DNA of 64,000 nt, taken from the NCBI RefSeq assembly GCF_028752835.1, contig NZ_CP087952.1, forward strand, positions 663,041 through 727,040. The letters are read 5' to 3'. The stretch comes from Desulfosarcina sp. BuS5 (lineage in GTDB: Bacteria > Desulfobacterota > Desulfobacteria > Desulfobacterales > BuS5). The position numbers and the translations under genes were made by a program. The notes beneath the pieces were generated by a model that saw nothing but the letters and a program-made list of their open reading frames with translations, did no database searches and was not told where the DNA came from. The stretch's first letter is position 1. Each line of letters begins with the position of its first letter. Positions 1-64,000 of this stretch are shown here, one piece after another.

Positions 1-247
1 GGTTGAGCAGATCTTCCGCCCTGACCAAGGCACCCTTTGAACCCTCTTCCATGAGGGATACATATTCCTGTGCTCTGAAATAAAGAAGCGTGGAATACTC
101 AATGTGATCTCTTTCAATTTTTTGAAGGTGATTTGCCTTGTCGATCTCCATCATTCCCCAGATGGAAATAATTGCTGTCAACAGAAGCATTAATCCGGCG
201 CACATAAATTTTGCCTTCAGTGTTAAATTTTTGACTATGTTGCCCAT
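1..247 (-). CDS. N-terminus of a chemoreceptor-like membrane sensor (partial)
   Basis: The reading frame starts at an ATG at 247 behind a strong GGGGAGG ribosome site and runs off the window edge, so only about 82 residues are seen. The product starts MGNIVKNLTLKAKF, followed by one hydrophobic segment at about residues 15-32 and then a charged, probably helical stretch outside the membrane. This layout is typical of methyl-accepting chemotaxis proteins and of sensor kinases with a four-helix-bundle ligand domain. The signalling domain lies outside the window, so the family call is an inference from layout alone. Confidence 0.5.
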   Translation of the reverse strand, partial: MGNIVKNLTLKAKFMCAGLMLLLTAIISIWGMMEIDKANHLQKIERDHIEYSTLLYFRAQEYVSLMEEGSKGALVRAEDLLN

Positions 248-283
248 TTTTCCTCCCCATTAATTGAGTGATGATTTGTTATA

Positions 284-317
284 TGTATTCATTTACGGTT
301 GACAGTAAATGAATACA
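284..317. promoter_or_regulatory. 13-bp perfect inverted repeat upstream of the sensor gene
   Basis: TGTATTCATTTAC at 284-296 is repeated as its exact reverse complement at 305-317, with an 8-nt spacer. It lies 37-70 nt upstream of the sensor start codon at 247. It could be an operator for a dimeric regulator or a hairpin in the 5' leader. No T-run follows on either strand, so a terminator is unlikely. The rest of 248-471 shows nothing further. Confidence 0.4.
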
Positions 318-471
318 AATTATTTTTACTGATCCGATACAGCAGAACATTTACAGATAGTATCGGCGCTTCCAAACTGTAACTTTAGGATTTGCCCAAA
401 AATAAATTAACTTTTTCATACGGGGAGTTGTTGACATCCTTCATATCACTTCCTTCGCTCACAAAAATTAT

Positions 472-1515
472 TCAGCTACCGATACAGTCCGGGCAGAATA
501 TCTGCAAATCATCTGAAAAGTAAGGATTGAATGTGCTCTTTTTGCATTTCCGGCATACAAGGGGATCCATGGATTTGGTGGCTGGATTATAAAACATGGA
601 GATGTTGGTTATGCTTCTGCCGATTGAAGCCTGGTAAAGAACTTTTACGGCGGGTGTTCTTATCAACATGGCGCCGCAAAGTTCCAGGGAGACCCTGATG
701 CTGTACTTCTTAAAAAGGTCATCTTTTTTTTTGGCAAGCTCATCCGGAATCAGGGCTATCTTCTCTTTTCGATCTGTAATTAACTGCTCTGAAAGCCCGG
801 GCCGCTTCAGGCTCTCTTCCATTTCCTGCTGCAGGGCGGCATAATACTCATCCAGGTTTGTAACATCACGCCTGTATCTTCGGTTCATGCTGGCCTGGAA
901 AGGTTCCAGTTCCGGGGCCAGGGCCGGGCCGGCATTTCTTTGTACGGAGTTGAGCAATGTTTTAATTTTTTCTTCTGAAAAATTAATTTTGTTCTTATTC
1001 AGCTTAAATTTTTTTTCGACATCATCCAGAACCCAAGCCATTGCCGGAACTTCTGATCCTGTTTCCAGGTTGAAGACAAATGCGAGCAGGCCCTCTTTCT
1101 GCTCATCGCTCTGGGCAAGATACTTGCATTGTAGCAAGATATATTCTGTCATTACCCGGGCAGTACAATCGACATGCCCAACGGCATTGCTGAAGGCAAA
1201 CAGTTCTTTTATCAGCCTGTTAAATCCCTGGGTTTTCAGATACTGGAAGTTCAGACGACAAACAGAGATTGGAAGTTCCCGGCAGGCTGAATTGACAATT
1301 TTGTCAAGTAAGGGAGAACCGTAACTGATCTTGTGATCTCCTTTTGAATCCGCTCCAAATTGCAGATTCAGGTATTCAGGCTCGGAAAGCTCTGCCGCAA
1401 GCTTCTCAGGCAGGAGCGCCTCCAGGCCGTCCTGATTATTTACGGCCTCCCCGCCATGGGATTTAATAAATTGTTCGACAAATAATTTTAACTGGTTGTC
1501 AGTATCAAAGCTCAT
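472..1515 (-). CDS. Zinc-ribbon protein coupled to the SNF2 helicase
   Basis: This is a 347-residue protein of unknown function. The start is placed at the ATG at 1515 because the reading frame upstream lies inside the helicase gene. The helicase stop at 1505-1507 and this start overlap by 11 bp, which points to translational coupling. The body is largely helical and charged, with no membrane segment. The C-terminus carries two Cys pairs (CRKC and CPDC, about 20 residues apart) that look like a zinc ribbon. I do not recognise the family. The tight coupling suggests a partner or loader of the helicase in DNA or RNA-polymerase transactions; that is inference. Confidence 0.6.
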   Translation of the reverse strand: MSFDTDNQLKLFVEQFIKSHGGEAVNNQDGLEALLPEKLAAELSEPEYLNLQFGADSKGDHKISYGSPLLDKIVNSACRELPISVCRLNFQYLKTQGFNRLIKELFAFSNAVGHVDCTARVMTEYILLQCKYLAQSDEQKEGLLAFVFNLETGSEVPAMAWVLDDVEKKFKLNKNKINFSEEKIKTLLNSVQRNAGPALAPELEPFQASMNRRYRRDVTNLDEYYAALQQEMEESLKRPGLSEQLITDRKEKIALIPDELAKKKDDLFKKYSIRVSLELCGAMLIRTPAVKVLYQASIGRSITNISMFYNPATKSMDPLVCRKCKKSTFNPYFSDDLQIFCPDCIGS

Positions 1516-3874
1516 AATTTTCACCAAAAAGCTGGTCATCAAGTTCCCTGGTTTTAGTATACTGGATTTTTGAACGTTTAATCCTGGCGCCAAAGTTGCC
1601 GAATTCTTTGTCCCGTTCCTTTTCAGAACCTGAATTGACCCATATGTCATAGACCATATCTTCAAAATCCTTTTCTCCGCGCACCCGGCCCAGGATCATA
1701 TCTATTTCACCGATGACCATCTCAAACATATTGATTTTCCGGTCCAGAATTTCCAGGATATAATCTTCAACGCTTCCAAGGGCACAAAAATTATATATCA
1801 TGACTTCCTTCTCCTGCCCTATCCTGTGAATCCTGCCGATCCTCTGTTCAATTTTCATGGGGTTCCAGGGGAGATCATAATTGACCATCTGGTGGCAGAA
1901 CTGCAGGTTTCTTCCTTCTCCGCCGATTTCTGTTGAAACCAGAATATCCTTTTCCTCTTTAAAAAGCCTGATGGCTTCATCCTTTTTTTTGTTGTCCATG
2001 CTGCCGTGGAAGAGCGCGTGGGGAATATTATGCCAAGCTAAAAATTCCGAAATCTGCTCCATTGAGCCTACATATTTGACAAAGATAATTTTTTTGCCTT
2101 TTGCTTTTTTTATCAGTTTAAGAAGCGCTTTGTTCTTGCCTGTTTCCCCTGTTATGGATCGGCAAAGGTTGTGGATCGGCTCAATTTTATCATGAAAATC
2201 TTCTAATGAATATTTGCCGTCCCGGATAATGCGATAAAGCGTTAAATCAAGAGCCTTGGGAGATGAACCCGCTTCTGCCAGGAGGTTTTTCAGCAGAAGT
2301 CTGCTCCCGCTTCTTCCGGTCTGGTTGATATGACTGACCAGGTCAGTCACCATTGTATAGAGCTTTTTCTCACTTGCCCCGGGTTCCACCCGGACCGTAT
2401 AAGCAAACCTGGGGGGAATATCTATCCTGGCCAGGGATCTTGTATTCCTTATCATAACCCGGTCGAGGAGGCCTTTAAGCCTGTTTCTGTTCTGGGGACT
2501 GGTGGGATTTCCCTTTGTTACGAATTCCTTTCTAAAATCCGATGCTGTTTTAAGAAGGCCCGGTTTGAGCAGGGTTATGAGATTGTACAGCTCCATGAGA
2601 TTATTCTCCACCGGTGTGGCCGTAAGCAGCAGGAGAAACCGTTTTTTAAGCGAATTTACAAGCTTCCAGTTCAGGGTGTTTTTATTTTTAAGATGGTGGG
2701 CCTCATCCACAATTACCATGTCATATTCCTGTTCCGTCACCTGGCTGAAGTTCTTTTTTGACTTGGCCTGGTTAATGGATGCCAGAACAAAATCAGACTG
2801 CCAGAATCCGTTTTTATTTTTCAAATCCTGGTCATCTGTGGAAACAAAATCAAGATTGAATTTGGCGGCAAGCTCTTCCTTCCACTGGCTGACAAGGGGT
2901 GTCGGAGTAAGAATCAACGCATTTTTCACCATTCCTCTTTCAATATATTCTTTTAGAATAATTGAGGCTTCTATGGTTTTACCAAGCCCCACCTCATCGG
3001 AAAGCATGGCGCGGCCCCGGAAACTTTTTAACACCTTGCGGGCAGTCTCCTCCTGGTACCAGAAAGATCTGACATTGCTTAGCTGTGACAGGCAGATTAG
3101 ATTCTCAAAGGAATCCCGGAAACGGATCCTGTAACCTTCCATGGCCAGTTCCAGCACCTCAGGCGCCGCCGCTGAGGCCGAAGAAAAAGCAGCCTGAAAA
3201 GATTGGGTATCAAGATTTATTGATACAGGTATCTTCGGCAGAACCTGTTTTTTCGGTACCTTGTCAGAGACAGGATCAGGATCAGGGTCAGAGGCAGGGA
3301 TTCTCTTTTCAGCGTCGGCCTGTTTTTGATCTTTTTTTGATACAGGCGATTTAGAGATCTCTTGCTTCTCTGCCATATGTTTTTCATTTTCCAGGCATGC
3401 CTGGCAGAAGCGTTGGCAATCGATCAGATAAGATTTTATCTTACGTTTATTTGCAATTTTAATTTCAGGAAGTTTTGCAAGATAGATTTCTGAAATTTGC
3501 AGGGCATTGTGATAATCGCGGGTGTCTATAAGAGTGCGCACAAAAAAAGAAGCATCCTCGTCATCAAGCTGCCCAATGTTGTACAACCGGGTGTACCCGC
3601 TCAGGACTACATCATTCCTGTCAAGTTTTCGCCCGACATCAACAAGTCTTTGAAGATATGTTTTGTTTTGAGGATCAGTTTTCAAAGCCTTTTGTATGTT
3701 AGCAAACGCCCTTTCATAATCACCCGAGTTCCAGTAAAACCTTGCTTCCTCGGCATAAAATTCAGATTTCATGCTCCTGCTGGATGAAACTCTGACTTTT
3801 TCTTTGGTTAGCCGGCGGTTTTTCTGTTTCGCCTTCCGTTTTGCTTTTCTTTTTTCCGCTTTTTTTGTAGCCAT
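1505..3874 (-). CDS. SNF2/Rad54-type helicase with N-terminal TPR region
   Basis: This 789-residue protein has a very basic first 30 residues, a TPR-like helical region at about 35-160, an acidic Pro/Asp-rich linker at about 190-215, and then a complete SNF2 ATPase. Walker A is DEVGLGKT at about 293-300, the DEAH box is at about 390-393, TATPVENN forms motif III, and QRIGRIHRIGQ is the motif VI arginine-finger block near the C-terminal third. SNF2 enzymes translocate on double-stranded DNA to remodel protein-DNA complexes; bacterial ones include RapA-like RNA polymerase recyclers. The TPR front end suggests a protein partner, possibly the coupled zinc-ribbon protein downstream. All core motifs look intact. 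Confidence 0.88.
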   Translation of the reverse strand: MATKKAEKRKAKRKAKQKNRRLTKEKVRVSSSRSMKSEFYAEEARFYWNSGDYERAFANIQKALKTDPQNKTYLQRLVDVGRKLDRNDVVLSGYTRLYNIGQLDDEDASFFVRTLIDTRDYHNALQISEIYLAKLPEIKIANKRKIKSYLIDCQRFCQACLENEKHMAEKQEISKSPVSKKDQKQADAEKRIPASDPDPDPVSDKVPKKQVLPKIPVSINLDTQSFQAAFSSASAAAPEVLELAMEGYRIRFRDSFENLICLSQLSNVRSFWYQEETARKVLKSFRGRAMLSDEVGLGKTIEASIILKEYIERGMVKNALILTPTPLVSQWKEELAAKFNLDFVSTDDQDLKNKNGFWQSDFVLASINQAKSKKNFSQVTEQEYDMVIVDEAHHLKNKNTLNWKLVNSLKKRFLLLLTATPVENNLMELYNLITLLKPGLLKTASDFRKEFVTKGNPTSPQNRNRLKGLLDRVMIRNTRSLARIDIPPRFAYTVRVEPGASEKKLYTMVTDLVSHINQTGRSGSRLLLKNLLAEAGSSPKALDLTLYRIIRDGKYSLEDFHDKIEPIHNLCRSITGETGKNKALLKLIKKAKGKKIIFVKYVGSMEQISEFLAWHNIPHALFHGSMDNKKKDEAIRLFKEEKDILVSTEIGGEGRNLQFCHQMVNYDLPWNPMKIEQRIGRIHRIGQEKEVMIYNFCALGSVEDYILEILDRKINMFEMVIGEIDMILGRVRGEKDFEDMVYDIWVNSGSEKERDKEFGNFGARIKRSKIQYTKTRELDDQLFGENYEL

Positions 3875-4096
3875 ATCAGCAAATAAGTATTTTAATTAAT
3901 GGTAATGTGATCTTTTCTTCGATTAATATAATAAATCAGGATGAAATAAAAGATTAAAAAACGGGGTCAGGTATGCTGTTTATTTTTGAATAGCATGAAG
4001 AAAAGATCGGATAAAAATATAACGCAGGTTTGTTGCAGTTTGGGATAGGCTTTGAAAGTTTTATCGACTGGATGAAATATATACCTCGGAAGGTTA

Positions 4097-4170
4097 TATA
4101 GACCGTCAGATAATTACCCGATTTTAAAATTTGGCACAAGGCCGGAGGGGGTTTGATGTGACGGTCTATA
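4097..4170. repeat. Short copy of the TATAGAYYGTCA palindromic repeat family
   Basis: A 74-bp element bounded by perfect 12-bp inverted ends, TATAGACCGTCA and its reverse complement. The interior shares the GGCACAAGGCC-type stretch with the copy at 18824-18942 but lacks the longer core seen there. It sits in the 348-bp gap between the helicase gene (start 3874) and the MmgE/PrpD gene (end 4223). I see nothing else coding in that gap. Confidence 0.7.
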
Positions 4171-4222
4171 AATTGCGTTTTTTTCGGTGAGCAATGATCA
4201 TCAAGAGCAGGGTTACCCCCCC

Positions 4223-5551
4223 CTATTCCTGGCGTATTAAAGATAAAATTTCGGCAGCAGATTCTACATTTTCCAATTCCATAACTCTTTCAATTACCTT
4301 TTTGGCTCTGCCAGGGGAAAGACCGGATGTAATCATGAATTTATCTTTAAGTTCCCCGGCTGTTAAAGGATTATCAGAAGAGCCTTTGGGAGCTGAAGTC
4401 TGCCCTTCATATATTGTACCATCTTTCATGTGTACTTTGACATGGGAACTTAAACATATATTAAAAAATCCATGGGTCGTTATTTTTTTTCTTAAAGCTT
4501 CTATTTCAGGACTGGAGAGCTTTTCTTCCGTAAGATTTTCTGTTGTCACTTTTCCCTCGGCAAGGGATAATGCTGCCAGGAAATAAATACTGAATCTAGC
4601 CTCATGCAGAGTTTCCGGTTTTACTCGACCTGCCGCATCAAGGGGTAAATTATCAATTTGAATTTCAACTTTATCCACATCAGAAATGAAAGGATTATCT
4701 TTTTTCTGGATCTCAACCATGAGATCTATAGTTGAATGGACTCATAACGGAGCAGGATATGTTTTAAAACAGACTTCCGAAAGATAAAATTTTTCTCCCA
4801 AATCCTTTACAATAACTTCATGATCAGGCTTCTCAGCAAACAGATCAAAAAAACCATGCTGACCATCAAAAATATCAGAAGAACTGTCAACGCCTTCCTG
4901 GGCAAATAAACAGGCTGTCAGCCCATCGGAGGCTGCTTTACCAACATGGAAAGCTTTTGACATAGTTCCAAACACATTTCGCAGACCTCCACCGGAAGTG
5001 CCGGCTATTCCAAGAGCATTAACGATTGTAGCCGGGTCAAGATTCAAAAGACTTGCAACCCCGGCAACTGCCCCGAATCGTCCTATGGTAGAGGTGATAT
5101 GCCAGCCTTTGTCATAATGAACACGCCCCACTCCTTTGGCAAGTCGTAAGCTTATATCAATAGCAAGAATAATTGCCTTTAAAAGATCTTTTCCATTTGA
5201 TTGCCGGTATTCAGCAATAGCCATAATCGCGGGCAAACTTGGGGATGTTGTATGTATTAAGGTAGCCATGTGATAATCATCAAAATCCAAGGCATGGGAC
5301 AGCATGCCATTCATAAGGGAAGCATTTTGAAGATTAGCCTTTTCACCGACTCCAATTACGGTAGACTGATCTTTTGTGTCAAAATTGGATAAATATTTTT
5401 TTGAAACGTCTCCGAATTCACTCTTTGACCCTGCAATAGCAACTCCTAACCAGTCAAGAAAACAGAGTTTCCCCATTTCCAACACATCGTCAGGCAACTG
5501 GTCAAATTCTGTTCCAGCTACATATTCTGCAATCTTCTTACCAATATTCAT
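4223..5551 (-). CDS. MmgE/PrpD family protein interrupted by an in-frame TGA (selenoprotein candidate or pseudogene)
   Basis: Read through, this is a 442-residue protein, close to the usual 440-460 of the MmgE/PrpD family (2-methylcitrate dehydratase and relatives). The start at 5551 is chosen because AGGAG lies about 8 nt upstream; an ATG at 5596 is the alternative. The N-terminal helical domain has the typical family stretches DWLGVAIAGS, ALDFDDYH and GGGLRNVFG. Codon 270 (4742-4744) is TGA, directly after CFKTYPAPL and before VHSTIDLMVEI. Both halves are in the same frame, so no frameshift is needed. A perfect hairpin follows at 4709-4726. The residue usually found at this position in the family is aromatic (Y/F/W) rather than Cys, so TGG-to-TGA nonsense is a serious alternative to selenocysteine. 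Confidence 0.6.
4709..4726 (-). promoter_or_regulatory. SECIS-like hairpin 15 nt after the in-frame TGA
   Basis: On the coding strand GATCTCA-TGGT-TGAGATC forms a perfect 7-bp stem with a four-base loop. The stem starts 15 nt and the loop 22 nt after the TGA, and the second loop base is G. Bacterial SECIS models ask for a short stem-loop roughly 16-37 nt from UGA with a G in the first two loop positions, so this fits. It may still be chance, since no conserved sequence defines bacterial SECIS elements. Confidence 0.3.
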
Positions 5552-5569
5552 CTCTTTTCTCCTAATTTC

Positions 5570-5587
5570 GTAACCGTTCACGGTTAC
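5570..5587. promoter_or_regulatory. Palindrome GTAACCGTTCACGGTTAC upstream of the MmgE/PrpD gene
   Basis: An 18-bp near-perfect palindrome ends 19 nt before the chosen start codon at 5551. A second copy with the same core (AACCGTTAACGGTT) lies at 5762-5778. A pair of matching palindromes on the upstream side of one gene is what an operator pair looks like, although duplication of a repeat boundary could give the same picture. Confidence 0.35.
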
Positions 5588-5654
5588 AAGCGGCATAATT
5601 TCCTGTTTATAAATTGAATCTCAGGCCATCAACGTAAGGCGGGACAGCTACTTT

Positions 5655-5743
5655 GGTGGATTCGTCGCTTACGCTCCTTAATCCACCCTACGGTTCAAGA
5701 GCAACGTAAGTTTGTAGGGTGGATTAAGCGAAGCGAATCCACC
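5655..5743. repeat. Inverted repeat of the GGTGGATTCGCTTCGCTTAA type
   Basis: Two arms, GGTGGATTCG...AATCCACCCTAC at 5655-5692 and GTAGGGTGGATTAAGCG...AATCCACC at 5714-5743, face each other around a roughly 20-bp spacer. Sequences of this kind are scattered through many proteobacterial genomes as intergenic palindromes. It separates the two copies of the AACCGTT palindrome upstream of the MmgE/PrpD gene. Confidence 0.6.
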
Positions 5744-5761
5744 GAAACCTGCTGTATTTTT

Positions 5762-5778
5762 CAACCGTTAACGGTTAC
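5762..5778. promoter_or_regulatory. Second copy of the AACCGTTAACGGTT palindrome
   Basis: A perfect 14-bp palindrome (5763-5776) that matches the one at 5570-5587 and shares the adjoining TAATTTC/GAAATTA bases. It lies on the far side of the 5655-5743 repeat. Possible operator, or a duplicated boundary of that repeat. Confidence 0.3.
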
Positions 5779-5880
5779 CTAATTTCTATAGATAAACCTA
5801 TAAAATTCATTTAAATAAATATCTATACAAAACGAACCTTTCATTTATTATGTCAAAAAAACAACGCTGTCAAGATTGCA

Positions 5881-6088
5881 CTAAAACTCCGATATAAGGA
5901 TTTTTAAATAAAGAGGTAGCTTTCAACGCCTACGTTACGAGGGGTTTTAAAGCGCGTACAGGCGCGTAATTGCATAAATAGAGGTGTTTGTATGACTGCG
6001 TGGCTATCAAGTTTACTTAATTAACATATTGATATAATTAGTATTTTATACTATTATCTTTGCTTAAATCCTTATATCGGAGTTTTAG
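5881..6088. mobile_element. 208-bp MITE with perfect 23-bp ends and 8-bp target duplication
   Basis: The element begins CTAAAACTCCGATATAAGG at 5881 and ends with the exact reverse complement at 6066-6088, giving 23-bp perfect terminal repeats. AGATTGCA is present directly before (5873-5880) and after (6089-6096), a clear 8-bp target-site duplication. The 160-bp interior holds no convincing reading frame, so this is a non-autonomous element moved by a transposase encoded elsewhere. I cannot assign the parent IS family from the ends. The remaining gap sequence to 6279 holds nothing I can name. Confidence 0.85.
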
Positions 6089-6317
6089 AGATTGCATAAT
6101 TTTGCCTGTTGCCAAAAACATATTCCTGATACATATTTAGAAACGAGGACGAAATAACTTCTCAAAGCCTTAAAAAAAAGCAGAAACAAAAGGTTGATAA
6201 AACACCCTGCTTTAATTATGGATAAATAATGGTAAACAGCATCCATTTTTTGATACGATTGGCATTGATAATAGCTTTAGGTAGTCCCTACAAAACAATG
6301 CAGGTTCGAAAAATCAG

Positions 6318-6962
6318 CTACTTACAAGGTATTGGGACTGTAATGAGATATCTCCAGTTTAGTGGAGAATTCGTAAGTCCCATCTGCATTGCCGGTGTAT
6401 TATGGTTATACTTTTTTATAAATTTCTCGTTTTCATTGTTAATTCGTATTCGTAAGCTCTTATGAAATTGTATGTAATTATAGTTGAATAAGTTAATCCA
6501 CATTACATTACTAAAATTCAGCTTGTTCTTGCAATACCCCAGGGTTTTTCTCTGAAGATAGGAGATATGTTGCCTTAGGGTAAGGTTCAGTCTCTCAATA
6601 AATGAGGTGTTTTGGCTTTTTCCGGGGAAATCTTTTACAGTACCTTTTACAAAATATTTTTTAACTGTTACAAGCCGACGCTTTATTCGGCGCTTAACAA
6701 TTTGCAGGTAAGCATAAGGAATTTCAGACATAATGTTTTCGAGCGCATTTTTGTAAGCCGCTAATTTATCTGTAGCGACCTTTAATATATTATCTTTTCC
6801 CCATTTGCCCAACTTTTTAATGCCCTTTACTAAACGGTTTGCAGTGTAAGTTGTTCTTGAACCCAACTCGAAACCGATCCAGAATTTTGTTGTGGATTCA
6901 AGAGCGATAAAAACCCATAATTGTTGACTTTTATTTTTAAGGTAAGACCATAGTTCATCCAT
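6318..6962 (-). CDS. insB: IS1-family transposase, catalytic part (InsB-like)
   Basis: This 214-residue product holds the IS1-type catalytic region: MDELWSYLKNK at the start, DKLAAYKNAL in the middle and the ERLN...R...YCKNKLNFS segment toward the end, as expected for the DDE-like IS1 nuclease that cuts and joins the element ends. It is in the same frame as the InsA-like gene upstream, separated only by one TAA codon; the intervening codons read as KDRRTIEQRQKAIGQK, which looks like normal linker sequence. Translation may therefore start internally here or reach it by stop readthrough. It differs from the second copy by only a few residues, for example Ile versus Ala after LVKG. Confidence 0.8.
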   Translation of the reverse strand: MDELWSYLKNKSQQLWVFIALESTTKFWIGFELGSRTTYTANRLVKGIKKLGKWGKDNILKVATDKLAAYKNALENIMSEIPYAYLQIVKRRIKRRLVTVKKYFVKGTVKDFPGKSQNTSFIERLNLTLRQHISYLQRKTLGYCKNKLNFSNVMWINLFNYNYIQFHKSLRIRINNENEKFIKKYNHNTPAMQMGLTNSPLNWRYLITVPIPCK

Positions 6963-7070
6963 CTGGAGAAATACAATGGTAAGTCCGATAGTAAAACAAA
7001 AAAATAGGTGAAATTGCTGGCTTTTTTGTCCAATAACTTTTTGCCGTTGTTCAATTGTCCTTCGATCTTT

Positions 7071-7343
7071 TTAAAGTACATCGGCAATTGCATTAGTGCC
7101 AAGGCCGTAAGAGTTTAGCTTTGCCGTTTGCTCATATTCTTTAAAACTGCCATGCTTTCCAAAAAGATCGGAATATCCTGTTTCTGAGAATCTATGTTTG
7201 CCACCATTGCAGTAAAACATTTGTCTTGGCTCAAAATCGGATTTTGTTATGTAAACTCCATCCTTGGTGATTTTGTTCTCGGTTGATTGATAACATTTGC
7301 AGCTTTTCCCGGGACAAAAAAGTGTTAGGGCTGTATTTTGCAT
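7071..7343 (-). CDS. insA: IS1-family InsA-like zinc-finger protein
   Basis: A 90-residue product with Cys residues arranged as in the IS1 InsA zinc finger (CKCYQSTENK and later FYCNGGKHRFSETGY), followed by a helix-turn-helix-like stretch. InsA binds the element ends and regulates transposition. It stops at a TAA directly before the linker to the catalytic part, and the same TAA occurs in the second copy. In classical IS1 the two frames are joined by a -1 shift; here they share one frame. Confidence 0.75.
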   Translation of the reverse strand: MQNTALTLFCPGKSCKCYQSTENKITKDGVYITKSDFEPRQMFYCNGGKHRFSETGYSDLFGKHGSFKEYEQTAKLNSYGLGTNAIADVL

Positions 7344-7495
7344 GGTTGCGATCCTTTGAATAGAGTTTTAACCGTGCTCTACAAAATATATTGCTTTTAG
7401 TCTATAGCAATCTTAATTTTTAGTAAAAATCTTTTTTATTCATGTTTTCAGAGACACTTTTTAATCACCTGCATTGTTTTGTAGGGACTACCGGA

Positions 7496-7507
7496 TATAG
7501 ATTGTCA
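7496..7507. repeat. Solo end of the TATAGAYYGTCA repeat beside IS1
   Basis: TATAGATTGTCA begins 4 nt outside the right end of IS1 copy 1. It matches the terminal repeat of the family seen at 22162 and 27248, but no partner end is visible on the far side of the IS or within the next 80 nt. It is probably a remnant of a repeat broken by the IS insertion. Confidence 0.45.
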
Positions 7508-7580
7508 GGTAATTAATATTATATTATAAGGATAGAGGACAAAACTTGCAAGAGGTGTGCTTGCATAGATAGCCGCTGAT

Positions 7581-9068
7581 ATGTCATCAAAAAAAAATAA
7601 ATACAATGGAATTAACTTTTTAAATTCTATTGAAAAAACTGTATCAGATTATAATATGCTGCAACTTGGGGATTCTGTGCTGGTAACTGTTTCAGGCGGC
7701 CCTGATTCTGTGGCTCTTCTCCACGTTATGCTTGAATTGTCCTGTATCTTTTCATTAAGATTGGGAATAGCACACCTCAACCACTCTTTAAGGGGCAAAG
7801 AATCCGACAAGGATGCTATCTTTGTTGAGTCTATGGCACGTAGACTTGATCTTCCTTTTTATATTAGCAAAAAAGATGTCCGAGAATATCAGGCCGATAA
7901 CCGTCTCTCCCTGGAAGATGCAGCCAGGCGTGTGAGGTATTCTTTTTTCTACAAAACAGCTGAAAATCACGGCTTCACCAAAATAGCGCTTGGTCATCAC
8001 GCCGATGACAATGCCGAACTTGTTCTTATGAATATTTTACGCGGAGCGGGTCATCAAGGTATATCAGGAATACCGCCCGTAAGAGAAAGTTTGGCAAGTG
8101 GAAAAATTATCATACGCCCCCTTATAAGGTTAACAAGGGAGGAAATCTTATTTTTTTTAAAAGAAGAGGATTTGGAATATGTTACGGATCAATCTAATTA
8201 TGACACCAGCATGATCAGGAACCGGATACGTTGTAATTTAATTCCGGAATTAAAAGATTCGTATAATCCCAGGATAATTGAAGCGCTTAACAGGCTTTCA
8301 ACAATCGTCAGAACTGAAGAGATATGGATAGATAATTTAATTGATTCCATACTTGAAAAAAACAGCATCCCCATAAAGGATAATGAGCTGGAAATTTCAA
8401 TACCTGAAATAGAAGACATAGATGTTGCGGCGCTCAGGAGGATTGTAAGAAAGATCATTAAAATAATAAAAGGAGATCTTAAACGTATAACCTTATCGCA
8501 TATTGATTCTATAATAAATCTTCTTAAAGACGGGTCTTCCTCATGGAATATAGATTTGCCGGAAAGAATAAGAATCCGGAGAGATTATGATATTCTATTT
8601 ATTTCAAAAGAAAAAAAACCGCTGCGGGAATCAAGGCCTGAATTTTATGTTAATGAACTGCCGGCCTTTGAATATATTATCCCGCAACCTGAACATGAAT
8701 CCCCTGTTTTACTGTTTTTGGATAGATTAAATATTTATATGAAATTTTCTGTTATAGATAATATTAGCTTTACAGTTTTATGCAACCATGGAGATAAAAC
8801 AGCTTTTTTTGATATGGACGGTTTAAGCTTTCCATTGACGGTGAGAAATTTAAAACCGGGTGATCGTTTTCATCCTTTGGGTATGAAAGGCGCCCAGAAG
8901 GTAAAAAAATATTTTATAAATAAAAAGGTAACCAGAAAAAATCGTGTAAGCACACCTGTCCTGCTCAGTTTTAACAAAATAATCTGGCTTGTTGGACATC
9001 AGATTGATGAATCTGTAAAAATTAAAGATTCAACAGAGAAAGTGCTCAGTGTTGAACTTCTCCGATAG
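7581..9068 (+). CDS. tilS: tRNA(Ile)-lysidine synthase TilS
   Basis: TilS converts C34 of the tRNA-Ile CAU anticodon to lysidine, using ATP and lysine, so that the tRNA reads AUA. The 495-residue protein has the N-type PP-loop SGGPDS at residues 38-43, the downstream GHHADDNAELVLMN block, and the C-terminal domain typical of longer TilS proteins (RNLKPGDRFHPLGMKG). It heads the conserved tilS-ftsH-folP order known in Desulfobacterota. About 139 bp separate it from ftsH. The gene looks intact. Confidence 0.95.
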   Translation: MSSKKNKYNGINFLNSIEKTVSDYNMLQLGDSVLVTVSGGPDSVALLHVMLELSCIFSLRLGIAHLNHSLRGKESDKDAIFVESMARRLDLPFYISKKDVREYQADNRLSLEDAARRVRYSFFYKTAENHGFTKIALGHHADDNAELVLMNILRGAGHQGISGIPPVRESLASGKIIIRPLIRLTREEILFFLKEEDLEYVTDQSNYDTSMIRNRIRCNLIPELKDSYNPRIIEALNRLSTIVRTEEIWIDNLIDSILEKNSIPIKDNELEISIPEIEDIDVAALRRIVRKIIKIIKGDLKRITLSHIDSIINLLKDGSSSWNIDLPERIRIRRDYDILFISKEKKPLRESRPEFYVNELPAFEYIIPQPEHESPVLLFLDRLNIYMKFSVIDNISFTVLCNHGDKTAFFDMDGLSFPLTVRNLKPGDRFHPLGMKGAQKVKKYFINKKVTRKNRVSTPVLLSFNKIIWLVGHQIDESVKIKDSTEKVLSVELLR

Positions 9069-9207
9069 GTTGCCGGGAGGCTCAATCCCTTTCATGTGCC
9101 ATTAAATTGCTGCTAAGGGCTCGATAGGTCACCTTTTGCTTGCTAAATCATCAATAATGATTAAAATAACTATTTTTATTAACACTCTTTCCGGGAGGTA
9201 CTTTTAG

Positions 9208-11049
9208 TTGAATGCTTTTTATAAAAACCTGGCCTTGTGGATCGTCATAACATTAATGATGATCATGCTGTATAACCTTTTTAACCAGCAGCGGGTGTCA
9301 GAGACAAATATAAATTATACCGACTTTCTTTCAATGGTTGATTCCGAGCGGGTAAGGGGGGTCACTATCCAGGGGCAGGAGCTGTATATTACAGATACTA
9401 ACGGAGCGCGCTTTAAGGTTTTTGCTCCACAGGACGGAGATCTGATAAAAATATTGAGGACAAAGGGGGTGGCGATTAACGTAAAACCTCCGGTCGAGTC
9501 GCCCTGGTACATGTCAATTTTTATTTCCTGGTTTCCTATGCTTGTTCTTATAGGCGTATGGATTTTTTTTATGCGCCAGATGCAGGGAGGCGGGGGAAAA
9601 GCCATGTCCTTCGGAAAGAGCAGAGCGCGACTCCTGTCGGATCAGCTTGATAAAGTTACTTTTGAAAATGTAGCAGGTATTGATGAGGCCAAGGAAGAGC
9701 TTCAAGAGATAATTAATTTTTTAAAAGAGCCGAAAAAATTTACGCGTCTGGGAGGACGAATACCAAAGGGTGTGCTTTTGATGGGATCGCCGGGCACGGG
9801 GAAGACACTTCTGGCAAGGGCTATTGCGGGAGAGGCTGATGTCCCATTTTTCAGCATCAGTGGTTCGGATTTTGTTGAGATGTTTGTGGGAGTCGGAGCG
9901 TCCAGGGTCAGAGATCTTTTTATACAGGGGAAAAAAAATGCGCCATGCATAATTTTTATTGATGAGATTGATGCTGTGGGAAGACATCGCGGCGCCGGCC
10001 TCGGCGGGGGTCATGATGAAAGGGAGCAAACCTTAAACCAGCTCCTGGTGGAGATGGACGGATTTGAATCTAATGAAGGCGTCATCCTTATTTCCGCAAC
10101 AAACCGGCCGGATGTGCTCGATCCTGCTCTTTTACGGCCCGGACGATTCGACCGCCAGGTAGTCGTTCCCCTTCCGGACATAAAAGGCCGGGAAGAGATA
10201 CTTAAAGTGCATATGAAAAAGACACCGATCGACTCTGATGTGGATAAGGTTGTTCTTGCAAAGGGAACCCCCGGTTTTTCAGGCGCTGATCTTGAAAATC
10301 TGGTTAATGAAGCTGCTCTTCTTGCGGCTAAAAGAGATAAAGAGAAGATCGGCATGTCTGATCTGGAGGATGCCAAAGACAAAGTCTACATGGGGCTTGA
10401 GCGTAAATCGAAGGTAGTTAAGGAGGAAGACCGAAAGATTACAGCATACCATGAAGGCGGGCATGCCCTTGTCGCCAGATTCCTGCCTGATACTGATAAG
10501 GTTAATAAGATAACCATTATTCCCAGGGGACGCGCTGCCGGTGTAACATGGTTTTTGCCTGAGGAGCGTGATTTCAAGTTTAAAGATCAGCTCGAGAATG
10601 AACTTTCCGTAGCATTCGGAGGCCGGGTGGCCGAGGAGATAGTATTTAATCGTTTAAGCACAGGCGCTTCGAATGATATCAAACAGGCAACAGATATTGC
10701 TCAGAGAATGATACGTTCCTGGGGCATGAGTGAAACCCTCGGCCCTTTGTCATACGCAAAGGATGAGGAACAGATTTTTTTGGGGCGGGAAATATCCCAG
10801 CACAGGGATTATTCCGAGGAGACCGCCAAAAAAATCGACGAAGAGATCAACAGTCTGATAAAAAAGGCTTACAAAACAGCGCAGAAGGTGTTGAATGAAA
10901 ATCTGGATATCCTTCACAAGCTGGCGGAACTTCTTCTTGAAAAGGAGACTGTTATGGGCGCAGAGCTTGACAGTCTGATAATTTCCATGAAACCTGAATT
11001 TGAGCAGACCGTTAAGGACAACGATCAGGGAGCAGACAGCACGAATTGA
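9208..11049 (+). CDS. ftsH: ATP-dependent zinc metalloprotease FtsH
   Basis: FtsH is the membrane-anchored AAA+ protease that degrades damaged membrane proteins and short-lived regulators. This 613-residue copy starts at a TTG with GGGAGG 9 nt upstream, giving the usual N-terminus [10 protein letters not shown]. Two membrane segments lie at about 9-24 and 104-122. The AAA module has Walker A GSPGTGKT at 193-200, Walker [10 protein letters not shown] and the second region of homology [20 protein letters not shown]. The protease has the zinc site HEGGH near residue 415. Length and motif order are normal. It overlaps folP by 4 bp. Confidence 0.97.
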
Positions 11050-11930
11050 GCAGGCAAAAATATATCATTTCCTGGGGCAAGCATACTCTGAAACTCGGGG
11101 ATAAAACCCGTATAATGGGTATTTTAAATGTTACCCCCGATTCTTTTTCAGATGGAGGAACTTTTTTAGCTTGCGATGATGCCGTGGCCCATGCTGCGCG
11201 ATTGGTCGAAGATGGAGCGGATATAATAGATATAGGTGGTGAATCGACTCGGCCGTTTTCCGATCCGGTATCCATGGAAGATGAGATTGGGCGTGTTATT
11301 CCTGTAATAGAAAAACTTGCAGGAAGCATCAAGGTTCCTGTTTCCATAGATACAACCAAAGCGAGTGTTGCAAAACAGGCGATAGAAGCCGGCGCTTCGA
11401 TTATAAACGATATCAGTGGGATGCGTCTAGATCATAATATGGCAGGTGTTGCCGCTGAATATTCTGTGCCGGTTATCATGATGCATATGCAGGGATCGCC
11501 CCAAACCATGCAGATTTCTCCGTTTTATGATGATCTGACAGGGGAGATAAAAGATTTTTTTCAACATTCAATAGATTCAGCCGTCAAAAGAGGAATCTTG
11601 CGGTCAAGAATAATAATCGATCCTGGAATCGGCTTTGGGAAAACCCTGAAACATAATCTGCTTATTATAAAAAATCTATCCGACTTTGATACTCTTGATG
11701 TGCCGATTTTAATCGGGCCTTCGCGGAAATCTTTTTTAAAAAATTTACTTAAAGATGAGTTAAAGGAAGATTCAGAACACGATTTGTCGCTAATTGAATC
11801 AGGCACCCAGGCTGCTGTTGCGGCAGCGGCTTTAAACGGAGCGCATATTGTCAGGGTTCATGATGTGGCCGGCACGCGTAACACATTGAAAATTATAGAC
11901 GCAATTAATCAAAACCGTCATGATAGTTAA
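11046..11930 (+). CDS. folP: Dihydropteroate synthase FolP
   Basis: FolP joins 6-hydroxymethyl-dihydropterin diphosphate to p-aminobenzoate in folate synthesis. The 294-residue protein has both family signatures, LNVTPDSFSDGG near the start and GGESTRPFSD about 50 residues later, with DPGIGFGKT in the middle and a conserved SRKSF segment. The start is a TTG whose last two bases lie within the ftsH stop, an arrangement that suggests coupling; no ATG is available before the first signature. In related genomes cdaA and ybbR usually follow, but here only a YbbR remnant is left. Confidence 0.95.
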   Translation: MSRQKYIISWGKHTLKLGDKTRIMGILNVTPDSFSDGGTFLACDDAVAHAARLVEDGADIIDIGGESTRPFSDPVSMEDEIGRVIPVIEKLAGSIKVPVSIDTTKASVAKQAIEAGASIINDISGMRLDHNMAGVAAEYSVPVIMMHMQGSPQTMQISPFYDDLTGEIKDFFQHSIDSAVKRGILRSRIIIDPGIGFGKTLKHNLLIIKNLSDFDTLDVPILIGPSRKSFLKNLLKDELKEDSEHDLSLIESGTQAAVAAAALNGAHIVRVHDVAGTRNTLKIIDAINQNRHDS

Positions 11931-12025
11931 GAGATATCTATCTACCTTTGGACGTCGCTATTCAAGGTATATTTATTTCATACCTGCGGTTGTATCTATT
12001 TTATATATCCTCTATTCTTGATTAA

Positions 12026-12166
12026 ATCGATCCTGATAAAGATATTAAAATCTTCGTTGATTTGAAAGATTTGAAACCGGGTGAATATGTTAAACATGCA
12101 TCTATAAAAATACCTGTTCAAACAACTTTAACCGGAGTAAAGCCTGAAATGTTTACCGTAAGAGTT
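12026..12166 (+). pseudogene. Remnant of a YbbR/CdaR domain protein
   Basis: After an in-frame TAA the frame reads DPDKDIKIFVDLKDLKPG and continues through VKHASIKIPV to KPEMFTVRV, which resembles the last repeat of YbbR (CdaR) proteins. Those proteins normally lie after folP and cdaA and regulate the di-AMP cyclase. No cdaA frame is present between folP and this fragment, so a deletion of roughly 1.5-2 kb has probably happened. The similarity is judged from memory of the domain pattern, hence moderate confidence. The rest of 11931-12234 holds only this and the palindrome at 12170. Confidence 0.45.
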
Positions 12167-12169
12167 GTA

Positions 12170-12190
12170 GGGGTACGATGCATCGTGCCC
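12170..12190. repeat. REP-like palindrome GGGGTACGATGCATCGTGCCC
   Basis: A 21-base palindrome with one mismatch, of the sort found scattered in many proteobacterial genomes. It directly follows the YbbR-like remnant and may mark the deletion junction. Confidence 0.5.
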
Positions 12191-12234
12191 ATGCCGATAG
12201 ATTTTCAGGGCCAACCAATTAGGGGGAATCCGTT

Positions 12235-13944
12235 TTGGAAGAATTAACAAAAGCACAAAAGGGGCGGCTTGCAATAAGATCTTTTAAAACTATTGCGGAT
12301 GCTCTTGCATTGAGAGGATATTATAAGCCTTCGGGGAAGTCGGGGCAAACACTCGAAGATGCATTAAAATGGATCAGTCCTGAGATATACGGCACAATTA
12401 ATGACCCGAGAAGCATAGAGATTAGAGGTCTGCAATATGTACTGGAAAGATTGCCCAGGGGCATTGAAGAATGTTCACGGATTATATTAACCGCCCAGGA
12501 TGATTTCGAGCAGACTTCATTTGAAAAAATAGAGCCTCCCAAAAGGAGAAGAATCGCGTATCGCATAAGCAGCAATGAGATCTGCTTTGTTATTACAAGA
12601 GGATTGAGCAGTGAGATGTATGATCTCCTTACACATTTGACGTTTCTCAACATTGAGGCAAATAAGATATATAATCAGACCAAAGATCTATCAGGTGATA
12701 TAACCGTTGAATGGCGGGAACTTGAGAAAAATGTAACAAGCGGCTCAGTATTAAAGGGAAAACGGCTGGACAAGGCAATCTGGAATTTAAGTATAATCCT
12801 GGGACGAACATATCATGAGACAAGAAAAACATACGAGTATCTTGAAAAAAGCAAGGAAGAGAAAAAGAGTAATGCGGGTCTGTTCCAAATAATCTACCAG
12901 TTGGGAAAACGTGTGGAAAGCGGGAAGTTGTCCAGGGATAATGAACTATTAATATATTTTACTCCATCTTTCCGGGATATGATGGGGCATCATAAACATA
13001 GCCGGGCCTGGGCTCAAGAGATAAAAGATAAATTATCAGAACTGGGGTTTGAGAATCGGCCATTACATATTATAAGCGCAAACATGCATAGTATTGTTAA
13101 TTTGTTATATGCATACTCCGCAATGGAAAAAAATATCGCTGGGAAAAACATTGGGGATCTTTACAGCTTTATTAATCAGATCAGGGGGAAAGAAGAAAAA
13201 ATCATAAGCTATGCCGTAAAGCATGGTCTGTTGGAGCTGCCCGATTCTTCCGGGGCGCATATAGATTGCCAGATAATAGATGCTTCCAGGTTGGAATCTT
13301 TAAAGTTACATCCTGAATTAAGCGTTAATAAAGCCGTTTTGAAAAAGAACAAGCCTGTTATCCTGGTAATGGATTATGCGTTCGGGACCCAGGCATTTGA
13401 AGTTATGGATGAACTTCTCAATTCCGGTTTTGAAAGCAGGTCAACACAAATTGAGGATGTACAATCTATTTCAATTATGGGCAAAGCAGGTATTCTGCCG
13501 GGAAAAAAGGGGGACATAATTCTTGCAACTGCCCATGTCCTTGAAGGAATTCCGCATAATTATCTCATCAACAATGATTTAGAAAAAAAAGATTTTGATG
13601 ATTCAGTAAATGTTTATACCGGCCCTGTTGTCACTGTTCTCGGGACGTCTCTTCAAAACAGGGATGTTCTGGAAAAGTTTCAAACAGCAAGCTGGAAAGC
13701 GGTGGGCCTGGAGATGGAGGGCGGCCATTATCAGCGAGCAATAAATGCGGCCATCATCAGAGGGCATGTATCAAAAAAAATAAAGACACGATATGCATAT
13801 TATGCATCGGATAATCCTCTCTCCAGCGGAGAAACACTTGCTTCGGGCAGCATGGGAGACGAAGGAATTCGGCCCACATACATGATAACAAAGGTTATAC
13901 TGGAAAAAATATTAAATGTTAAAGATAAATCTCCAGATAAATAA
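12235..13944 (+). CDS. Phosphorylase-superfamily-like protein (DUF6909-like)
   Basis: The 569-residue protein starts at a TTG with AGGGGG upstream. The N-terminal half is helical and unknown to me. The C-terminal 220 residues resemble nucleoside phosphorylases of the PNP/UDP superfamily: VILVMDYAFGTQAF, ILATAHVLEG, and GLEMEGGHYQRAI, where the ME pair matches the purine-ribose binding signature. I believe such proteins are catalogued as DUF6909, but the substrate is not known. It stands alone after the folP block, and its 3' end abuts transposase debris on the other strand. Any nucleoside role is inference. Confidence 0.5.
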   Translation: MEELTKAQKGRLAIRSFKTIADALALRGYYKPSGKSGQTLEDALKWISPEIYGTINDPRSIEIRGLQYVLERLPRGIEECSRIILTAQDDFEQTSFEKIEPPKRRRIAYRISSNEICFVITRGLSSEMYDLLTHLTFLNIEANKIYNQTKDLSGDITVEWRELEKNVTSGSVLKGKRLDKAIWNLSIILGRTYHETRKTYEYLEKSKEEKKSNAGLFQIIYQLGKRVESGKLSRDNELLIYFTPSFRDMMGHHKHSRAWAQEIKDKLSELGFENRPLHIISANMHSIVNLLYAYSAMEKNIAGKNIGDLYSFINQIRGKEEKIISYAVKHGLLELPDSSGAHIDCQIIDASRLESLKLHPELSVNKAVLKKNKPVILVMDYAFGTQAFEVMDELLNSGFESRSTQIEDVQSISIMGKAGILPGKKGDIILATAHVLEGIPHNYLINNDLEKKDFDDSVNVYTGPVVTVLGTSLQNRDVLEKFQTASWKAVGLEMEGGHYQRAINAAIIRGHVSKKIKTRYAYYASDNPLSSGETLASGSMGDEGIRPTYMITKVILEKILNVKDKSPDK

Positions 13945-13954
13945 TTTTTTTTAT

Positions 13955-14050
13955 TGTTTCTTCATCCAATCCTACCGTGCTAACGCAACAACCTCTTGTC
14001 CAAAAATGTAATCCAGTTACAACAATTCCCGATTGGGGCCAGAATGCCCT
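13955..14050 (-). pseudogene. C-terminal fragment of an IS200/IS605-type TnpA
   Basis: On the minus strand one frame reads AFWPQSGIVVTG then LHFWTRGCCVSTVGLDEETI, which closely follows the C-terminal end of IS200/IS605 Y1 transposases (the FWSRGYCVSTVG-DEE pattern). Nothing upstream restores the HUH or Tyr motif, so it is a dead remnant of about 32 codons wedged after the phosphorylase-like gene. Confidence 0.55.
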
Positions 14051-14051
14051 A

Positions 14052-14345
14052 AAATAGCGAAGTAAAGAAAGCGCGTTTATCTAAAAAATTTAAAATTCCA
14101 TCTAAAATCAAAAAACGAAAACATTTAAATGCAGATGCCTTGTTTATAGCAATATTGCGAGGTTTAGTGAAAAAAACACGCCGGGTCACCAGCAATTCTT
14201 TGAACGATACATTATAATATTCACAAATCTTTGAAATTATATCTTCAGGCGAAGGTGTCAGTGGACTGCGATTTGATGTCGTGGCAGAGGAGTAAGAATC
14301 GGGTTTAGGCAAACTCGTAATAGATAAGGAACGGGGACGAAATAT
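14052..14345 (-). pseudogene. C-terminal fragment of a REP-associated tyrosine transposase
   Basis: The frame reads SPEDIISKICEYYNVSFKEL and then LLVTRRVFFTKPRNIAINKA, the DnaA-like C-terminal helix region found in REP-associated (RAYT) Y1 transposases. The catalytic N-terminal part is missing. The fragment begins exactly where the large pseudokinase gene stops, next to AACGGGGACGAAAT at 14331-14344. It therefore probably marks an insertion that cut off the 3' end of that gene. Confidence 0.5.
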
Positions 14346-14349
14346 TTTT

Positions 14350-17300
14350 TTACAGCGACGGCCTTTCAACCTTCTTCAACTCCTCAACCAGTATGGCATT
14401 TTCCATAGAAACTGCTGCTTGGGAAGTTAAAAGACTGGTGAACTCAACCTGGTCTTTTGTAAACATTGAGCTGATCATATTGTTTTGCAAGTAAAGAATT
14501 CCCTTCATCTCTCGCTGTTTCATTATCGGCAAGCACAAGACTGAACGGATTTTCAATTTCTGAACATCTTCGTCAAAGGCAAAAGATCCTCCAGCCATAG
14601 CATTTTCAAGGATCACGGTTTTTTTTGTGCGATGAACATAACGGACGATGGCATGGCTCAATCCCCTGGTATGGGGGAAAGGTTCATTTTTTAATGCAAC
14701 ATCGAGGATATTTCCCTTAATCCCTTCAGCTCTCAAAAAGAGTTTTCCTTTAGTTTCCATGAAAAGATAACCGCTTGAAGCCCCCTGCCTTTCCATAACC
14801 GATTTCATTATTATTATTAAGAGCTTGCTCAAATCGAGTTCTTGCGAGATAGCAAGAGATGCCTTCATAAGATATGAAGTATCAAGTTCTTGAATCGGCA
14901 AAGCTTGCGTCCACTGCTCTGAAATAAGATATTGGGGGTAGTTGTTATTGATGAGGATCAGTTTCTGCTCTGCATTGCACCTGCCGTAAAGCAAGGCCGC
15001 CTCTTGAATATGAAACCGTGCCTGCCTTTGGCCTCTAGCCGCCAGCAATTCGCCTAAACATTCATGAATGTGACCTTCGAGGAGTATGTAACCATGCTCG
15101 TGGGCGGTATCTGCGGCATCGAAGTAAAGATTTCTCGCTTCTTTAAAGTTATTGACAGTACTCTCGGTAAAACGGACATTCTCAGCGCTCATTAACGCAA
15201 GATAAGGTCTGAGAATCGGTCCCTGTTTTGACCACGTTTCAACTTTTCCCATACACAGATCCAATTCTTTCTTCAGCTTTTCCACTTCAGTGGTTGAAAC
15301 TTTTCTCTTCTCACATCTTAGTATCGTTAAAAAATAAAAAACAAACCAAAGCCTGTTAAGTATGTTGTCGGTTAGACCTCTTAGATATGATCCGGCCTTT
15401 TCAAAAACGAGAACGGCACCGTCATACTTACCCAGATAATAGAGGCTAATGCCTTTTAAAGTATAGTAACAACCGATTGAAACAACGTGCTTATCCTGAA
15501 TCCATTGCTTTATTTTACCATCCATATCCTTGATAGAGGTCACTGTTCTGCCTGGGTTTATCTCATCACACCATCCAGCCAGAACCGCTTCCGCAAGTCC
15601 TGACGACAAAGAAAGGTTATATTTATTGGTGAACTCTATACATTCATAAACATATTCTTTTGTTTTGCTTAAATTCTCTCCCTTGGTAATCAAATTCCAT
15701 ATCAGCGGGGCGTAAGAAAGGCCTCCGTTGTAAAGATCTCCGCAGGTCTTTCCTCTTTGTATATTCTCCAGGCATAGTTCGACAATATCTTCCGGACGGC
15801 TTCGATTGTGAACATTGCACCAAAGGATTCCGTTTATTCCCCTAGTAGCGCCGAATGTATTTGGATATCTTTCAGATAATGCAACGGCCAGGTCTTCATA
15901 CCTGAACGACATTTCAAACTTGTCTCGCTGTTGAAGATAAAGCCCCATAATACAGAACGAATATATCACCGATTCATCCATTCCTCCGGCAAGGCAGTTT
16001 TGAGTGGATTGAATACCTGAAAGAAAAAGCTGAGAAACCATTCCGGAAAGGTAATAATCGGGAATAAGTTCACTATATATGGCGAGTTCAATCCGAATTG
16101 CTCTATCATCTGTGGGCTCCATTTCAAGAATTGTCTTCCATACATCCGGATTTTCCTTATGGATCTTTTTGATTAGTTCTTCACACTTTGATAAAATCAG
16201 GACATCATCTTTGGGAATCGCTTTGTCAAAAAAGGCAAGGCCTCGGTTTGCAGTCTCAATAGCATTTTCAAAATAGCCCAGTGAAGAAAAGCCGGCTGTC
16301 TGCTCATATAAACACTCTACCCTGTCGAGATCTGTAATCGATTTTTCGAGGAGCAGATTAAGCAAAACTTCTGATTTTTCCTGATTTCCCCGGGTCAATT
16401 CACTTCTTGCAAGGCTCTTATATACTTTAAAGGTAAATTCATAATTCGTGTCCCAGGAATTTTCGGGTAAAAGCATTTGGCACTCTTTAAAGAAACGATT
16501 GGCCGCTTCAAGGGCAAGAGCGTCGACAGCCTTTTCCCCTGCATGATAATTAAGCTTTGCGTCTCGATAACGAATTGCCCTTTCAGGTTTCTGTTTCCTT
16601 CCCTTATTCAGATGTTCAACAATGGAAAAAAGATTATCAACTTTTTTCAGTTCGGTTCCTTTTGGAACAGCTTTTATGTAAGATTCGGCGATATGTGAAT
16701 GAAGATCGCGCAGCTTTTCAGCATCAAGGGTTTTATCAACGGCTTCCTGAATTCTATCATGGAAGAAACTAAGGTGTGAAGTCCCTTTTATCAATACACG
16801 CTGCTCAAATGCGGCAGATAAATCCTGATAAAGAATATCCAGATCTTTGCCGGTTATCAGGCTCAAGTCAAGGGCCTTGAAGCTTGCTCCGAGACAGGCT
16901 GCAATCTGAAGCAGTTTGACGGTTTTTATCGGCAGCCTTCTTATCTTGTCTGTAAATAACGCCACAATTGTATCCGGAATCTCATGCTTCTTGATCTGTT
17001 CAATATCCCATTGCCATACGCCGTCTTCTCCGAGATTGATCAGTCTTTTCCTGTGCAGCCAGGAAAGGCTTTCATTCAAATAAAGGGGGTTTCCCTCTGA
17101 AATTGAAAATACAATCTTTGTCAATGCATCTGTCCGCAGAGAAGAAGTATTGATGATATGGGCAACCATTTCATTTGAATAATTTAAATTCAATTCATGC
17201 AAGCGAAGTTCAAGCAGGGATGTACCTGTTTTTCTGACTTTTTTAAGTATTCGGCTCAATGGATGAGTCTCGCTAACTTCATTATGTCGATAAGCCCCCA

Positions 17301-18795
17301 AGAGAAAAAGATAGGGGTAATCTTTGTAATTATTAAAAATATTTTTAATAATATCAAAGGAAGCGGTATCACACCACTGGAGGTCATCTATAAAAAGCGT
17401 AAGGGGATGATCATAGTCGGCAAGACAGGATATGAATCTTTCTATTGTACGGTTAAACCGGCTGCGGGCTTCGGCAGGCGGCAGGGGGGAGACCTTGGGA
17501 AAAGAGCCTGTAATCAGCTCAAGTTCCGGAATCAGATCTGCAATCAGTTTACCGTTCGGTCCCAGAGCCTTGGTTATGTCTTTACACCTGTGCATTATCC
17601 TGCTCGAATCTTCGGTAAGAAAGGTTACTATAAGATATGAAAATGCCTGGATCAATGTACTGTATGGAACATCTTTCTGGAACTGATCGAATTTTCCCAG
17701 GGTAAAATAGCTCTTGGAGGCAACGATCGGCAGTTGGAGTTCCTGAATCAGCCGGGTCTTGCCGATGCCCGGAAGTCCTGAAATCATAACACAGCGGAAA
17801 GAACCGGAAATTGACCTGGCATGTTCTTTCAGCAGCATTGATTTTTCCTCATCCCTTCCAATCATGATGCATGGAATATTTATGCGGTTGATATAATCTT
17901 TAAGACCCATGGTAAAGGGTCTGATTTTTCCTGTTTTCAGGTATTCATCCTGGCAGCGCAAGAGATCGAGAAGCAGCCCATGGGCGGTCTGATAACGTTT
18001 TTCAGGTTCCTTTCGTATGAGCTTTGCGACTATATTGCTGATGATTTCGGGAATCTTTGGATTAACTTGATGCAAAAGAGGCGGATCTTCAGCCAGGTGG
18101 GAATGAATGATTTCCAGGGGATCATCTGATGCAAAGGGGGACTCTCCACTTAAAAGCTCGTAAAAGACAATTCCAAGTGAATAAAAGTCCGTTAAATGAT
18201 CTACACTCTGTTTGATTCGTCCTGTCTGTTCCGGAGAAACATAGCACAGCGTATTATTTCTGAAGCTGTCATCATAAATAAAATGACTGATATCCTTAAA
18301 ATGAATCACCCTGACAAGGTCGATCAGCCGGATATCGAGGGTGCCTGGATTGATAAGGATGTTATTAGGCTTTATTCCGCAATGAAAGTGACCTGCCTTG
18401 TGAATACCCTCTAAAATTTTTACGATGGAACATGAAATGCTGAAAAAATCGTTTAACTCGACTTTATCTCTCTCTTTTCTCCAGTCAAAAAGATTTTGGC
18501 CGTCAAAGTATTCACAAACCAGAAAAAGTCTGCTTTCATCAGGTACATACAGATCAGGATTTATTGTTTTGGGGAGCCGAAGCTGCTGAAGGTGTTCGAT
18601 CTGCTGTTTTAGATGATCGTGAAGATCCTTTTTGGATCTTATCAGGTTTTGTTTGATACGTTTTAATACTAAAAGATGTTCGGATTGGATGCTCTTGTTG
18701 GCCAAAAAGACTTCGGAGTGCAAACTTTGACCCATTTTTCTTAAAATATTATAATTTAAAATAGTATGGATGCCGTTCATTAGTTTTTTCTCCAA
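14350..18795 (-). CDS. Pseudokinase-AAA ATPase-TPR-GAF signalling protein, probably C-terminally truncated
   Basis: This is a 1481-residue cytoplasmic protein. Residues 10-280 form a Ser/Thr-kinase fold, but the HRD motif is HCG (about 138-140) and DFG is DLV, so catalysis is doubtful. A PknK/MalT-like AAA_16 ATPase follows, with Walker A GLPGIGKT at about 340-347 and FIDDLQWCD as Walker B. A long helical TPR-like region runs to about 1270, then a GAF domain at about 1290-1465. Homologous proteins usually continue into a histidine kinase. This one ends at ELKKVERPSL where transposase debris begins, so the kinase part may be lost; a separate histidine kinase lies directly upstream at 19045. 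Confidence 0.75.
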   Translation of the reverse strand: MEKKLMNGIHTILNYNILRKMGQSLHSEVFLANKSIQSEHLLVLKRIKQNLIRSKKDLHDHLKQQIEHLQQLRLPKTINPDLYVPDESRLFLVCEYFDGQNLFDWRKERDKVELNDFFSISCSIVKILEGIHKAGHFHCGIKPNNILINPGTLDIRLIDLVRVIHFKDISHFIYDDSFRNNTLCYVSPEQTGRIKQSVDHLTDFYSLGIVFYELLSGESPFASDDPLEIIHSHLAEDPPLLHQVNPKIPEIISNIVAKLIRKEPEKRYQTAHGLLLDLLRCQDEYLKTGKIRPFTMGLKDYINRINIPCIMIGRDEEKSMLLKEHARSISGSFRCVMISGLPGIGKTRLIQELQLPIVASKSYFTLGKFDQFQKDVPYSTLIQAFSYLIVTFLTEDSSRIMHRCKDITKALGPNGKLIADLIPELELITGSFPKVSPLPPAEARSRFNRTIERFISCLADYDHPLTLFIDDLQWCDTASFDIIKNIFNNYKDYPYLFLLGAYRHNEVSETHPLSRILKKVRKTGTSLLELRLHELNLNYSNEMVAHIINTSSLRTDALTKIVFSISEGNPLYLNESLSWLHRKRLINLGEDGVWQWDIEQIKKHEIPDTIVALFTDKIRRLPIKTVKLLQIAACLGASFKALDLSLITGKDLDILYQDLSAAFEQRVLIKGTSHLSFFHDRIQEAVDKTLDAEKLRDLHSHIAESYIKAVPKGTELKKVDNLFSIVEHLNKGRKQKPERAIRYRDAKLNYHAGEKAVDALALEAANRFFKECQMLLPENSWDTNYEFTFKVYKSLARSELTRGNQEKSEVLLNLLLEKSITDLDRVECLYEQTAGFSSLGYFENAIETANRGLAFFDKAIPKDDVLILSKCEELIKKIHKENPDVWKTILEMEPTDDRAIRIELAIYSELIPDYYLSGMVSQLFLSGIQSTQNCLAGGMDESVIYSFCIMGLYLQQRDKFEMSFRYEDLAVALSERYPNTFGATRGINGILWCNVHNRSRPEDIVELCLENIQRGKTCGDLYNGGLSYAPLIWNLITKGENLSKTKEYVYECIEFTNKYNLSLSSGLAEAVLAGWCDEINPGRTVTSIKDMDGKIKQWIQDKHVVSIGCYYTLKGISLYYLGKYDGAVLVFEKAGSYLRGLTDNILNRLWFVFYFLTILRCEKRKVSTTEVEKLKKELDLCMGKVETWSKQGPILRPYLALMSAENVRFTESTVNNFKEARNLYFDAADTAHEHGYILLEGHIHECLGELLAARGQRQARFHIQEAALLYGRCNAEQKLILINNNYPQYLISEQWTQALPIQELDTSYLMKASLAISQELDLSKLLIIIMKSVMERQGASSGYLFMETKGKLFLRAEGIKGNILDVALKNEPFPHTRGLSHAIVRYVHRTKKTVILENAMAGGSFAFDEDVQKLKIRSVLCLPIMKQREMKGILYLQNNMISSMFTKDQVEFTSLLTSQAAVSMENAILVEELKKVERPSL

Positions 18796-18823
18796 GTGTA
18801 TGAAAGTTGACAGAAGACCTTTC

Positions 18824-18942
18824 TATAGACCGTCACATAAATAATTTCACTGCGTTATCGGTTGTCGGAGTATTATAATACGCCTTCCTCCCTCTGGCCT
18901 TGTGCCAAATTTTAAAATCGGGTTATTATCTGACAATCTATA
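18824..18942. repeat. Full copy of the TATAGAYYGTCA palindromic repeat
   Basis: A 119-bp element with inverted ends TATAGACCGTCACATAA and TTATCTGACAATCTATA. The interior has the family core (TGCGTTATCGGTTGTCGG, then TATTATAATACGCC, then CCTCCCTCTGGCCTTG) plus an extra segment GCCAAATTTTAAAATCGGG shared with the copy at 4097. It lies just upstream of the pseudokinase gene, so it may be in its 5' leader or promoter region. Confidence 0.75.
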
Positions 18943-19044
18943 TAAGCTGGTCTATCAGCCGGTTCATTCATAAAGTTTCAGAAATTATGTATAGTTGTAG
19001 TATCGACGAAAACTGATGAGTCATAAATTAAGTCATAAATTAAA

Positions 19045-20760
19045 TCACGATCTCTGCTTTTCAAGCCATGCAGTAAAGTGAAAGATACTTCCAGGACCTC
19101 CTGCTATAGATGCCGCCTCCTGAATTAATGAAGCAGAGGAGTTCGATTCATAAAAGGCGGGGCTTTCGGCCCAAACATCACCATCCATATGGTTTGATAT
19201 CCGCTTGCCGATCGAAAGACCAAGACCGATACCTCCGTACTTTCTTGTAGTTGAGCCATCAGCCTGTTGAAAAGGCGTAAAAATCGTCTCCAGTTTATCT
19301 CTTGGAATACCTATACCTGTATCTCTAATCGTGGCATGAATTTTTATCAAATCATCCTTTTCATCTTCAATATCAATGGCAAGTTCAATTTCTCCTGACT
19401 CTGTAAATTTAAAGGCATTATCCATCAAATTGTTAAGTACTTGACGATACCTTTGCGGATCTCCTGTTACTAAAAACGAAATTCTTTCAGAAATTTGAGT
19501 CATAATTTTTATCGGTTTTGATTTGTACTTTGACCGAATCAGATTACAAACCTCATGAACTAAAAGTTTGATATCAAATGTAATCATTTCAATGTCCAGC
19601 TCTCCGGCTTCTATCTTGGAGAAATCAAGAATATCGTTGATCAGGGAAAGCAAGGCTTGTCCGCTTACTTTTATCTTTTTTGCATAATTGATCTGCTCTT
19701 CATCCAGATTGGTATAAAGGAGGATATCAGTAAAACCTGTTATCGCATTCATTGGAGTGCGGATTTCATGGCTCATATTGGAAAGAAACTCGGTTTTGAG
19801 ACGGGATGATTCAAGCGCCTTGTCTCGAGCTTTTTTCATCTCTTTTTGCATAGTTATAAATCGCTTATTGTTTTCTTCAAGGCTTGATGTTGTTTGAAGC
19901 AGCATGTCCGACATTTCATTAAAGCTTACAGCAAGCGTACCTAATTCATCAGTCGATGATACATCAATCTTCGTCTGATAATCACTTTTTAAGATTCTAT
20001 CTGCGCCTTCTTTTAGTAAAAATATCTTTCTTTTGATATCATTTGAAATTAATAATGATATCAGAACGACGGCTGTAATTGAAATGACAGCTGTCAGAAT
20101 AATGAGGTACACTAAAAGTTTTCTGGATAATCTGGCTGCTTCTCCACATGCCGCTGAAAATTCATTTAAGGTGGTTTTCAATTCAGAGTTCAGGATATAT
20201 ATCTCATCAAGTATCGACTGAAGATTTTTATTTGTTTGATTATTGGAAATGCTTTTATGTAATTGTTCGCCCAAACTTTTCAATTCAATGTTATAACGAT
20301 CGGCATCAGCCCATAAGCTGATTGCTCTGTCAACGTAGCTGACATGTCTTAGGTATTTGAAGATATACGACATGGTTCTTGCATCTTCCGGATGGTTTCC
20401 ACCTTCGACGAATGCCTGGGAGGCAACTGTTAAATCAGCATTATCTTCTTCCAATTCCAAACGCGCCTTCTGATGGGCTAAAGGCACCTTCATGCATTCC
20501 ATAAATTTTTCAAATTTATCTTCGTTATGAGAACAGGCGTACATATATAAATTACAAACAGCATCTTTCTGAGCTTTGGAGTAGATCCCTTCTCCGCTGA
20601 CATAAACCCTGGCTCCAGACAGAAGCCAGGTTGCAATAATGCTTGCAATTGCCAATACAGCCAGAAAAAAAGTAAAAACAATTATCGCAAGTTTCTTAGT
20701 TATTGATAAATTTTTTATCAGCCTGCCATTAAGAATAGAGTATGATTTTAATTTAACCAT
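19045..20760 (-). CDS. Membrane sensor histidine kinase
   Basis: The 571-residue protein has a transmembrane segment at about 22-48, a periplasmic helical sensor of about 165 residues, a second segment at about 215-239 and a HAMP linker to about 292. A coiled connector leads to the dimerisation domain with phospho-accepting His331 in SNMSHEIRTPMNAI. The ATPase part carries NLMDNAFKFTESG, DTGIGIP and GGIGLGLSI, all intact. No response regulator lies next to it; the neighbour downstream is the pseudokinase-GAF protein, with which it may form one signalling chain. Confidence 0.9.
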   Translation of the reverse strand: MVKLKSYSILNGRLIKNLSITKKLAIIVFTFFLAVLAIASIIATWLLSGARVYVSGEGIYSKAQKDAVCNLYMYACSHNEDKFEKFMECMKVPLAHQKARLELEEDNADLTVASQAFVEGGNHPEDARTMSYIFKYLRHVSYVDRAISLWADADRYNIELKSLGEQLHKSISNNQTNKNLQSILDEIYILNSELKTTLNEFSAACGEAARLSRKLLVYLIILTAVISITAVVLISLLISNDIKRKIFLLKEGADRILKSDYQTKIDVSSTDELGTLAVSFNEMSDMLLQTTSSLEENNKRFITMQKEMKKARDKALESSRLKTEFLSNMSHEIRTPMNAITGFTDILLYTNLDEEQINYAKKIKVSGQALLSLINDILDFSKIEAGELDIEMITFDIKLLVHEVCNLIRSKYKSKPIKIMTQISERISFLVTGDPQRYRQVLNNLMDNAFKFTESGEIELAIDIEDEKDDLIKIHATIRDTGIGIPRDKLETIFTPFQQADGSTTRKYGGIGLGLSIGKRISNHMDGDVWAESPAFYESNSSASLIQEAASIAGGPGSIFHFTAWLEKQRS

Positions 20761-20942
20761 ATAGATGCTCTTTTAGCTAATACTTTGAATATAATTTATC
20801 CCATGACAGGCAAGGAATATCGGTGGGAGTGAAAGATATGCGGAACCCACTATTTATAAGCAACTGTATTTACATGGTTTCAAAAATGGTCAATGGCGAG
20901 TTTAAATAATTTGGTTAATCGCTCAATTTAGCTTTTAGGAGC

Positions 20943-21140
20943 GTAAGCGCTCAATAAACCGCACTAAGCATTTAACTTGACCGGAAAACAGCCAGTTTTT
21001 GCGACCCACGACAAATGGCCTGATGGCATTTTCAGTATCACCCTAAACGATTCAAGGATCGGCAACGCTTTTTCCTGCCGCTCGACGTAAAGTTCTTCCG
21101 GGCTCAGTTCAAGCACTCGTTTTTAATTTTATACAACTTT
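20943..21140 (-). pseudogene. Fragment of an IS66-family transposase
   Basis: The minus strand encodes, in two frames separated by a shift, LSPEELYVERQEKALPIL and then NAIRPFVVGRKNWLFSGQV. The second stretch is the well-known IS66 TnpC C-terminal signature. GTAAGCGCTC at 20943 matches the usual IS66 terminus, so the outer end of the element is probably preserved. The rest of the gap 20761-21544 shows no gene; it also holds the inverted repeat at 21285. Confidence 0.65.
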
Positions 21141-21284
21141 TTTATAACTGTCAACCAGGGTAACCGCATTCCCAGCAATTCTAATTATGGCTTTAGTTGG
21201 AGCAAGATATTTAGGATATTTATCCCCCCCCCTAACTATCACAACCAATAACGCACTGTTTTAATTAAAAATAAAATCTATAAA

Positions 21285-21364
21285 CAAACGCATATGCTTG
21301 TGGTAACAAATAATGGGTAAGAATAATTAACTATTATCGGTTATCTTGGACTCATATGCGTTTG
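21285..21364. repeat. 80-bp element with 12-bp inverted ends
   Basis: CAAACGCATATG at 21285-21296 is matched by CATATGCGTTTG at 21353-21364. The interior is AT-rich and non-coding. It may be another tiny palindromic repeat; only one copy is seen in this window, so its status is open. Confidence 0.35.
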
Positions 21365-21544
21365 CCCCAAAATCAGGAAGCGAAAATAGGTAGGGCTTGT
21401 CGCTGTTAAGAGACGCAAAGTTTAGTTTTGCAACGTACGCATTTGGGAAAAGTAGGGAAAAAAGGGGAAGGATCGCTAAGGGCGATTAAAAAAGCTGTAG
21501 ACATAAATTGCTTAAATAGGGTACACGCATTAAGGGAGATGATT

Positions 21545-22147
21545 CTAAAGATTTCCGCATGAAGAACTGTCCCCCACTAAGGATTCGCTCATCAACTTTG
21601 TATAAATCGGGCCTGACGGTTTTAATTCGCTCTGCATCAGAAAAATCCTGTCACCAAAAAATTGTTTTGTTTCAAATTTGTTAAATCGATTAATAATATC
21701 AGAAAGTTGACGGGCATCTAATCGCCATTTTACGCGGCCTATTGTAAGATGCCCTTTAAACGGCCTCTTTTCCTTTGGAAAGCCGATAAGCCGCAGCTTT
21801 TTATCGAGCATTCTTTGCAAACCGATGAATTCTTCAACCTGGCCGGAGAGTCCGATCCATATAACACGCGGCCGTTTAAGATTTGGGAAGACGCCTAATC
21901 CCTGGGCGGATAAAAGCAATGGCGCAAAGTCTGCAGCCGTCTCTTTTATAGCCATTCCGATATCATCTATGTCTGACCAACTGATATCCCCTAGAAATTT
22001 TATTGTAAGATGAATATTCTCAGGCCTCACCCACCTTATTTTCAACTCATATTGTTTAACAGATTCTTGTATCCTGCAAATGGATGAAATTAGCCGCTTA
22101 GGAAGCTTAAAACATATAAAGGCACGGATCTTGTTGAGTTTACTCAT
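21545..22147 (-). CDS. thpR: RNA 2',3'-cyclic phosphodiesterase ThpR
   Basis: ThpR proteins open 2',3'-cyclic phosphate RNA ends and act as 2'-5' ligases in vitro. The 200-residue protein has the two HxTx catalytic motifs of the 2H phosphoesterase fold, HLTIKFLG near residue 45 and HLTIGRVK near residue 128, at normal spacing. The N-terminus RAFICFKLP is typical. It is transcribed in the same direction as the ATPase-OmpA gene upstream, but a repeat (22162-22266) lies between them. Confidence 0.92.
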   Translation of the reverse strand: MSKLNKIRAFICFKLPKRLISSICRIQESVKQYELKIRWVRPENIHLTIKFLGDISWSDIDDIGMAIKETAADFAPLLLSAQGLGVFPNLKRPRVIWIGLSGQVEEFIGLQRMLDKKLRLIGFPKEKRPFKGHLTIGRVKWRLDARQLSDIINRFNKFETKQFFGDRIFLMQSELKPSGPIYTKLMSESLVGDSSSCGNL

Positions 22148-22161
22148 AATTCACAGTAAAA

Positions 22162-22266
22162 CATAGATTGTCAGATAATAAATTTCACAAGGCCAGAGGG
22201 AGGAAGGCATATTCTAATATTCCGACGACCGATAACGCAGTGAAATTATTTATGTGACAATCTATA
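22162..22266. repeat. Full copy of the TATAGAYYGTCA palindromic repeat
   Basis: A 105-bp copy with ATAGATTGTCAGATAA and TTATGTGACAATCTATA ends and the family core in reverse orientation. It ends one base before the stop codon of the ATPase-OmpA gene at 22268 and lies in the gap to thpR, so it could act as a hairpin at the mRNA 3' end. Confidence 0.8.
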
Positions 22267-22267
22267 A

Positions 22268-23674
22268 TTATTTTTTTAAAATCTCTACCTCTACCCGGCG
22301 GTTGGCGCTTCTTCCGGCAGAAGTCTCATTAGTGGCCATCGGTTCCTCTGAACCTTTTCCTATCGTTCTAAGCTGCAATGGATTTACACCTTTACCAAGC
22401 ATAAAACTCTTCACCATATTAGCTCTAAACAATGATAGGGTTTTGTTGTAACTTTTGTCACCAAGGGAATCTGTATGTCCTGTAATAATGACTTCAGCTT
22501 CAGGATGCTTATTAACGATTTCAGATATTGAATAAATACGTTTTATTGCCTCTTCCGAAAACTCATTTGAATTGGTGCCAAAATGTATTATAAATTTTTC
22601 CTCAGGTTTTTTTTCCCTCAAGTCCTCTACAACAAGAGGAACCTCGTCATTCTCCACAACCTCCTTAAGGATTACATGTCGCTTTCCGGATATAACAATA
22701 TCCTGATCTTTATTTATCATTACATAAAGAAATATGAATAAAAGAATTAACAGGGTAATAATAATATAATCGGATTTCCTTGTTGCAGGTTTCCGGTCGG
22801 TATGCTCGGCAGTCGATGCCCGGGTCTCTTTTATATGTTGAATCTTTTTGGTTGCGGTTTTCGGTTCAGACGATGTTATTTGCAATTCTTTAATACATTC
22901 CTGTATTATTTTGGCATTGATTTGTTTCGTACCTTTGACATATCCGGACAATAGGGCATGATCACAGATGATGTTTATAAGGCGCGGATACCCGGATGAA
23001 AAAGCAATGATTTCGCGTATGGCGCCAGGATTAAAAATGCTGTTTGGATTTCCCGCTACTTTTAGGCGAAAATTAATATATTTTCCGGTTTCTTCTTCAC
23101 TTAATGGCTCAATATTATAATTTATCGTAATCCTTTGCCTTAAAGCTCTGTTGCCCGGCTCTATTAGAAGTTCATTAAATTCATTCTGACCTACAAAAAA
23201 AATATTGATCAGTTTAGTATGCTGCTTTTCTATATTGGAAAGGAGTCGAATCTCTTCGAGCATTTTATTGGTAACACGCTGGGCTTCATCAACAATCAAC
23301 AATACCCTTTTGTCATTATCATAAGCCTGATTTAGAAAATCACCAAATTTTATAAGGAATTCACCTTTTGTCTTGAATTTTGCTGTTATCTTAAAAGCAT
23401 GTGCAACAAAATTATAAAAATCAAGATGTTCCAACCCGGGATCGGGAAGCACCGCTACTATTGTATTTTTTCCCAAACCATTGACCAGGCTATTGATCAG
23501 GGTAGTTTTGCCTGTACCTACGTCACCTGTAAGTAGCAAAAACCCCCGGTTGTCTATTATTCCATATTTTAATATAGCCATGGCTTCCTTATGCTTATCA
23601 CCAAGCCATAGGAATTTTGGATCTGTGCTTATCTGAAAAGGTTTCTCTTTTAAATTATAATGCTCAAGATACAT
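22268..23674 (-). CDS. ExeA/GspA-type AAA ATPase fused to an OmpA peptidoglycan-binding domain
   Basis: The 468-residue protein begins MYLEHYNLKEKPFQISTDPK, the hallmark of ExeA/GspA-type ATPases, with Walker A GDVGTGKT at about 50-57 and Walker B LLIVDEAQRV. A transmembrane segment lies at about 304-322 (IIITLLILLFIFLYVMI). The C-terminal 110 residues are an OmpA-like domain with ITGHTDSLGD and GRSANRRVEV, which binds peptidoglycan. The expected topology is ATPase inside, OmpA domain in the periplasm. ExeA itself also joins an ATPase to a peptidoglycan-binding domain to help secretin assembly; here the binding module is OmpA. It starts 9 nt after the coiled-coil gene upstream and is probably co-transcribed. 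Confidence 0.8.
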   Translation of the reverse strand: MYLEHYNLKEKPFQISTDPKFLWLGDKHKEAMAILKYGIIDNRGFLLLTGDVGTGKTTLINSLVNGLGKNTIVAVLPDPGLEHLDFYNFVAHAFKITAKFKTKGEFLIKFGDFLNQAYDNDKRVLLIVDEAQRVTNKMLEEIRLLSNIEKQHTKLINIFFVGQNEFNELLIEPGNRALRQRITINYNIEPLSEEETGKYINFRLKVAGNPNSIFNPGAIREIIAFSSGYPRLINIICDHALLSGYVKGTKQINAKIIQECIKELQITSSEPKTATKKIQHIKETRASTAEHTDRKPATRKSDYIIITLLILLFIFLYVMINKDQDIVISGKRHVILKEVVENDEVPLVVEDLREKKPEEKFIIHFGTNSNEFSEEAIKRIYSISEIVNKHPEAEVIITGHTDSLGDKSYNKTLSLFRANMVKSFMLGKGVNPLQLRTIGKGSEEPMATNETSAGRSANRRVEVEILKK

Positions 23675-23682
23675 ATTTTTTC

Positions 23683-24816
23683 CTAAAAATTATCAAGAAA
23701 TTCCAAGTCCTTATTTTGTGTATTCTTGGTGCCTATTGTAAGCAGATCAATTTTATTATCCTTTGTTTTGGAAAAATATAGGCGGCCGCTGTATGCAAAA
23801 ATCACCTCAAAGACTGTTTTTTTGCTTTTTTTGGTAAAGACCTTTCTTTTTATAGATATAACCGAGGAGTTTTCGTTTAACTGATGAATAATCTCTTCGC
23901 TTTTTATTTTCATATCTTCAGGCAAACCAAGAAATCCATCAATGGCTTTGTTGTTAATTTTGATATTTTTATATAATGCATTGAAGCGCTTGCGTATGTT
24001 TTTTGCAGCCTTAAGCCTGTATTTACTTTTTTCCAGTCGTTCAAGATTTTCTTTTAGCAATTCTATCTCATTCTGCTGTTCATGCTGGAAAAAGAGACTT
24101 CCTTCTATTTCTTTTTCAAGGGCCACTATTTCCTCTATCATATTAGTCTCTATTTTGTCCGCTTTTATCTTTTCATTATCAAGTTCCTTTTTTATTATGT
24201 TTAATTCCTTTGATAATTTTTGTCTCTCTACGTTTATTCTCTCTATCCGGGATGTATATTTTTCTTGATTCTTTATAAGTCGCCCTATTTTACGATTTTT
24301 TTCCCTATCCTTCTCCTTTATTCTTTTTATCCCGGCATTATAATAATAATAAAACACCATGACGGATATTAAAATGTAAAATATAATAATTGTATTGGAA
24401 ATCAAGGTATTATGTTGAATCTCCAGTTCAACAATTATCTTCAGGCCCTCATTTAACAGGTTGTAGTTTTCCGTGGCAAGCCGCATCGGATCCTGCACCA
24501 GCATTGAATCATCATCTTCCCCGGAAAAATCAGGGTATAACATTGTTTCATGGTTCGTGGTAACAACCACCCTTAGATCGGCGCCCCACCTCGGCAGGAT
24601 CTGGTTAAGTAGATATTGATCGATATTTTTTTTAATAGCCCCTTTAAGACTGATTCGTCCATTAAACAAAGGCTTGGTGTCGCCTATATAAATATCTTCT
24701 ATTTCATCTGTATACCGTTTTTGAAGTTGATTCTCCATTAACTGCAGAGTGAAAATATACAACACCGGCGGCAGAATTATGCAGAGCATTAAAATTTTAA
24801 ATGAAGGATGTTTCAT
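23683..24816 (-). CDS. Two-pass membrane protein with long coiled coil, unknown function
   Basis: The 377-residue protein has a membrane segment at about 8-26, an extracytoplasmic region of about 110 residues and a second segment at about 143-163 (IIIFYILISVMVFYYYY). A long charged coiled coil spans about 165-275 and a small cytoplasmic C-terminal domain follows. I do not recognise a family. It lies between the TPR lipoprotein gene (6 nt upstream) and the ATPase-OmpA gene (9 nt downstream), so the three are almost surely one operon. It could link the periplasmic side to the ATPase, much as GspB partners GspA; that is inference from context. Confidence 0.65.
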   Translation of the reverse strand: MKHPSFKILMLCIILPPVLYIFTLQLMENQLQKRYTDEIEDIYIGDTKPLFNGRISLKGAIKKNIDQYLLNQILPRWGADLRVVVTTNHETMLYPDFSGEDDDSMLVQDPMRLATENYNLLNEGLKIIVELEIQHNTLISNTIIIFYILISVMVFYYYYNAGIKRIKEKDREKNRKIGRLIKNQEKYTSRIERINVERQKLSKELNIIKKELDNEKIKADKIETNMIEEIVALEKEIEGSLFFQHEQQNEIELLKENLERLEKSKYRLKAAKNIRKRFNALYKNIKINNKAIDGFLGLPEDMKIKSEEIIHQLNENSSVISIKRKVFTKKSKKTVFEVIFAYSGRLYFSKTKDNKIDLLTIGTKNTQNKDLEFLDNF

Positions 24817-24821
24817 TATAT

Positions 24822-27098
24822 TTATAACCCGGACAATATTGTTCGCGCCTGATCTGCCTCCGGGAAACTATTACTAAGTCGGAGGGCCGTTTCGAGTTCT
24901 TTTTTGGCTAAATCTTTTTTACCTTGTTTATTATACGCCAGCCCCAGATGATAATGTATGATTGCATTTCCTGAAAGTTTTTCCAAGCTGTCGCTAAATT
25001 CGCTTATAGCGCTGTCATATAATCCTTTATTGTAATAAATCCAGCCAAGTGTATCCATTACACCAGGATCAAGGGGGAGCTTTTCCTTAGCCTTTTGTGC
25101 GAATTTAAGGGCCTCATTGAGATCTTTATTATGTTCAACAAGCAGATATGCAAGGTTGTTGGCTGCCGGGGCAAAATCAGGGTCGACCTTTAATGCCGCC
25201 CTGTAATGTTTTTCTGAAATATCGAACTTTTTCTGTGTATCGTAAATAATTCCCAGAAGCATGTGCGGCGCTGTCTGATCAGGATTTTTGCTTAAAATGG
25301 TCTCTATCTGTTCAATAGCTTTATCTTCATTTTTTTCAGCAAGATATAATTTTGCCAGTGAATAATACGGGCGGATAAAATCAGGATCCTCTTGTATGGC
25401 TGTTTTAAAAGCCGCCTCAGCGCTATTATAATCTTTTTTTGCAAGAAATAGTCCTCCCTGCAAATGATGTATCATAGAATTGACAGGTGGTATATCCCCC
25501 ACCTTTTTAATCTGCTCGTCACATTTTTTAATACCGTTTCCATAATCATTTTTGGCAGCATAAAGCATGACCACATTGGAAAAAACATCCATGAGCCTGG
25601 GATTTATTTCCAAAGCTTTGTTAAAATTTACCATGGCAGCATCATAATCATTACTCATCCGATAAATAAGACCAAGCCTGAAATATCCGGCCGGGTTTTC
25701 GGGAGCTGCTTTTATCAACCATTCATAATTTGATTTCGCTTTCTTAAATTGTTTCCCTGCCATAAAGACATTACCTAGAATCAATCTGGCCCTGTAGTTA
25801 TTGGGCAAAACCGCGAGTATTTCTTCAGCCTCCTTTTGGGCAAGCTCCAGGGATCGTTCGCGCAGATATATTTCAGAAAGGAGTATCCGGGCCTTTATAT
25901 TACCTGGTTGAAGCTCAACGGCTTTGACCAGGGCAGATTTAGCCATATTAGGCTCTTTTTTACCAAGATGAGCGACACCTTTAAAGTAATACGCCATGGC
26001 AGCTTGAGGTTCTTCGTCTATGATCTGGTCCAGCAGAACTGTGGCCCCGGTAAAATCCTTTTTAAATAACATAACTTCGCTATTAAGCATTCTGGTGGGA
26101 AAATATTTCGGCCTTTTTTTCAAAATCTCTTTAATCTGTTCTTCAGCAGCGGCAATCTCCCTGTTTTTAAAATAGAATCTGGCGATATTATCCATTATTC
26201 CGACATTCTCAGGCTGGAGCTCATGTGCTTTCTTGTACATTGCCAAGGCTTTATCTTTATTGCCCGAAGTATAATAAAATGATGCTGAAGCCATAAGTGG
26301 TTTAATATTCCCAGGATCGACTTTAATTGCTTCAAGCATTTCTGCCTCAGCCTTTTTATTCTTTTTTTGACTGAAATAAAAATTTCCCAGTATGATATGA
26401 AGATCTGAATTTTCAGGGTTCATTTTTATTGAATTTTTGAGTTCAGTCTCCGCAAGATCAAATTCTTTTTTTCTTAAATAAAAACTGAATAAGGCAAGGT
26501 GCGGCTTAACGGCTTTTTTATCAATTTTCACCACCTGCTTCAGGGCATCCTCGGCTTCTGCTAATTTTCCTTTACGCAGCAGCAGATTGCTCAGGCCCAT
26601 ATATGCCCGTATCTGTTTGCCGTCGATTTTTATTATATTCTTTAAAACAGATTCGGATTTTTCTATATTTTGCTCAAGTTCAAACAGGCCGGCCAGCAGA
26701 AACAAGGCGTCAATATTATTTGGTTCCTTTGCAAGCACAGCATCAACTTTTTTTCTTGATTCCTTTAATCGTTTCCCCAGCATCAGTAAAGTAGCGAGTT
26801 TCAACTGTGCTTCCGTGTCATCAGGATCGAGCTTGACCGCCATGGAATAAGCCTTGAACGCGCCTCCCGGGTTCCCCAGTTTCAGACACGTTTTCCCAAG
26901 ATGTTGATAAACTTCAACATATTCCGGGTCAATCTGTAATGCATTTTTAAATTGAATTTCCGCGCTCTTATATTCGCCTTTTTCAAAATACGTTTTCCCG
27001 CTTTCAAGATATGAGGTTTTTTTTTCTTCGTCGGATGAGCAGCCGCATATTGCGACAAAGGCAAGAATAACGAGCAGAAAAGATTTTATAATAGTCAT
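24822..27098 (-). CDS. TPR-repeat lipoprotein (PEP-CTERM PrsT-like)
   Basis: A 758-residue exported protein. The signal peptide ends in VAICGC with a lipobox Cys at residue 20, so it should be lipid-anchored. The rest is about 20 tandem tetratricopeptide repeats from residue 30 to the end (for example YLESGKTYFEKGEYKSAEIQ), a scaffold for protein contacts. The overall form resembles the TPR lipoproteins found with exosortase/PEP-CTERM and polysaccharide export loci. The start of the coiled-coil gene lies 6 nt downstream. No exosortase is present in this window. Confidence 0.8.
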   Translation of the reverse strand: MTIIKSFLLVILAFVAICGCSSDEEKKTSYLESGKTYFEKGEYKSAEIQFKNALQIDPEYVEVYQHLGKTCLKLGNPGGAFKAYSMAVKLDPDDTEAQLKLATLLMLGKRLKESRKKVDAVLAKEPNNIDALFLLAGLFELEQNIEKSESVLKNIIKIDGKQIRAYMGLSNLLLRKGKLAEAEDALKQVVKIDKKAVKPHLALFSFYLRKKEFDLAETELKNSIKMNPENSDLHIILGNFYFSQKKNKKAEAEMLEAIKVDPGNIKPLMASASFYYTSGNKDKALAMYKKAHELQPENVGIMDNIARFYFKNREIAAAEEQIKEILKKRPKYFPTRMLNSEVMLFKKDFTGATVLLDQIIDEEPQAAMAYYFKGVAHLGKKEPNMAKSALVKAVELQPGNIKARILLSEIYLRERSLELAQKEAEEILAVLPNNYRARLILGNVFMAGKQFKKAKSNYEWLIKAAPENPAGYFRLGLIYRMSNDYDAAMVNFNKALEINPRLMDVFSNVVMLYAAKNDYGNGIKKCDEQIKKVGDIPPVNSMIHHLQGGLFLAKKDYNSAEAAFKTAIQEDPDFIRPYYSLAKLYLAEKNEDKAIEQIETILSKNPDQTAPHMLLGIIYDTQKKFDISEKHYRAALKVDPDFAPAANNLAYLLVEHNKDLNEALKFAQKAKEKLPLDPGVMDTLGWIYYNKGLYDSAISEFSDSLEKLSGNAIIHYHLGLAYNKQGKKDLAKKELETALRLSNSFPEADQARTILSGL

Positions 27099-27247
27099 TT
27101 GAAATCTCCAGGTTCTTTATTTTATTATCGTCTGATTTTCATAAGGGAACTGGAAGGAAATAATCTACGCATATCGTGCAAATTTTTTGTTCGTCTTCAA
27201 GGCGTGGTAACAGTTGCATAGTGAACTATACAACTGTTACCGCAACG

Positions 27248-27352
27248 TATAGATTGTCAGATAATAAATTTTACAAGGCCAGAGGGAGGAAGGCGTATTG
27301 TAATACTCCAACGACCGATAACGCAGTGAAATTATTTATGTGACAATCTATA
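27248..27352. repeat. Full copy of the TATAGAYYGTCA palindromic repeat
   Basis: A 105-bp copy bounded by TATAGATTGTCAGATAA and TTATGTGACAATCTATA, with the core in the same orientation as the copy at 22162. It lies between the TPR lipoprotein start (27098) and the TIGR03790 gene stop (27387), upstream of the three-gene operon. Confidence 0.85.
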
Positions 27353-27386
27353 GAAGACGGACAAAAGGGCAAACAGAATGCGTAGA

Positions 27387-28652
27387 TTATTTTCTGTAAG
27401 TTCCCTTAAAAGGTCGGTACAATGGATCACCAATCAGCACCATTTTCCAGGACAAACAAGGAACGCTGATAATATAGACTTCGGCCAGGTTCAAATATCC
27501 GTCTACAAGAAATCCGAAGAATATTTCCGGCACCGGAAATGCCTGCACATACGGCTCGCCAACAGGGCCTATGGTTGCGGCGATCCCTTTTTCAAGCATC
27601 ATTTTACACCAGACCCGGCTCTCTTTTTTTTTCAATGTTACGCACTCGCTGCTTGCAATGTGATATCCCACAGAACCCGGCGCCCATGAAAAAGAGTCAA
27701 TATAAGAAGCAAGGCTGTACCAGCCGCAATACAGAGCAGCATCAGGACAATCATCCTTCTTGAAAAGTTCTTTCGTGCTATCAATGACAACGGGCAGGAT
27801 GCCTCTCTTTTTTACGAGTTTCGCGGCTTGATGTATGGATTTGTCGTATATTTCATACGCTGAGAGTATTTTATTTTTTTTTTCTTCCCACCTTGCGTCA
27901 AAATATGCCGTCCCTTGTAATCCGGTTTGCTCAGCTTTTATGCTGTCATCAATTATCCTTTTAACAATATTATAAGACGGACCATCCAGCCTGCTTACCA
28001 TCAATATATCTTTTTTTTTAAATGCCAACGCCTTGTCTTTAAAGCCGATATAATAAGGATTGGGAAGCCACCCGGAGAGCTTATACTCTTTGTTCAGCAC
28101 AAGCGTAATTTCAGAATCAAGAGAAGCCGTTTTGTCCATTACACCACGCTGCTTCTTTTTTCCCTTTGATCTCTTCAGCGCCTTTTGCAGCTTTTTTGTT
28201 TTTTTCTTGTCCTCTGCTTTCAGTATTTTTAGTTCTTTCTCAATATTCAACTTTTTATCGTCGAATTCGTCTATTTCAATTTTTTCTTTTTTACTCAACG
28301 GTGGAGCTGCAACCCTTAAAGGGAGACCATACATTAGCAGAATACAACGAATCCGCCCTGTTACATTATTATTTTTTAAAAAAGTTCTAACCGGCGCAGC
28401 TACTTTCATTTCATAGGCCATCCGGCTGCAGGTCTCTTTTTCGGTGATATCTAATTTTAACAAATTAGCCCCGGGAATTTTTCTTTTTTCCATATAATAT
28501 TTGGCAAGTTCAATGCTCTTAGGGTTATTCTTATCAGCAAGGAGAAGAATCTCCCCAGGTGAAAGAGCAAAAGACGGAGATGATGTAAAGCAGACTGCCA
28601 AAAACACAAAAATGACGTAACGATAATGCCAGAAATTTTCAAATTTCACCAT
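27387..28652 (-). CDS. TIGR03790 family secreted protein
   Basis: The 421-residue protein has a signal peptide (hydrophobic stretch at about 13-27, cleavage near SFA) followed by LSPGEILLLADKNNPKSIEL, then YYMEKRKIP and CILLMYGLPLRV. These match the uncharacterised family TIGR03790, which is described as occurring almost only in genomes that also carry exosortase. A basic, Lys-rich insertion at about 125-170 is likely a flexible loop. The C-terminal part has GYHIASSECVTL and GIAATIGPVGEPY. It lies upstream of the TPR/coiled-coil/ATPase-OmpA operon and in the same orientation, so a shared envelope role is plausible. Confidence 0.75.
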   Translation of the reverse strand: MVKFENFWHYRYVIFVFLAVCFTSSPSFALSPGEILLLADKNNPKSIELAKYYMEKRKIPGANLLKLDITEKETCSRMAYEMKVAAPVRTFLKNNNVTGRIRCILLMYGLPLRVAAPPLSKKEKIEIDEFDDKKLNIEKELKILKAEDKKKTKKLQKALKRSKGKKKQRGVMDKTASLDSEITLVLNKEYKLSGWLPNPYYIGFKDKALAFKKKDILMVSRLDGPSYNIVKRIIDDSIKAEQTGLQGTAYFDARWEEKKNKILSAYEIYDKSIHQAAKLVKKRGILPVVIDSTKELFKKDDCPDAALYCGWYSLASYIDSFSWAPGSVGYHIASSECVTLKKKESRVWCKMMLEKGIAATIGPVGEPYVQAFPVPEIFFGFLVDGYLNLAEVYIISVPCLSWKMVLIGDPLYRPFKGTYRK

Positions 28653-28705
28653 AGCTCAGCTTTGACATCTGATGGCCGATGTTATGACCAACCCCCATTT
28701 TTAAA

Positions 28706-29497
28706 TTATTCTAATGTTCTTTCTATGAATTGCAAAGAATCTATTAAATGTTTAAATGAAAAGACTTCCAGAGAGACTACTCCTGAAAAGCGTTTTAGAA
28801 TATTTATAACCTTATCGGATTCCTTTTGAGATAATCTGTCAAGTGAGATATGATCTCTATTGTTTTCAACTCCGTGAACATGCAGGATCGGTACCAGTTG
28901 GAAATATTTGTTAAAAACCTCTTCAATATTTTTTTTCTGCAATATAAGGTGTCCCAGATCGAGACAGACCTTAAGATTAAAATCTCTTATTATATTTTCA
29001 ACCCATTCAAACGGATAGATAAGGGTTTCTATGGACAGGCTTTCGCACTTTATTCCCCTTGTTATTAACATCTCCATGCCGGTCCTGATAAAATCCTGCC
29101 ATGTTGGTAAACTCTTATCATCCTGACAAGTATTATCGTATTCAAAGTGAAGTGTATGTGTGGAAGGGTGTAATATAGATGTGAGGCCCATGACCATTTC
29201 GATGGTTTCCACTGCTTTTATCCGTTTTGCTTTATTATAACTGCCGAGGAAGATATCAAGGGGCAGATGAACATTAAAAGTAATATCAAAACCATCCGCC
29301 AATGAACGTAAAGTTTTAATCTCCCGTAGGCCAGGAAGGCTCTCCGGCGAACTTTCAAACAAGATCAGCTCGATTTCATCCAGATATGGAGCCAGCATTT
29401 TCACATTGGAGATAATATTATCAGGATATATATAGGAGGTTGTACAGAGTTTAAATGGATATCTTTTTTTGTAAGACTTTTCTATCGGTTTGTACAT
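28706..29497 (-). CDS. cbiR: Cobamide remodelling phosphodiesterase CbiR (probable)
   Basis: The 263-residue soluble protein looks like a TIM-barrel of the AP-endonuclease-2/xylose-isomerase superfamily, with metal-ligand-type segments FNVHLPLD, HTLHFEYD, SIETLIYP, CLDLGH and ILHVHGV. CbiR, described in Akkermansia and found in Desulfobacterota, cleaves the nucleotide loop of unsuitable cobamides so that they can be rebuilt with a preferred lower ligand. It is the last gene of the cobamide cluster, 19 nt after cbiB, whose product acts on the released intermediate. Family assignment is from fold pattern and context; another sugar-phosphate isomerase-like role is possible. Confidence 0.62.
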   Translation of the reverse strand: MYKPIEKSYKKRYPFKLCTTSYIYPDNIISNVKMLAPYLDEIELILFESSPESLPGLREIKTLRSLADGFDITFNVHLPLDIFLGSYNKAKRIKAVETIEMVMGLTSILHPSTHTLHFEYDNTCQDDKSLPTWQDFIRTGMEMLITRGIKCESLSIETLIYPFEWVENIIRDFNLKVCLDLGHLILQKKNIEEVFNKYFQLVPILHVHGVENNRDHISLDRLSQKESDKVINILKRFSGVVSLEVFSFKHLIDSLQFIERTLE

Positions 29498-29516
29498 TTT
29501 TTATCCGGAAATATTT

Positions 29517-30455
29517 TCATATGATACTAATTAGAAGCAGACCAATCAGGGAGGCGACCAGCATAAGATCAGAAGCTTTTGGTATATGATCAATGCCAAC
29601 GCCATTAAACTTTTGGCCGATATACGGTTTGTTGACAATTTTTCCAAAATATTCATTTGGACCGCCAAGCCTGACGCATAATGTACCTGCAAAGGCGGCC
29701 TCGGAAAACCCTGCATTAGGGCTTGAATGTTTCCTGCCGTCCTTGAGCGCCGATTTAAATGCCTGTGATCCTCTGCCTGCAAGTATTTGAGCAGATAATG
29801 ATATAAATAGAACAGAAATACGCGCCGGCAAAAAATTGGCGACATCATCAATCCGTGCGGCAGGCTTTCCGAATTCAAGATATCTTTCATTCTTATAACC
29901 TACCATGGAATCCAATGTGTTGACCATTTTATATGCCATGGCAAGGGGAGCGCCTCCAAGGGCAGCAAAAAAAAGCGGTGAAACCACGCCATCTGCAAAA
30001 TTTTCAGCAACAGTTTCCACGGTGGCCCTTGCCACGCCTTGCTCCGTTAACGGCGCAACATCTCTGCCAACGATATAAGAGACTTTGCGTTTCGCTTCAT
30101 TCAATCGATTCTGCTTTAAAGATGCATAGACGTCCATAGCTGCATCGTTAAGTGATTTGGAGGAAATTGAGTAATATATAATAATAATCTCAACAACGAC
30201 TTTTAAGCCGGAATCTATTAACCCTGCTGTTGCAACCAGGAGAAAGATGATGGCCCATGTCAAAATAATCAGTGCTACAGCAAACAGCGCACCGGACCAG
30301 GATAATTTTAAATTGAGCGATCTGAAGCGGGGTTCTGCAAATGTTATTGCTTTGCCCATTAACCGTACAGGATGTGGAAAGTTGTGCGGATCACCTATTA
30401 CAAGATCGAGCGCAAAGGCCGTCGGAAGTATCAAAAAAGAAAAGAATTGCTCCAT
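29517..30455 (-). CDS. cbiB: Adenosylcobinamide-phosphate synthase CbiB
   Basis: CbiB (CobD in Pseudomonas naming) attaches (R)-1-aminopropan-2-ol phosphate to adenosylcobyric acid. It is an inner-membrane protein. The 312-residue sequence has the expected hydrophobic segments and the family signatures DLVIGDPHNFPHPVRLMGK near the N-terminus, ENFADGVVSPLFFAALGG, YKMVNTLDSMVGYKN and SPNAGFSEAAFAG. The start at 30455 lies 4 nt after the cobD stop. Length is normal. Confidence 0.94.
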   Translation of the reverse strand: MEQFFSFLILPTAFALDLVIGDPHNFPHPVRLMGKAITFAEPRFRSLNLKLSWSGALFAVALIILTWAIIFLLVATAGLIDSGLKVVVEIIIIYYSISSKSLNDAAMDVYASLKQNRLNEAKRKVSYIVGRDVAPLTEQGVARATVETVAENFADGVVSPLFFAALGGAPLAMAYKMVNTLDSMVGYKNERYLEFGKPAARIDDVANFLPARISVLFISLSAQILAGRGSQAFKSALKDGRKHSSPNAGFSEAAFAGTLCVRLGGPNEYFGKIVNKPYIGQKFNGVGIDHIPKASDLMLVASLIGLLLISII

Positions 30456-30459
30456 GTTG

Positions 30460-31542
30460 TTATAATTTTTTGATTATTGCTGTAAGTTTTTCCGCGAAAT
30501 TATCATTTACATCACCTGCTTGCAGAGAAAACCGGATAAATTGATCTGATAAACCGACAAAGTTGGCGCAATTTCTTATAAGTACCCTCTCCTGCAGCAG
30601 ATGTTTACATATGAAATCCGCACTGAGTCCGCCGTATAATTTTGCAAGGATAAAGGTAGCCTGGCCGGGAAAGAGTTTAATTTTATCAAGCGCTTTAAAT
30701 CTTTTTAAAAATTTTTCTTTTTCTATATGAATAAAAGCCCTGGTTTGATCAATAAAAAGATCAACCTCATCTTTTTGCTCCATAAGATAGATAACTGCCG
30801 CCTGGGCAAGTACATTCATTGTCCAGGGCATGGCGGCCAATCGAAATTTTTCAATAATACCGGCGCTTGAAATCATAAATCCTATTCTCAAACCGGGTAT
30901 TCTGAAAATTTTGGACATGGAATTCAAAACAATTATATTATCGATGCCTCTATTTACCATGCTCTCATTGCTTGCAGAGTTTACAAACTGCAAATATGAT
31001 TCATCAATAATAAATAATTTATCATGGTTGTACCGGCATATTTTTTCAAGTTCCACAGCCGGTACAAGATTACCTGTCGGATTATTCGGGTTGCAGATAA
31101 AAACCGCATCAAAATCATTAACAGAATCATTTATTGAGTTTATATCATGCTTAAAATCATCCGTTTCCCCTGCCGTTAAATATTGATGCGGTATATTATT
31201 CATTATACAGGCATCAGCATAATCTGCATATGTAGGGCCGAATATAAGCGCTTTTTTTATTTTCAAAACTCTTGGAATTGAATAAATAAACTCTGTAGTA
31301 CCATTACCCGCTATTACCAGTTTATCTAAAATTTCATTTCTTTCCGCAAAAGCAATCCTGGCTTTAGCTGCATCCACTTCAGGCAGGCAGCATATGGAAT
31401 CGACCTTTTCTTTGATAAATGCCAGCAGACCCGGCATGGGGCCAATAGGATTTACATTGCTGCTCATGTCTATTATATCGGATGGTTTGCATCCCAGCAT
31501 ATTCGCTGTTTTCAATATGTTTCCGCCGTGCCCTGTAAGCAT
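30460..31542 (-). CDS. cobD: Threonine-phosphate decarboxylase CobD
   Basis: CobD is a PLP enzyme that makes (R)-1-aminopropan-2-ol phosphate, the linker used by CbiB encoded next door. The 360-residue protein begins HGGNILKTANMLGC, typical of the family, and has the SMSKIFRIPGLRIGF block with the PLP-binding Lys and the conserved Arg nearby. ICNPNNPTG and IIDESYLQF are the usual fold-type I cofactor-binding stretches. It lies between cobS (15 nt) and cbiB (4 nt). Confidence 0.92.
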   Translation of the reverse strand: MLTGHGGNILKTANMLGCKPSDIIDMSSNVNPIGPMPGLLAFIKEKVDSICCLPEVDAAKARIAFAERNEILDKLVIAGNGTTEFIYSIPRVLKIKKALIFGPTYADYADACIMNNIPHQYLTAGETDDFKHDINSINDSVNDFDAVFICNPNNPTGNLVPAVELEKICRYNHDKLFIIDESYLQFVNSASNESMVNRGIDNIIVLNSMSKIFRIPGLRIGFMISSAGIIEKFRLAAMPWTMNVLAQAAVIYLMEQKDEVDLFIDQTRAFIHIEKEKFLKRFKALDKIKLFPGQATFILAKLYGGLSADFICKHLLQERVLIRNCANFVGLSDQFIRFSLQAGDVNDNFAEKLTAIIKKL

Positions 31543-31557
31543 TCTATCCCCTCTTGA

Positions 31558-32310
31558 TTATATTGAGACCAGCAGGAAAAGCATAGCTTCTATGGTCTCT
31601 GTCATAGCCCCAAGCATATCACCTGTAATGCAGCCCAATCGTTTTTTGTAATAGATCAAAATAAAAATGGTTAAACCTATAAAAAGAGCATTAAGCCACA
31701 ATCCCCTCCATCCAAGAAAAAAAGAAAGCGCTATCGGTACAAGCAGCCCGCTGAAATCGGTAAGGCTTAATGGCTCATCAAAAAGATCATAACCTGTGCC
31801 GTCTGATTTCCTGCCATAGTTTAAAAACTTTATCCCAAATAACGTGCTTCCCCTTGAATAGGCCGGAATCAATATAAGCAAAAGAGACCTTTTATAATCG
31901 AGGCACATGATACCGCAATATTTAATCGATAAAGCACATAGGATTGCAATAAGTCCCATCACGCCGATCCTGCTGTCTTTCATAATTGAAAGTACTTTTT
32001 CGTTTGACCTGTGCCCAAGCAATCCATCTGCAGCATCGCCAAGGCCATCAATATGAAAAGCGCCGGTCAAAATCACGAGCAAGACAACATCTAAAACCGC
32101 TACAACAGGGGCGGGCCAGATGAGCAAAAAGATTTGGTCAGAGATAGAAACTATTGTCCCTATAATAATGCCGACAATGGGGAAAAAAGCAACCATCCCC
32201 CTTGGGTCATATATCCCGGGTTTTCCCAATGGCAGAATTGTTATAAATTGAATAGCTGCTAATAAGCGATTCATGACATTTAAAATTTTCAGTTTCAATT
32301 TTTCGTCCAC
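31558..32310 (-). CDS. cobS: Adenosylcobinamide-GDP ribazoletransferase CobS
   Basis: CobS joins adenosylcobinamide-GDP to alpha-ribazole (phosphate), the final assembly reaction, in the membrane. The 250-residue protein has RLLAAIQFITILPLG at the start, the motif DGLGDAADGLLGH with its acidic metal-binding residues, and several membrane segments. The frame opens at a GTG (32310); an ATG at 32274 just before the conserved RLLAAIQF stretch is an equally good start. It follows the beta-propeller gene by 5 nt. Confidence 0.93.
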   Translation of the reverse strand: MDEKLKLKILNVMNRLLAAIQFITILPLGKPGIYDPRGMVAFFPIVGIIIGTIVSISDQIFLLIWPAPVVAVLDVVLLVILTGAFHIDGLGDAADGLLGHRSNEKVLSIMKDSRIGVMGLIAILCALSIKYCGIMCLDYKRSLLLILIPAYSRGSTLFGIKFLNYGRKSDGTGYDLFDEPLSLTDFSGLLVPIALSFFLGWRGLWLNALFIGLTIFILIYYKKRLGCITGDMLGAMTETIEAMLFLLVSI

Positions 32311-32315
32311 ATTCC

Positions 32316-33239
32316 TTATTTTGCAATTCGTATAAGACGGATTTCACTTTTAACCAGATCTGGCACTGCAATAAGCAGTTTATCGCCTTTATCTACTATA
32401 CAAAAATCGGCAGGTCCTTCAAAACCGCCTGCTATGTTTTTAATTCCTGAAACCTGGGAATATTTTAAAAGAGTTTTCGATTTCCAGTCAGTTATCAGAA
32501 AACAGCCGGTCTTAAGCTGCACAAGGCCATCGAGCATTCCAAGATCTTTAATATGTATATCGGGTTTTCCCTCATGATCAAATGAATATAAACCCTGATC
32601 TGAACCGTTCATGTCAAAACCGACTGCAAACAGGGAACCATCCTGACCGGGACAGAGGCCGTTGGGTTCGAAAAAAAGATCCCTTGCAAAAAGTGAAACC
32701 TTTGGTTCAATCTTATGATTTAGGAAGTCTGCAGGTTGGATCAGATAAATCTTTTTCCCGGAGCTGTCACTGATGAATAAGTTATTGTCAATAACCGTGG
32801 GGTCGTTGGCAAAAATAGCTCCCGGCAGATCAATTTTCCGGCCCAGGAGGGTTTTTAAATCAAAAATCCAGACCAGATCAATATCAGCAACCCAAAGTTT
32901 GCCGTTTTTAATCCATATTCCCTTTGGTTTATTAAGAGTATAACCGGAAACAGAGAATATATTATCTTCTATTATTTTACCTTTCAGAGAGACTTTGCTG
33001 ATTTTTCCTTTTCCGTCCCTTAAAGTCGGATTAAGAACCGAACCGAACTGACTGACATATAAAACCTTATCTTTTGGATCAAAAGCCACCGATTCGGGGT
33101 GCATAAAACCTGTTATCGATCTATCGGATATTACGGAACTTCCTTTTGTGTTCCCGGCCATAGCGTTATCAGATAGTCCGGTTTGCAAAACTGTTATAAA
33201 TAAAAATATGATAATTTGTTGCAATATTATTTTTTTCAT
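32316..33239 (-). CDS. Exported SMP-30/NHL-like beta-propeller protein
   Basis: The start is set at the ATG at 33239, which follows a GGTGAAG site; TTG/GTG codons just upstream are alternatives. The 307-residue product has a signal peptide (hydrophobic core at about 4-20, AMA-like cleavage) and then repeated blades such as HPESVAFDPKDKVLYVSQFG, KPKGIWIKNGKLWVADIDLV and EPNGLCPGQDGSLFAVGFD, the pattern of SMP-30/gluconolactonase-like six-bladed propellers. It sits inside the cobamide operon, 5 nt from cobS. A periplasmic sugar-lactone or binding role is possible, but no catalytic claim can be made. Confidence 0.65.
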   Translation of the reverse strand: MKKIILQQIIIFLFITVLQTGLSDNAMAGNTKGSSVISDRSITGFMHPESVAFDPKDKVLYVSQFGSVLNPTLRDGKGKISKVSLKGKIIEDNIFSVSGYTLNKPKGIWIKNGKLWVADIDLVWIFDLKTLLGRKIDLPGAIFANDPTVIDNNLFISDSSGKKIYLIQPADFLNHKIEPKVSLFARDLFFEPNGLCPGQDGSLFAVGFDMNGSDQGLYSFDHEGKPDIHIKDLGMLDGLVQLKTGCFLITDWKSKTLLKYSQVSGIKNIAGGFEGPADFCIVDKGDKLLIAVPDLVKSEIRLIRIAK

Positions 33240-33272
33240 ATTCTTCACCAAAACCTTAATTTTTTTCTCATT

Positions 33273-33417
33273 TAGTGTCCGCCCATAAATGAGGATTTTT
33301 GTTCAAGATCAAGGCCTGCGCAAAAAATAACCGCAGGCATATATTTGATATTCCGAGGATTATTTTTTGCGCATAACGCAGATATTGGGCAAAAAGACCA
33401 TTTATGGATGGACACTA
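33273..33417. mobile_element. 145-bp palindromic MITE at the 3' end of cobU
   Basis: TAGTGTCCGCCCATAAATG at 33273-33291 and its reverse complement at 33399-33417 form 19-bp ends with two mismatches. Inner arms TGCGCAAAAAATAA and TTATTTTTTGCGCA form a second palindrome. TA lies at both outer edges, as expected for elements using TA targets (IS630/mariner type). The right end supplies the TAG stop codon of cobU, so the insertion landed at the very end of that gene. Confidence 0.75.
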
Positions 33418-33948
33418 TTTAATTTTAACAGGAATACCCGCTACCATCCATATAACCTGATCCGCAGCAGCGGCGATATGCTGATTGGCGAATCCGGCGG
33501 CATCTCTGAACATCCGCGCGAGTCCGTTCTCCGGCACGATTCCTGTTCCTACTTCATTAGAGACCATTATAACGGAACATTTCGCTTTTTTAACAGCATC
33601 CATAAGCTTTTGTACATTTTCCAGAATGTAATCGATCCGGCTGGTCTTTAAAAGAAGGTTGGTTATCCAAAGCGTAATGCAGTCCACAAGGATAATATCC
33701 GAAGTTTCTCCATGTTCTGTTATAGCTTTGTGCAGGTTCAGCGGTTCTTCGACTGTTGTCCAGGTATTGTCCCTTTCTTCCTGGTGACGAGCCACCCTCT
33801 CCTCCATCTCATCATCATAAGGAACACATGTTGCAATAAAAATCCTAATGTTGTCAGAAAATTGATCTGCAAGTTTTAGCGCCTGGCTGCTTTTGCCGCT
33901 TCTGCATCCACCTATTACCAAAATATTTTTTTTCTCGGGAAGGGTCAT
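33415..33948 (-). CDS. cobU: Adenosylcobinamide kinase/guanylyltransferase CobU
   Basis: CobU phosphorylates adenosylcobinamide and then transfers GMP to it, preparing the nucleotide-loop ligation. The 177-residue protein has P-loop GGCRSGKSS at about 14-22, the family motif HQEERDNTWTTVEEP with the His that accepts GMP, and LVDCITLWITNLL. The start overlaps the cobQ stop as ATGA. The stop codon TAG lies within the end of the 33273-33417 repeat, so the last residues may differ from the ancestral ones. Confidence 0.93.
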   Translation of the reverse strand: MTLPEKKNILVIGGCRSGKSSQALKLADQFSDNIRIFIATCVPYDDEMEERVARHQEERDNTWTTVEEPLNLHKAITEHGETSDIILVDCITLWITNLLLKTSRIDYILENVQKLMDAVKKAKCSVIMVSNEVGTGIVPENGLARMFRDAAGFANQHIAAAADQVIWMVAGIPVKIK

Positions 33949-35462
33949 AATTTTAATAACTCTTTAATAGCTTTAATATCAATATGTTTTTCAAAATAGG
34001 CAGCCAACAGGTCGTATTCTTTGTCTCTCACCGTCAGCCCGTGTGCCTGAGCTGTTTTTACATTATCAAGGCCGATACTTTCAAGCCATAATTCAGTTAT
34101 GCCGGGACTGTCAAAGAGCCCGTGCATATAAGTCCCAAGTATTCTTGAAGCATCTAAAGAACAGCCGTCTTCCCTGCTGCATGTTATGCCGTTCTGTTTT
34201 GAAACGCTGAATAGAGGGTCACCTTCAAGCCTATTTGTTTTTCCCATATGTATTTCATATCCGGTTCCAGGAATTCCTTTCCATGAAAAACAGGATAATG
34301 TTGTAGTCTTGGGCGCTTTGAGAAAAGTCTCCACAGGTAATAGCGACAGTCCGCCTGTTGTCCCCGGTTTTCCTTCAATACCGTCCGGGTCGTGAACATG
34401 TCTGCCCATCATCTGATATCCGCCGCAAATCCCCAGGATATGGCCGCCTTGATCCGCGTAATTTTTAATCTCTTTTGCCCATCCGGTTGAATGCAGCCAC
34501 TTAAGATCAAATTGTGTATTCTTTGAGCCTGGCAGTATGACGGCCTTAAATGAGGATAATTCCTGCAATGCTTCTATAAAAAAAAGTTCAACTCCGTTTA
34601 GAGATAAAAGTGGATCAAAATCAGTAAAATTGGAAATATGCGGCAAGCGTATAACCGCTATCCCTTTTTGGCTGCGGCCTTTAATTGCAACCTTTTTTAC
34701 GTTCTCTATGACTACCGAATCTTCAGCTTCAATGCGGATATGATCATACCAGGGCAGCACCCCGAATACTTTTTTCCCTGTTTTTTTTTCTATCCAGCTT
34801 ATGCCATCTGAAAATAGAGATTTATCCCCCCTGAACCTGTTGATTATAAAACCTGCTATCATTTCACGCTGTGTTTCTGCGAGGCATTCCAGGGTGCCTA
34901 CTATCTGGGCAAACACGCCGCCCTTGTGAATATCGGCCACTAAAATAACAGGAGCTCCTGCATATTCAGCCATTCGCAGATTAACAATGTCATTCGGCAT
35001 CAAATTAACTTCAGCACATGAGCCGGCGCCTTCGATCACAACAAGTTCATATTTTTCACGCAAGCTGTCAAGGGCAGAACAGGCTTGTGAAAAAAACTCA
35101 TTTTTTTTTGAATGATATTCCATGGCTGAACTGTCTTCAAGGACATTGCCGAGCACCACAACCTGGGCACCGGTATCACTTGTAGGCTTTAAGAGGATAG
35201 GGTTCATGTAGACATGGGGAGCTATTCCGGCGGCCTCGGCTTGTACAATCTGGGCTCGTCCCATTTCCAGTCCATCAGGCGTTACGCCGGAATTATTCGA
35301 CATATTTTGGGCCTTGAAAGGTGCGGTGCTGATTTCCTGTTTTACAAAAAACCTGCAAAGAGCAGTTGTGACAATACTTTTTCCCACATCCGAGCCGGTG
35401 CCGAAAACAGCTAAACATTTCCCGCTTTTTAAGGCTTTATTTTTCAATTCCAACCCTGGCAT
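33945..35462 (-). CDS. cobQ: Cobyric acid synthase CobQ/CbiP
   Basis: This glutamine-dependent amidotransferase adds four amide groups to adenosylcobyrinic a,c-diamide. The 505-residue protein has the N-terminal P-loop-like GTGSDVGKSIVTTAL at about 21-35, NMSNNSGVT, and a class I glutaminase-like C-terminal part with the nucleophile Cys in GICGGYQMMG and His in YMHGLFD. It overlaps the cobO 3' end by 26 nt and cobU by 4 nt, consistent with an operon. Confidence 0.95.
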   Translation of the reverse strand: MPGLELKNKALKSGKCLAVFGTGSDVGKSIVTTALCRFFVKQEISTAPFKAQNMSNNSGVTPDGLEMGRAQIVQAEAAGIAPHVYMNPILLKPTSDTGAQVVVLGNVLEDSSAMEYHSKKNEFFSQACSALDSLREKYELVVIEGAGSCAEVNLMPNDIVNLRMAEYAGAPVILVADIHKGGVFAQIVGTLECLAETQREMIAGFIINRFRGDKSLFSDGISWIEKKTGKKVFGVLPWYDHIRIEAEDSVVIENVKKVAIKGRSQKGIAVIRLPHISNFTDFDPLLSLNGVELFFIEALQELSSFKAVILPGSKNTQFDLKWLHSTGWAKEIKNYADQGGHILGICGGYQMMGRHVHDPDGIEGKPGTTGGLSLLPVETFLKAPKTTTLSCFSWKGIPGTGYEIHMGKTNRLEGDPLFSVSKQNGITCSREDGCSLDASRILGTYMHGLFDSPGITELWLESIGLDNVKTAQAHGLTVRDKEYDLLAAYFEKHIDIKAIKELLKL

Positions 35463-35967
35463 TTACCCCTTTTTGATAATAATGTTTAATCTCTTTCATT
35501 TCCGTAACCAGATCCGCTCTTTCAATTACCCCGGGGTCTGCGCCCCGACCCGTTATGACAAGTTCCATGTTATCCGGTTTTGCATCAATAATATCAATCA
35601 GCTCCTGCACATCAAAGAGACCGCACATTACGGCCACATTACCTTCCTCAAGAATGACAAGATCATAGGCACCGGAGGCGACAATGCTCTTTATTTTTTC
35701 AAGCCCTTTTTTTGATGCTGCAATATCTTCAGGGGAAGGTTTTCCTTTAACAAAACCTTTTATGCCATACTGTTCAATTGTAATTAGATCTGAAAATCTC
35801 TCCAGGGCCTTGATTTCACTGTAATCCCCCATCTTCATAAACTGCCCGATAAATACTTTCATTCCAGCGCCTGCCGCCCTGATGGAAAGCCCCAGGGATG
35901 CAGTGGTTTTTCCCTTGCCGTTGCCGGTATAAATCTGCAAGTAGCCTTTAAATCCTTTTGGAGCCAT
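35437..35967 (-). CDS. cobO: Corrinoid adenosyltransferase CobO/BtuR
   Basis: The enzyme transfers the adenosyl group of ATP to Co(I) corrinoids. The 176-residue protein has P-loop GNGKGKTTAS at about 15-24 and the typical stretches FIGQFMKMGDYSE, LVILEEGNVA and LVITGRGADP. The start at 35967 has GAGGGG upstream and begins one base after the cbiH stop. It belongs to the CobA/CobO family rather than PduO or EutT. Confidence 0.94.
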   Translation of the reverse strand: MAPKGFKGYLQIYTGNGKGKTTASLGLSIRAAGAGMKVFIGQFMKMGDYSEIKALERFSDLITIEQYGIKGFVKGKPSPEDIAASKKGLEKIKSIVASGAYDLVILEEGNVAVMCGLFDVQELIDIIDAKPDNMELVITGRGADPGVIERADLVTEMKEIKHYYQKGVNARVGIEK

Positions 35968-35968
35968 A

Positions 35969-36859
35969 TTACCCCTCTGCCTTTATTTTATATTTTTTTG
36001 AATACCCTCTTGGGGTAATCATGAAATCCATATAAACAGTTGAAGTACTGTTTCCGATAAATACGGTCGTCAGCATGTTTATCGGTACTGTATCAAGATG
36101 CTCAAGGGTTGTAATCCCAATACGTTGATCTTTTCGCATTGCGCTTGTTGCAACCCCCACAGGTGTTGATTTATCCCTGTATTTAAGCAGTATTTCCCTG
36201 GCTTTTTTAATCTGCCAGTCTCTTTTTTTACTTTTAGGATTATACAATACCACAACAAAGTCTGCTTTTGCTGCCGCTTCAAGGCGATTTTCAATAATAT
36301 CCCAGGGCGTCAAAAGATCACTAAGACTGATAGCTGCAAAATCATGGGTTAAAGGCGCTCCAAGAAGGGCGGCCCCTGAACATAAGGCCGGTATTCCCGG
36401 GATAACCTCTATATAGAGCTCGTTCCCGTCCGGTTCTGATACGCTTTCAAAAGAAGTTTTCCTGATTCTGATTTGTTTTTTTTGGCACATTTCAAGGGCC
36501 AGGCCTGCCATGGCATAAATCCCTGAGTCTCCGCTTGAAACTATTGCGCATGATTGCCCGTTTAAAGCCGTATTGATGGCGGCTTCGACCCGTTCTACCT
36601 CTTTTGTCATGGCAGTGCTGATAATTTTTTTACCCTTTATCAGCGGCCGTACAAGATCAATATATGTTGAATACCCTGCCACCGTATCGACTATTTCCAG
36701 CACTTCATGTGCACGCACTGAAAGGTAATCCGAATTGCCGGGACCTATTCCAACTATGTAGAGGGCATTCGCGCTATGGCAATTGTTACATTTCCTTTTA
36801 TCTGTTTGGGAACTATCAATTTCCCGTTCTCTGCCGATAGAATCGCTGCTGCTTCGCAT
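35969..36859 (-). CDS. cbiH: Precorrin-3B/cobalt-factor III C17-methyltransferase CbiH (CobJ)
   Basis: This SAM-dependent enzyme methylates C17 and drives ring contraction of the corrin macrocycle. Residues from about 32 on show the family pattern YIVGIGPGNSDYLSVRAHE, VSSGDSGIYAMAGL and VIPGIPALCSGAALLGAPL. The protein is 296 residues with a 30-residue non-conserved front end. No nearer ATG/GTG/TTG is in frame, so the ATG at 36859 (GGAG 10 nt upstream) is kept, giving a 106-nt out-of-frame overlap with cbiG. Similar long overlaps are unusual. Confidence 0.9.
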   Translation of the reverse strand: MRSSSDSIGREREIDSSQTDKRKCNNCHSANALYIVGIGPGNSDYLSVRAHEVLEIVDTVAGYSTYIDLVRPLIKGKKIISTAMTKEVERVEAAINTALNGQSCAIVSSGDSGIYAMAGLALEMCQKKQIRIRKTSFESVSEPDGNELYIEVIPGIPALCSGAALLGAPLTHDFAAISLSDLLTPWDIIENRLEAAAKADFVVVLYNPKSKKRDWQIKKAREILLKYRDKSTPVGVATSAMRKDQRIGITTLEHLDTVPINMLTTVFIGNSTSTVYMDFMITPRGYSKKYKIKAEG

Positions 36860-37863
36860 ACGCTGGTAACTCCGATATGTTTTTTTACCATTAATGACGG
36901 ATTTTTTATCTCTTTTACCTGCTCAAGCTTTTTTTTGCTATAAAATTTTATTGGCAGATTAAGATCTGCGGCAAGCTCAAGCAGACCCTTTTCATCCGAT
37001 TTGATATCAATCGACGCCAAATTCAAAACGCTCCGTGGGGACAGATCGAACAGATCAAGAACCTCCGTTAAAAAAGTCTTAAGCTCCTGCCTGCTTGTAT
37101 TTCTATTACATCCCATCCCGATTGACAAGGTAACCGGCCTTAAAATTAAAAAATGAGCTGGAATATCAGCCTTGATATCATCTATAAAAACACCCGCAGT
37201 CTTAACCGGAATTCGATTTTTGCCTATTGTATCATCATCAAGGTTATAATCAACACTATTCATAATCATGTTTGATGCAGAAAGAGTCCCTGTTAAATAT
37301 TGATACGGATCATGGAGTATAATTTTTTTTCCACTCAGCAACGCCATACTTACATTTTTGATTGCTTCAGGATTTTCTATGACCAACCCTTTTTTACAGG
37401 CAAGCAGGTCAATGGCCGGTATCTTATTTATATCCGTTGCAGTTGTAATAACCGGATCTGCGCCTGTGATCCCTGCAATTTTTAAAGTAAGTTCATTGGC
37501 ACCGCCGATATGTCCGGAAAGTAAGCTTATTGCATGCAGTCCTTTTTCATCAACAACCACAACAGCCGGATCTTTTGTTTTATGCCGGATTAAAGGCGCT
37601 ATAATCCTTATCACAATACCTGTGGACATAATAAAGATATGCCCCTTGTATTGATGAAAAACCTCGGCCAGGGTTCTGGATAAAACAGTGAAAGATAAAA
37701 CGGAACAATTGCTTGTATTTATTTGGGGTTTAAGTTTTGAAGAGATATACAAGTCCGTATCGGCTATTTCTGCCGTAATCCTGGAGGCTAAGCGTGCACT
37801 TTGAATTGTTAGGCTCCATACCGCAAATTTTTTTTTGTATATACCGCAAACAGCAGATCTCAT
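36754..37863 (-). CDS. cbiG: Cobalt-precorrin-5A hydrolase CbiG
   Basis: CbiG opens the delta-lactone of cobalt-precorrin-5A, releasing acetaldehyde, in the anaerobic pathway. The 369-residue product has the N-terminal domain with IFIMSTGIVIRIIAPLIRHK and LLSGHIGGANELTLKIA, and the C-terminal CbiG/CobE domain with LSIGMGCNRNTS and LNLASIDIKSDEKGL. A TTG at 37875 is an alternative start. It is the first gene of the visible cluster. The usual neighbours for early ring steps (cbiF, cbiL, cbiT/E, cbiC, cbiD) are absent upstream, where mobile debris begins. Confidence 0.92.
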   Translation of the reverse strand: MRSAVCGIYKKKFAVWSLTIQSARLASRITAEIADTDLYISSKLKPQINTSNCSVLSFTVLSRTLAEVFHQYKGHIFIMSTGIVIRIIAPLIRHKTKDPAVVVVDEKGLHAISLLSGHIGGANELTLKIAGITGADPVITTATDINKIPAIDLLACKKGLVIENPEAIKNVSMALLSGKKIILHDPYQYLTGTLSASNMIMNSVDYNLDDDTIGKNRIPVKTAGVFIDDIKADIPAHFLILRPVTLSIGMGCNRNTSRQELKTFLTEVLDLFDLSPRSVLNLASIDIKSDEKGLLELAADLNLPIKFYSKKKLEQVKEIKNPSLMVKKHIGVTSVCEAAAILSAENGKLIVPKQIKGNVTIAIARMPST

Positions 37864-38116
37864 ATTCTTAGACAAGAGGGATGTTATTATTCAAAAAATA
37901 TTTCTTTATTAATTCCAATACGGGGAGGCTGTTGAAATCAGCGTACCCGAGGTTATGAGTATTTTCAAGGAAATTCAGGAGTAACCTTAAGAACGAGGAC
38001 GAAATGGCATATCATCAACCCGCTCACTGACTATAAACGTTTTGTTTATTAAGGTGTATTGATCTGGATTTTTAGAAGTATCTGGAAACCGGATAACAGC
38101 CAAATGGTGGTAAGCA

Positions 38117-38203
38117 TTAAGGAAGACTGATATGACTGTTTAGTATCCTTTCAATGATACTTTTAGACTGAATGGTTACACCAGATTGGATGCCTATTTG
38201 CAT
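38117..38203 (-). CDS. Possible 28-residue peptide or gene start remnant
   Basis: An ATG at 38203 with a strong AAAGGAG site 6 nt upstream opens a 28-codon frame starting MQIGIQSGVTIQSKS. The good ribosome site suggests a real start, either of a small protein or of a gene whose remainder was lost in this scrambled region. The rest of 37864-38224 contains only AACGAGGACGAAAT at 37992 and a 20-codon C-terminus-like scrap; I see no other gene there. Confidence 0.25.
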   Translation of the reverse strand: MQIGIQSGVTIQSKSIIERILNSHISLP

Positions 38204-38239
38204 GAGCGTCTCCTTTAATAGTAAAAAATACCAAGGCGG

Positions 38240-38428
38240 GCTATGCCCGCAACCCAAGTCAGGCATGCCACAATGCATGAATTTGTCATTATGCCAAACC
38301 ATATTCACGGAATCATTGCAATCACCACCGTAGGGGCGGATTCCATATCCGCCCCATCATCCATACCCGAAATTATGCAATCATTTAAACGGCACACAAC
38401 AATTGAATACATAAAAATGGTAAAATGA
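38240..38428 (+). pseudogene. N-terminal fragment of a REP-associated (RAYT/Y1) transposase
   Basis: The frame reads ATMHEFVIMPNHIHGIIAI with the HUH motif (HIH), then a short linker and PEIMQSFKRHTTIEYIK. This is the N-terminal part of a Y1 tyrosine transposase of the kind linked to REP palindromes. The catalytic Tyr-containing segment and the C-terminus are missing. A REP palindrome lies inside the frame at 38334-38354. It is followed immediately by the DruA-like gene. Confidence 0.65.
38334..38354. repeat. REP palindrome GGGCGGATTCCATATCCGCC inside the transposase frame
   Basis: Two 8-bp arms (GGGCGGAT and ATCCGCCC) flank TCCAT. The palindrome is translated in frame as part of TTVGADSISAPSS within the RAYT fragment. 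Palindromes of this type are usually intergenic and thought to be moved by the very transposases of this family. Confidence 0.6.
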
Positions 38429-38490
38429 AATATTGCACTGATGAAAAAATAGCTGGACTCCTGATTCATGAGCGTGTATATGTGATTTAC

Positions 38491-39363
38491 ATGAGCAGAA
38501 TCTTAACTATTCAGGGACGTCAGCTTTTGCCATCTGATATTGAAGCTATACGTCTATTGATTGCCGATCATCCCAACTGGCACAGAACACGACTATCCAA
38601 AGAATTGTGTAAACTTTGGGAATGGCGAACGGAAACAGGTCTGCTCAAAGATATGGCATGTCGCAGCATGCTGCGCAAACTTGAGCTAAAGGAATTTGTT
38701 ACGTTGCCCGTTGCTCACCACAGCGGTAATCGTCAACGACGGATTCCCGATGTCTCCCACAGTTGTGATCCTATTGAAACCGATCTGCACACAGTCCGAC
38801 CTATTCAATTGGTGACAATACAAGGTCGTGGATCTGTCAATGCTCTTTTTTATTGCCTTATGGATAAATACCACTATCTCGGATGCAAAGGGCATGTCGG
38901 AGAGCACATGAAGTATATTGCTTTTGACCATAAAAAGCGTCCGGTTGCCTGCTTGCTATTTGGTTCCGCAGCATGGAAAATTGCCCCACGTGATCGATTT
39001 ATCGGGTGGGACAGCACTACCCGTCGCCAGAATCTGCGCTTGATGACAAATAACACCCGATTTTTAATTTTTCCCTGGGTACGGATTCCGCATTTAGCCA
39101 GTCATATTCTCGGAGCTAGCCTCCGGCGACTGCGCCAGGACTGGATCACAAAATACGGTCATGACCTTTGCCTGGTGGAGACTTTTATTGACCGTTCCCG
39201 TTTTGCCGGAACCTGTTACCGTGCCGCGAACTGGAAGAGAATCGGTCAGACCAAAGGGAGAAGCCGGCAAGACAGAAATCATAAACTTCAGGTATCGATC
39301 AAAGACATCTATGTGTATCCATTAACCGCCGATTACAGACAACAGCTATGTGGACAAGCTTGA
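38491..39363 (+). CDS. DUF4338 (DruA-like) protein
   Basis: From the ATG at 38491 (an ATG at 38425 is an alternative but lies in transposase debris) the protein has 290 residues. It has the DUF4338 pattern: TRLSKELCKLWEW near the start, LMDKYHYLGCKGHVGEHMKY, RPVACLLFGSAAWK, FLIFPWVRIPHLASHIL and FIDRSRFAGTCYRAANW. DUF4338 includes DruA of the Druantia phage-defence system, but free-standing copies are often next to transposases. Here no other Druantia gene is present and an ISKra4-like transposase follows directly, so an IS-linked role is more likely than defence. Confidence 0.72.
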   Translation: MSRILTIQGRQLLPSDIEAIRLLIADHPNWHRTRLSKELCKLWEWRTETGLLKDMACRSMLRKLELKEFVTLPVAHHSGNRQRRIPDVSHSCDPIETDLHTVRPIQLVTIQGRGSVNALFYCLMDKYHYLGCKGHVGEHMKYIAFDHKKRPVACLLFGSAAWKIAPRDRFIGWDSTTRRQNLRLMTNNTRFLIFPWVRIPHLASHILGASLRRLRQDWITKYGHDLCLVETFIDRSRFAGTCYRAANWKRIGQTKGRSRQDRNHKLQVSIKDIYVYPLTADYRQQLCGQA

Positions 39364-39419
39364 GAGTGCCAGCCATCAAGACGACAGGTAAATTTTTAAC
39401 CTGTATTCGGGGGCTGACC

Positions 39420-40816
39420 ATGGAACTTACATCTACTCTGAACGCAATTCAAATTTTATTATCCGAAACTACGGCGGATTTTCAAAAACATTTAAATATC
39501 AATACGCTTTGCAAGCAGCTACGGGATGGTCTTTTTGCGCATATGGAAGCGTATTTGGCCTCGATCATCGAAAATGTCCTTTGTGATCCTGAACTTTTAC
39601 CCGAACTAAAGATATGGCCGCATGGGACTTCGTTTTAATGGGTATCGTCCCACCAGCATACGGCTATTGACGGGGAAACCTATTAAGATTCAATCCCCTT
39701 ATTTTGCTAAAGCCAAATCAAAGCGTCGGCCGGGACCTAAATCCAAAAAGCGAAAAAACGGGACCGGACAGCACTTCTGACTTGATTATCTTGGTTTTAT
39801 CAGCAGGTGTTCAACGCTGCTTATGTCATCTGTGTCCCAGGCAACACTGCTTTGCCCATCTTTTGATGTTGTACAAAAGATGCTGCAATTTCATGGAATC
39901 AATCTCAACGTAAAGACCATCCACAGCATCACCATGAACTTGGCGAAAGATACTATGCCCATGCGGGGATGGGTATCCATCTCCGACAGCGATTGTATCG
40001 ATGGAAAAACTGTTTTGGTCTGCATTGATGGCGGTCGTATCCGAGAACGAAGAACCAAACGCGGACGTCGGCCAGATCATCAGAAACGGCAGGGATACCA
40101 CACCGAATGGAAAGAACCTATACAAATTGTAATCCAGACCGTTAATCCAGACGGTACCATTGCTAAAGAATGTTTACCTTTTTATGATGCAACAATGGAA
40201 GATGTCGATGCAGCCTTTGAACTGCTTGAAACATATTTGTGTGAGTTGAATATCTCAAAAGTCGATCGAGTCGTTTTTTTGTTGTGACGGAGCACGCAGT
40301 TATTGGAAACGCACAGGTCAACTGGCTAAAAAGCTCGGTGTTTCCATTCACCATGAAGTCGTCGACTATACCCATGCAAAACAGAATTTGAATAAAATTA
40401 TCGACAAATTACCAAAAAAAATTTCTGCCAAAGCAAAATTCCGAATCACCGAATTATGGAAGACTCTCTTGTGGGAAGGAAAGCTTAAAGAACTGAAAAA
40501 AGATATCGGGAAATATATAAGCTATCCAAAAAACCGCAAAGAGGCCCTTAAAAAGTTCAACAACTATTTTATGAAAAACAGTAGTAGAATGCAGTATGCC
40601 AATTTTAATCGCTTGAAGCTCCCTGCTGGCAGTGGCTGTGTTGAAAGTGCAATTAGACGAGTTATAAATCTCAGATTGAAGTCTCCGGGATCCTTCTGGA
40701 AATTGGAGAATGCCGAGTCAATGTTGTTTCTAAGAAGCCAACTTCTTTCTGGAAGATGGAATATTATGATAAAGAACATTTTTAAAAATATACGAACACT
40801 TTGTTTATGCAACTAA
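39420..40816 (+). pseudogene. ISKra4-like transposase, broken by frameshifts and a stop
   Basis: Conceptual joining of three frames gives one transposase: MELTSTLNAIQILLSE at 39420, GLRFNGYRPTSIRLL from about 39622, VCIDGGRIRERRTKRGRR at about 40020, CDGARSYWKRTGQLAKKL from about 40282 and GSGCVESAIRRVINLRLK near 40630. These hold the D, D, E catalytic pattern of the ISKra4/ISAzba1 kind. Lesions are a shift near 39615, an in-frame TGA near 39778 and a one-base shift in a T7 run near 40274. With these lesions it cannot make an active enzyme. The family call is from memory of the motif layout. Confidence 0.6.
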
Positions 40817-40908
40817 TCGGGAATGCACCCAGTGAAAATCCAGTGCAGCGATTTGTTGGCGGTGTTATAAAAGTTCATTGATGAAAAGGCGCTGAATATT
40901 GTTCTTTA

Positions 40909-41201
40909 TTAATCAAGCCGTTCCGATATCCACTTTGGATCCCGGCGGCAGTCGAGTACGGCTCGGACGCGCACAACACCATCCTCAATTCGGTAGTACA
41001 CTGCATAAGGAAACCGTTTAGAAATGAGGCGATGATATCCGTTCTGGAACGTATGAATGCCCCCCCAGAAAGTTGCAATGATTGAATATCAGACCACAGT
41101 GAATCAAGGAAATAGTCGCCAAGACCGTCAGCCTGTCGTTCATAGAAACGAAACCCGTCTGCCAAGTCAGCAGTTGCCTCATCAAGGACTTGAACCCTCA
41201 T
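40909..41201 (-). pseudogene. ParE/RelE-family toxin with frameshift in a C7 run
   Basis: The frame starts MRVQVLDEATADLADGFRFY at 41201 and, after a one-base shift at the run of seven C at 41060-41066 (G on the coding strand), continues HTFQNGYHRLISKRFPYAVY and YRIEDGVVRVRAVLDCRRDP to a TAA at 40909. Together this is a normal 97-residue ParE/RelE toxin, which acts on gyrase or ribosome-bound mRNA depending on subtype. As read, the frame gives a wrong 108-residue product. The start overlaps the antitoxin stop as ATGA. The shift may be real or a homopolymer error. Confidence 0.7.
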
Positions 41202-41416
41202 TTGAGTTGTTCCCTCACAGCTTTCTTAGCTTCGGCTATATCCAGAAAGTGTGATGCCCCTTCGGAGATGCGTTTTTCTCGGGCGAGTAATACATCGGCG
41301 TGCCAGGATGGGGAGGGGATATTCTCCGGTGTACTGGCAAGGTCGGCCCAAATTTCTTCGATCGCCTGTAGCTTGTCCTCGACGCTCATTTGTTTCAATG
41401 GAATGCTAAAGGGCAT
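41198..41416 (-). CDS. Addiction-module antitoxin (TIGR02574-like)
   Basis: The 72-residue protein starts MPFSIPLKQMSVEDKLQAIE and has EIWADLASTPENIPSPSWHA, then LLAREKRISEG, the layout of the small putative addiction-module antitoxin family paired with ParE/RelE toxins. Its product should bind and block the toxin and repress the operon. The toxin gene follows with a 4-bp overlap. Confidence 0.78.
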   Translation of the reverse strand: MPFSIPLKQMSVEDKLQAIEEIWADLASTPENIPSPSWHADVLLAREKRISEGASHFLDIAEAKKAVREQLK

Positions 41417-41515
41417 GATAATTCTCCAATTATGTTTTGGCTATATACGATTTGATACAATCATCGTAAATTATGGTGTCTTATCCCATAAGTTGTAAAG
41501 GATTTTTCGATACCG

Positions 41516-41649
41516 CCAACGACTGGCATGAGGGGCTGGGAAAAGCTTGCTATAGCCTTGGAAACAATCAAAAAGATGACTTTTAGGAAACCTTTGCAAA
41601 AGCGAAAAAGTCGCCCGCTTTTCCCAGTCCCGCTCCATGCCTTGGTTGG
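41516..41649. repeat. Imperfect 31/33-bp inverted repeat with bulged bases (attC-like shape)
   Basis: Left arm CCAACGACTGGCATGAGGGG...AAAAGC at 41516-41546 and right arm GCTTTTCCCAGTCCCGCTCC...GTTGG at 41617-41649 pair over most of their length, with several extra unpaired bases in the right arm. This shape, with CCAAC/GTTGG tips beside a toxin-antitoxin pair, recalls integron attC sites, but the tips do not fully fit the RYYYAAC/GTTRRRY consensus. It may instead be a small mobile repeat. Otherwise 41417-41698 holds no gene. Confidence 0.35.
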
Positions 41650-41698
41650 AAAAGCCGTATTATTTTTAGATACTATAAACTTTAATTATCTCTTATAC

Positions 41699-41759
41699 TT
41701 AGATAATAGCCAGCTTGCAACCAATGGCCTCAACCACCTTTTTAACAGTCTCAAATTTA
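41699..41759 (-). pseudogene. C-terminal end of an XRE-type antitoxin cut off by IS1
   Basis: Reading out of the IS1 left end, the minus strand encodes KFETVKKVVEAIGCKLAII followed by TAA. This is the usual tail of HigA/XRE-type antitoxins (the TVLKVL-ALG-KL pattern). The rest of the gene is absent on the other side of the IS element, where typA begins, so the IS insertion or an associated deletion removed it. Confidence 0.5.
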
Positions 41760-41908
41760 GGTAGTCCCTACAAAACAATGCAGGTGATTAAAAAGTGTCT
41801 CTGAAAACATGAATAAAAAAGATTTTTACTAAAAATTAAGATTGCTATAGACTAAAAGCAATATATTTTGTAGAGCACGGTTAAAACTCTATTCAAAGGA
41901 TCGCAACC

Positions 41909-42190
41909 ATGCAAAATACAGCAAATACAGCCCTAACACTTTTTTGTCCCAGGAAAAGCTGCAAATGTTATCAATCAACCGAGAACAAAATCACCAAGGA
42001 TGGAGTTTACATAACAAAATCCGATTTTGAGCCAAGACAAATGTTTTACTGCAATGGTGGCAAACATAGATTCTCAGAAACAGGATATTCCGATCTTTTT
42101 GGAAAGCATGGCAGTTTTAAAGAATATGAGCAAACGGCAAAGCTAAACTCTTACGGCCTTGGCACTGATGCAATTGCCGATGTACTTTAA
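41909..42190 (+). CDS. insA: IS1-family InsA-like zinc-finger protein, copy 2
   Basis: The 93-residue product is the same as in copy 1 apart from three extra residues near the start (MQNTANTALTL versus MQNTALTL), caused by a 9-bp difference. It keeps the Cys-rich CKCYQSTENK and FYCNGGKHRF stretches expected of a DNA-binding InsA. The frame closes at TAA (42188-42190), exactly as in copy 1. Confidence 0.75.
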   Translation: MQNTANTALTLFCPRKSCKCYQSTENKITKDGVYITKSDFEPRQMFYCNGGKHRFSETGYSDLFGKHGSFKEYEQTAKLNSYGLGTDAIADVL

Positions 42191-42298
42191 AAAGATCGAA
42201 GGACAATTGAACAACGGCAAAAAGCTATTGGACAAAAAAGCCAGCAATTTCACCTATTTTTTTGTTTTACTATCGGACTTACCATTGTATTTCTCCAG

Positions 42299-42943
42299 AT
42301 GGATGAACTATGGTCTTACCTTAAAAATAAAAGTCAACAATTATGGGTTTTTATCGCTCTTGAATCAACAACAAAATTCTGGATCGGTTTCGAGTTGGGT
42401 TCAAGAACAACTTACACTGCAAACCGTTTAGTAAAGGGCGCTAAAAAGTTGGGCAAATGGGGAAAAGATAATATATTAAAGGTCGCTACAGATAAATTAG
42501 CGGCTTACAAAAATGCGCTCGAAAACATTATGTCTGAGATTCCTTATGCTTACCTGCAAATTGTTAAGCGCCGCATAAAGCGTAGGCTTGTAACAGTTAA
42601 AAAATATTTTGTGAAAGGTACTGTAAAAGATTTCCCCGGAAAAAGCCAAAACACCTCATTTATTGAGAGACTGAACCTTACCCTAAGGCAACATATCTCC
42701 TATCTTCAGAGAAAAACCCTGGGGTATTGCAAGAACAAGCTGAATTTTAGTAATGTAATGTGGATTAACTTATTCAACTATAATTACATACAATTTCATA
42801 AGAGCTTACGAATACGAATTAACAATGAAAACGAGAAATTTATAAAAAAGTATAACCATAATACACCGGCGATGCAGATGGGACTTACGAATTCTCCACT
42901 AAACTGGAGATATCTTATTACAGTCCCAATACCTTGTAAGTAG
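42299..42943 (+). CDS. insB: IS1-family transposase, catalytic part, copy 2
   Basis: A 214-residue product nearly identical to that of copy 1, with MDELWSYLKNK, DKLAAYKNAL and the FIERLNLTLRQHISYLQRKT block of the IS1 catalytic domain. It lies in the same frame as the InsA-like gene upstream with one intervening TAA. Integrity of both copies suggests recent transposition. Confidence 0.8.
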   Translation: MDELWSYLKNKSQQLWVFIALESTTKFWIGFELGSRTTYTANRLVKGAKKLGKWGKDNILKVATDKLAAYKNALENIMSEIPYAYLQIVKRRIKRRLVTVKKYFVKGTVKDFPGKSQNTSFIERLNLTLRQHISYLQRKTLGYCKNKLNFSNVMWINLFNYNYIQFHKSLRIRINNENEKFIKKYNHNTPAMQMGLTNSPLNWRYLITVPIPCK

Positions 42944-43000
42944 CTGATTTTTCGAACCTGCATTGTTTTGTAGGGACTACCGGTAATTCAATTTATTCTG

Positions 43001-44854
43001 TTATTTGTTCTTGTTTTGCAATGATCTCTGCAGATGTCTTTTTTGCGATGAAAATGTTTTCTTATGCAGCCTTATGGAATTCGGAACAACTTCCACCATT
43101 TCATCATCTTTTATAAAATTTATGGCCCTTTCGAGTGTAATGGGCTGCACTGGCGAGCATGCAATGCTCTCATCTTTTCCTGAAGCGCGCATATTCGTAA
43201 GCTTTTTTTCCTTGCACGGATTCACGTTTATGTCACCGCTTTTATTATGCTCTCCTATTATCATTCCTTCATAAACAGGTTCACCGGGGACGATAAAAAG
43301 ACGTCCTCTTGGTTCGAGGTGAAAAAGAGCATATGCAACTGATTTACCCTGCCTGTCAGAAACAATCGATCCTGTGGATCTTATGGGGAATTCGCCTCGA
43401 AACTGCTCGTATCCTGACAAAATGGTGTTCATGATCCCGGTTCCCCTGGTATCCGTAAGAAATTCATCCCTGTAACCGATCAATGAACGGGAAGGAATAG
43501 AAAATTCACCCCTCACTCTACCTTTCCCGTTATTCACGAGGTTTGTCATCCGTCCCTTTCGCAGGGAAAGCTTTTCGGTGACAACGCCCAAGAAATCTTC
43601 AGCGCAATCCACGTATAATTTCTCGATTGGTTCCATGGTATTCCCGTTTTCATGTTTGTAAATCACCTTGGGCCTTCCCACGCTCAACTCGAAGCCTTCC
43701 CGTCTCATAGTTTCGATCAGGATGGCCATCTGGAACTCTCCCCTGCCTTTAACGATAAAACGATCCCTGTCCTCTGTCGGTTCGAATCTTACGGCAACGT
43801 TTTGCAGGGTCTCCTTGATAAGCCTTTCACGTATTTTCCCGGATTGTATGATTTTACCATCTTTTCCGTTCAATGGAGATGTGTTTATCGTAAATTCCAT
43901 GGAGATGGTCGGCTCGTCCACGGTTATTCTATTAATCGGTTTTGGAAACTCTTGCGTGCAGATGGTGTCACCTATCTTGACATCCGCCATCCCCGAAAGA
44001 ACGACAATATCACCGGATTCTACGGTCTCGGCTTCCTTGAGCTTCATACCTTCATATATCTGAAGCTCCGATATTTTGAATGGAATCTGTTCATTTTTAT
44101 CGTTTATGCAGACCATTGTCTCCTTGAATTCGGCATTTCCGTTCAAAATGCGTCCGATGGCAAGCTTGCCGAGATAGTCCGAATACCCGAGATCAGAGAC
44201 GAGCATCTGGAATGGTTCTTCTATATTAAATCGGGGAGGAGGTATTTCATCAATGATGGTATTAAAGAGAAAATTAAGGTTATCGGTTTCTTCGGTCAGG
44301 TTTTTTTTTGCAATGCCTTCACGCCCGACAGCATAAAGATAGGGAAAATTGAGTTGTTCATCGTCTGCATCAAGATCTATGAAAAGGTCATATATTTCAT
44401 CAAGAATCTCATCCGGACGCGCATCCTTTCTGTCGATTTTGTTTATCACAACTATGACTTTGAGCCTTTTTTCAAGGGTTTTTTTTAACACGAAACGTGT
44501 CTGGGGCAGCGGCCCTTCGGATGCATCGACAAGAAGAATGGCGCCGTCAGCCATAGTAAGCGCTCGTTCTACCTCACCGCTGAAATCAGCATGTCCGGGG
44601 GTGTCGATTATGTTAATTTTGACACCTTTCCATTGCACGGAACAGTTTTTTGCTGCGATCGTGATCCCTCTTTCCTTCTCCAGATCCATGGTGTCCATGA
44701 TCCTTTCATCGACTTCCAGCCCAGGCCTGAAGATTCCGCTCTGCCTGAACATGTGATCCACCAGGGTTGTCTTGCCATGATCAACATGAGCTATGATCGC
44801 AATGTTTCTAATTTTTTGGTTACTTGTTTCTTTTTTCAATGTATGCTTTTCCAT
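43001..44854 (-). CDS. typA: Ribosome-associated GTPase TypA/BipA
   Basis: TypA is an EF-G-like GTPase that helps 50S assembly and stress or cold adaptation. The 617-residue protein has G1 AHVDHGKTTL at about 24-33, G3 DTPGHADFSGEV, G4 NKIDRKDARPDE, and the C-terminal TypA domain with RGTGIMNTILSGYEQFRGEF and KEKKLTNMRASGKDE. Length is normal. The gene is flanked by the IS1 copy downstream and a divergent dehydrogenase gene upstream. Confidence 0.96.
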   Translation of the reverse strand: MEKHTLKKETSNQKIRNIAIIAHVDHGKTTLVDHMFRQSGIFRPGLEVDERIMDTMDLEKERGITIAAKNCSVQWKGVKINIIDTPGHADFSGEVERALTMADGAILLVDASEGPLPQTRFVLKKTLEKRLKVIVVINKIDRKDARPDEILDEIYDLFIDLDADDEQLNFPYLYAVGREGIAKKNLTEETDNLNFLFNTIIDEIPPPRFNIEEPFQMLVSDLGYSDYLGKLAIGRILNGNAEFKETMVCINDKNEQIPFKISELQIYEGMKLKEAETVESGDIVVLSGMADVKIGDTICTQEFPKPINRITVDEPTISMEFTINTSPLNGKDGKIIQSGKIRERLIKETLQNVAVRFEPTEDRDRFIVKGRGEFQMAILIETMRREGFELSVGRPKVIYKHENGNTMEPIEKLYVDCAEDFLGVVTEKLSLRKGRMTNLVNNGKGRVRGEFSIPSRSLIGYRDEFLTDTRGTGIMNTILSGYEQFRGEFPIRSTGSIVSDRQGKSVAYALFHLEPRGRLFIVPGEPVYEGMIIGEHNKSGDINVNPCKEKKLTNMRASGKDESIACSPVQPITLERAINFIKDDEMVEVVPNSIRLHKKTFSSQKRHLQRSLQNKNK

Positions 44855-45071
44855 TTCACTGTATTCTTTTAAAGATTTATTGTATTAATGATTAACCAGT
44901 TAAAATAATCATGTAATTTCTAATTTCAAGCTTTGAATGGTTTTTCATGTTTTTGGTGTAAAACTATGGATCACATCAGTGAAGCGTCCACCAGAAGCAA
45001 GGCTTTCATGAATGTCCTGGAAGATTCGCTGTTTGGGCTGGTCGTAAAAACTTAAAGGAGATTATAAAAAA

Positions 45072-46034
45072 ATGAAAATTCTGTTTGCTGCTCCTGAAAA
45101 TGCGTGGGGAGGCTTTTTGGGGCTGATACGGTCTGAACTTCCCGGGCACACTTTTGAGGCAACCGGTCGATTCAGGGCTGATAATTTAAAGGGTTATGAT
45201 GTTTTGATACCAACTATGTGTTCTGTCACCGAACAAATGATAACTGCAAGTGACCGACTACGCCTGATACAACAATGCGGATCAGGGCTTGAAGGTGTTG
45301 ACGTGGAGGCAGCCATCAAAAATAATATCTGGGTTGCCAATGTTCCCACCGCCAATTCCGGGAACGCTGACTCCGTAGCTGAAATCGGAATATATATGAT
45401 GATCGGCCTTTCAAGGAATTTCAAAAATATGGCCCAAAGCATGTTGGCGGGCAAGATGGGAGAACCCCGGGGAAAATCACTGTGCGGCAAAACCGCGGGT
45501 CTGGTAGGACTTGGCGGAATAGGGCAAGCCTTGATTAAAAGGCTGAAAGCCTTTGACGTTCATTTGATTGGAATCAAACGAAATAACCCACTCCAGGCTC
45601 AAAAGGATTTTGGGCTTGAGTGGGCCGGCGGGCCCGATGATCTTAACCGACTGGCTCGCCGATCTGACTTTTTGATCCTTTGTTTGCCTCTGACCCAAGA
45701 GAATAAAAATATTATTAACCAAACAACATTTCATAATATGAAACCTGGTTCTTTCCTGATTAATTTATCCCGGGGCGGCCTGGTCGATCGCGGCGCGCTT
45801 GAGGAAGCACTTGCAAGCGGTAAGATTGGGGGAGCAGGTCTGGATGTTTTCTGGGAAGAACCTCCTGATCCTGATGATCCCATATTTAACTTTAACGTGC
45901 TTGCAACTCCTCATATATCAGGTTCAACAGATGTATCCATGCAGGGGATTGTTAAAGGGGTTGCTGAAAACATAAGAAGAATCGCAAAAGGACTTGAACC
46001 TTTGAATAACAAGAATAACCATGGCAAAATATGA
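45072..46034 (+). CDS. D-2-hydroxyacid dehydrogenase family protein
   Basis: An NAD-dependent oxidoreductase of 320 residues. The nucleotide-binding motif GLVGLGGIGQALIKRLKAF lies at about 144-162. The catalytic Arg is in NLSRGGLVDR, the Glu in FWEEPPDPDDP, and the His in ATPHISGST, all in the right order for D-isomer-specific 2-hydroxyacid dehydrogenases. The substrate cannot be told from sequence. AAAGGAG lies 8 nt before the start. It overlaps the rhomboid gene by 4 bp. Confidence 0.88.
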   Translation: MKILFAAPENAWGGFLGLIRSELPGHTFEATGRFRADNLKGYDVLIPTMCSVTEQMITASDRLRLIQQCGSGLEGVDVEAAIKNNIWVANVPTANSGNADSVAEIGIYMMIGLSRNFKNMAQSMLAGKMGEPRGKSLCGKTAGLVGLGGIGQALIKRLKAFDVHLIGIKRNNPLQAQKDFGLEWAGGPDDLNRLARRSDFLILCLPLTQENKNIINQTTFHNMKPGSFLINLSRGGLVDRGALEEALASGKIGGAGLDVFWEEPPDPDDPIFNFNVLATPHISGSTDVSMQGIVKGVAENIRRIAKGLEPLNNKNNHGKI

Positions 46035-46576
46035 ACATCAACATTAAAAAACGTGTTTCAATGATAGCGAGCCTCGTTGCATTGCTTTGGATTATAGAAC
46101 TTATTGATATTGCAACAGGAAATAAATTCGGCATATATGGAATTCTTCCCAGAACAGTAATCGGTTTGCGCGGAATTATTTTTTCTCCCTTTATTCACCA
46201 GAATATCTATCACCTTCTGCTTAACACCATACCTTTTGTAATTCTTGGCAGCCTGGTAAGTTTACGTGGATTAGATGGCTTCCTGGAACTTTCGCTCTTT
46301 GTCATGCTTGTCGGTGGAGCAGGGGTCTGGTTGGTTGGCCGGCCGGCGTATCATATTGGAGCCAGCGGGCTGATTTTCGGGTATTTCGGATTTCTGGCAA
46401 CTGCCGGCTGGTATGAGAGACAATTCAGCTCCATTTTTATATCACTTGTTGTTTTATTTTTGTATGGAGGGCTTCTCCAGGGCGTCTTTCCGGGCAGACC
46501 TTTTGTATCATGGGAAGGGCACCTTTGCGGACTTCTTGCCGGTGTAGCCTGCGCGCGTCTATCGACTTTAAGATAA
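46031..46576 (+). CDS. Rhomboid family intramembrane serine protease
   Basis: A 181-residue membrane protein with six or so hydrophobic segments. It has the catalytic Ser in IGASGLIFGYFGF, the His in WEGHLCGLLAG, and the supporting HQNIYHLLLNT motif before the second segment. Rhomboids cleave transmembrane segments of other proteins. The stop codon TAA lies within the start of a palindromic repeat (46566-46658). It is coupled to the dehydrogenase by a 4-bp overlap. Confidence 0.85.
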   Translation: MNINIKKRVSMIASLVALLWIIELIDIATGNKFGIYGILPRTVIGLRGIIFSPFIHQNIYHLLLNTIPFVILGSLVSLRGLDGFLELSLFVMLVGGAGVWLVGRPAYHIGASGLIFGYFGFLATAGWYERQFSSIFISLVVLFLYGGLLQGVFPGRPFVSWEGHLCGLLAGVACARLSTLR

Positions 46577-46658
46577 AAATTTTGGGTGCGTTATCGGTCG
46601 TCGGAGTATTACAATACGCCTTCCTCCCTCTGGCCTTCCCAAAATCATTATCTTAAAG
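46566..46658. repeat. Family-core repeat with different ends (CTTTAAGATAA)
   Basis: The interior TGCGTTATCGGTCGTCGG through CCTCCCTCTGGCCTTCCC is the same core as in the TATAGAYYGTCA repeats. The ends are instead CTTTAAGATAA..ATTTTGGG and CCCAAAAT..TTATCTTAAAG, again inverted. It overlaps the rhomboid stop codon and lies 46 nt before the membrane aminopropyltransferase gene. Confidence 0.7.
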
Positions 46659-46703
46659 CCGATATTAAAAAAGACGAGTAAAAACGACTGATAGAAAGAA
46701 GAA

Positions 46704-48389
46704 ATGAACATAAATTCGATGGTGAAATCAGATCTGTCATTCGGACGGGCAGCAATTTATATCATTACCTTCCTCATGGGCGGTTGTGGAATTGCCTATG
46801 AATATACGTTTAGTAAAATTGCTTCCGATCTCCTGGGAAACTCGGTTCAACAGTGGGCCGTTATTATTGGATTAATGATGTTCTGCATGGGGATCGGTTC
46901 CGATATCCAAAAGTACATCAAGGATAAACATATTTTTGACAGCTTTATTTTTTTTGAGATTATTCTCAGTTTAATCGGAGGATTCGGACCAATATTTCTT
47001 TTATTTGTTTTTGGGGCCGGCCGGGATTATTTTGCGCTGGCCCAATATGGACTGTCAACTGTTACGGGAATACTGATCGGCCTGGAAATACCTGTTCTGG
47101 CGCGCATTAATGAGCGTTATACCCCACAGCTAAGGTTGAATATCGGTGGTATTCTGAGGATGGATTATATTGGAGCATTCCTCGGCGCCCTATCCTGGAT
47201 TTTTGTTCTGACCCGATTTTTTACTATAATTCAAACAGGATTCATTATAGGCATTATTAACAATATAGTTGCAGGTATTGCGCTGCTCTATTTTGTAAAA
47301 AATGCTTCAAAAAAATTTATCCTGGCCGGCTCTGCAATAGTAAGTGTCGTGGCATTAGGGTATGGTTTTTGTAATGCACCGGCCTGGACAGCCTGCGCAG
47401 AGCAGAGGCTTTTTCTTGACCCGATAGTGTATAGCAAAACGACAGTCTATCAACATATTGTTTTAACACAGCATTTCTCAGGAGATATTGCCTGCTATAT
47501 TAACGGACATTTGCAATTCCATAGCAATGATGAATATATCTATCATGAATTTCTTGTTCATCCGGCCATGCACGCAGCACAAAAACGAAAACGGATTCTT
47601 GTCCTTGGCGGTGGTGACGGGCTTGCGGTACGGGAAATTTTAAAATATAAAGAGGTTAGATCTATTACCTTGGTTGATATTGATCCTGAAATGACGGATA
47701 TTGCAATAAACAATCCCTATCTTGCTTCTTTAAATCAAGGAAGTTTGCAGCATGCTAAAGTCAGTGTTATAAAAAACAGGGCGATTAAATCAGGTAAAAA
47801 AAAAGAGGTTCCCATACAAAATCGTGCCCGCCCCTTGTTGCAGGAGTTTACTCCAGGGCCTGAAATATCTATTATCAATATGGATGCGGCCAAATTTATT
47901 GAACAGGCGCCTGGGCTTTTTGATGTTATAATTATAGATTTCCCTGATCCGAACTCTTTAGAACTTTCAAAATTATACTCAAAAGGTTTTTACGAAAAAA
48001 TATATAATAAATTGTCCCGAAATGGTATTTTTGTACAGCAATCTTCATCACCCTTTTTTACTCAAAAGGCATTCATCTGTATTGGTAAAACCATCAAAAG
48101 CGCAAAATTTTCAACAGTTCCTATCCATGAAAATGTTCCTTCTTTTGGGGAATGGGGATGGTGGCTTGGTTGTAAAAAAGATTTTATGTCGGAAAACCGG
48201 CTTAAGCATGCGCTTCAGTCGATTGACTCGCTTTTTGTTGAAACGCAATACCTTACACCGCAATTAATCAAAGCAAGTTTGTCTTTTGGAAAAAATATTC
48301 ATTTTAATAATGCAGATATAAAAATAAATACCATGTTAAATAATGTTATTTACAAATACTACATTCAAGAATTAAAAGAAAATGAGTAA
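46704..48389 (+). CDS. Membrane-anchored polyamine aminopropyltransferase (spermidine synthase-like)
   Basis: The 561-residue protein has about seven membrane segments in the first 215 residues (for example FLMGGCGIAYEYTFSKIASD) and then a spermidine-synthase domain. The SAM-type binding loop is VLGGGDGLAVREIL at about 298-311, followed by LVDIDPEMTDIA, and the acidic active-site stretch is IIIDFPDPNSLELSKLYS. It should transfer aminopropyl groups from decarboxylated SAM, which SpeD at 52545 could supply. Fused membrane versions like this are known in PspA-linked operons with DUF350 and DUF2170 genes. Confidence 0.85.
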   Translation: MNINSMVKSDLSFGRAAIYIITFLMGGCGIAYEYTFSKIASDLLGNSVQQWAVIIGLMMFCMGIGSDIQKYIKDKHIFDSFIFFEIILSLIGGFGPIFLLFVFGAGRDYFALAQYGLSTVTGILIGLEIPVLARINERYTPQLRLNIGGILRMDYIGAFLGALSWIFVLTRFFTIIQTGFIIGIINNIVAGIALLYFVKNASKKFILAGSAIVSVVALGYGFCNAPAWTACAEQRLFLDPIVYSKTTVYQHIVLTQHFSGDIACYINGHLQFHSNDEYIYHEFLVHPAMHAAQKRKRILVLGGGDGLAVREILKYKEVRSITLVDIDPEMTDIAINNPYLASLNQGSLQHAKVSVIKNRAIKSGKKKEVPIQNRARPLLQEFTPGPEISIINMDAAKFIEQAPGLFDVIIIDFPDPNSLELSKLYSKGFYEKIYNKLSRNGIFVQQSSSPFFTQKAFICIGKTIKSAKFSTVPIHENVPSFGEWGWWLGCKKDFMSENRLKHALQSIDSLFVETQYLTPQLIKASLSFGKNIHFNNADIKINTMLNNVIYKYYIQELKENE

Positions 48390-48468
48390 CGGAAAGGATA
48401 GAAAAATGGGCGTCTTTCACTGAGATGTAAAAGTAGTTAACACTTTTTCCCATGTTAGAACCGGTCTT

Positions 48469-48536
48469 TTCACCGCAGAGAAACTGCTTATTTTTTAATG
48501 TAATATCTCAGCGAACTCTGCGTTCTCCGCGGTGAA
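48469..48536. repeat. TTCACCGCAGAG...CTCCGCGGTGAA inverted repeat
   Basis: TTCACCGCAGAG at 48469-48480 faces CGAACTCTGCGTTCTCCGCG...GTGAA ending at 48536. This is a common dispersed sequence in environmental proteobacterial genomes. It lies in the 200-bp gap between the aminopropyltransferase and the next gene of the operon. Confidence 0.55.
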
Positions 48537-48589
48537 ATCCAATTTTTTATGCAAAGTAAATGTAAACTAAAAATAAAGGATGCCGAAAA

Positions 48590-49471
48590 ATGAAAAAATA
48601 TTTTATTCCAATCCTTGTTGTTTTTGTCTTTATCTGGGCTATGAAAGGAATCGATTCCGGCTCTTCCCAAAGGGATGCGGCCAATGATAATATCAATCTA
48701 ACAGTTGATTCCCAGGCAAAAGAGGGGCTTGATCTCAAGGCGTTGACGGAATTAGTTAAAAATGGGGAAAGCGCTGAAGATATTGAAAATAAATTGAATC
48801 AACCCGGCGGTATAAATAACCTTGATCTTGACGAAAATGATGAAGTCGATTTTATTAATGTAACGGAGTATGGCAACAAAAAAGATGCACATGGATTTTC
48901 ATTTACCGTAAAGCTCGACAATGGCGAAGAGCAGGAAATCGCTGAAATTGAAATTAAAAAAAGCGGTGAAAATGCCGACATAGTTACCAGAGGCAACCAA
49001 CAGGTCTACGGACAGAATCACTATTATCACTCTTATCATCCGATCTCCACCTTCCTACTCTGGAGTTATCTGATGAGTCCCCATCCTTTTTACTTTTCTC
49101 CCTGGCACCATGGCTACTACCCATCGTATTATGGTTATCACCGACCGGTGGAACGAAATACTTATAGAGCACGAACAAGAAATATAACGCGCAACAGTAC
49201 GGTTACCCCTTTATCTGCAAACTCCGCCGAAAGTAAAAGCAGCTTGTCGAATCCCAACCGGGGCAAATCTGCAAATCAAGGCATCAAAAAAGGCCTGTCG
49301 CAACCAACCAGAACCCAAAAGCAATTCCGGGCCAGAAATGTTGCCAGGAAAGTCGGCTCGGGCGGATTTGGCCGCACAAACACATCCTTATTTGGAGGAA
49401 GTACGACGCGTAGCTCATACTCTGCCAGAGGTTTCTCTTCCGGAAGGAGCTATGGCGGCCGCGGGAAATAA
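48590..49471 (+). CDS. Exported or membrane-anchored basic protein, Ser/Gly/Arg-rich tail
   Basis: The 293-residue protein starts with a signal peptide or anchor (residues 4-17 hydrophobic). A small acidic domain follows at about 30-130 with KALTELVKNGESAEDIENKL and DENDEVDFINVTEYG. A His/Tyr-rich stretch (HYYHSYHPISTFLLWSYLMS) leads to a long low-complexity tail rich in Arg, Ser and Gly ending RSYGGRGK. I do not recognise a domain. It lies between the aminopropyltransferase and the DUF350 gene (30 nt) in the PspA/polyamine operon, so it may be the exported component of that system. Confidence 0.65.
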   Translation: MKKYFIPILVVFVFIWAMKGIDSGSSQRDAANDNINLTVDSQAKEGLDLKALTELVKNGESAEDIENKLNQPGGINNLDLDENDEVDFINVTEYGNKKDAHGFSFTVKLDNGEEQEIAEIEIKKSGENADIVTRGNQQVYGQNHYYHSYHPISTFLLWSYLMSPHPFYFSPWHHGYYPSYYGYHRPVERNTYRARTRNITRNSTVTPLSANSAESKSSLSNPNRGKSANQGIKKGLSQPTRTQKQFRARNVARKVGSGGFGRTNTSLFGGSTTRSSYSARGFSSGRSYGGRGK

Positions 49472-49501
49472 ATTTATATTTTTACGTTAAGGAGAAGAAC
49501 A

Positions 49502-50377
49502 ATGGACTTTATTTCAGAATATCTATCCATTGCAGATGCGCTTAATTGCATCCACTTTGAAGGGCTGGCATATTTTTTTGTTGTTTTTATTGTATTATGG
49601 TTTGGAAAACTGATTAATGACTTATTTACCAGTTACAGCATTGATAATGAACTGACCGGCAGGGACAATAAAGCCCTTGCTGTTTCTTATGTGGGCTATT
49701 TAATGGCCCAGGGGATTATTGTTTTAGAGATCTTGCAGGGGCCTGAGGCATCAAGCCTTGTGATTGATCTTGGTTTAATAATATTATGGAGTTTAATCGG
49801 AATTCTTTTGCTTAACCTCTCCCGATATATTAATGATAAATTGATTTTAAGTAAATTCAGCAACCGTAAAGAGATTATTGACGACAAAAATATCGGCATG
49901 GGTGTGGTCCAGTTTGGAAGTTATATCGGGACTGCTTTTATTTTAAAGGCAATTATTGCCGGAGAATCCGAAGGGTTTTTTTCTGATTTATGTGGAACGG
50001 TCATATTCTTTATAGTTGGGCAATTGGGGTTTCTTGTTTTCAGTATAATTTATCAAAAAATTACTGTATATGATCTTCATGATCAAATAGAAAAAGATAA
50101 CATAGCTGCCGGTGTCAGTTTTGGTGCAACACTGGTGGCTATCGGAATTTTAATGTCCCATTCAATTATGATAACAAATTCGATTCCTGCATTCTTTGTA
50201 TGGTTTGTCAATGGTATGGTTTTGATTATCATCTCACGTTTTATTGTCGATAAGATTATTCTTCCCAGGCACAGGCTTGATGATGAAATCTGTCTTGACA
50301 GAAACTGGGGAGTAGCTCTGATCGAAGGCGGCTCGGCGATTATGCTTGCATTACTGATTAATGCAAGTTTTGCATAG
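49502..50377 (+). CDS. DUF350 (YjfL-like) membrane protein
   Basis: A 291-residue integral membrane protein with about eight hydrophobic segments arranged as two similar halves. Each half holds a DUF350-type pattern (DNKALAVSYVGYLMAQGII and DNIAAGVSFGATLVAIGIL). E. coli YjfL, in the yjfI-yjfJ-yjfK-yjfL group, is a relative. Its job is unknown, but it regularly accompanies PspA-like and polyamine genes. AAGGAG lies 7-8 nt before the start. Confidence 0.8.
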   Translation: MDFISEYLSIADALNCIHFEGLAYFFVVFIVLWFGKLINDLFTSYSIDNELTGRDNKALAVSYVGYLMAQGIIVLEILQGPEASSLVIDLGLIILWSLIGILLLNLSRYINDKLILSKFSNRKEIIDDKNIGMGVVQFGSYIGTAFILKAIIAGESEGFFSDLCGTVIFFIVGQLGFLVFSIIYQKITVYDLHDQIEKDNIAAGVSFGATLVAIGILMSHSIMITNSIPAFFVWFVNGMVLIIISRFIVDKIILPRHRLDDEICLDRNWGVALIEGGSAIMLALLINASFA

Positions 50378-50378
50378 A

Positions 50379-50491
50379 TATAGATTGTCACATAAATAAT
50401 TTCACTGCGTTATTGGTCGTCGGGGTAAGGGTTCAAGATTTTGAACCCCTACGCCCCCTGGCCTTCCCAAAAGCATTATTTTAGAGTCTAT
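50379..50491. repeat. Variant TATAGAYYGTCA repeat with replaced centre
   Basis: The left end TATAGATTGTCACATAA and the first part of the core are as in other copies. The centre is replaced by GGGGTAAGGGTTCAAGATTT...GAACCCCTACGCCCC, itself a hairpin. The right end is degenerate (TTATTTTAGAGTCTAT). It begins two bases after the DUF350 stop codon and lies inside the operon. Confidence 0.65.
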
Positions 50492-50511
50492 GCGTGAGGA
50501 AGACATTGTAT

Positions 50512-51318
50512 ATGGCAAATTCATTTACAGTATCGGAAGAACAAAAAAAACAGTTTGCGGCGGCTTATTTACTTAACGTTATGGTAAACGAAAAGGTCAT
50601 AATACCGCTTTATCTTGAAGAGAAGGATATTGATCTCGAACCTGTTTTGGAATATATGATGATGAAACGCTACCTTTCCGTTGAAAACCAGGAGTTTTAT
50701 GCTCCGACGGATAAAGGTAAGGAGATTCTCAGACGCTTTATGCAACGATATTCCGAATTTTTAAAAATATTTGATATTTATTGTGCTGTTGACCTTGAAG
50801 AGGGTGTTTTTGCATTTGAAGAATATTTTAATATTACTGATGCGCAGCAATGGAATAAATATATAAACGATGAACGTTGGGAGGATCTGCGTGTTGCAGT
50901 TGCGCTTTACAAAAAATTGAATCCTGTTGAAATTGTCTTTATGAGTTTCCTGCACGAGGGACAGTTCGGCAACAGGGGGGAGGGCTGGCAGTTTGATCTC
51001 CTGCTCGGGTCAATCTGGGATGATATCCTGGAGGTATGCAATACAGCCTTGAACGCCTCCGATCTTGCTTATGAAGATGAATATGGAGACCTTGTCGATG
51101 GTAATATGGTTTTAGAAGATGTGATTATCCAGGGGGCTGAAATAAATCTTGCTCTGCATAAACAGGAACAGGAATTGCATCAGGAAAAACAGGAAAAACA
51201 GGAAAATGATGATTTTGATGATGGCTATGGTGTCGCAAATATAGAAACTGAAGTGTACGAATATTATTGCCAACCAATGTATATAAGTCCACTGTGGGCA
51301 TTAATTCTTTTTATTTAA
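50512..51318 (+). CDS. Unknown soluble protein of the PspA/polyamine operon
   Basis: From the ATG at 50512 (AGGA 11 nt upstream; a GTG at 50494 is the alternative) the protein has 268 residues. The first 85 look like a winged-helix-type region (YLLNVMVNEKVIIPLYLEEK, then YLSVENQEFYAPTDKGKEIL). An acidic domain with DERWEDLRVAVALYKKLNPV and WQFDLLLGSIWDDILEV follows, and then an acidic, Gln/Glu-rich segment before the C-terminus. I do not recognise a family. Its fixed place between DUF350 and DUF2170 suggests a part of the same stress system. Confidence 0.65.
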   Translation: MANSFTVSEEQKKQFAAAYLLNVMVNEKVIIPLYLEEKDIDLEPVLEYMMMKRYLSVENQEFYAPTDKGKEILRRFMQRYSEFLKIFDIYCAVDLEEGVFAFEEYFNITDAQQWNKYINDERWEDLRVAVALYKKLNPVEIVFMSFLHEGQFGNRGEGWQFDLLLGSIWDDILEVCNTALNASDLAYEDEYGDLVDGNMVLEDVIIQGAEINLALHKQEQELHQEKQEKQENDDFDDGYGVANIETEVYEYYCQPMYISPLWALILFI

Positions 51319-51383
51319 ACATTATTTCATTCACGTTCCTTACAATGTAAACCAAGTATCAATTATAAAAGGAGATTAATCCA

Positions 51384-51794
51384 ATGCAAAATATTCTTAT
51401 TCGTGATCTTCGTTATTCCACCCTGGAAGATTTTCTTAATGATAATGATTTTTTTGTTGAAAAAGTATCAGAGAATATTCTCAAGGTAAACCGGTCTCAT
51501 GAGCAGTCTGTTTATTTAAACAGGCAAGATAATACTATCTATTTTTCAATTGATCTTGGCGGGATAAAAGATTTGGGTTCTGAAAGTTGTTATTTTAAAC
51601 TGCTTGATTTAAATACTGAAATTCTACCTGTGAGTATTGGTATCGATACAACGGAAGGATTAGATCCTCGTTTGGTTCTGGTTGAGAGCCGTGAATTCAG
51701 TAATATAGACCGCAATGAACTTTTATCCGTATTTGATGCGTTTGAGATAGCTGTTGATAAGGTAGAAGGACTATTGTCTGAATTTATAAAATAA
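51384..51794 (+). CDS. DUF2170 (YjfI-like) protein
   Basis: The 136-residue acidic protein has KLLDLNTEILPVSIGIDTTE and DPRLVLVESREFSNIDRNEL, then FDAFEIAVDKVEGLL, which is the DUF2170 pattern of E. coli YjfI. Function is unknown. It lies 15 nt before pspA, as yjfI lies before the PspA-like yjfJ. AAGGAG lies about 9 nt upstream of its start. Confidence 0.85.
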   Translation: MQNILIRDLRYSTLEDFLNDNDFFVEKVSENILKVNRSHEQSVYLNRQDNTIYFSIDLGGIKDLGSESCYFKLLDLNTEILPVSIGIDTTEGLDPRLVLVESREFSNIDRNELLSVFDAFEIAVDKVEGLLSEFIK

Positions 51795-51809
51795 AGAAGG
51801 AGTTGACTA

Positions 51810-52487
51810 ATGAGTATTTTTCGAAGAATATTTAAAATAGGTCAGGCTAGTATAAATAAAACAATTGACGGACTGGAAAAACCGGAAGTTATGCTTGAGC
51901 AGGCAATTCGTGATCAGCAAAAACGTATTGGTGATGTTAAAAAAAGCGTTCAAGGGGTTATAGCGACTGAAAGACAAACTAAAGCTCTCCTTGATCGGGA
52001 GCAGGAAAATAAAAATATCTGGGAGCAAAAAGCATCGGCAGCTTTACAAGCCGGAAGAGAGGATCTTGCTACCAAAGCCCTGGTCCGTAGTGAAGAGCAT
52101 GAGCAAAAAGCCGGGTCCCTGAAACCACAGTGGGAAATGCAACGGTCTGAAATTGAGAAGCTTAAAAGCAGTATCCGGCAAATGGAGGATGAGCTGGCAG
52201 ATCTAAAAAGGAATAAAGATATTATCATAGCCCAGAGTAAAGCAGCTCAAGCCAAGAAAGAGATATACGAAGCAAAAGCGAAGATTGGGACAAACAAAAC
52301 AACTGATTTAATTGACCGAATGAAAGCCAAGGCAGAACGAGTTTCCTATGAAGCGGCAGCGGCGGAAGAGATTGCAGATGAAGCTACCGGCGACTCCCTG
52401 GAAAAAGAGTTTCAAGATCTCGGAGATGGTGTTGCCGGGCAATCGGTACAGGATAAGCTTGCGGCATTGAAAGCAAAGTTGCAATAA
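51810..52487 (+). CDS. pspA: PspA/IM30 family protein
   Basis: PspA proteins are ESCRT-III-like membrane-binding coiled-coil proteins that stabilise stressed membranes. This 225-residue copy starts MSIFRRIFKIGQASINKTID and has PEVMLEQAIRDQQKRI, the usual helix 1-2 boundary, followed by long heptad-rich helices to about 160. It belongs to the YjfJ-type branch by context. AGAAGGAG lies about 8 nt upstream. Confidence 0.92.
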   Translation: MSIFRRIFKIGQASINKTIDGLEKPEVMLEQAIRDQQKRIGDVKKSVQGVIATERQTKALLDREQENKNIWEQKASAALQAGREDLATKALVRSEEHEQKAGSLKPQWEMQRSEIEKLKSSIRQMEDELADLKRNKDIIIAQSKAAQAKKEIYEAKAKIGTNKTTDLIDRMKAKAERVSYEAAAAEEIADEATGDSLEKEFQDLGDGVAGQSVQDKLAALKAKLQ

Positions 52488-52500
52488 AATTATAACTATA

Positions 52501-52530
52501 CGATCAAGACAGCTTTTGCTGTTTTGATCG
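52501..52530. terminator. 13-bp hairpin between pspA and speD
   Basis: CGATCAAGACAGC-TTTT-GCTGTTTTGATCG pairs over 13 bp with one G-T pair. No T-run follows on the plus strand, so it is a weak terminator at best. It may limit read-through into speD or protect the pspA mRNA 3' end. Confidence 0.4.
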
Positions 52531-52544
52531 CAATATAAAAAATT

Positions 52545-52880
52545 ATGAAACCGGAGATTTTTGAATTTTCATCATGGCTTAATTCTTCAGATTCAAAAGC
52601 GCTTCAAGAGATATTTGATGTGCTTTTGAAAAAGAGTGGCTTTACTATACTCAATTTTATTGATCATACTTTTATTCCGCATGGTTATACAGCAATTTGG
52701 CTTCTCAGCGACAGCCATTTTGCGATTCATACCTTTCCTGAAAAAAAACAAGCCTATATTCAGTTAAGCAGTTGTAATAAAAAAAAATACGATATTTTTA
52801 TGAATATGCTTAAAAAATCTCTAATAGTGAGAAGCTTGTGTCAGGAAGGCGTCAAGGTCGGCATCGTCTCTAATTCCTAA
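52545..52880 (+). CDS. speD: S-adenosylmethionine decarboxylase-like protein SpeD/SpeH
   Basis: AdoMetDC makes the aminopropyl donor for polyamine synthesis and forms its pyruvoyl cofactor by self-cleavage before a Ser. The 111-residue protein aligns with the short bacterial type: LLSDSHFAIHTFPEKKQAYI then LSSC. The cleaved Ser, the His of IHTFPE and the catalytic Cys are kept, but the Glu before the Ser is Asp. It completes the polyamine operon that starts with the membrane aminopropyltransferase. Its last 60 bp overlap the convergent TIGR02757 gene. Confidence 0.78.
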   Translation: MKPEIFEFSSWLNSSDSKALQEIFDVLLKKSGFTILNFIDHTFIPHGYTAIWLLSDSHFAIHTFPEKKQAYIQLSSCNKKKYDIFMNMLKKSLIVRSLCQEGVKVGIVSNS

Positions 52881-53627
52881 ACGTGTAAGGGCAAAATCAT
52901 AGCGGACCGGGTCTTTAGGTTCGATTTTCCTGAATGCCCCGGTTATCTCCAGGGCAGTTCGCATGTCCGCATTTTTACGTTTTGTCAATCCCATTAAAAG
53001 ACATATTCGATGCATGTGGGTATCCAAGGGGATAATGAGCCTGGAGGGGCTTATCCCGGCCCATTCCCCGGGGTCCACCCGGTCATTTCTTACCATCCAC
53101 CGAAGGTAAAGATTCCATCTCTTGCATGCGCTGCCCTTCCCGGGTAAAGCCAAAAGGCTGTTTTTTTGTCCATCATACTTTTTTACAAGTTCCTTTACCA
53201 GAAAAGAAAGCCCATTGAAAATGGTATCATCCTGATCGCTGAAACCGGAAAAAAAACAGTTATAAAGAGAACCGTACTGCTTAATCACAGATCGTGCGCC
53301 GATAAGCATCCGGACAAGATCATCGCCTGTAGTAAAACGGTGCTTAAAACCCGAATAAATACGCATCAGGGATGAGGGCGTGAGCGACAGCAGGAAATCA
53401 TACGGGGACGATCCCATTTTTTCAAGAACAACTGAAACGCTTTTCAGAATCTGGGCCACCCTGCCATAGGCCAGGGCCGATGCTATAAGGCCGACAACCT
53501 CAACATCTCTTGAATCAGGGTAATTATAAAGGAATTCAAGGGGGTCGGGATGGACCCATTTACGGGAGTTATAGAGCTCATAGAGATGCTCAAGCTGTGG
53601 CTTATTTATTAACAGGGTTCGGGTCAT
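52821..53627 (-). CDS. TIGR02757 (DUF2400) family protein
   Basis: The 268-residue protein has LYNSRKWVHPDPLEFLYNYP, DVEVVGLIASALAYGRVAQI, RWMVRNDRVDPGEW and PLDTHMHRICLLMGLTKRKN, the pattern of DUF2400. These all-helical proteins show distant resemblance to HhH-type DNA glycosylases, but their role is unproven. The start at 53627 is chosen since its ATG overlaps the hipA stop (ATGA); a longer frame to 53669 lies inside hipA. Confidence 0.85.
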   Translation of the reverse strand: MTRTLLINKPQLEHLYELYNSRKWVHPDPLEFLYNYPDSRDVEVVGLIASALAYGRVAQILKSVSVVLEKMGSSPYDFLLSLTPSSLMRIYSGFKHRFTTGDDLVRMLIGARSVIKQYGSLYNCFFSGFSDQDDTIFNGLSFLVKELVKKYDGQKNSLLALPGKGSACKRWNLYLRWMVRNDRVDPGEWAGISPSRLIIPLDTHMHRICLLMGLTKRKNADMRTALEITGAFRKIEPKDPVRYDFALTRLGIRDDADLDAFLTQASHY

Positions 53628-54928
53628 AATATTTTCAGGCGAAGTGTCTGTTGAATCCCGTCTCGCCATAAAGGGGAAACTCCGGCTTCATCTGCATAAT
53701 CTCTCCAGCGCGATACTGTTTTAAGCACCTCGTTAACAATCGTCTCGGCGCGTCCCCGCTTCATCGAGGCAACCATGGCGCATGCTTTGAAGTCTTCCAT
53801 TCTAAAGTTATCGCGCTTGCCGTTCATCGTCATCTGGTGGCTAACTGTCCATTTGCCGGAAGGATTAAAGCTGTAAGTGATGTCAAAGGCCGGAGAAAGC
53901 GACCATTTTCCTGATTTATCCATCAGGAAGGCTATATTTTTCACATGATCGTCCTGGTTCCGCGAAATGATGTTGAAGGCCATCCTGCGAAACTGTTCCT
54001 CAATCGCACTCATAGGCAGACCCAGTTGCCTGATGACGAGCAGCGCCTGCTCGTAGGCATAGGCCCCGGCCATATTGAAATCGTAATGCGCCAGCGCACA
54101 TAGAGACTGCATATGTAACTTTTCCCCGTTGTCGAGTCGATCAAAGCGCCTGGTCATGAAATGCCGCCTGTTGTTCTCTTCGAATAGCCGGCATTCACTC
54201 ATGGTTATTCCGGCATCGGTTGCCATCTTGTAATAGGTATATTCAATTACCCCATACCCTTTTGGGTCCTCGATTTCTTTATCCTTGTTGCCCTTAACAC
54301 CATCAAATTTAAGCAACCAATACTCAAAACCTTCACCCGCCGGGATCTGACCGGATCGCACTTCATTGGTTAATGGATTCCAGGCAATTACAGCCTTTGC
54401 CCTTGCGCCGCCTGCCGAGGTACCGACTTTCAGAATTTCTCTTAGGGCCCGTTCCTTTTTTTTGCCGGCAAAGGATACCTTCAGATTTTTGCGATGTGTC
54501 AGAATTTCCGATGCGAGCTCAACGAGTTTATCGACTTGAACGCGGGTGGACTTGCGGGCTTTCGGTCCTATGGCGGGCTCAAACTCCAGGGCACCCATTC
54601 CCCTTCTGCCAATATAGCAGAGACGTTCAACGGCATTAAACGATTCCGGTGGTTGTCCGCGAGTGGCCAGCCAGACATCAATGAGAGCATGGCCGAATCT
54701 GTCCGGCAACGAATCAGCTATCAATCCCGGGAGTCCGCGAAAAGTCATTCTGGATAATTCAGGAAAGGAATAAACTCTATTAGCAAGGGGCATTGTCAGA
54801 GGCGCTATCTCAATCCCGCTGCCGGCAAAAGCCGGATCATACTCAAAATCGGCCACCTCCTTACCTTCTTCAAGAGATAGCGCTCCTATTGTACGCTCCC
54901 AGAGTTTAACTTCGGCAACCTGACTCAT
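53624..54928 (-). CDS. hipA: HipA-family serine/threonine kinase toxin
   Basis: HipA toxins phosphorylate targets such as glutamyl-tRNA synthetase and induce persistence. The 434-residue protein has the N-terminal HipA domain (WERTIGALSLEE, LPDRFGHALIDVWLATRG), the ATP-binding loop VGTSAGGARAKAVIAW, MTRRFDRLDNGEKLHM and the catalytic RNQDDHVKNIAFLMDKSGKW followed by SPAFDITYSFNP. It follows the antitoxin gene with a 4-bp overlap, the usual hipBA order. No lesion is seen. Confidence 0.93.
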   Translation of the reverse strand: MSQVAEVKLWERTIGALSLEEGKEVADFEYDPAFAGSGIEIAPLTMPLANRVYSFPELSRMTFRGLPGLIADSLPDRFGHALIDVWLATRGQPPESFNAVERLCYIGRRGMGALEFEPAIGPKARKSTRVQVDKLVELASEILTHRKNLKVSFAGKKKERALREILKVGTSAGGARAKAVIAWNPLTNEVRSGQIPAGEGFEYWLLKFDGVKGNKDKEIEDPKGYGVIEYTYYKMATDAGITMSECRLFEENNRRHFMTRRFDRLDNGEKLHMQSLCALAHYDFNMAGAYAYEQALLVIRQLGLPMSAIEEQFRRMAFNIISRNQDDHVKNIAFLMDKSGKWSLSPAFDITYSFNPSGKWTVSHQMTMNGKRDNFRMEDFKACAMVASMKRGRAETIVNEVLKTVSRWRDYADEAGVSPLWRDGIQQTLRLKIL

Positions 54929-55275
54929 GAGTCATCACCCCAGGACCAGGTTTTAGGGGACTGTTTCACGGCGCTGCTTGACGAGGCGCGCTTTCGCTCC
55001 TTTCCTTTAAATTTAAGCAGGTCCATGGGGCTTGGGCCGGTCACAGGAATCAGTTGCTCGAAACCCTGCAGGAGATCGAGCATCCGAAGGATACGAATGA
55101 GGTTCCGCGTTTGCGTCACAGCCCCGGCTTCCATCCGTTCAAGCGTTCTCTTGGACACACCGGCCTGCTCGGCTAATTTCGCTTGTGTTAGCTTAAGATC
55201 AATCCGTCGACGTTCAAGCCGCCTGCCAAGCTCTTCAAGAACAGCATCATCCGTCATTGTTTTAAAGTTAAACAT
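54925..55275 (-). CDS. hipB: XRE-family antitoxin HipB
   Basis: The antitoxin binds HipA and represses the operon. From the ATG at 55275 (a GTG at 55284 is also possible) the protein has 116 residues with a helix-turn-helix at about 20-70: RIDLKLTQAKLAEQAGVSKR then TLERMEAG. A short basic tail rich in Ser/Lys follows, where HipB-type proteins contact or plug the toxin. The HipA start lies in a 4-bp overlap. Confidence 0.88.
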   Translation of the reverse strand: MFNFKTMTDDAVLEELGRRLERRRIDLKLTQAKLAEQAGVSKRTLERMEAGAVTQTRNLIRILRMLDLLQGFEQLIPVTGPSPMDLLKFKGKERKRASSSSAVKQSPKTWSWGDDS

Positions 55276-55284
55276 AGTCGTCAC

Positions 55285-55744
55285 CCATATCGAATTATGC
55301 TAACATGTAGTATATATATCGCCATTCTTAACGATATGCAAGCTTTTTTTTATTTAATCGTCACACATGACTATATAATGATATAATTACCTATAATTCG
55401 TAATTAATGACGATAAAGGTAACTTGGTTAATACCCGACCACGAAGATAGAAGTGCATGATGCCTATTGACCAACTACAAATATTATTTTTATGAGGTGG
55501 GTCAATTTTAGGTTGTAAAAAACATGAGCGCTATAGCCAAGGTCTGTCAATCCTAAATTGACGCTTAAAATTAGGATACACTGTGCTTTGACATCTGGGT
55601 CCACCATATGATTCTAATTCATTAACAACAAATTATATTTTTTTATGGTGAGCGTAAATAATGTTTATTGTAACTTTTTTAATCCACGCTGAATAGCGAT
55701 ACATCCACCTTATTAATTTGCACATATTTTGGGAGATAAACTGA
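55285..55744. other. Gene-free gap between hipBA and the DUF2092 remnant
   Basis: The gap is AT-rich. AGTATATATATCGCCATTCT-type sequence next to hipB may hold its promoter/operator, but I cannot define a site. An imperfect inverted repeat, GTCAATTTTAGG at 55501 and CCTAAATTGAC at 55552, lies in the middle. I see no gene. Confidence 0.4.
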
Positions 55745-56513
55745 ATGAATTATAAAAAACGGTATTTATCTATCTATCTGTGTGATTGTACTCTGCCTGG
55801 TTGCAGGGAGTGCCTTTGCGGCTGACACGGAATCACAGCTTTTTGATATGGCAAAAAAACTGGGGGAGACAAACCAATTCAGTGTAACTCTTCACATGAG
55901 CTATGATACTGTACAGAAGTCAGGATAAAAAATTGAGTTCAGCGAGATACGTAAGATAACGATCAAGCGACCGAACCATCTGCGGGTTGAAGCTCTGCAA
56001 AGCGACGGCGATAAAAGTCTGCTGATATTCGACGGCAAAACGATTACGCTGTTTAATGCATCCGAGAACGTTTATTCACAAACTGATTATCCCGGCGACG
56101 TGGATGCGGCAATTCGCTACTCTGTTGCCAAAATGGGTATACGTGTGCCTCTGGCTCGGATGCTTCTCTCAACCTTCCCGTCAGAAATTCAGAAATTGAG
56201 CACTAACATTGATTATGAAGAACACGATATTCTGGGTACAGCGCCTACCGATCATATTGTTGGCCAAACGAAAGACATAGACTACCAGGTCTGGATTGCC
56301 AAAGATATGTTACCCAAACGTATCGTAATAACATACAAAAAAGCACCGAAACAGCCTCAGTTCCGGGGTGATTTTTCGGATTGGAATTCGGCACCAAAGA
56401 TTTCTGATGATACTTTTATCTTCACACCACCAAAAGGTGCCGAAAAAATACCCACTTTCCTTCCGGTAACTGAATCGGACATAACGAACAAAACCCATGG
56501 AGGTGTACGATGA
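55745..56513 (+). pseudogene. DUF2092-type exported protein with a frameshift and an ochre codon
   Basis: The ATG at 55745 has GGGAG upstream, but one extra A in the A6 run (55754-55759) puts the signal peptide in another frame: NGIYLSICVIVLCLVAGSAF then ADTESQLFDMAKKLG. That frame continues to a TAA at 55926-55928 (CAA-to-TAA type) and then resumes KIEFSEIRKITIKRPNHLRV and on to the end. The restored protein of about 255 residues resembles DUF2092 periplasmic proteins, which have an LolA-like fold. A 137-residue piece from 56100 could still be made. Confidence 0.65.
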
Positions 56514-57088
56514 TCCTGAATCTGAAATCAAATGCCGTTGTTTTCGGTATTGCCTTACTTATTGTTGTTTTTTTTGTTGGTGAGGTTGATGCCCGTGGTC
56601 GCAGAGGCGGCGGCGGAAGGCGCGGCGGTGGAAAATCCTTTTCACGTGGCGGTATAGCCCGTGGTGGAGGATTCTCAGGTCGATCCATTCAGAAAACCCG
56701 CCCGGTTTCCCGTGATAGGAAACAAAAGCGAAAGGGAGCGAGTACTGGGCAGGGCTATCTGGAAAAGGATAGTCTGCGAAACAATCTGGACGATCGTCAG
56801 GAATGGCGGGATCAACGCCGGGAAGATATTCAGAACGCAAGAAGAGAGCGTCAAGAAGACAGGCAGGACTTTGCTGAAGATAACTGGGATGGATATTATT
56901 ATCACGGGGGGGGTTACGGGTATTACGGGGGTACAACGGTAACTTACATCACGACCCTGCCATGTACGTCAACGGTAATAACCGTTAATGGGGTTTCATA
57001 TTATAATTGCAACTCTACCTGGTATAAAAGGGGCTATTCCGGCAGCAAGGTAACGTATACTGTTGTACCGGCGCCGGCAGGTCATTGA
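56510..57088 (+). CDS. Exported RG-rich and Tyr-rich small protein (DUF6515-like)
   Basis: The 192-residue protein begins with a hydrophobic export signal at about 9-27 (cleavage near VDA), followed by a Gly/Arg-rich stretch (RGRRGGGGRRGGGKSFSRGG), a charged helical stretch with many Arg/Asp/Glu, a YYYHGGGYGYYGG segment, and a C-terminal domain with ITVNGVSYYNCNSTWYKRGY. The last pattern recalls DUF6515-type surface proteins. It overlaps the DUF2092 frame by 4 bp, so the two were likely co-translated. Function unknown. Confidence 0.65.
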   Translation: MILNLKSNAVVFGIALLIVVFFVGEVDARGRRGGGGRRGGGKSFSRGGIARGGGFSGRSIQKTRPVSRDRKQKRKGASTGQGYLEKDSLRNNLDDRQEWRDQRREDIQNARRERQEDRQDFAEDNWDGYYYHGGGYGYYGGTTVTYITTLPCTSTVITVNGVSYYNCNSTWYKRGYSGSKVTYTVVPAPAGH

Positions 57089-57166
57089 TGGACGACAGGG
57101 AACGAGAAAACGCGTAATGCACCCAAACTTTTCTTGTTTTTTTGACAAGGTTCAAAGTGTAAGGCA

Positions 57167-58189
57167 CTAAATGCCATATTTCTCACGAAGCATTCCTGAA
57201 AGTTGTTGCACACTGGAAAAAGCTTTTTCCACGGTTTTTTCTTTGTCCGGATTAACAAGACAGCAGGTGGCGGGCGAAAGCATACTTTGTTTCAACATAT
57301 GGTGAATATCAATCCCTTTTTTTGCCAAAATGTGCCATACATTTTCCAATTGAGCCGCCAATAAATTTATGTTCTCTTTTTCAAAGGATTCAAAACCTGT
57401 GGGAATAATTCCCCATACAATAACACCACCGCTATTCAGGAAACGCTTAATCGATGGGGCATACGATGAGAATACTTCCGCGTTTGTGTAAATATCAAGA
57501 GAAAGGATATCAAGATCCAGGCCCAATAGAAAATCCCAGTCCGGGTTACCGCAAAGATGGATGCCGCGCGGTCGCTCAACCATTGAAAAAAAAATGTCGA
57601 GTTCTTTTTTGGCTTTGATATCATTATAGCCTGACATGGCGGAAAAAAGATACTGAAGGCCGGGTTCATCGACAAACATAAATGCATTTTGATTAAGGGC
57701 TTTCAGTCTGTTGAGTTGGACATTGATTCTTTTAGCCATAAATTCGAGCATAAACGAACGTACTGTGTCCTCAAAAAGGATAGGACGTTCATCCTGATCC
57801 AGGATATTGAAACCAAAACTGATCGGTCCTTCAAGCTGTCCCCGGATGGCAGGTCTGTCCGACAAATCCATGGCTAAAAACCGATGATATACGCTGGAGT
57901 AGCTTTCGCTGATATCAAACCAGGAAGGATCATCAAAATGGGCCATGGTTTCTTCCAGTTCCATAATGAATTTGTCCATCGAAAACTTCAGGGTACGATT
58001 ATTCACATCAAGCAGGATACCCGGAAAGTGCTCGGCTGCCTGAACGTACATATCTTCATAATAGCAAAGGTTCGGCAACTGTGGCCAAAACGGGACATCC
58101 ATGGATAAAGCCGTTTTAAGCGCATGTTCCGCATCCGTATGCGGCATTACCGCCATGGCGGTTGTTAAAAGATTACCTGGAATTGACAT
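57167..58189 (-). CDS. UROD/MetE-superfamily methyltransferase-like protein
   Basis: The 340-residue soluble protein reads as a TIM-barrel of the uroporphyrinogen decarboxylase/cobalamin-independent methionine synthase superfamily. It has GQLEGPISFGFNI, MFVDEPGLQYLF, and a zinc-site-like HLCGN followed much later by ATCCLVN, matching the HxC...C pattern of MetE and corrinoid methyltransferases. This argues against a decarboxylase, which has no zinc. The methyl donor and acceptor cannot be told. It lies about 130 nt after the flavodiiron gene. Confidence 0.65.
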   Translation of the reverse strand: MSIPGNLLTTAMAVMPHTDAEHALKTALSMDVPFWPQLPNLCYYEDMYVQAAEHFPGILLDVNNRTLKFSMDKFIMELEETMAHFDDPSWFDISESYSSVYHRFLAMDLSDRPAIRGQLEGPISFGFNILDQDERPILFEDTVRSFMLEFMAKRINVQLNRLKALNQNAFMFVDEPGLQYLFSAMSGYNDIKAKKELDIFFSMVERPRGIHLCGNPDWDFLLGLDLDILSLDIYTNAEVFSSYAPSIKRFLNSGGVIVWGIIPTGFESFEKENINLLAAQLENVWHILAKKGIDIHHMLKQSMLSPATCCLVNPDKEKTVEKAFSSVQQLSGMLREKYGI

Positions 58190-58320
58190 TTTTCCCCGTA
58201 TTCTCCAACTTTATCTCGTCCAGACCCAAAATTCGATTGACTGCCTGATAATCAAAATCGTATAAGAAAGCAAAGTTAAAGCCATGGCAGTCCTTCACAG
58301 CCGGTCTATTTGATCGAACC

Positions 58321-59499
58321 CTAAGTAAAGTTGTGCTCTTTATGCTTTTCCGCAATAGTGGCAGCGAGGTCATCCAACGCCTTAAAAACATCCTCTGAAG
58401 GCACTCCCTTGCAAAGGACCGGGTCTATGACCTCTACCTTGAGATTGGGAATCATTCCCGCCAGTGTTTCTACGGTCTTGCCTCCCCAACCATATGAACC
58501 TATAATGGAAAGAAACTTTGTCTTTGGCCGCAGTGCATTTGCCAGAAAGGCTCCGGACGCTGCGTAAGGGTGGGGCCCTGCTAAAATTGTGGGAGTTCCG
58601 ATAACAATTGTTGCCGCGTCAACCAGGGCCATGGCGAGTTTGCCTATATCGGTTACGCCCAGGTTGAACTGCTCTACCCTGACGCCCCTCTCCACAAGGG
58701 CTGAAACAAGATAATCGACCATCTTCTTTGTGCTTTCGTGCATGGATATGTAAGGGAGAACCACTGTATTCCTAAGAGAACCTGTGATCCAGTCACGGTA
58801 GGCATCAATAATAAATGATGGACGGGGATATAACTGCCCATGGCTGGGGGCTATCATTTCTACATCGTAAGGCGCGAGTTTCTCCAGATTTTTTTTAATT
58901 ATGCTCCGGAAAGGCATCATAATTTCGGCATAATAGCGTTTTGCTGCCTCATAAACGCGCCCTTCATCAGTAACATAAAGATCGGTTGTTGCGATATGCG
59001 ACCCGAAAAAATCACAACTAAATAGAATCTTGTCTTCTTCAAGATAGGTTACCATGGTCTCAGGCCAATGAACCCAGGGGGCGTAAATAAATTTCAAGGT
59101 CTTGTCACCGAGAGATAAAGTTTCACCGTCCTTGACGGTTATGAAAACGTCTTCGGGTATTTGCAGAAGGTCTATGAGTAAGCCCTTTGCTTTGGGGGTT
59201 GATATTAATTTTGCATCAGGAAATTGTTCAAGAACCTGCGGGATTGTCCCGGAGTGGTCCTGCTCCGCGTGCTGCGAGATGACGTAATCGATTCGTGAGA
59301 CGCCCTCAAGCTGTGCCATAAGTTCATCAGCCATGGGCAAATCAACTGTATCTATCAGAACGGTCTTTTCACTCCCCTCAATGAGATACGCGTTATAGCT
59401 TGTTCCGTCCGGAAGAGGTACAAGAGCGTCAAATAGACGCCTGTCCCAATCCACAGAACCCATCCAGTAAATACGGTCTTTTATTTTTCTTGCTTTCAT
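58321..59499 (-). CDS. fprA: Flavodiiron protein (FprA-type)
   Basis: These enzymes reduce O2 or NO to water or N2O and protect anaerobes. The 392-residue protein has the metallo-beta-lactamase diiron domain with HAEQDHSG at about 77-84 (HxExDH ligands), then HWPETMVTY and SCDFFGSH, and HGQLYPRPSF. The flavodoxin domain starts near 250 with VLPYISMHESTKKMVDYLV and has SIIGSYGWGGKTVE. GGAGG lies 7 nt before the start. No rubredoxin partner is present next to it. Confidence 0.94.
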   Translation of the reverse strand: MKARKIKDRIYWMGSVDWDRRLFDALVPLPDGTSYNAYLIEGSEKTVLIDTVDLPMADELMAQLEGVSRIDYVISQHAEQDHSGTIPQVLEQFPDAKLISTPKAKGLLIDLLQIPEDVFITVKDGETLSLGDKTLKFIYAPWVHWPETMVTYLEEDKILFSCDFFGSHIATTDLYVTDEGRVYEAAKRYYAEIMMPFRSIIKKNLEKLAPYDVEMIAPSHGQLYPRPSFIIDAYRDWITGSLRNTVVLPYISMHESTKKMVDYLVSALVERGVRVEQFNLGVTDIGKLAMALVDAATIVIGTPTILAGPHPYAASGAFLANALRPKTKFLSIIGSYGWGGKTVETLAGMIPNLKVEVIDPVLCKGVPSEDVFKALDDLAATIAEKHKEHNFT

Positions 59500-59529
59500 G
59501 GCAGTGCCTCCTTATATTCGCCTGAATCA

Positions 59530-59550
59530 GGGCGACCACAAGGATCGCCC
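59530..59550. repeat. REP-like palindrome GGGCGACCACAAGGATCGCC
   Basis: Arms GGGCGA and TCGCCC flank a 9-nt centre, followed by CCTACA. This GGGCGACC...CGCCCCTACA type is scattered in many proteobacterial genomes. It lies upstream of the flavodiiron gene. Confidence 0.5.
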
Positions 59551-59575
59551 CTACATTGTAAATGCCCCCGGCTTT

Positions 59576-59853
59576 TTATTTCCCAGCCTTGTGAGTTGCC
59601 CGCATTATTTGAGCAAGGTCTTTGATCTCTGTTAAATCCTTGGTCATCATTGCCCATCCATACCAGTAGGTATAATCAGGATTCGCATGAAAAACACCCT
59701 GATAGGTTCTCATCCGGTGTTTCATGTACATTTGAAACAGAACCTGTTCAATATGGGATGCCTGCTTAAAATTTCCCCTTTTACCTCCTTATTTGTTGTG
59801 ACAGGCTTTGCATCCTGTTGATCCGATCTTTTCACCGGCTTCCCTCCTTTTAC
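59576..59853 (-). pseudogene. C-terminal remnant of a multihaem c-type cytochrome
   Basis: The minus strand reads EAGEKIGSTGCKACHNK with a haem-binding CxxCH motif, then TAA, and in the same frame continues QASHIEQVLFQMYMKHRMRT and YQGVFHANPDYTYWYGWAMM before TKDLTEIKDLAQ and a final TAA. The second part resembles the C-terminal region of HAO-like octahaem cytochromes (WYGW followed by an acidic helix). Only one haem motif remains, so this is a relic. It abuts the queE stop codon. Confidence 0.45.
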
Positions 59854-59855
59854 TC

Positions 59856-60500
59856 CTATACCCCCCGTTCCCTGCCCGGCCAGATGAATTTGTGCAGTTG
59901 TATGTGAAGCCTGACCTGCAGATTGTCCTGCAGCATCCAGCCGGCGAGTCTTTCGAGCGGGAGTAAACCGGTAACAGGTGAGAACAGAATATTTCCTTTT
60001 GGAAAATCGGTTTTGATTAATTTGATAATTTTTTTTGCATAATCATAATCATGGCGATCTGTTATTACAAATTTTACCTGGTCGTTGCATGTAAGTCTTT
60101 TCAGATTTATCATGTTATTTTTGTCTGATTCACCGCTGGCAGGGCATTTTATGTCGACAATTTTTATACACCGGTCATCCACAATCTTGATATCGATGCT
60201 TCCGTTTGTCTCCAACAATACTTTATAACCTTTTTCCAGGAGGATATATATTAACCTGGGGGTTTCATCCTGCAGCAGCGGCTCTCCGCCGGTTATTTCC
60301 ACAAGGCCGCATTTATAAGATGAGACACGTTTAACTATCTCATCCGTGTCGATTGTTTTGCCTTCCTGCCATGCGTATTTTGTATCACAGTATGGACATT
60401 TTAAATTGCAGCCGCTAAGCCGTACAAAAACAGTTGCCAGGCCGCTGAATAAAGATTCCCCCTGGATGCTGAAAAAAATTTCATTGACTAAAAGGGCCAT
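59856..60500 (-). CDS. queE: 7-carboxy-7-deazaguanine synthase QueE
   Basis: QueE is the radical-SAM enzyme that contracts 6-carboxy-tetrahydropterin to 7-carboxy-7-deazaguanine, a queuosine precursor. The 214-residue protein begins VNEIFFSIQGESLFSGLATV and has the CxxxCxxC cluster motif GCNLKCPYCDTKYAW at about 30-44, followed by VEITGGEPLLQ. Length and layout are normal. No other queuosine gene lies nearby. Confidence 0.93.
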   Translation of the reverse strand: MALLVNEIFFSIQGESLFSGLATVFVRLSGCNLKCPYCDTKYAWQEGKTIDTDEIVKRVSSYKCGLVEITGGEPLLQDETPRLIYILLEKGYKVLLETNGSIDIKIVDDRCIKIVDIKCPASGESDKNNMINLKRLTCNDQVKFVITDRHDYDYAKKIIKLIKTDFPKGNILFSPVTGLLPLERLAGWMLQDNLQVRLHIQLHKFIWPGRERGV

Positions 60501-60588
60501 AATCTGTTTTTGTAAGAATTCATGGTTGATAAAATATAAAAGTTAATTATTTTTTATATCAGCAGACTTTTTTTTAGTAAACTGAAAT

Positions 60589-61887
60589 ATGCGTATAGTG
60601 ACTACACACAAAAATACTGATTTTGATGCACTTGCTTCTCTGATTGCGGCAACTATTATCTATCCTGATGCAATTCCGGTGCTCCCTAAAAATGTAAACC
60701 CGAATGTAAAAAGATTTATATCCATTCATAAGGACCTTTTCAGGATATACACTTCCAAAGAAATTGATTTGGAGAAGGTGGACAGCCTTGTTGTCGTGGA
60801 TATTAATGACTGGAGCCGTCTGGAGGGCATGGAGGCGCTTGTCGATAAGGATGGTCTTGAAATTATTTTGTGGGATCATCATCAGGCGGCCGGTAATATT
60901 ATTCCAGGCTGGAAATGCCATGAGGAGATGGGCGCCAACATTACGTTGATGGCGCGCAGTCTTAAAAAAGAAAAAAAAATTTTTTCTCCCATTCATGCAA
61001 CTCTTTTCATGGCCGGCCTGTATGAAGATACAGGTAATCTTACCTTTCATTCCACCAGGGTGGAAGATGTTTATGCCGCCGCGTATTTCCTTGAGAGCGG
61101 GGCGGATTTGAATGTTGTCTCTTCGTTTTTAAGCCCGGCATACGGCGTGAGGCAGAAAGAAATTCTGTTTGAGATGATAAGATCTGCAAAGAGAATCAAG
61201 GTTAATGGCTATAGCATATGTTTTAACAAAGTTGATGTAAGCGGTCATGTGGAGGGGCTGGCCGTTGTTGTCCGGATGTGCAGGGAGTTATTGAATGTCG
61301 ATGCTGCTTTCGGTATCTTTCTTAACCGGGAGAGAGGCATGTGCATTGTAATAGGCCGCAGCAATATTGACGGCATTAATATCGGCCGCATTATGCAGAG
61401 TATTGGCGGCGGCGGACATAAAGGAGCCGGTTCGGCCGTTGTCAGAACATTAAAACCCGATGCTGTCGAGGAAATGATTACAGACCTGATAGAGGGTGAT
61501 CAGCGGTCTTCTGTACATATAAGCGATCTTATGTCGTTTCCGGTTTTTACTTTATCTTCCGATGAAAGCATGCGAAAGGCTGAGGATGCGCTCAGAGAAA
61601 AGGAGTATACCGGGATTCCTGTTGTTCATGAAGATAAACTGGTTGGGATATTGTCGCGCCGTGATTTTAAGAAACTCAGGAAAGATTCACAGCTGGATGC
61701 GCCGATCAGGGCTTTTATGAGTACTAATGTTATTGCAGTGGAGCCCGGCAAAAGTATTATGAAAGCAGCAAAGTTGATGGTGAAACATGACATAGGGCGG
61801 CTGCCTGTTATGGAGAATGGGCAGATCATCGGTATTATTACAAGGTCTGATGTTATGTTATATTTTTATGATCTCCTGCCGGACTAA
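60589..61887 (+). CDS. DHH/DHHA1 phosphoesterase with two CBS domains
   Basis: The 432-residue protein has an N-terminal DHH domain (THKNTDFDALASLIAA, VVVDINDW, LWDHHQAAG), a DHHA1 domain ending GGGGHKGAGSAV near 280, and two CBS domains at about 305-430 (DLMSFPVFTLSSDES, FMSTNVIAVEPGKS). DHH-CBS proteins act as nanoRNases or nucleotide phosphodiesterases controlled by adenylates. In many Desulfobacterota such a front end is fused to a tRNA nucleotidyltransferase; that part is absent here and the gene ends cleanly after the second CBS domain. Confidence 0.85.
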   Translation: MRIVTTHKNTDFDALASLIAATIIYPDAIPVLPKNVNPNVKRFISIHKDLFRIYTSKEIDLEKVDSLVVVDINDWSRLEGMEALVDKDGLEIILWDHHQAAGNIIPGWKCHEEMGANITLMARSLKKEKKIFSPIHATLFMAGLYEDTGNLTFHSTRVEDVYAAAYFLESGADLNVVSSFLSPAYGVRQKEILFEMIRSAKRIKVNGYSICFNKVDVSGHVEGLAVVVRMCRELLNVDAAFGIFLNRERGMCIVIGRSNIDGINIGRIMQSIGGGGHKGAGSAVVRTLKPDAVEEMITDLIEGDQRSSVHISDLMSFPVFTLSSDESMRKAEDALREKEYTGIPVVHEDKLVGILSRRDFKKLRKDSQLDAPIRAFMSTNVIAVEPGKSIMKAAKLMVKHDIGRLPVMENGQIIGIITRSDVMLYFYDLLPD

Positions 61888-61908
61888 GGGCTCAAAAAGG
61901 ATGCATAA

Positions 61909-63165
61909 ATGAAAAGTGCCGGATTGCTGAAAAATACCATCCAGGAATATGGATGGGGTTCCCATACTCATATTGCACGGCTTATGGGCAGCGCGGAACC
62001 TTCTGAAAAACCCCAGGCTGAGCTTTGGATGGGGGCTCACCCCAAGGCTCCTTCCCGTGTAATGATCGGGGGGAAATGGATCGGCCTGGATAGATTGATC
62101 GAGAGAGATCCCGAAGGAATTCTTGGTAAGGAGATCGCAAAAAAATTTAATAATCGGTTTCCTTATCTTTTTAAAGTGCTTGCGGCGGCAAGACCTTTGT
62201 CCATACAGGCCCATCCGGATATTTTACAGGCCAAAAAAGGCTTTTTAAAAGAAAACCTGCGCGGGATTCCACTGGATGCCCCTGACAGAAACTATAAGGA
62301 TGAGAATCATAAGCCGGAAATAATATGCGCCCTTACGCCCTTTTGGGCTCTGAATGGATTCAGGAGAATAAAAGATACCATATATTTTATGGAAAGGGTT
62401 TGCGGTTCCGGGTTAAGCATGGAAATCGGTTATATCAGGAAAGAACCCGATTCGGCCGGTCTTAAAAAGTTTTTTAACAGTCTTATGAGCATTGAAGAGA
62501 GCCGCTGCGCCAAAATAATAGATGAGGCTGTTTCCAATGCGCGTAATCTTGCAGAGAATAATGATGTATATAGATGGATAATCAAACTGCGGGATGAATA
62601 TCCGGAAGATATTGGTGTGCTCTCCCCGGTATTTCTCAATCTTGTATGCCTTAAGCCCGGTCAGGCTATGTTTCTTCCGGCAGGTGAACTGCATGCCTAT
62701 CTTGAAGGGCTGGGTATAGAACTTATGGCAAATTCGGACAATGTATTAAGGGGCGGTCTTACCTCCAAGCATATCGATCTGCCTGAGCTGTTAAATACTT
62801 TGAACTTCCAGGAGAGGGATCCGGATATTCTTGAGCCTGTCTTAAGGTCGAACAATGAGAGTACTTATGTTTCAGGGGCTGAAGAGTTTGTACTTTCCGT
62901 GATAACCTTGAAAGAAGGAGAAAAATATAGAAGCGCAGCAGACCGGAGCGCGGAGATTATACTTTGCATAAAAGGTGAAGCGACCTTACTCGAAGCGGGC
63001 ATAGAAAAAGAACTGATACTCTCTCAAGGGAATTCCGTGTTGATCCCTGCTGCTGTTGAAAAATATTCTATTTCGGGTGATGCTGTTTTTTACAAGGCTG
63101 CGTGTGTGGGAGATTTTTTTGCAAAAGTAAAAAAAAATATTGACATAAAAAAAAAATCAATATAA
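61909..63165 (+). CDS. manA: Mannose-6-phosphate isomerase, class I (ManA)
   Basis: The zinc enzyme interconverts fructose-6-phosphate and mannose-6-phosphate for mannosylated glycan precursors. The 418-residue protein has AELWMGAHPKAPS, the type I signature region LFKVLAAARPLSIQAHPD with the zinc-ligand Gln/His, ENHKPEI with the next ligands, and LPAGELHAYLEGLGIELMAN with the last His. It starts 21 nt after the DHH-CBS gene and is probably co-transcribed with it. Confidence 0.95.
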   Translation: MKSAGLLKNTIQEYGWGSHTHIARLMGSAEPSEKPQAELWMGAHPKAPSRVMIGGKWIGLDRLIERDPEGILGKEIAKKFNNRFPYLFKVLAAARPLSIQAHPDILQAKKGFLKENLRGIPLDAPDRNYKDENHKPEIICALTPFWALNGFRRIKDTIYFMERVCGSGLSMEIGYIRKEPDSAGLKKFFNSLMSIEESRCAKIIDEAVSNARNLAENNDVYRWIIKLRDEYPEDIGVLSPVFLNLVCLKPGQAMFLPAGELHAYLEGLGIELMANSDNVLRGGLTSKHIDLPELLNTLNFQERDPDILEPVLRSNNESTYVSGAEEFVLSVITLKEGEKYRSAADRSAEIILCIKGEATLLEAGIEKELILSQGNSVLIPAAVEKYSISGDAVFYKAACVGDFFAKVKKNIDIKKKSI

Positions 63166-63294
63166 AAAATATTTTATAATTTTTCAGGATGGTTATTTTG
63201 ATGTGTAAGTTTTTTGCCAGGTTTTTTTATTTTTATTTTTTTATTTCGAGTCTGCCTGGCTTGCTTTGAAAAAGAACCAAAATCTATAGGAAAC

Positions 63295-63331
63295 AAAGCT
63301 GTGGGCAGAATTTTTATGCCGCAGCTTTTTT
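63295..63331 (+). terminator. First of two tandem rho-independent terminators after manA
   Basis: AAAGCTGTGGGCAGA and TATGCCGCAGCTTTTTT form a stem of about 11 bp with a small bulge around an AT-rich loop, followed by six T. It lies 130 nt after the manA stop. Confidence 0.65.
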
Positions 63332-63333
63332 AG

Positions 63334-63366
63334 AAAGGCTGTGGAGTTTACTTCACGGCCTTTTTT
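63334..63366 (+). terminator. Second tandem rho-independent terminator
   Basis: GGCTGTGGAG-TTTA-CTTCACGGCC pairs over 10 bp with two G-T pairs and is followed by TTTTTT. It starts three bases after the first terminator. The pair insulates aroA' from the upstream operon. Otherwise 63166-63458 has no gene. Confidence 0.8.
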
Positions 63367-63458
63367 GTTTATAACCTTCCAGAGTATAGGAATTACGGTT
63401 TTACAGGTTTTGAGAAAGTTTTGATATATTCTATTAATAGATTGTGTTAGGGGGATGT

Positions 63459-64000
63459 ATGACATTTCTAGGAAAACAAATCAGGATGGAGCGGATTTTA
63501 AATCGGAATACCGGCAGAACCGTCATTGTTCCGATGGATCACGGTCTTTCCGTAGGTCCCATACCGGGTGTGATAGATATGAGAAACGCAGTCCGGAAAG
63601 TGGCGGAAGGCGGGGCTAACGCTATTGTTGAACATAAAGGTCTCGTTAAGGCAGGACATCGCAGAGAGGGTAATGATATAGGATTGATAATACATCTTTC
63701 CGGATCAACAAGCCTGTCTCCTTTCCCGAATTCCAAGTCACTGGTATGCTCTGTGGAAGAGGCTGTAAAACTTGGGGCAGATGCAGTCTCCATACATGTG
63801 AACATAGGTGATGATAATGAAAAGGATATGTTGAAGGATTTCGGCCTGGTAAGTTATGAAGCTCGGACATGGGGGATGCCGCTTCTTGCCATGATTTATC
63901 CCAGGGGAGAGAAGATCAAGGATGAATATGATGTGAAATTTGTAAAGCACGCGGCACGTATCGGTGACGAGATGGGCGCTGATATTGTCAAGGTTTCATA
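63459..64000 (+). CDS. 2-amino-3,7-dideoxy-D-threo-hept-6-ulosonate synthase AroA' (partial)
   Basis: AroA' starts the alternative, archaeal-type entry into aromatic amino acid synthesis from aspartate semialdehyde. The first 180 residues are seen; the frame runs off the window. It begins [20 protein letters not shown] and has [20 protein letters not shown] and [14 protein letters not shown], the DeoC/FbaB aldolase pattern shared with class I archaeal-type fructose-bisphosphate aldolases. The PMDHG-S-GP pattern favours AroA' over FbaB. AGGGGG lies 7 nt before the ATG, and two terminators lie upstream. Confidence 0.82.

Follow-up and report, generated by a model that had tools for sequence, protein, structure and literature searches.

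The window (the whole 64-kb stretch of DNA that was analyzed) carries on its minus strand a gene of the MmgE/PrpD family whose frame is interrupted by one in-frame TGA (Table 1). When this TGA was read as selenocysteine (Sec), translation from 5551 to 4223 gave 442 residues, with the only TGA at codon 270, and ended at a TAG. Both family domains were recovered from this product in Pfam, MmgE_PrpD_N with 251.5 bits and MmgE_PrpD_C with 90.6 bits, each above its cut-off of 32.1 bits. The start at the ATG at 5551 agrees with homologues, and the frame is homologous on both sides of the UGA, with protein conservation going on after it. A sequence-only reading of this DNA had already pointed to the full-length frame, to the single TGA at 4744–4742 and to a hairpin with a 7-bp stem and a UGGU loop 15 nt further on, and all three were confirmed when the sequence was reread.

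Table 1. Positions of the features of the MmgE/PrpD locus within the window.
Feature	Position	Strand	Basis
MmgE/PrpD-family gene, putative selenoprotein, Sec predicted at residue 270, stop TAG	4223..5551	-	442 aa, homologues
In-frame TGA, codon 270, predicted selenocysteine	4742..4744	-	TGA at same codon in nine genomes
MmgE_PrpD_N domain, residues 6–245, with D91, D92, H100, H151, K199	4817..5536	-	Pfam
MmgE_PrpD_C domain, residues 265–425, predicted Sec near domain start	4277..4759	-	Pfam
Bacterial SECIS-type hairpin, 7-bp stem, UGGU loop, TGA-to-loop 22 nt, -9.1 kcal/mol	4709..4726	-	Published rules, synonymous constraint
AGGAG, likely ribosome-binding site for ATG at 5551	5559..5563	-	Ends 7 nt upstream of ATG

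The gene has no evident operon partner in the window; judged by eye, its flanks carry transposase-like ORFs and a gene resembling a helicase. Two transposase-like ORFs of 214 aa, also named by eye, lie at 6318–6962 (minus strand) and 42299–42943 (plus strand) and show one difference over their first 50 residues. Just upstream of the MmgE/PrpD gene there is a pair of 22-nt repeats (5564–5585 and 5763–5784, 86% complementary, 177 nt between), followed by perfect 23-nt inverted repeats (5881–5903 and 6066–6088, 162 nt between); the inverted repeats of this stretch (5564–6088) could be small mobile elements. TGA is the terminator of nine of the 38 other long ORFs in a mechanically produced ORF list of the window (10 of 39 with the MmgE/PrpD gene included). 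It is therefore not generally reassigned here, and a general reassignment of UGA was rejected.

The hairpin (GATCTCA-TGGT-TGAGATC) is a perfect 7-bp stem with arms at 4726–4720 and 4715–4709 and the loop at 4719–4716, and its stem begins after 15 nt from the TGA. The rules for bacterial SECIS elements, as given in the available part of a 2026 review (PMC13188914), are a loop of 3–9 nt, a stem of 4–16 bp, a G at loop position 1 or 2, a UGA-to-loop distance of 16–37 nt and a minimum free energy of -7.5 kcal/mol or lower. Every one of these is satisfied, with a 4-nt loop that has G as its second base, a 7-bp stem, a distance of 22 nt and -9.1 kcal/mol. Five long TGA-interrupted frames are present in the window (at least 80 codons open before the TGA and at least 60 after), and only the MmgE/PrpD frame has a rule-meeting hairpin. 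An Rfam scan of 4200–5700 returned two chance matches and nothing relevant, the coverage of bacterial SECIS elements by Rfam not being established.

A search of the genome for sel genes, proposed as a check when the TGA was first noticed, identified selA, selB, selD and a tRNA-Sec with the anticodon TCA. An in-frame TGA is also present in selD (context GSGUASK), suggesting that this cell reads UGA as Sec elsewhere too. Among the genomes with a Sec-type MmgE/PrpD gene, selA was present in all seven tested (G797 and G836 were outside this test). Separately, a second selB was observed (G000:C1:1778126–1780191), sharing 36% identity with the first across 514 residues. A tRNA-Sec(TCA) of its own lies on the same strand, approximately 90 bases upstream, and the discriminator base of this tRNA is T, where G73 is usual. 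The two are possibly a separate second Sec-decoding pair, and the accessible portion of PMC5330540 describes a duplicated tRNA-Sec.

Relatives of the gene were sought in genomes by protein or profile at E-values of 1e-80 to 1e-120, except for a search of 58 relatives at 1e-3. The latter gave matches in 24 genomes, two of them with a TGA-bearing match. Searching 389 genomes of the order gave 19 with matches (six TGA-bearing), 389 genomes of the class, of which those listed belong to the same order, gave 16 (six), and 395 genomes of the phylum gave nine (two). For the family of G262, seven of 86 genomes matched (two TGA-bearing), and for the order of G467, four of 85 (three). Given the strict E-values and the sampled groups, TGA-bearing genes that are more remote, or that lie in genomes outside the sample, would have been missed. 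Using this approach, codon 270 was found to be TGA in 10 genes from nine genomes, the genome of the window (G000) included, spanning one phylum, six families and two orders. These genes fall into three forms according to codon 268, which encodes Pro or Cys or is a second TGA, while codon 270 is TGA in 10 of 10. The PxU form (G000, the gene in the window, and G262) reads YPAPLUVHST, the CxU form (G467 and G797) reads YATCAUVHGT and the UxU form (G001, G244, G306, G075 and G836) reads YPTUAUTHS. G001, which is of the same genus as G000, has two UxU copies on contigs C274 and C41; one is partial, being cut by the contig end, and they are 96% alike after the TGA.

The non-Sec homologues examined read YASCGATHS, YASALATHS and similar at this site. 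They were chosen from the matches and do not represent all of them (12 in the hairpin and synonymous tests, 19 in the alignment). A contig search with the protein gave three relatives of 28–31% identity, and no TGA was present in the two of these that were aligned, one of which was included in the 28-row alignment and the tree. The sequence-only reading had described the position of the TGA as usually aromatic, which is not the case among the 19 aligned: 12 have Ala or Gly, two have Phe and five have other residues. Its statement that a Cys usually stands two residues earlier applies to 11 of the 19, and both CxU genes also have Cys there. Of the residues that it had suggested looking for at codon 270, Sec is represented by the TGA of the nine genomes, but Cys and Trp were each found in none of the 19; Cys alternates with TGA at codon 268 only. 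A Cys in homologues where the selenoprotein has UGA is a supporting feature and not a strict requirement; it is lacking for codon 270 but present for codon 268 of the UxU form. Neither outcome that would have spoken against a selenoprotein, a genome without sel genes or an intact Trp or Tyr codon in relatives without a conserved hairpin, occurred, TGA and hairpin being kept together.

The distance from TGA 270 to the loop is 22 nt in all 10 Sec genes, with a UGGU or UGGA loop. When energies included dangling ends, the published rules were met by seven of the 10 compared to none of the 12 non-Sec homologues, the background of rule-meeting hairpins being 492 of 9875 codons (5.0%) in 22 related genes. 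With bare stem energies, four of the 10 reach -7.5 kcal/mol (background 328 of 10223, same 22 genes). The stem is 6 bp long in G244 and in both G001 copies, which miss the energy rule even with dangling ends. Stable folds (-8 to -12.6 kcal/mol) also occur at this stretch in three non-Sec genes, but their form is not that of a SECIS element. In the nine Sec genes compared (the partial G001 copy was excluded from the pair counts, the tree and the synonymous test), two stem pairs have changed on both sides, and 96.8% of cells are paired in register vs. 22–62% when the alignment is slid. The covariation score and the paired cells were reached in three of 500 shuffles, and two of the five covariation measures lie within the shuffles, namely both-side changes (216 of 500) and further pair types (449 of 500).

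The clearest signal at the hairpin came from synonymous differences. Over nine Sec genes with an overall figure of 0.869 per synonymous site, the six-codon window at +5 to +10 after the TGA has only 0.011 (rank 1 of 423) and that at +6 to +11, the hairpin itself, has 0.160 (rank 2 of 423); each of the six lowest windows overlaps the hairpin. These two windows have ranks of 241 and 279 in the 12 non-Sec homologues (0.826 and 0.856). These 12 are the only control for this test, as a three-gene sister set (244 windows) does not contain the hairpin windows. Synonymous change has thus nearly disappeared over the hairpin, indicating a constraint beyond that of the protein, and a SECIS element at that spot explains it.

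Selection on the protein continues past the TGA, with dN/dS values after it of 0.15 (G000–G262), 0.11 (G467–G797), 0.11 (G306–G075) and 0.07 (the two G001 copies), and before it of 0.11, 0.06 and 0.07 for the first three pairs, respectively. Saturation affects several dS values, and ratios of 0.24–0.39 come from deep pairs (0.39 and 0.27 for two deep pairs after the TGA). The gene in the window belongs to a clade with UGA at codon 270 in every member found: the nine Sec rows cluster in a single group of the tree (support 91/88, under the 95/80 mark on one count), present in 89% of 200 bootstrap trees, with three YASC homologues as its sister. A non-Sec paralogue of the YASC type from this sister group was also observed in G000 (C1:3725774–3727009), 44% identical.

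These data bear on the possibility, raised when the TGA was first noticed, that a nonsense mutation or compensating indels have truncated an MmgE/PrpD paralogue and left a pseudogene. The genome does hold four other MmgE/PrpD genes, and the window offers no evident operon and has transposase-like ORFs (named by eye) near the gene. However, the same TGA recurs across six families belonging to two orders (nine genomes), purifying selection acts downstream of it, and the Sec genes form one tree group with a constrained hairpin over which synonymous change is missing. As the conserved TGA and the hairpin constraint are not explained by a nonsense mutation or by compensating indels, we consider a pseudogene exceedingly improbable and this reading in substance already refuted.

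It could also be that the UGA is a true stop, with the N and C domains made as two translationally coupled proteins. The TGA is close to the boundary of the two Pfam domains (residues 245–265), and an in-frame ATG or GTG follows within eight codons in each copy. The place of this start varies, however, being an ATG at the eighth codon in PxU genes (G262 also has a GTG at the first), an ATG at the fifth in UxU genes and a GTG at the first in CxU genes, and no clear ribosome-binding site was seen by eye ahead of these starts. The exchange at codon 268 of TGA in UxU genes with TGT or TGC in CxU genes fits Sec and Cys and not a stop, and the constrained hairpin fits a SECIS element, leaving a split gene very unlikely. 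Readthrough of the UGA as Trp or another amino acid has in its favor that near-cognate readthrough of UGA is a known phenomenon. Against it stand the full Sec machinery, a SECIS-type hairpin at the expected distance, the Cys/UGA exchange at 268 and the absence of Trp at 270 from the 19 non-Sec homologues, and there is scarcely any room for this alternative.

It is thus with high confidence that we propose the gene to encode a full-length MmgE/PrpD selenoenzyme in which UGA 270 is decoded as Sec, in the absence of peptide, selenium-labeling or activity data. The inference of a new selenoprotein made from the sequence alone is supported by the sel machinery, by the TGA and hairpin kept in relatives and by the synonymous constraint. 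The host SelA, SelB, tRNA-Sec and SelD would decode the codon, with the hairpin just downstream directing insertion; that SelB directs it is inferred. The gene resembles other bacterial selenoprotein genes (UGA with a bacterial SECIS element and SelABCD) in its in-frame UGA, rule-meeting hairpin, machinery, Cys/Sec exchange at 268 and conservation after the UGA, but differs in that this MmgE/PrpD group lacks a Cys form at 270.

Such a family does not seem to have been described. MmgE/PrpD (PF03972) is absent from the 119 families and subfamilies in Table 1 of the 2026 review, and its main text does not name PrpD, as far as the available part of that review extends (PMC13188914). The part available of a 2022 review (PMC9312934) has no mention of MmgE. 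An open literature search by title found no selenium-bearing MmgE/PrpD protein, the supplementary tables of PMC8318568 and the annotation in RefSeq being outside its scope; the accessible text of that paper covers further putative selenoproteins of marine Deltaproteobacteria. If correct, this would add a selenoprotein family within a superfamily in which the members of solved structure are lyases and epimerases without cofactors, and the UxU form with two Sec residues would be unusual. It may be inferred that such genes are annotated as truncated MmgE/PrpD fragments or as pseudogenes.

The 442-aa protein satisfies the criteria of the MmgE/PrpD superfamily, with both Pfam domains above the gathering score, the same fold and a conserved active-site Asp/His/His/Lys/Lys set. 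Its AlphaFold2 model (pLDDT 94.4) superimposes at a TM-score of approximately 0.9 on mouse, human and B. subtilis cis-aconitate decarboxylase (ACOD1, bsIRG1) and on iminodisuccinate epimerase. D91, D92, H100, H151, K199 and K263 are identical in 28 of 28 rows of alignment A5. As judged from this alignment and the predicted structure, the protein retains the fold of cis-aconitate decarboxylase and iminodisuccinate epimerase as well as their carboxylate-handling residues. In ACOD1/IRG1 and B. subtilis IRG1 (6R6U, 7BR9, 7BRA; TM 0.86–0.91) the active-site residues align with D91/D92, H100, H151, K199 and K263, although identity is only ~25%. Iminodisuccinate epimerase (2HP0, 2HP3) is the best PDB match by sequence (E 4e-48; by profile E 4e-102), and H100 and Y146 correspond in the alignment to the His and Tyr that are the two bases of its proposed mechanism; it differs in having no selenium and in reading Ser-Cys-Tyr-Ala where the Sec clade has x-[P/C/U]-x-U. 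The superfamily fold is also shared with 2-methylcitrate dehydratase PrpD (TM 0.74–0.83, full-length chains), but scores of 43–67 bits, against NCBIfam cut-offs of 458–950, indicate that the protein is not a PrpD equivalog. No NCBIfam model reached its cut-off for the protein. According to the part available of a paper on cysteine desulfidase (PMC12647591), the solved MmgE/PrpD relatives are cofactor-free, and by inference the protein would be a lyase, isomerase or epimerase that needs no cofactor and has a carboxylic acid as its substrate.

Sec270 is placed by the model at the N-terminus of helix 269–285. In human ACOD1 the residue aligned with 268 is the His of KRFPAHLSTH, which from the alignment we infer to be His277, allowing for a one-residue chain offset, and in B. 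subtilis IRG1 it is C271. The alanine mutant of His277 is inactive, and in docking of bsIRG1 C271 contacts the substrate, together with D91, H102, K200 and K266, as reported in the available portions of PMC11814083 and PMC7347537, respectively. This position is Pro in the protein of the window and Cys or Sec in the sister forms. The essential His277 of human ACOD1 is therefore not matched in the window protein, and bsIRG1 also lacks it. With 268 aligned to a substrate-contacting residue and Sec two residues on at a helix N-terminus, Sec270 is probably beside the substrate pocket in the model, a placement with no distances behind it.

From there the selenolate may act as a low-pKa acid/base or as a nucleophile. 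Most known selenoprotein families are likely redox proteins, to go by the accessible part of the 2026 review (PMC13188914). A non-redox selenoenzyme family, in which the selenolate would serve as acid/base or nucleophile in the elimination, decarboxylation or epimerization of carboxylic acids, with one selenolate in the PxU and CxU forms and two in UxU, is a reasonable possibility that falls short of being probable. Alternatively, in CxU and UxU the selenolate may be paired with residue 268, as Cys/Sec or Sec/Sec; with Pro at 268, such a 268–270 pair is impossible in the protein of the window. It is still possible, if rather doubtful, that Sec lies outside catalysis altogether, as a redox sensor, a trap for metals or electrophiles or a regulatory site, which would be equally compatible with a selenoprotein. 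The window form has no Cys or Sec partner at 268, and the PxU and CxU forms have a Cys at 261, both of which fit such a role, but Sec is two residues from the aligned substrate-contacting position (bsIRG1 C271, ACOD1 His277) and codon 270 is UGA in all clade members found. With such a family, the use of selenium in acid/base or nucleophilic chemistry, and not only in redox reactions, would become testable, and PxU, CxU and UxU are three natural variants at one site, a ready series for work on mechanism.

The surroundings of the gene in three other genomes point to carboxylic-acid catabolism, genes of this kind being absent around the copy in the window. In G262 two parts of a TRAP transporter flank it, dctP on one side and a fused dctQM on the other, and a methylmalonyl-CoA-mutase-type pair (B12 mutase), an acyl-CoA ligase and enoyl-CoA hydratases are found nearby. 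Fumarase subunits, another MmgE/PrpD gene and a DctM-type permease with a binding protein occur within a few kb in G306, and part of a fumarase and another MmgE/PrpD gene are found in G075.
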